Source of the DNA: Desulfobacteraceae bacterium
GTDB taxonomy: Bacteria > Desulfobacterota > Desulfobacteria > Desulfobacterales > SURF-15
Length of the DNA: 15,816 nt
NCBI GenBank assembly: GCA_003599475.1
Contig: QZKK01000258.1
Span: 1 to 15,816 of the forward strand
Direction: 5' to 3'
Position numbers and translations under genes: made by a program. Below the pieces are notes generated by a model, which was given only the letters and a program-made list of their open reading frames with translations, did no database searches and was not told the DNA's origin. This document shows positions 1 to 15,816 of the stretch, in pieces (within the stretch, counting starts at the first letter, position 1; every line of letters starts with the position of its first letter).

Positions 1-1
1 T

Positions 2-1141
2 TATCGGACAATGGCGGACCGGTACGGGTTTGTCCCCGGAGAAAAAGTGCGAGTCGAGCTTTTTTCCGATACGAAGGCCTTCTATCTTGCCTCCTCACTT
101 TCGGTCAGAGACATCGAGGTGACCGGAGCCGTCGGTCTGGCCAAATTCAACAAGCTCCAGTTTCTCTCCCCCCGGGCTCTGGTCTTCGGCTATCGTTGGC
201 TGGATGCCGTCAGCCACGAATACATGCACTATCTCATCGTAAAGAAGACATCGAACCGGGCGCCGATCTGGTTCCACGAGGGGCTTGCAAAGTTCGAGGA
301 GACCCGATGGCGCGAAGGGCCCGATTATCTCTCCCCCCTCTATCGAACCCTTCTTTCCGAGGCACAGTCGGAGAGGCGCCTGATCGCCTTCAAAAAAATG
401 GAGCCGTCCCTGGTCCGCCTCGAAACACCGCAAGAGGTTCAGCTCGCCTACGCCCAGGCAGCTTCCGCTATCGAGTTTATCATCGACCGGGCCGGCTTCA
501 ATGGCCTGACCGAAGTCATGGAAGGCATGGCACGGGGGAAGACCCTGGGGGCGGAAGAGTCTCTCAAAGCAGTGCTCGGGCTGGAGTTTTCGGAGTTCGA
601 GGATTCCTGGAAAGGGTTTCTCGCCGCAAAAGGTCTTGAACCGGTTCCAGGGGCCGCCATGCACCGCTACAAGGTCAGAGAGGGGAAAACGGACGAGGAC
701 CGGATGGATCTAAAGGAGATCCGGTCTCTGGTTGCAAGGAACCGGTCGCATCTCGGCGATCGCCTCAAAGAAAAGGGGCGTACGGGCGCTGCCGTGTTGG
801 AGTACCGAAGAGCGCTTTCGGATGATCGGGATTCCGTTCCGGTCATGAAACGGCTCGCAACCGCCTTGATCTATCTGGGAAGGGATCAGGAGGCCTTGAA
901 CGCGTTGGATCGGATCATCGCACTCGCCCCCGACCACCCCACCCCCTATGCCCAGTTGGGTCGGCTCTCCTTGAAGCGAAAGGATCCTGCCGGGGCCAGA
1001 GCGGCGTTTGAGGAGGCCGTCCAGATCAACCCGTTCAACCCCGAGGTTCATGCCGGCCTGGCCGAGGCGATCGCCATGCTGGGGGATCCGGTGACGGCCG
1101 CAAAGGAAAGAGAAATCGCAAACAGGCTGAAAAAAGGATAA
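2..1141 (+). CDS. Peptidase MA-family zinc metallopeptidase with C-terminal TPR repeats (5' partial)
   Basis: The reading frame is open to the left edge of the window, and the residues before the first ATG (position 11) read smoothly into the protein, so the true start lies upstream and the gene is partial. Numbering from that ATG, an HExxH zinc motif (HEYMH) is at residues 69-73 (codons from 215), and a third-ligand glutamate sits in WFHEGLA near residue 90, the gluzincin arrangement of peptidase MA-like proteins. From about residue 245 to the end there are roughly three TPR-like helix pairs (for example around LGRDQEALNALDRI and KDPAGARAAFEEAV). The family is usually exported or membrane-anchored, but the N-terminus needed to judge this is missing. 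It lies 124 bp upstream of the moxR operon, separated by an inverted repeat, so co-transcription is possible but not shown. Substrate unknown. Confidence 0.85.
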   Translation, partial: YRTMADRYGFVPGEKVRVELFSDTKAFYLASSLSVRDIEVTGAVGLAKFNKLQFLSPRALVFGYRWLDAVSHEYMHYLIVKKTSNRAPIWFHEGLAKFEETRWREGPDYLSPLYRTLLSEAQSERRLIAFKKMEPSLVRLETPQEVQLAYAQAASAIEFIIDRAGFNGLTEVMEGMARGKTLGAEESLKAVLGLEFSEFEDSWKGFLAAKGLEPVPGAAMHRYKVREGKTDEDRMDLKEIRSLVARNRSHLGDRLKEKGRTGAAVLEYRRALSDDRDSVPVMKRLATALIYLGRDQEALNALDRIIALAPDHPTPYAQLGRLSLKRKDPAGARAAFEEAVQINPFNPEVHAGLAEAIAMLGDPVTAAKEREIANRLKKG

Positions 1142-1148
1142 CCGTTCA

Positions 1149-1240
1149 GCCACCAAGACACGAAGGCACGAAGAAGAATTATGAAGGCCAAAACCTTATC
1201 AAAAAAATGGATAAACTTCGTGTCTTCGTGCCTTAGTGGC
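1149..1240. repeat. CACGAAG-type intergenic inverted repeat, copy 1
   Basis: The left arm (1149-1173, beginning GCCACCAAGACACGAAG) and right arm (1216-1240, ending CCTTAGTGGC) are imperfect inverted repeats matching at 22 of 25 positions, with 42 nt between them. Related arms occur at 9628-9709 and 14101-14180, so this is a dispersed family. It sits just downstream of the peptidase gene and could act as an mRNA-end hairpin. Confidence 0.8.
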
Positions 1241-1265
1241 AAAGATCGGATTGAAAGAAACACCG

Positions 1266-2279
1266 ATGGAAGCTGCCGAAGCATATAAATTGTCCGACAC
1301 CGATCTTTCCCGGACAGAGGAGATGGGAAGGATCAAATCCGATATCGTATCGGAAATCAAGAAAGTGATCGTGGGCCAGGACAAAGTCATCGAAGAGATC
1401 CTGATCGCGCTCTTCTGCCGCGGCCACTGCCTCCTGGTGGGGGTTCCAGGGCTGGCCAAGACGCTTCTGATCTCGACCCTTGCAGGCATCATGGAGCTCA
1501 ATTACAATCGGGTTCAGTTCACCCCGGACCTGATGCCCTCCGATATCACGGGAACCGATGTCCTCGATGAAGAAGTGGGCAGCAGAAAGCGCCTGTTCCG
1601 TTATATCCGGGGGCCGATCTTCACCAACATCCTGCTTGCAGACGAAATCAATCGAACCCCGCCCAAGACCCAGGCGGCCCTTCTCCAGGCGATGCAGGAG
1701 TATAAGGTGACCGCAGGCGGTGCAACCCACTCCCTGGATCTTCCATTCTTCGTTCTGGCCACCCAGAATCCGATCGAACAGGAAGGGACCTATCCCCTTC
1801 CCGAAGCGCAGCTCGACCGGTTCATGTTCAACATCGAAATCGGCTACCCGTCTTTCGATCAGGAGATCGACATCGTCGCATCGACCACAAGCTCCTACCG
1901 GCCGGCGCTCCGAAAGGTCGTCGATGCCGGAAAGATCCTGGAGATGCAGGATCTGGTCAGAAAGGTTCCCGCATCCTCCCACGTCATCGGTTATGCGGTG
2001 AAACTGGTGCGCGCCTCGCGCCCGAAAGACACAGACGCCCTCTCCTTCATCCGGGAGTGGGCCGAATGGGGGGCCGGCCCCCGCGCATCCCAATATCTCA
2101 TCCTGGCGGCAAAGGCCAGAGCGGTCATGGAGGGCCGGTATGTGGCTTCGACGGAAGACGTTAAAGCCGTGGTGTATCCGATCCTGAGACACCGGATCAT
2201 CGCAAACTTCAAAGCGCAGGCAGAGGGGATCACCTCGCTCGATATGATCGAGCGGCTGCTTCGAGAGGTCTCCCCTTGA
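1266..2279 (+). CDS. MoxR-family AAA+ ATPase
   Basis: A 337-residue MoxR-type AAA+ ATPase, typical in size for the family. Walker A is GVPGLAKT (residues 59-66), Walker B is LLADEINR (about 123-130), and the family-specific ATQNPIEQEGTYPLPEAQ sensor region with the downstream LDRFM is intact. MoxR ATPases act as cytoplasmic chaperones that assemble or activate complexes containing VWA proteins. That fits here: the next genes encode a DUF58 protein and two VWA membrane proteins. I chose ATG 1266. An in-frame GTG at 1236 lies inside the right arm of the upstream repeat and would add repeat-encoded residues; TTG 1251 is a further alternative. None has a strong Shine-Dalgarno. It is the first gene of a five-gene operon, with the next gene starting 19 nt after its stop. 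Confidence 0.95.
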   Translation: MEAAEAYKLSDTDLSRTEEMGRIKSDIVSEIKKVIVGQDKVIEEILIALFCRGHCLLVGVPGLAKTLLISTLAGIMELNYNRVQFTPDLMPSDITGTDVLDEEVGSRKRLFRYIRGPIFTNILLADEINRTPPKTQAALLQAMQEYKVTAGGATHSLDLPFFVLATQNPIEQEGTYPLPEAQLDRFMFNIEIGYPSFDQEIDIVASTTSSYRPALRKVVDAGKILEMQDLVRKVPASSHVIGYAVKLVRASRPKDTDALSFIREWAEWGAGPRASQYLILAAKARAVMEGRYVASTEDVKAVVYPILRHRIIANFKAQAEGITSLDMIERLLREVSP

Positions 2280-2298
2280 AGCGGGTTAGGGGGATGTA

Positions 2299-3213
2299 TT
2301 GAACTATTTCGACCCGAAGGTCCTGGCCGGAGTCAAGAACCTGCATCTCAGGGCGAGATTCCTCGTCGACGGGGTCATGGTGGGAAAGCATGCCTCACAG
2401 GCGAAGGGCTTGAGCGCGGAATTCGAGGAGCACAGGGGATACGTCCCGGGGGACGATACGCGCCACATCGACTGGAAGGCCTATGCGAAATTCGACCGGT
2501 ATTTTGTCCGTGAATACCGTAAGACCACCAACATGAGGGCATACCTCGTCATGGACGCAAGCGCTTCCATGGGCTATGCCTCGAATGGCGTCAGCAAGTT
2601 CGACTACGGCGCCACCCTCTCGGCAGCCCTGGCGTATCTGATGTTGAAGCAGCAGGATGCGGTCGGCATGATTCTTTTTGCCGAAAAAATGGAAAAGATG
2701 ATCCCGCCGAAGACCGCTCACGACCACCTCTTCGCCGTTTTAAAAACCCTCGAAGCCACAAGGCCTCAGGGGGAGACCTCGGTTGCATCGGTGCTGAAGG
2801 AGCTTGCGGCATCCCTGAATGGAAAAGGCCTGAAGGGAAAGGGCTTGATCGTTTTACTCTCGGATCTTCTGGATCCCCGTCCGGATGCCGCAGAGGAGAT
2901 CGCCAAAGGACTGAAACAGCTCAGATCCAGGGGCAGCGAAGTAATCGTATTTCACCTGCTCGACGGGGACGAATTGCGCTTTCCATTCAAGGATCCGGCC
3001 CTTTTTGAAGATATGGAAAGAGACGTAAAGCTCCTTGCCGATCCAAAGGTGCTCCGATCGGCTTATCTAAAGAGGCTCCAGGAGCTCATTGCCCGCTACC
3101 GGAGCGCTTGTCTCTCCCATCGAATCGAGTATTCGCTTTTCGACACATCGGCGGGGCTGGACCGTGCTCTGGTAAGATATCTTGCCTGGAGGCAGAAGTT
3201 GAGGCGGAGGTGA
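2299..3213 (+). CDS. DUF58 domain protein (VWA-like, MoxR partner)
   Basis: A 304-residue DUF58 protein starting at TTG 2299, four bases after an AGGGGGA ribosome binding site; the nearby ATG at 2294 runs straight into a stop. The DUF58 signature is clear: YVPGDDTRHIDWKAYA at about residues 48-63, followed by DRYFVREY. An intact MIDAS-type motif, DASAS, is at residues 86-90, supporting a metal-binding VWA-like fold. No transmembrane segment is evident, so a cytoplasmic, membrane-peripheral role is likely. DUF58 proteins almost always follow a MoxR ATPase gene, as here, and are thought to be substrates or adaptors of that ATPase. The biochemical function is unknown. It precedes the BatA-like gene by 4 nt, implying translational coupling. 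Confidence 0.93.
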   Translation: MNYFDPKVLAGVKNLHLRARFLVDGVMVGKHASQAKGLSAEFEEHRGYVPGDDTRHIDWKAYAKFDRYFVREYRKTTNMRAYLVMDASASMGYASNGVSKFDYGATLSAALAYLMLKQQDAVGMILFAEKMEKMIPPKTAHDHLFAVLKTLEATRPQGETSVASVLKELAASLNGKGLKGKGLIVLLSDLLDPRPDAAEEIAKGLKQLRSRGSEVIVFHLLDGDELRFPFKDPALFEDMERDVKLLADPKVLRSAYLKRLQELIARYRSACLSHRIEYSLFDTSAGLDRALVRYLAWRQKLRRR

Positions 3214-3217
3214 ATCG

Positions 3218-5194
3218 ATGAGTCTTACCTTCATCAGTTCCGTATTGCTTTCCGGCGTCGCTGCGGTGATATTGCCGATCCTCATCCATCGGATCACCAA
3301 AAGACGCACGGTGGTCAGAGCTTTCTCCGCCGTTTACCTCCTGCTGCAGTCCCAGCCGGTTGCCGTCAGGCCCCGGCGGATCAAGCATCTGATGCTTTTG
3401 ATCCTGAGGGTCCTTGCCGTTGCCTCCATTGCTTTGATGATGGCGCAGCCAGTCTTCGTGCGTGCGGGATTCGGCACGCTGCTCAAGGACGGAGCCCAGG
3501 TGTTGATCCTTGATAACTCCTTGAGCATGAGCTTTTCCGAAGACCGCGGCAGGCGATTCGATATGGCAAAGAAGGCGGCAAGAGAAGCCCTGGAGGGCTT
3601 CCGGGGGCAGGTGGCCGTCATCGCTACGGCGGAAAACCGTAGAGGCAATCCGTCCGATCTGCTGTGGATGAGACCGGAATCCGCCCTGAGCCGGCTGGAG
3701 TCGATCCCCCTTTCCTTCGGAGGCAGCCGTACAGTCGATGCCTTCACCTCTGCTTTTCGCCTGCTGAAAGACCTGGAGGTTCCCGGACGGATCCTGGTGA
3801 TCAGCGATATGACCCGCAACGATTGGGCGAAGTTTAATCTTTCCGATTTCGAAACCGTCCCGGATGCAGAGGTCATATTTCTGAGAATCGGGCCTGCTGC
3901 ACGAGATGCCAACTTCTCCGTCAAGCAGGTTCGCCTGGAAACCGGGGGGATCATCGCCGGAGTCACAGAACGGCTCGAAGTGAGTGTTTCGAATCTTTCG
4001 GATCTTGCCGGCAGCCGCATCGTCGAGGCTCACCTTTCCGGAACGAAAACCGATCAGAAGTCGATTACGCTGGAAGCCGGCCGCGAAGGACAGGTTTCTT
4101 TCGATCTGCGGATCGATGACCCGGGATGGATCGAAGGGGAGATCAGGCTCTCCTCCGATCGCCTGTCCTACGATGATATCCACTATTTTCCGCTGAAAGT
4201 AAGAGAAAGAATCGACGTCCTCATCGTCGACGGAAATCCCGGCACCTCGCTCAGGTCGGGCGAAAGCTATTACCTTGCCAGTGCGCTGCGCCCGGCCGCG
4301 CTGCAGGCATCGGCTTTCCTTCCGGAAATAATCACCGAAAGCGAGTTTTCCCGGATGGACCCGCACGCGTACGACGCCCTGTTTGTTCTCAACGTTGCCC
4401 GGCCCGACCCCTACAGGCTCGCCTCCTTTCTGGATGCGGGAAAACCGGTCTTTCTTTTTCTCGGCGATCGCATCGATCCTTCGGCCTATAACCGGCTTCC
4501 ATTTTCCCCCTTTCGGATCCTCGGGCGGATCGAACCGATCGAAACCGTGGGGAAGGCAACGCGAATCGACAGGTTCGATGACGAGTTCAAGTTCCTCCAA
4601 GGGATAATAGAAAGCCTGAAAAAAGCCTCCTTCGGGGCATATTTTAAAATCGAGGGGGCATCGAATCCGATCCTTACCCTCGAAAATGAGGATCCGCTTT
4701 TGGCGGAAGCACAGGTCGGGGAGAGCCGGATGTTTGTTTTTTCTTCGAGCGCCGACCTGGACTGGAACGATCTTCCGCTGACCGCGGCCTATCTTCCGCT
4801 CGTCCGCGGGATGGTCAAGGAAGGTGGCGGATCGGCCGGAACTTCGCTTCCCGAAGGCATCCGGATCGGGGATCCTGCCGGAGAGAAGTTGAAAGGAAGG
4901 CAAGTGAAAGGACCTCCGGGAGGCCCCGGCCTCTACCGGGTGGATGCCGGAGCCGGAGAAATGCAGGGGGTAAACCCCCCCTATGAAGAGTCGGATCTGA
5001 CAAAGATCGATCCCGATTCGCTGGAAAAGAAACTGGCAACCGTTCATGCGACCGTACTCGAATACCGGGAGGGAGACCTGGAGAAGCGGCAAGGCGGGCG
5101 GAAACCGCTCTGGCCGTATCTGCTCGCCTTCCTTCTAGCGGTTCTGGCCGTGGAAACGGTGATCGCAAACGATCTGATAGGGGGCCGGAAGTAG
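3218..5194 (+). CDS. BatA-like membrane protein with VWA domain
   Basis: 658 residues, ATG 3218 preceded by GGAGGTG. The N-terminus has the BatA (aerotolerance-regulator N-terminal) layout: a hydrophobic segment at about 5-25, a short arginine-rich loop, then a second hydrophobic segment at about 57-80. A VWA domain follows with an intact DxSxS MIDAS motif (DNSLS, 99-103). The middle region (about 340-540) has the alternating strands of a glutamine-amidotransferase-like fold (for example VDVLIVDGNPG and ALFVLNVARP), and a final transmembrane helix lies at about 630-650. The VWA part is expected on the periplasmic or outer face between membrane anchors. Known VWA proteins of MoxR operons support metal-dependent protein contacts; the target here is unknown. 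A very long antisense frame over this gene appears to be a codon-bias shadow. Confidence 0.92.
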   Translation: MSLTFISSVLLSGVAAVILPILIHRITKRRTVVRAFSAVYLLLQSQPVAVRPRRIKHLMLLILRVLAVASIALMMAQPVFVRAGFGTLLKDGAQVLILDNSLSMSFSEDRGRRFDMAKKAAREALEGFRGQVAVIATAENRRGNPSDLLWMRPESALSRLESIPLSFGGSRTVDAFTSAFRLLKDLEVPGRILVISDMTRNDWAKFNLSDFETVPDAEVIFLRIGPAARDANFSVKQVRLETGGIIAGVTERLEVSVSNLSDLAGSRIVEAHLSGTKTDQKSITLEAGREGQVSFDLRIDDPGWIEGEIRLSSDRLSYDDIHYFPLKVRERIDVLIVDGNPGTSLRSGESYYLASALRPAALQASAFLPEIITESEFSRMDPHAYDALFVLNVARPDPYRLASFLDAGKPVFLFLGDRIDPSAYNRLPFSPFRILGRIEPIETVGKATRIDRFDDEFKFLQGIIESLKKASFGAYFKIEGASNPILTLENEDPLLAEAQVGESRMFVFSSSADLDWNDLPLTAAYLPLVRGMVKEGGGSAGTSLPEGIRIGDPAGEKLKGRQVKGPPGGPGLYRVDAGAGEMQGVNPPYEESDLTKIDPDSLEKKLATVHATVLEYREGDLEKRQGGRKPLWPYLLAFLLAVLAVETVIANDLIGGRK

Positions 5195-5199
5195 GAGGT

Positions 5200-5350
5200 G
5201 TTCAGTGTTCAGTGTTCAGTGTTCAGGAGGGCGCTGACGATCAAACGAGAGGTTGAACTGAAACCTTCTCTCGTTCCCATGCTCCTGCGTGGAACGCACT
5301 GCCGGCTTTTCTTTCCTGAACGCTGAACACTGAACACTGAACCCTGAACA
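5200..5350. repeat. Opposed arrays of a GTTCAGT heptamer
   Basis: Four tandem heptamers GTTCAGT run from 5200 to 5226, and five reverse-complement heptamers (CTGAACA with variants) run from 5316 to 5350, so the two arrays can pair over about 27 bp. Between them a second hairpin can form from AACGAGAG (5244-5251) and CTCTCGTT (5268-5275). The element fills the only large gap inside the five-gene operon and begins just after the BatA-like stop codon. Confidence 0.8.
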
Positions 5351-5370
5351 CTTTCGATAGGGATGATTGA

Positions 5371-6138
5371 ATGATGGTGATGATATCCAGACGAAATTTT
5401 CTCTTCTTCACCCTGGGGCTGGCCGCTCATCTTTCTTCCGGTCTGAAACTCTCCTACGGCTCCCGGTACCCCCACTTTTTCTTCACCCAGCTCAAATACC
5501 GGAGCGAGGAATGGGATCCAAACCCCCTGTTTCTGGAAGCCATCGTCGAGGAGCTGGAGCTCCGTACGAGCATAGACGCACGCCGGGAAAGACTCGTCAT
5601 GGAACCGACCGACCCCGATCTGTTTTTCAGCCCGTTTTTATACATGGCGGGCCGAAGTGCATTTGAATCCTTCACACGACAGGAAAGGGAGACCCTGAGA
5701 CGATTTCTGACGCATGGGGGATTTCTTTTTGCAGAAAACACGATCGGCGCCAGGGGAGCCGGGTTCGACCGGTCTTTTCGAGAAGAGATGAAAGCGCTTC
5801 TCCCGGAGGCCGAGTTGAAACCGCTTTCTCGTGATCATTCCGTCTACCAGAGCTTTTACCTGATCGAAGGCATCGGCGGCAGACAGCGGGTAAGCCCTTT
5901 CCTGGAAGGTGCCGTCCTCGATGCGTGGACGCCGGTGATCTACTCGCACAACGATCTTTCCGGCGCATGGGCCAGGGACAGGTATGGTAAGTGGGTTCAT
6001 GAGTGCACACCGGGTGGGGAAGCGCAAAGGGAGGCCGCTTTCAAAGACGGAATCAACATCATCGTTTACTCCCTGACTGCAGACTATAAGAAAGATGTAA
6101 TCCACCATCCCTTCATCCAAAAACGACGCAATGTATGA
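5371..6138 (+). CDS. DUF4159 protein with twin-arginine signal
   Basis: 255 residues, DUF4159-type. This family accompanies MoxR/VWA operons and often carries the label of a membrane or exported protein of unknown function. The N-terminus has a twin-arginine motif, SRRNFLF (residues 6-12), followed by a hydrophobic stretch (about 12-28), suggesting Tat export of a folded and possibly cofactor-bearing protein. The characteristic core is visible: a strand-rich start (YPHFFFTQLKY), DPDLFFSPFLYM near 70, and FLTHGGFLFAENT near 110. Start ATG 5371 is chosen from AGGG eight bases upstream; ATG 5374-5383 variants would change only a few residues. The stop overlaps the start of the next gene (ATGA), so the two are translationally coupled. 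The gene is separated from the BatA-like gene by the heptamer repeat arrays. Confidence 0.9.
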   Translation: MMVMISRRNFLFFTLGLAAHLSSGLKLSYGSRYPHFFFTQLKYRSEEWDPNPLFLEAIVEELELRTSIDARRERLVMEPTDPDLFFSPFLYMAGRSAFESFTRQERETLRRFLTHGGFLFAENTIGARGAGFDRSFREEMKALLPEAELKPLSRDHSVYQSFYLIEGIGGRQRVSPFLEGAVLDAWTPVIYSHNDLSGAWARDRYGKWVHECTPGGEAQREAAFKDGINIIVYSLTADYKKDVIHHPFIQKRRNV

Positions 6139-8372
6139 GCATGGAACGGTTCACCTTAAATCCTGTTTTCCCGGTTTGGTTGATCCTGCTTCTCCTGGCA
6201 TCCGGGATTGCCGCAGCTTTTCTCCAGTATGTAAAATTCCGGAGCCGTTTGGGAGAATCGAGGGGGAGGATTCTTTTTCTCCTCCGTATGGCTGCACTCC
6301 TTATGATTTTAACGGTTGCCCTCGATCCTTCCTGGATGTCGCAAACGGAGCATCGGATCGCTCCCTCCATCGCCGTTTTCATGGATACCTCCAAATATAT
6401 GGGACAAGCCGCATCCGATGGAAAAGGCACCCGTCTCGATCAGGCGAAGACGCTTCTTTCGGAAGGCCGGCTGCTTGAATCGCTCGGCAAAAAATTCGAT
6501 GTGACGCTGTATGGTCTCAGCGGTCGAGCCGATCCGCTGAGGCCCTTATCCCCCGGAGATCTGGAACGTATCGAGGCCGGAGGCGATTCCGGAGATCTGT
6601 CGGAGGCGCTTGGAAGACTTGGGGACCGGAAGAACTCCCTTGCGGTTCTGATCAGCGATGGAAACATCCATTGGAACGAAAACCCGAAAGCGCTTCTTCC
6701 CACCCTCACCGTACCGGTCGGAAACCGGGAAGTGTATCGGGACATCCTGATCAAGGAGATCAAGGCCCCGAGCCTTGCATTCAAAGGACGGGAAGCCTCT
6801 ATCGATGTCACCGTAAGAAGCCATGGGTTCCTGGACACTCCCATTCAGTTGCTTTTAAAGGATGGGGAAAACCTGGTCACCCTGAGGGAGATCCGCATTC
6901 AGGCCGATTCCGGCGAATCCGATTCCGGAGAAACGAGGGCCACCCTTTCGTTCACACCGAGTGACGTGGGCCGCAAAAGCCTGTCGATTTCCGTTCCTCA
7001 TCAGATTGGAGAAAGGATCGTCGAAAACAACCGGGTCCACCTCTCCATGGAAGTGACCCGGGACAAGACCCGCATCCTCATGGTCTCGGGAACGCCGAGC
7101 ATGAACTACCGGTTCATGCGCGCCGCACTGAAGAAGGATCCCTCCATCGACTTGCTGTCTTTCGTCATCCTCAGGACCCCTTCGGACGTCCTGCAGGTCC
7201 GCTCGCACGAACAGAGCCTGATCCCTTTCCCGGTGGATACCCTTTTCCTGAAGGAGCTGGCCAATTTCGATCTGGTCGTATTCGATAACTTCAATTACTC
7301 GCTCTATCTGAGCCCGGAACACCTGGAGGGTGTAAGAAATTTTGTAGATTCCGGAGGGGGCTTTGCCGTAATCGGAGGACCGGATCTGTTCAATGAAGGA
7401 ACCCCGGGGCTTTCCCCCATCGCAGAACTGCTTCCCTTTCGATTCGTTGAAGATGAATTCTACCGGCGTGAAACTCCCCTCGGCGTGAAATTGACCCGGA
7501 AAGGCATCCGGCATCCGTTGATGCAGTTCTCCGAAGCGGGCGGGGGTGTGGAGCGCCTCCGGTTCTGGCAGGAGATGCCCCCCGTCGACGGCATCAATCT
7601 GACAGAAGCCAAGAAACCATCGACGATCCTCCTGGAAAGCGCAGGCGGAATTCCCTGGCCGGTTCTCACCGTCTCGGAATATGGAAAGGGGAGGGTGCTG
7701 GCATTGACCACCGATTATGCGTGGAAATGGTACATGGGAAAAGTCGCCAGAAACGAGGGGACGCAAGGATATCTCCGGCTCGTTCACCGGATGGTACGAT
7801 GGCTGACCAAAGACCCGGGAATGCATCCGGTGCAGGTGATCCTTCCGGAATCGACGGGCGCCATCGGAAAACAGATCGATCTGCGAGTCCGCGTCCACGG
7901 GGAGGATTCATCCGATTCATTCGATCTTAAATCCCGTACCGCATCCGGAAAAGCCTCCTTTTCCATTCTAGATCCGGAAGGCGTGGAAGTCGAATGGACG
8001 CTTGGGGCGGCCTCGATACCCGGCGAGCACACGGTCTCTTTCATCCCCAAGAAGGAGGGGATCTATCGGATTCGAATCCAAACTTCCACAGGCGATCTGG
8101 AGGAATCGATTCCTGTAAGCGGACCGTTCGATCGGTTGGATGCCGCCCCCCGGCACGATCGGCTGGAGGCGATCTCTCGGGCGACAGGCGGAAAATTGGT
8201 TACGGAGTCCGGGGACCTTCTCAAAACGATCGAAGAATACGCCCGGCGCGGCGAAAGGCGGTTTATCGAGGAGAAGCGGCTGCCGGTTTGGGCAAACGCT
8301 TACGCAATGGCACTGATCATCGGACTGTTGTCCGCGGAATGGTTTTTCCGGAGACGGTGGGGGCTGGTGTGA
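6135..8372 (+). CDS. VWA / glutamine-amidotransferase-like membrane protein
   Basis: 745 residues, starting at ATG 6135 in a 4-bp overlap with the preceding stop. There are two N-terminal transmembrane segments (about 12-32 and 46-65), then a VWA-like domain whose MIDAS position reads DTSKY (84-88) rather than DxSxS, so metal binding may be lost. Residues about 315-430 resemble a class-I glutamine amidotransferase-like fold (ILMVSGTPSMNYRFMRAAL, LVVFDNFN, GGGFAVIGGPDLF); the nucleophile cysteine of true amidotransferases is not apparent. A C-terminal transmembrane helix lies at about 715-735 and ends in a basic tail. The architecture matches the second large membrane partner of MoxR/DUF58/DUF4159 operons. 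It is probably a structural or adaptor protein in the envelope complex. The exact function is unknown. Confidence 0.9.
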   Translation: MSMERFTLNPVFPVWLILLLLASGIAAAFLQYVKFRSRLGESRGRILFLLRMAALLMILTVALDPSWMSQTEHRIAPSIAVFMDTSKYMGQAASDGKGTRLDQAKTLLSEGRLLESLGKKFDVTLYGLSGRADPLRPLSPGDLERIEAGGDSGDLSEALGRLGDRKNSLAVLISDGNIHWNENPKALLPTLTVPVGNREVYRDILIKEIKAPSLAFKGREASIDVTVRSHGFLDTPIQLLLKDGENLVTLREIRIQADSGESDSGETRATLSFTPSDVGRKSLSISVPHQIGERIVENNRVHLSMEVTRDKTRILMVSGTPSMNYRFMRAALKKDPSIDLLSFVILRTPSDVLQVRSHEQSLIPFPVDTLFLKELANFDLVVFDNFNYSLYLSPEHLEGVRNFVDSGGGFAVIGGPDLFNEGTPGLSPIAELLPFRFVEDEFYRRETPLGVKLTRKGIRHPLMQFSEAGGGVERLRFWQEMPPVDGINLTEAKKPSTILLESAGGIPWPVLTVSEYGKGRVLALTTDYAWKWYMGKVARNEGTQGYLRLVHRMVRWLTKDPGMHPVQVILPESTGAIGKQIDLRVRVHGEDSSDSFDLKSRTASGKASFSILDPEGVEVEWTLGAASIPGEHTVSFIPKKEGIYRIRIQTSTGDLEESIPVSGPFDRLDAAPRHDRLEAISRATGGKLVTESGDLLKTIEEYARRGERRFIEEKRLPVWANAYAMALIIGLLSAEWFFRRRWGLV

Positions 8373-8377
8373 AACTT

Positions 8378-8410
8378 GATTCAAGATTCAAAGATTCAAA
8401 GATTCAAGAT
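8378..8410. repeat. Short tandem GATTCAA(A) repeat
   Basis: Four near-identical 7-8 bp units of GATTCAA(A/G) follow the operon's last stop by a few bases. Such tandem octamers are a simple intergenic repeat; no function is implied. Confidence 0.75.
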
Positions 8411-8416
8411 AGTATG

Positions 8417-8470
8417 AGTTTCTGATTCGATCAAATGCCGGAAGCGGCACGGCGGCGCTTATATGAAACT
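8417..8470. repeat. GATCAAA/CGGCGG palindromic element, copy A
   Basis: Bounded by AGTTTC at 8417 and GAAACT ending at 8470, which are short inverted ends. It shares GATCAAAT, the GGCGG core and GCTTATATGAAACT with copy B (8574-8634). The two copies flank the C-rich/G-rich palindrome at 8481-8562. Confidence 0.65.
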
Positions 8471-8480
8471 TCACCAATCA

Positions 8481-8562
8481 CCCCCACCCTGGCCCTCCCC
8501 CATCGAAGGGGGAGGAATCAAAAGCTCCCCTCCCCGGGTGGGAGGGGTTGGGGGAGGGGGAA
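8481..8562. repeat. C-rich/G-rich palindromic intergenic repeat
   Basis: Runs of CCCCCACCCT and CCCTCCCCC are followed by GGGGGAGG, then CTCCCCTCCCC and GGGAGGGG/GGGGGAGGGGG. The strand composition allows strong hairpins and nested inverted pairs. This type of element is widespread between genes in many bacterial genomes. Whether it ends transcription of the five-gene operon cannot be told from sequence. Confidence 0.75.
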
Positions 8563-8573
8563 AAATGGGCAGA

Positions 8574-8634
8574 AGTTTCATGCTTTGATCAAATTGGCCG
8601 TTTCGGCGGCCAGCGGCCGGGCTTATGTGAAACT
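8574..8634. repeat. GATCAAATT/CCGTTTC palindromic element, copy B
   Basis: Has inverted ends AGTTTCA (8574) and TGAAACT (to 8634) and a GC-rich core GGCCGTTTCGGCGGCC. The core matches copy C at 14203-14240 closely (GATCA, ATT, GCCGTTTC, GCGGCCGGG), so the family is dispersed. Confidence 0.7.
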
Positions 8635-8694
8635 ACATGAACATCCAACATCCAATATCGAATAAAGAGGCGGAAGTCAGATGTCAAAACCGTA

Positions 8695-8726
8695 GGATGG
8701 TGGCAGCGGAGCGGAAGCCACGATCC
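8695..8726. repeat. Hairpin resembling the GTAGG...GCGAAGCG dispersed repeat
   Basis: GGATGGTGGC (8695-8704) and GCCACGATCC (8717-8726) pair at 9 of 10 positions around a 12-nt purine-rich loop (AGCGGAGCGGAA). The preceding CCGTAG and the loop resemble a degenerate copy of the common palindromic intergenic repeat CGTAGG-TGGG-AGCGAAGCG. Just upstream, ACATCCA units (about 8641-8655) are a remnant of another simple repeat. The remainder of 8373-8787 shows no gene that I can support. Confidence 0.55.
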
Positions 8727-8787
8727 GATCCGACCTGACTGCTTCGGCGGCATGCGGCTGAGACCGATTGAAGGAGCAAGCATTCTG

Positions 8788-9609
8788 ATGATTCATCGAT
8801 GGCGATTGATCCTGCACCTGAGCATGGCGGCCCTTCTCCTGTTTTTCTGGGGGCGTGCGGAAGCGGCCTGCAGAAACCCGAACCTGGTCCAGAACCGGAA
8901 CCCCTTTTTCCTCCCGGCCGCCGCCACCGGATTCATCGAGATCAAATGGTTCGGCCACTCTTTTTTTCAGATCACCTCGGGCAGCGGAATCAAAATCGCA
9001 ACCGATCCGTTCGGCCCGATGGGTTTTCCCATGCCGGAGATCCATCCAAACATCGTAACGGTCGGAAGGGAACACGGAAACCACAACAATGTCGGCCTGG
9101 CCAAGGGAAGCCCCATCGTACTGCGCGGGTTGAAGGAAGGTTCAATTGAATGGAACGACATCCATGCGACCTTCGGCGATGTCCTGATCTACAATGTCCC
9201 CATCCACCAGAGAGGGTTTCTCGATTATCAAATCAGCCTGAAGGGGGCCGCCTTCGTCATGGAGATGGACGGGGTATGCATCCTGCACGCGGGAGATGTC
9301 AGCGAACCGTTCAATGAGGATCAGCTTCAGTTTGTCGGGCATATCGATGTGCTGCTGGTTCCCATCGGGGGAAGATACACCGCAGGACCGGAAGAGGCCG
9401 AGACCATCATCCGCCAACTGAGGCCCAAGATCGTCGTCCCCATGCATTACTTCGAAAATTCGGATGCCTTGAAACGGCTTCTGGACGGTCCTTACCGGGC
9501 GCATTTCCTCGAAACCAATCGCTTCGTCGTAAGCAAAGACACGCTTCCGGCTGCAACCGAAATCTACATCCCAAAGGTCATCTGGCACCGCCCGGAAGGG
9601 GATATGTAG
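8788..9609 (+). CDS. Exported metallo-beta-lactamase-fold protein
   Basis: 273 residues from ATG 8788 (AAGGAG at 8771-8776); an in-frame ATG at 8752 would place 12 residues before the signal peptide and has no clear ribosome site. Residues 1-27 form a signal peptide (positive start, LLLFFW core, AEA cleavage site), so the product is periplasmic. The body is a UlaG-like MBL fold: IKWFGHSFF near 52-60, then ILHAGDV (H167, D170) and VPMHY (H220), which supply late metal ligands. The first motif, normally HxHxDH, reads R-E-H-G-N-H (94-99), so the first histidine and the aspartate are replaced; metal binding may be single-site or altered. The substrate is unknown. It is convergent with the glycogen synthase gene, the two being separated by an inverted repeat. 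Confidence 0.85.
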   Translation: MIHRWRLILHLSMAALLLFFWGRAEAACRNPNLVQNRNPFFLPAAATGFIEIKWFGHSFFQITSGSGIKIATDPFGPMGFPMPEIHPNIVTVGREHGNHNNVGLAKGSPIVLRGLKEGSIEWNDIHATFGDVLIYNVPIHQRGFLDYQISLKGAAFVMEMDGVCILHAGDVSEPFNEDQLQFVGHIDVLLVPIGGRYTAGPEEAETIIRQLRPKIVVPMHYFENSDALKRLLDGPYRAHFLETNRFVVSKDTLPAATEIYIPKVIWHRPEGDM

Positions 9610-9627
9610 CGAAACCGATGATTCTGG

Positions 9628-9709
9628 ATCCACCAAGGGCACCAAGGGACAAGTGAAGGCAAACCCCTCATGAACTGTTTTTTCGTGCCCCTTCGTGCTC
9701 TTTGTGGAT
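9628..9709. repeat. CACGAAG-type inverted repeat, copy 2 (overlaps glycogen synthase end)
   Basis: The left arm ATCCACCAAGGGCACC... (9628-9653) pairs with the right arm ending TTTGTGGAT (to 9709) at about 21 of 26 positions. It lies between two convergent genes and could serve as a two-way terminator hairpin. The right arm is inside the coding sequence of the minus-strand gene. Confidence 0.75.
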
Positions 9710-10933
9710 GGCGTACGTTCGGATCAGCCGCTCGTAGAAGTCGAGGGTCTTGCGGGCGATCGCCTTCCAGCTGAAACGCTCCTCTATCCGCAGGCGCGCA
9801 TCTCTACTCATGATTTCCATGCGTTTCGGATCGCTGAGGAGTCCGTCGATCGCCCCGGCCAGATCCCGCGCAAAACCGGCAGGATCCGCGGGTTCGGGGT
9901 CCGATTCGCTCTTGGGTCTGAACCGAACCAGCCTTCCGGTTTTCCCGTCTTCTACAGCCTCCGGTATCCCGCCGACTGCCGAAGCGACAACAGGCGTTCC
10001 GCATGCCATGGCCTCCAGATTGATGAGACCGAAAGGCTCGTAGATGGATGGGCAGACAAAAACGGATGCATGGCTGTAAACGCTAATGAGATCTTCCCGT
10101 GGAACCGTCTCGGATACCCATATCACCGGGTTTGCGGCGTTCGCCCGAACCTCTTCGATTTTTTGGGAGACCTCGCGCAGGTATTGTTCCGTGTCCGGAG
10201 AACTGACGCAAAGAACCGCCTGCACCCCCGACTTCAAATACCGGATCGCCTCGAGGAAATGAAGGATCCCTTTCTGTCGGGTGATCCGCGAGACCATCAG
10301 AACGTAAGGTCTCGCCGGATCGATCCCGTATCGTGCAATCGCCCGGGGATCGGACTTGGGGAGATATTCATGATCGTCGATTCCGTTATGGATGACCTCG
10401 ACCTTCTCCCCGGGTACGCCGTAAAGCCGCTTGACATCCTGCTTCATGGACTTAGAAACTGCGATCACCCCGTCTGCGTTTTGGTAGGCCGTCTTCTCCA
10501 GCCAGGTGGAAGCATGATATCCGGTTCCCAGTTGCTCTTCCTTCCATGGCCTGTGAGGCTCCAGGGAATGGGTGGTGAGCACCAGGGGAGCGCGAAGCAT
10601 CTGCTTGAGCAGGCAGCCGGCCAAATGGGTGTACCAGGTATGGCAATGGATGATTTCTGCCTGGCCGACTTTCCCGACCATGGCAACATCGTGAAGAAGG
10701 GTATCCATCAGATTTCTGTGGCGTTCATCCCGAACCGGAAGCGTGACACGGGGCTGCAGTCCGATGATGGAGCTGTTTCTTGCAACCTTCTGCTGGTCTC
10801 CGAAACAATAGACTTCGATTTCATGGCTTCCTCCGTCGGCACGGGACAGTTCCCGTATCAGATAATCCACGTGCACGCCTGCCCCTCCGTAAACATAAGG
10901 CGGACATTCCTTCGTCAGAATTGCGATTTTCAA
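9668..10933 (-). CDS. glgA: GT4 glycogen/maltoside synthase, actinobacterial GlgA type
   Basis: 421 residues, TTG start at 10933 with AAGGGGG six bases upstream. The N-terminus KECPPYVYGGAGVH (8-21) is the sugar-donor loop typical of the GT4 glycogen synthase group found in actinobacteria (TIGR02149-like; that clade includes GlgM, which makes maltose-1-phosphate from ADP-glucose). The catalytic E-x7-E motif EPFGLINLE is at 299-307, followed by ACGTPVVASAVGGIPE. It therefore probably transfers glucose from a nucleotide sugar to an alpha-glucan or glucose-1-phosphate in the cytoplasm; the donor and acceptor cannot be fixed from sequence. The last ten or so residues before the stop (IHKEHEGARK...) are encoded by an intergenic repeat arm. 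It stands alone on the minus strand, divergent from dksA. Confidence 0.9.
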   Translation of the reverse strand: MKIAILTKECPPYVYGGAGVHVDYLIRELSRADGGSHEIEVYCFGDQQKVARNSSIIGLQPRVTLPVRDERHRNLMDTLLHDVAMVGKVGQAEIIHCHTWYTHLAGCLLKQMLRAPLVLTTHSLEPHRPWKEEQLGTGYHASTWLEKTAYQNADGVIAVSKSMKQDVKRLYGVPGEKVEVIHNGIDDHEYLPKSDPRAIARYGIDPARPYVLMVSRITRQKGILHFLEAIRYLKSGVQAVLCVSSPDTEQYLREVSQKIEEVRANAANPVIWVSETVPREDLISVYSHASVFVCPSIYEPFGLINLEAMACGTPVVASAVGGIPEAVEDGKTGRLVRFRPKSESDPEPADPAGFARDLAGAIDGLLSDPKRMEIMSRDARLRIEERFSWKAIARKTLDFYERLIRTYAIHKEHEGARKNSS

Positions 10934-11109
10934 CGAATACCCCCTTCTTGACCATTTTGATGGCGATTCGTTTATTTCCAGTAAAGATATTTGCAGTCTA
11001 CAATATGGGGCAAAAAAGGAAAAGAGCGCTGGATCGACCGCATTTTTAAGATATTTCTTAAGAAAATTCAGATTTTTCCCGATTCCATCCTGTCCGTAAT
11101 TCGAATAGA

Positions 11110-11115
11110 TATAAT
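11110..11115 (+). promoter_or_regulatory. Candidate -10 element upstream of dksA
   Basis: A perfect TATAAT, the best sigma-70 -10 match in the AT-rich interval between glgA and dksA. No convincing -35 hexamer is found at 16-18 nt, so it may be activator-dependent. Transcription from here would give a leader of about 120 nt. An AT-rich palindrome, TTTCTTAAGAAA, lies about 50 bp further upstream. Confidence 0.35.
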
Positions 11116-11241
11116 TCCGGCTTCACTCTGATCCTACAGTTCGACGCGACCTGTACGACTGCAGTGACAGCGAAGAAACCGGACCTTAATGACGCGAATG
11201 TTGTTCCGACCCGTATTTGGATTCATAGAAAGGAAGCTGTC

Positions 11242-11601
11242 ATGAAAGAAAAAGAGATTGCGTATTTCAAGGGTGTTTTGAATGATTGGCTGAAGCAACT
11301 CATGCATACTGCAAACAGCGCCTTGACCGACCTGATTCAGGCTTCCGATTTGTCCCCGGAGCTTATCGACCGGGCAGATGCCGAAATGAGCAGGGAATTC
11401 AGGCTTCGGATCAGAGAACGCCAGAATCGTCTGACGCGAAAAATCATGATCGCCTTGGATAACATCGAAAACGGCAGCTTCGGAGTCTGCGAGGAATGCG
11501 GCGAGGACATTCCGATCAATCGACTGAAGGTCAGGCCGATTACAACATATTGTGTAGAGTGCAAAAACAAGATCGAAGCTGCCGAACGACTGGCAAGCTG
11601 A
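11242..11601 (+). CDS. dksA: DksA/TraR-family RNA polymerase-binding protein
   Basis: 119 residues from ATG 11242, with AAAGGA a few bases upstream; an in-frame GTG at 11164 would add 26 residues not typical of the family. A helical coiled-coil (about 5-75) is followed by a C4 zinc finger with cysteines 83, 86, 104 and 107 (CEEC...CVEC). DksA inserts its coiled-coil into the secondary channel of RNA polymerase and, with ppGpp, resets promoter activity during the stringent response. At the coiled-coil tip, where the E. coli protein has DxxDxA, this one has E40-L-I-D43-R-A45: one acid is conservatively replaced. The genome may hold other paralogues, so the symbol denotes family. A strong hairpin follows the stop. 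Confidence 0.88.
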   Translation: MKEKEIAYFKGVLNDWLKQLMHTANSALTDLIQASDLSPELIDRADAEMSREFRLRIRERQNRLTRKIMIALDNIENGSFGVCEECGEDIPINRLKVRPITTYCVECKNKIEAAERLAS

Positions 11602-11624
11602 ATCGAAGGTCAATCGTTTACTCT

Positions 11625-11660
11625 CCCAGGCCCCCGATACCGTGCCCGCGGGGGCCCGGG
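11625..11660. terminator. Strong hairpin between convergent dksA and cupin genes
   Basis: CCCAGGCCCCC (11625-11635) and GGGGGCCCGGG (11650-11660) pair in 10 of 11 positions around a 14-nt loop. It sits midway between two convergent genes (stops at 11601 and 11672), which suits a bidirectional terminator. A clear T-run is missing on either side, so termination efficiency is uncertain. Confidence 0.55.
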
Positions 11661-11671
11661 AAGATTATCCT

Positions 11672-12031
11672 TCAGTCCTCCATCTGCGTGGTCTTGCTTT
11701 CCGATTTCGTGATGTAGATATGGGAGAACTCCGAATCTTCGGTTGCCCCGTGCCAGTGCTTTTCACCTTTCGGGAATAAGATGACATCCCCGGTGGAGAC
11801 GACGCGCTGTTCCTTTTCCGTCGCTACGATGCCTTTTCCTGCCGTTACAATCAGAATCTGATCGCTTTGGTGAACGTGGAACTTGTTCCTGACGCCCCTG
11901 CCGAAGTTGATCACGCTCATGTTGAAGTCTCCGCCTTCCGGGATCAACTGCTGCGCGGTAACCTCGTTGCCTGTAAAGAGAGAGCTTAACCGCGGGGTCT
12001 TCGGGATATCTTTGATACGGACGATATGCAT
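11672..12031 (-). CDS. Small single-domain cupin protein
   Basis: 119 residues. I start it at the ATG at 12031 because AAAGGAGG lies just upstream of it; the ATG at 12046 precedes that ribosome site and would put the site inside the gene. It is a compact cupin: motif 1 is GVRNKFHVHQSDQILIVTAG (H52, H54, with Q where the metal-binding glutamate is usual) and motif 2 is GDVILFPKGEKHWHGA (H92/H94). The conserved histidines favour metal binding. Such stand-alone cupins include sugar or keto-acid enzymes and sensors; no specific reaction can be assigned. It is transcribed away from the NTP-transferase unit, sharing a divergent intergenic region that contains the promoter at 12057. Confidence 0.85.
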   Translation of the reverse strand: MHIVRIKDIPKTPRLSSLFTGNEVTAQQLIPEGGDFNMSVINFGRGVRNKFHVHQSDQILIVTAGKGIVATEKEQRVVSTGDVILFPKGEKHWHGATEDSEFSHIYITKSESKTTQMED

Positions 12032-12056
12032 GATGCCTCCTTTCATGGAACGCCGT

Positions 12057-12085
12057 TTGACAATTTCTCCTCTCTTACTTATATC
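12057..12085 (+). promoter_or_regulatory. Sigma-70-like promoter for the NTP transferase unit
   Basis: TTGACA (12057-12062), 17 nt spacer, TATATC (12080-12085). The -35 is perfect and the -10 matches the first four bases. It points towards the gene at 12276 and predicts a leader of about 185 nt. Confidence 0.55.
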
Positions 12086-12089
12086 GTTT

Positions 12090-12180
12090 ACGGCAGTCGC
12101 ATTTCAAGTGTGCGCCCTTCGACTCGGCAATTTTCGGTATCCTCTGATCGAAGGGACCGGAATTTGAGTCGGTCTGCCGT
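12090..12180 (+). ncRNA. Candidate structured leader RNA (four-helix junction)
   Basis: Beginning a few bases after the predicted promoter, ACGGCAG (12090-12096) and CTGCCGT (12174-12180) can close a 7-bp stem. Inside lie three side-by-side hairpins: CGCA/TGCG (about 12098-12114), CCCTTCGA/TCGAAGGG (12115-12155) and GACCG/CGGTC (12155-12174 region). They form a plausible four-way junction of about 91 nt, ending some 95 nt before the start codon. It fits no riboswitch class I can name. Individual stems of this size arise by chance, so this is a hypothesis needing covariation support. Confidence 0.3.
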
Positions 12181-12275
12181 CTAAAGCGCATGAGCGTGTT
12201 GAATCCGGTTATCCGTTGGGATTTGTACGATTTCATTTTCACGGCGGTTTGCCGTTTTTGATGGGGAGGACAGGA

Positions 12276-13427
12276 GTGCAGAACTTATCCAAGATGAAAA
12301 AGGATGCCTACTCGGCTGTGATTCCGGCTGCGGGATTCGGCTCCCGCATGGGGCATTTGAAGCCTCTGCTGCCGCTCGACGGCAGGACGGCGGTGGAGCG
12401 ACTCATTTCGATTTTCAGGGAAAACGGTATCGAAGACATCTATGTCGTAGTAGGCCACAGGCAGTCTGAAATCATCCGTATCCTCGAATCCGCCGGAGTC
12501 CAAATCGTCGAGAATCCATGGTTTCAGGAAGGCATGTTCAGCTCGATTGTCCAAGGCGTCCGCCGCATGGCTTCGGACACGGATGCTTTCTTTATCCTGC
12601 CGGCGGACATTCCGCTGGTCCGTCCGGTGACCATCCGGCTGCTGCTGTCCGAAAACAAGAAGAATCCGGGCAAAATCGTGCACCCCTGTTTCCAGGGCAA
12701 GCGGGGACATCCACCCCTGATCCCCGGAGAGTTGATGGATCCCATTCTCAAGGATCGATCCGAAGGGGGCCTCAGAAGCTTTCTAGAAGAGCACCGGCAT
12801 CTGGCTGTCGATCTTGAAGTGCCGGACCGGAATATCCTCTTCGATCTTGACGATCCGGAAGACTACAGAGAGGCTTTATCCCGGCTGCCTTCCTATGATG
12901 TGCCTACTCCTGAGGAGTGCGAGGTTCTGCTGACCCGCATGCATCCGGCTTCGGATCTTGTGGTCCGGCACTCCCGAAGAGTGTCCAAGGTGGCCGAAGT
13001 CATTGGAAACGCGCTGATTCAGTCAGGAGTCGCTCTCGATCCGGCTCTGATCCGTGCTGCCGCCCTTCTGCACGACATCGCGAAAGGAGAAAGAAATCAC
13101 GCGGAGAAAGGGGCCGCCCTGCTGCGGCGGATGCAATTTCACAGGGTGGCCGATATCGTTGCCCGCCATACGGAGTTGCCGCAACCGGAAGATGGGGAAA
13201 TCCGGGAGGCGGAACTGCTCTACCTGGCCGATAAATTCGTAGCAGAGGAACGGGTGGTCTCTTTGGAAGAGCGTTTCCGGCAGTCAAAAGATCGAGTGCC
13301 GACAAATCCGGTTGCACGCGAAAATATCCGGCGACGATGCGAAGCCGCGGCATCGGTGAAACGACGCATAGAAAAGCGGCTCTTGCTTTCACTGGATGAG
13401 CTCCTGCTTCCGCAGAGGGAAAAGTGA
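12276..13427 (+). CDS. MobA-like NTP transferase fused to HD domain (DVU_1551-type)
   Basis: 383 residues from GTG 12276, which has GGAGGA five bases upstream; in-frame TTG 12216, ATG 12261 and ATG 12294 lack comparable ribosome sites. The N-terminal half is a nucleotidyltransferase: AAGFGSRMGHLKPLL (18-32) is the nucleotide-binding loop and LPADIPLVRP (about 108-117) carries the metal aspartate, similar to MocA-type molybdenum-cofactor cytidylyl/guanylyltransferases. The C-terminal half is an HD-type phosphohydrolase, with H232, the HD pair at 266-267 (LLHDIAK), H275 and H298. This fusion resembles the family named after Desulfovibrio DVU_1551, associated with molybdenum hydroxylases. The nucleotide and acceptor are not certain. 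It overlaps the phosphatase gene that follows by 4 bases (GTGA). Confidence 0.87.
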   Translation: MQNLSKMKKDAYSAVIPAAGFGSRMGHLKPLLPLDGRTAVERLISIFRENGIEDIYVVVGHRQSEIIRILESAGVQIVENPWFQEGMFSSIVQGVRRMASDTDAFFILPADIPLVRPVTIRLLLSENKKNPGKIVHPCFQGKRGHPPLIPGELMDPILKDRSEGGLRSFLEEHRHLAVDLEVPDRNILFDLDDPEDYREALSRLPSYDVPTPEECEVLLTRMHPASDLVVRHSRRVSKVAEVIGNALIQSGVALDPALIRAAALLHDIAKGERNHAEKGAALLRRMQFHRVADIVARHTELPQPEDGEIREAELLYLADKFVAEERVVSLEERFRQSKDRVPTNPVARENIRRRCEAAASVKRRIEKRLLLSLDELLLPQREK

Positions 13428-14074
13428 AAATGAGCTCGAATGCTTTTCTACACAGAAGTCATCCCAGGGTTTTTCTTCTTCGCCATTGCCGGACCGAATG
13501 GGACGGACAGAACCGATACGTCGGCCAATCCGATGTGCCGCTTAGCGATAGAGGTCGGGAGGAGGCCGAAGCGCTGCGTCATTGGTTTTCTGCGATTCCG
13601 ATTTCCCGAGGCATTGCCAGCGATCTGATGCGATCGCATGAAACGGCCCTTGCGGTCACACGGGCAAGGCCGTTCCGTGTGGAGATTTTCAGGGAGCTTC
13701 GGGAAATCGGCCTTGGAGAGTGGGAAGGCAGGACCTTTGAAGAGATCGAATCGATCGATCCGGATCGATTCAAAGCACGCAGCGAAGATTTCATCCGGCA
13801 TCGACCGCCCGGAGGAGAAAATTTTGATGACCTTCAGAATCGGGTGGTTCCTTTCTTCGAGCGGCTTGTCGATGAAATTCAGGGAAATATACTCATCGTA
13901 GCCCATGCATGGGTAAATCGAGTGCTCCTTTGCCGTCTGCTCGGTATGCCGCTTGCAGGACTTGCCTCCATCGGGCAGGATTACGGAGCGATCAACATCA
14001 TTTCCCTGCAGGGGGGAAGATGTCTCATAGAGACGATCAATTTGTCTCTAGAGCTCTGCCGGCAGCCGCGTTGA
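13424..14074 (+). CDS. Histidine phosphatase-family protein
   Basis: 216 residues, starting at GTG 13424 overlapping the upstream stop, with GAGG five bases before it (ATG 13430 is an alternative). The phosphoglycerate-mutase-like fold is visible: VFLLRHCRTEWD (R20, H21) is the phosphohistidine loop, usually RHG but RHC here; SDLMRSHETA (R70) follows, then REIGLGEWEG with the acid residue, and the second histidine in VAHAW (H161), usually HG. All catalytic residues are present although both flanking glycines have changed. Relatives include alpha-ribazole phosphatase (CobC) and phosphoglycerate mutase. Coupling to the NTP transferase suggests a role on a nucleotide or cofactor intermediate made by that enzyme, but this is inference. 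Confidence 0.87.
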   Translation: MKMSSNAFLHRSHPRVFLLRHCRTEWDGQNRYVGQSDVPLSDRGREEAEALRHWFSAIPISRGIASDLMRSHETALAVTRARPFRVEIFRELREIGLGEWEGRTFEEIESIDPDRFKARSEDFIRHRPPGGENFDDLQNRVVPFFERLVDEIQGNILIVAHAWVNRVLLCRLLGMPLAGLASIGQDYGAINIISLQGGRCLIETINLSLELCRQPR

Positions 14075-14100
14075 ATTCGCTGCTGCACCATGATAAGCGC

Positions 14101-14180
14101 TTTGCCACGAAGACGCAAAGACACTAAGGAATACCAATAAAACGGAATTTTTTCTTCGTCCCTTGGTGCCTCTGTGGCAA
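14101..14180. repeat. CACGAAG-type inverted repeat, copy 3
   Basis: The left arm begins TTTGCCACGAAGACGCAAAG (14101) and the right arm ends TGCCTCTGTGGCAAA. The arms pair at about 21 of 30 positions, with the outer TTTGCCAC/GTGGCAAA perfect. It lies just downstream of the phosphatase gene, the same position relative to a gene end as the other two copies. Confidence 0.75.
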
Positions 14181-14201
14181 AATTTATTCAAGTTACTTTT
14201 T

Positions 14202-14240
14202 CGATCATATTCGCCGTTTCCGCGGTCGGCGGCCGGGATT
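14202..14240. repeat. GATCAAATT/CCGTTTC palindromic element, copy C
   Basis: Shares GATCA, ATT, GCCGTTTC, GCGG and GCGGCCGGG with copy B at 8587-8622, about 85% over 35 bases by eye. The ends are degenerate. The rest of 14075-14380 holds only the neighbouring repeat and the possible promoter at 14295. Confidence 0.65.
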
Positions 14241-14294
14241 AAAGGGAACAGGCGTCCGTCCTGGTGGTAATTCGGAATAACTGTCAATTGTGAA

Positions 14295-14323
14295 TTGCAT
14301 TTCTAAACCCGTCTTGCTAATAA
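14295..14323 (+). promoter_or_regulatory. Weak candidate promoter for the nitroreductase gene
   Basis: TTGCAT, exactly 17 nt, then TAATAA preceded by TGC (extended -10-like). It is a partial match to sigma-70 and lies about 58 bp before the TTG start. Confidence 0.3.
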
Positions 14324-14380
14324 GGATTCGACGGCATTTCATTTCAAGTCGATCCTGCACCGGAAGGAAAGGAGATTGCT

Positions 14381-14956
14381 TTGATTAAAAATCTTGTTCT
14401 TGAAAACAGAAGCTACCGCAGGTACGAGGAAAATTTTCCCGTAAGTATGGAGACATTGAGAGAACTTGTGGATTTAGGCCGAATTTCCTCTTCCGGGGCA
14501 AACAAACAGCCCTTGAAGTACGTTCTTTCGTGCAGGTCTGAAACCAACGACCGGATCTTCGATCAACTCTCCTGGGCGGGTGCGCTGAAAGATTGGCCGG
14601 GCCCTGAAAAGGGGGAAAGGCCTGCTGCATATATTGTCATCCTGGGGGATAGTGCTATCGGAAAAGCGGGCATCGATCACGGCATTGCGGCCACCAATAT
14701 CCTGCTCGGTGCAGTAGAAAAGGGATTGGGGGGCTGCATGCTGGGAACCATCAAACGGGATTCCCTGCGCGAGCACCTCGGTATCGATGAGCGGTTTGAA
14801 ATCCTGCTGGTTCTGGCCATCGGAAAACCGAAGGAAGTCGTTCAACTGGAAACGGCCGAAAATGGCGCCGCCACCACTTACTACCGGGATCCGAAACAGA
14901 TCCATCACGTGCCCAAAAGAAAGCTTGAAGATGTTATCATCTGCCAATTCGCATGA
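14381..14956 (+). CDS. Nitroreductase-family flavoprotein
   Basis: 191 residues, TTG start at 14381 with AAGGAAAGGAG ending six bases upstream. The N-terminal ENRSYRRYEE is the FMN-phosphate-binding start of nitroreductase-fold proteins, followed by GANKQPLKYVL (about 39-49), IDHGIAATNILLGAVEKGLGGCMLG (the dimer-core helix and flavin contact, about 103-125) and LVLAIGKPKE near 145-155. It probably binds FMN and uses NAD(P)H or a low-potential donor in the cytoplasm; the physiological substrate is unknown, as for most of this family. It is a stand-alone gene, followed after 151 bp by the DsbA-family selenoprotein candidate on the same strand. Both being redox proteins may be significant, but a shared transcript is not shown. 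Confidence 0.88.
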   Translation: MIKNLVLENRSYRRYEENFPVSMETLRELVDLGRISSSGANKQPLKYVLSCRSETNDRIFDQLSWAGALKDWPGPEKGERPAAYIVILGDSAIGKAGIDHGIAATNILLGAVEKGLGGCMLGTIKRDSLREHLGIDERFEILLVLAIGKPKEVVQLETAENGAATTYYRDPKQIHHVPKRKLEDVIICQFA

Positions 14957-14973
14957 AGCATCAAGCCTTCTTG

Positions 14974-14997
14974 GATTGCGATGCAGAGGATGCAATC
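14974..14997 (+). terminator. Weak hairpin after the nitroreductase gene
   Basis: GATTGC (14974-14979) and GCAATC (14992-14997) pair, with loop bases that can extend the pairing, starting 17 nt after the stop. It is followed by ATTTCC rather than a clean T-run, so this is only a possible terminator. Confidence 0.25.
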
Positions 14998-15107
14998 ATT
15001 TCCGCCAAGCGTTCAGTGGTAAACAGACTCAAGGTTCAGAGCTGCGGTTGAATCTTATAACGCTGAACCCGTAAACGGCTACAAATTCTGAAAATAGGAG
15101 CAGTAAA

Positions 15108-15674
15108 GTGCGGGATCTCCCCTCATTGGAAATTTTTTCGGATTACACCTGACCCTATTGCTATTCCGTTACCGTGAGTATCGAACGGATATTGCAGGAA
15201 TTCGAAGTGACGATCCGGTGGGTCGCATACCCCCTGAATCCGTATCAACCTGGAGGGTTCCAGATGCGTTTTTCACCGGATTCTGCGTACGACCCCGCCT
15301 CCATAACAGAGAAAACCACCCAAACCCGAGATGCACAGGAGCTCACCAAGTGGGCGGAGTCCAAAGGAAAAGGCGAATCCTTCCGCGCCGCGCTTTGGAA
15401 TGCGATTTATTCAAAGCACCAGGATATCGGCCGTCCGGAAACCCTTCGGGATGCGGCCGCCTCCGCCGGTCTTCCGGAAGATGAAGCCGCAGAAATCCTT
15501 TCGGATAGAACTTTCAAAGAAGCAGTCGACGCCGACTGGAAGCGGTCCCTCGAGATCGATCCGGAATGTGTCCCCAGCGTTTTGCTCGGTGGAGAGCTTC
15601 TCGTGAATCCACAGGGATACGACCAAATCGAAGAGCTGATGGAAAGACATCGGATCAAGCGCCGCGTGAGGTAG
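15108..15674 (+). CDS. DsbA/FrnE-family thiol oxidoreductase, predicted selenoprotein (UPYC active site)
   Basis: 188 residues if the in-frame TGA at codon 15 is read as selenocysteine. GTG 15108 has a strong ribosome site, AGGAG, seven bases upstream, and an in-frame TAA at 15072 limits any longer start. Residues 7-14 (LEIFSDYT) are the first thioredoxin-fold strand of DsbA/FrnE proteins, which normally continues C-P-x-C; here it reads U15-P-Y-C18. After it come the helical insertion, a second conserved cysteine and the cis-proline motif (C154-V-P156-S), then GGELLVNPQGYDQIEELM, typical of FrnE/2-hydroxychromene isomerase-like proteins. No signal peptide, so cytoplasmic. It would catalyse thiol-disulfide or related redox exchange. 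An internal GTG at 15174 gives only a 166-residue fragment lacking the active site. The alternative is a nonsense mutation of TGC, but the 173 codons after the TGA are intact. Confidence 0.85.
15150..15152 (+). other. In-frame TGA, predicted selenocysteine codon
   Basis: The TGA replaces the N-terminal active-site cysteine codon of the CxxC motif, the position where selenocysteine is found in many redox selenoproteins. It is the only stop in the frame between 15108 and 15671. Confidence 0.8.
15153..15194 (+). promoter_or_regulatory. Candidate bacterial SECIS element
   Basis: CCGT (15172-15175) and ACGG (15085+100 = 15185-15188) form the upper stem around a 9-nt apical loop, GAGTATCGA, whose first base is G. 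The stem extends below through U70-A91 and A71-U90 (last two digits of position) past a bulged A, with C67-G94 further down. The loop starts 23 nt after the TGA, within the roughly 16-37 nt expected of bacterial SECIS elements. A competing stem, TCCGTT/AACGGA (15165-15170 with 15184-15189), is also possible. It overlaps coding sequence, as bacterial SECIS elements do. Confidence 0.6.
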
Positions 15675-15741
15675 CTTAGAGACTTACTACAAGCTGGAGC
15701 CGGGTGTCCATATGGCTTTGAACCGAAAAAGCGAGCGCATT

Positions 15742-15761
15742 CCCCGCTGCTTGCGGCGGGG
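15742..15761. repeat. CCCCGC...GCGGGG hairpin repeat near window end
   Basis: CCCCGCTG and CGGCGGGG pair (one G-T) around a CTTG tetraloop. It is flanked by direct AGCGAGCG copies (about 15730 and 15763). The last bases of the window, GATTCCCTGCAGC, look like the beginning of a related unit that runs off the edge. It lies 68 bp after the selenoprotein stop and could end its transcript. Confidence 0.55.
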
Positions 15762-15816
15762 TTAGCGAGCGAATCTAAATAGATAGAATTCCTTACGGAG
15801 GAAGATTCCCTGCAGC

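Follow-up and report, generated by a model that had tools for sequence, protein, structure and literature searches.

Our analysis indicated that a gene at positions 15108-15674 on the forward strand of the window, that is, the whole stretch of 15,816 nucleotides analysed here, most likely codes for a DsbA/FrnE-family selenoprotein. The gene contains an in-frame TGA at 15150-15152, which is predicted to specify selenocysteine (Sec) 15 of a U-P-Y-C active site, and we hold this reading with high confidence on the comparative evidence given below. An AGGAG resembling a ribosome-binding site (15096-15100) was found 7 bases ahead of the GTG start codon (15108-15110), which opens a run of 14 codons ending in SDYT. 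These are followed by the TGA, 173 further codons and a TAG stop (15672-15674). When the TGA is read as Sec, the gene is complete and its translation of 188 residues runs VRDLPSLEIFSDYT-U-PYC..., so that the active site becomes SDYT-U-PYC; the frame holds this single TGA and no further stop up to the TAG. Cys18, which is the second residue of the U-x-x-C motif and the resolving one, is encoded at 15159-15161. The start with its AGGAG, the 14 codons, the TGA, the kept second cysteine and the open frame had all been listed by an earlier sequence-only reading, and all are present.

Translation with table 11 gives an ORF of 166 aa from an internal GTG at 15174 (15174-15674, forward strand), which is without the active site. 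The database entry P0002 is exactly this stump, as the sequence-only reading had expected of standard annotation. A search of a 5.8-billion-protein set returned 66 hits including the window's own stump; its reach covers relatives sharing short words with the query, and more distant full-length Cys forms lie beyond it. Of the 65 other hits, 61 begin downstream of the active site at varying start points, and such widespread truncation is what a conserved in-frame TGA would be expected to produce. The remaining four (P0003-P0006), with 53-60% identity to the window protein, cover the site and have W at the U15 position; LEIFSDYT is identical in P0003, P0004, P0005 and the window. This W probably represents a TGA in the DNA that was rendered as Trp by the gene finder of one source, as judged from two pairs: P0006 is 88% identical to P0012 and P0005 is 93% identical to P0013, and both P0012 and P0013 are listed as starting past the site. 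Altogether, the window clade has 15 database entries including the window's own, 11 without the active site and four with W. The more distant P0019-P0067 (32-48% identity) appeared in the search only as stumps lacking the active site, while their genomic relatives have UPWC; these stumps are a family-wide annotation error. Among plasmids, the 33 records found were all below 60% identity (24-29% among the ten matches listed), and none of the 39 pattern matches obtained with the close group in viral contigs was a relative.

We then examined the codon at this site in genomic DNA. A scan of 84,980 species genomes, with patterns lying outside the active site, gave 162 relatives, of which the best 80 (31-42% identity) were used; being the nearest of the 162, these 80 loci form a sample that leans to the window's subfamily. 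In these best 80 of 162 loci the U15 codon is TGA in 76, TGC in three (L066, L067 and L073) and TGG in one. The TGA loci span several phyla by record title, and the codons upstream of the TGA are conserved among relatives. Since homology to relatives extends to the segment ahead of the TGA and the TGA occupies the same codon in 76 of the 80 loci, the observation goes beyond chance. The uniform 14 codons ahead of the TGA are partly built in, as the script took the start codon nearest 15 codons before it. The sequence-only reading had proposed to look for Cys homologues with C opposite the TGA; such homologues were found in the three TGC loci and in the CPWC of a FrnE structure (5cnw). The nearest genomic locus, L001, comes from a MAG whose record is titled Desulfobacterales and shows 42-47% identity to the window protein, depending on the program. 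Loci L081-L100 are outside the 80; at least L081, L082, L091 and L092 share their genomes with L001, L003, L006 and L002, and the stretch of L095 contains no active-site motif.

Of 395 genomes drawn from the phylum of L001, 99 had a match. Among the matches listed, many rows covering the site contain one TGA, while some, such as those of G403, G052, G310 and G298, contain none. This indicates that Cys or other forms also occur there. Seven other genomes (G188, G257, G337, G042, G080, G374 and G174) have DsbA-like matches with 26-29% identity and one in-frame TGA, which on sequence are perhaps further Sec-DsbA subfamilies.

A SECIS-type hairpin follows the TGA. In the register of the family it occupies 15165-15185 in the window (forward strand), with arms at 15165-15172 and 15178-15185 and the loop CGTGA at 15173-15177. 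The alignment of 54 bases from the TGA is gap-free and contains 77 sequences (74 distinct), and its hairpin consensus is Y-TCAGTAC-[CGGGC or CGTGC]-GTATTGA-R. Over this family hairpin 92.6% of the cells are paired. Changes on both sides were found in five of the eight pairs (42 such cells), for example C-G/U-A at 16/36, A-U/G-C/U-A at 19/33 and U-A/C-G at 21/31. None of 500 shuffles scored as high for cells paired, cells changed or covariation score, 3/500 did so for pairs changed and 6/500 for further pair types. The covariation score was 0.184; shuffles averaged 0.097 and slid versions gave 0.013-0.145. RNAalifold without a supplied structure recovered seven of the eight hairpin pairs. Synonymous codons in 76 relatives are nearly frozen in the 3' arm (Arg CGT 68/69, Ile ATT 63/64) and also over portions of the 5' arm (Ser AGT 47/49, Leu CTC 41/41). 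In contrast, the later R.AQEL.KWAE motif, present in 36 of the 76, has a codon entropy of 1 to 2 bits at nine of its 11 positions.

The window hairpin itself is the weakest link. In the family register six of its eight pairs are standard, the mismatches being C.A at 17/35 and U.U at 20/32, the latter common to the window and L001; at 19/33 the window has G-C where most relatives have A-U. Its own best fold uses another register (15165-15189) with a different loop, the hairpin alone giving -5.4 kcal/mol, and the 51 nt fold has -10.3 kcal/mol with a z-score of -0.94. The bacterial SECIS rules, as given in the consulted part of a recent review (PMC13188914), ask for a loop of 3-9 nt, an upper stem of 4-16 bp, a G among the first two bases of the loop, a distance of 16-37 nt from the UGA and an MFE of -7.5 or lower. 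The window agrees with them (loop CGTGA with G as its second base, a distance of 20 nt to the UGA, -10.3 kcal/mol for 51 nt) in the family register with its two mismatches, while the MFE fold is in the other register. On the window alone the hairpin is not convincing, and its support is the covariation in the family. An Rfam search of 14950-15816 gave no match. To our knowledge, Rfam holds no general model for bacterial SECIS.

Sec machinery was searched for in the genomes of relatives. With TIGR00475 above its NCBIfam cut-off as the criterion, SelB was found in 32 of 36 genomes with the TGA gene and in 0 of 4 whose locus has another codon at the site (Fisher p 8e-4). The 32/36 combines 11/13 in a first set and 23/26 in a second, with three genomes common to both. 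The four TGA genomes without SelB above the cut-off (G002, G011, G422 and G425) are all MAGs by title, and SelB of G421 is barely above it (243.7 versus 242.25 bits). tRNA-Sec, counted only above 60 bits, was found in 11/13 TGA genomes and 0/4 others. Weaker matches of about 30-50 bits occur several per genome, and 5/14 controls pass the gathering score, so matches below 60 bits were left uncounted; by the gathering score alone the figure would be 14/17. Among genomes titled as Alphaproteobacteria, SelB was present in 8/9 TGA carriers versus 14/96 from the class of G016 (p 9e-6); this set includes Rhodospirillales and Filomicrobium, and its classes are taken from record titles, which are possibly wrong for some MAGs. 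In the phylum of L001, SelB is near universal (52/59) and does not discriminate: it was found in 23/25 genomes with TGA rows, 11/14 with stop-free matches and 18/20 without a match. The genome of L001 has the TGA gene, SelB and tRNA-Sec together. That of L002 (G002) has the TGA gene and a tRNA-Sec of 74 bits without SelB above the cut-off, and is probably incomplete.

One locus of the 80, L004 (2431-3048), carries TGG as its active-site codon, followed by an intact hairpin of the SECIS type. No SelB above the cut-off and no strong tRNA-Sec match were found in its genome, and its sister L035 has TGA and SelB. It looks as if Sec was lost recently at this locus, or as if the sequence contains an error. 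The contrast in SelB between the TGA genomes and the four with TGC or TGG makes Sec loss in the window family testable, with the limit that SelB is also present in genomes that have stop-free matches (the 11/14 above).

Taken together, the conserved TGA, the Cys homologues, the covarying hairpin, the frame free of decay and a Sec machinery found in most relatives whose genomes were tested support the reading of the TGA as Sec that had been proposed from the sequence. Three other explanations were weighed. It is very improbable that the TGA arose through faulty sequencing or assembly, or that it is a nonsense mutation marking the decay of a DsbA gene of the Cys type. The exact gene is known from one contig only, and the TGG of L004, in a genome without detected SelB, suggests that codon loss may happen in the family. 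An isolated error or decay would, however, leave unexplained why TGA stands at the same codon in loci of several phyla and why a covarying hairpin follows it. Frame decay was looked for and none was seen in the window frame; there is no second stop, identity to the four relatives bearing the site is 53-60%, and the codon-position G+C of the gene lies inside the range of the neighbour genes.

That the TGA is a true stop and the standard annotation of a 166-aa protein right appears less probable still, even though an ORF from GTG 15174 exists and equals P0002. Such a protein would lack the first strand of the fold along with its catalytic motif, whereas an AGGAG precedes 15108, the upstream codons are conserved and most other hits are equally truncated with varying starts. 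The least probable explanation is that TGA is read as tryptophan, by a code 4 type or by suppression, to give a WPYC protein. It has in its favour the W listed in P0003-P0006 and the TGG of L004. TGA is, however, an ordinary stop in 10 of the 14 window genes taken as real, so that the genome is not one in which TGA means Trp, and it is the terminal stop in 30 of 81 family genes (the 80 loci and the window). A tryptophan would also remove the nucleophile and make the SECIS-type hairpin unneeded, and the pairs P0006/P0012 and P0005/P0013 point instead to an artefact of the genetic code used by a gene finder. We rejected all three and retain Sec as the reading of this codon.

The proposed DsbA/FrnE-like identity was borne out by domain and fold. 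The protein matched PF01323 (DSBA) over residues 7-177 (8.3e-21, 75.1 bits versus a cut-off of 25.6). An AlphaFold2 model with residue 15 as Cys had pLDDT 85 and pTM 0.82, residues 51-61 being unreliable. It places a strand at 6-11, a helix from 16 directly behind residue 15, and Pro156 ahead of a strand at 157-160. The five top PDB fold matches were all FrnE structures (E 6e-9 to 2e-8, TM 0.72-0.75 over the query), and their rmsd of 7.5-7.8 indicates that the domains are set differently. Next came YjbH-Spx complexes, SCO1869, a Nitrosomonas protein, kappa GST and DsbA-type proteins. No selenoprotein model of NCBIfam recognised the window protein at E 0.001, and the NCBIfam DsbA model gave 19 bits against a cut-off of 279. 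By alignment and model, Cys154-Val155-Pro156 (15567-15575, forward strand) corresponds to the conserved loop of the DsbA fold whose proline we take to be the cis-Pro. Besides Sec15, Cys18 and Cys154 are the only cysteines of the protein, which ends at 188. Cys154 (15567-15569) stands two residues before the conserved Pro156 and could interact with the active site; alignments A1 and A3 have Tyr at this position in 13 of 14 close relatives and Phe in P0014.

Strand 1 starts at residue 6 and the protein has no leader peptide, which suggests a cytoplasmic location. SelB and tRNA-Sec, guided by the hairpin directly 3', would insert Sec at UGA 15150-15152. In the cytoplasm, the U15 selenolate would either attack a disulfide or become oxidised by one, and Cys18 would close a U15-Cys18 selenenylsulfide, which thioredoxin or glutathione may reduce again. 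The predicted role is thus that of a fast thiol-disulfide reductase or isomerase rather than a periplasmic oxidase.

The gene neighbourhood gave no operon clue to the substrate, as no neighbour recurs beyond a largest shared cluster of 8/81 loci (the 80 and the window); none of the window genes fell in the 22 largest neighbour clusters (6 kb on each side, ORFs of at least 90 aa). Elsewhere in the window, an operon-like run at 1236-8372 encodes a MoxR ATPase, a DUF58/vWA protein, a BatA-like vWA protein, a DUF4159 protein and a GATase1-like large protein. A MobA-like nucleotidyltransferase fused with an HD domain lies at 12216-13427, and a glycosyltransferase at 9668-10933 has a best identity of 58%, with matches below 1e-100 in 10/297 genomes of L001's phylum.

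Phylogenetic analysis placed the window and 14 close proteins in one clade (100/100), with L001 as sister (100/99). The tree included 14 of the 16 close proteins, P0013 and P0018 being left out, and L014 was dropped because its gene is cut at the contig end. In this clade the segment leading from strand 2 to the helical domain is shorter, the motif is of the UPYC type and the loop reads VPSxLL...NPQ. The motif is UPYC in the window and, provided that their W stands for TGA, would be UPFC or UPYC in P0003-P0006; it is UPWC in the other loci, and the loop of L001 is IPSLML...NPQ. The three Cys forms group together and adjoin Sec forms. With a root placed only by midpoint, it is likely but short of shown that the Sec state came first. 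A wider interpretation has, in our judgement, about an even chance of being right: the window would belong to a distinct short UPYC/UPFC Sec-DsbA subfamily, within a broader FrnE-like group in which Sec, and not Cys, is the standing and probably ancestral state across several phyla, and which has been largely hidden because annotation removed the active site from almost all of the database copies found.

Selenocysteine-containing DsbA-like proteins have been predicted before. The sequence-only reading had mentioned such predictions from marine metagenomes, and the consulted part of a 2005 study of the Sargasso Sea does describe them (COG2761, UxxC, nine sequences; PMC1088965). In the available passages of the other sources, DsbA 1, 2 and 3 were predicted in GOS (PMC2398784), four entries were given for bacterial genomes in 2006, with hosts including Anaeromyxobacter, Desulfovibrio and Desulfotomaculum (PMC1794560), and a 2026 review lists a DsbA-like protein form 1 with PF01323 and UxxC (PMC13188914); those of PMC12013277 contain no mention of Dsb. 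The literature searched, mostly outside subscription journals and represented by passages, contained no account of a short UPYC clade or of wholesale truncation at the active site. Our analysis corrects a gene whose database entry is missing its catalytic site, and the same loss, or a W in its place, affects all 65 other hits of the protein search. A predicted selenoprotein family for which these passages describe no biochemistry gains a clade, and the alignment with its covarying SECIS could serve as the basis for a search model.

Compared with known systems, the window protein shares with classical DsbA of the E. coli type the thioredoxin fold with a helical insert, the CxxC-type site and the cis-Pro loop. 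It differs from the exported DsbA in the absence of a leader peptide, the low score against the DsbA model (19 versus 279 bits) and Sec at the position of the first Cys. FrnE of Deinococcus radiodurans (5cnw) was the top PDB sequence match (4e-9), its C-P-W-C-Y aligning against U-P-Y-C-Y of the window; it has Cys for Sec and a longer chain (260 aa in the entry). In FrnE of the Deinococcus type, a C-terminal extension carries another cysteine motif. The window protein has neither the Cys-type CxxC nor this C-terminal motif, only Sec15 and cysteines 18 and 154. With the Sec-DsbA proteins, as described in the available passages (PMC1088965, PMC2398784, PMC13188914), it shares PF01323, U-x-x-C, an in-frame TGA with a downstream hairpin, and widespread Cys homologues. 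Among the loci compared here, its clade is set apart by the UPYC motif, short segment and VPSxLL...NPQ loop. The window gene is thus real and well supported, and represents a distinct clade within the already predicted Sec-DsbA family.
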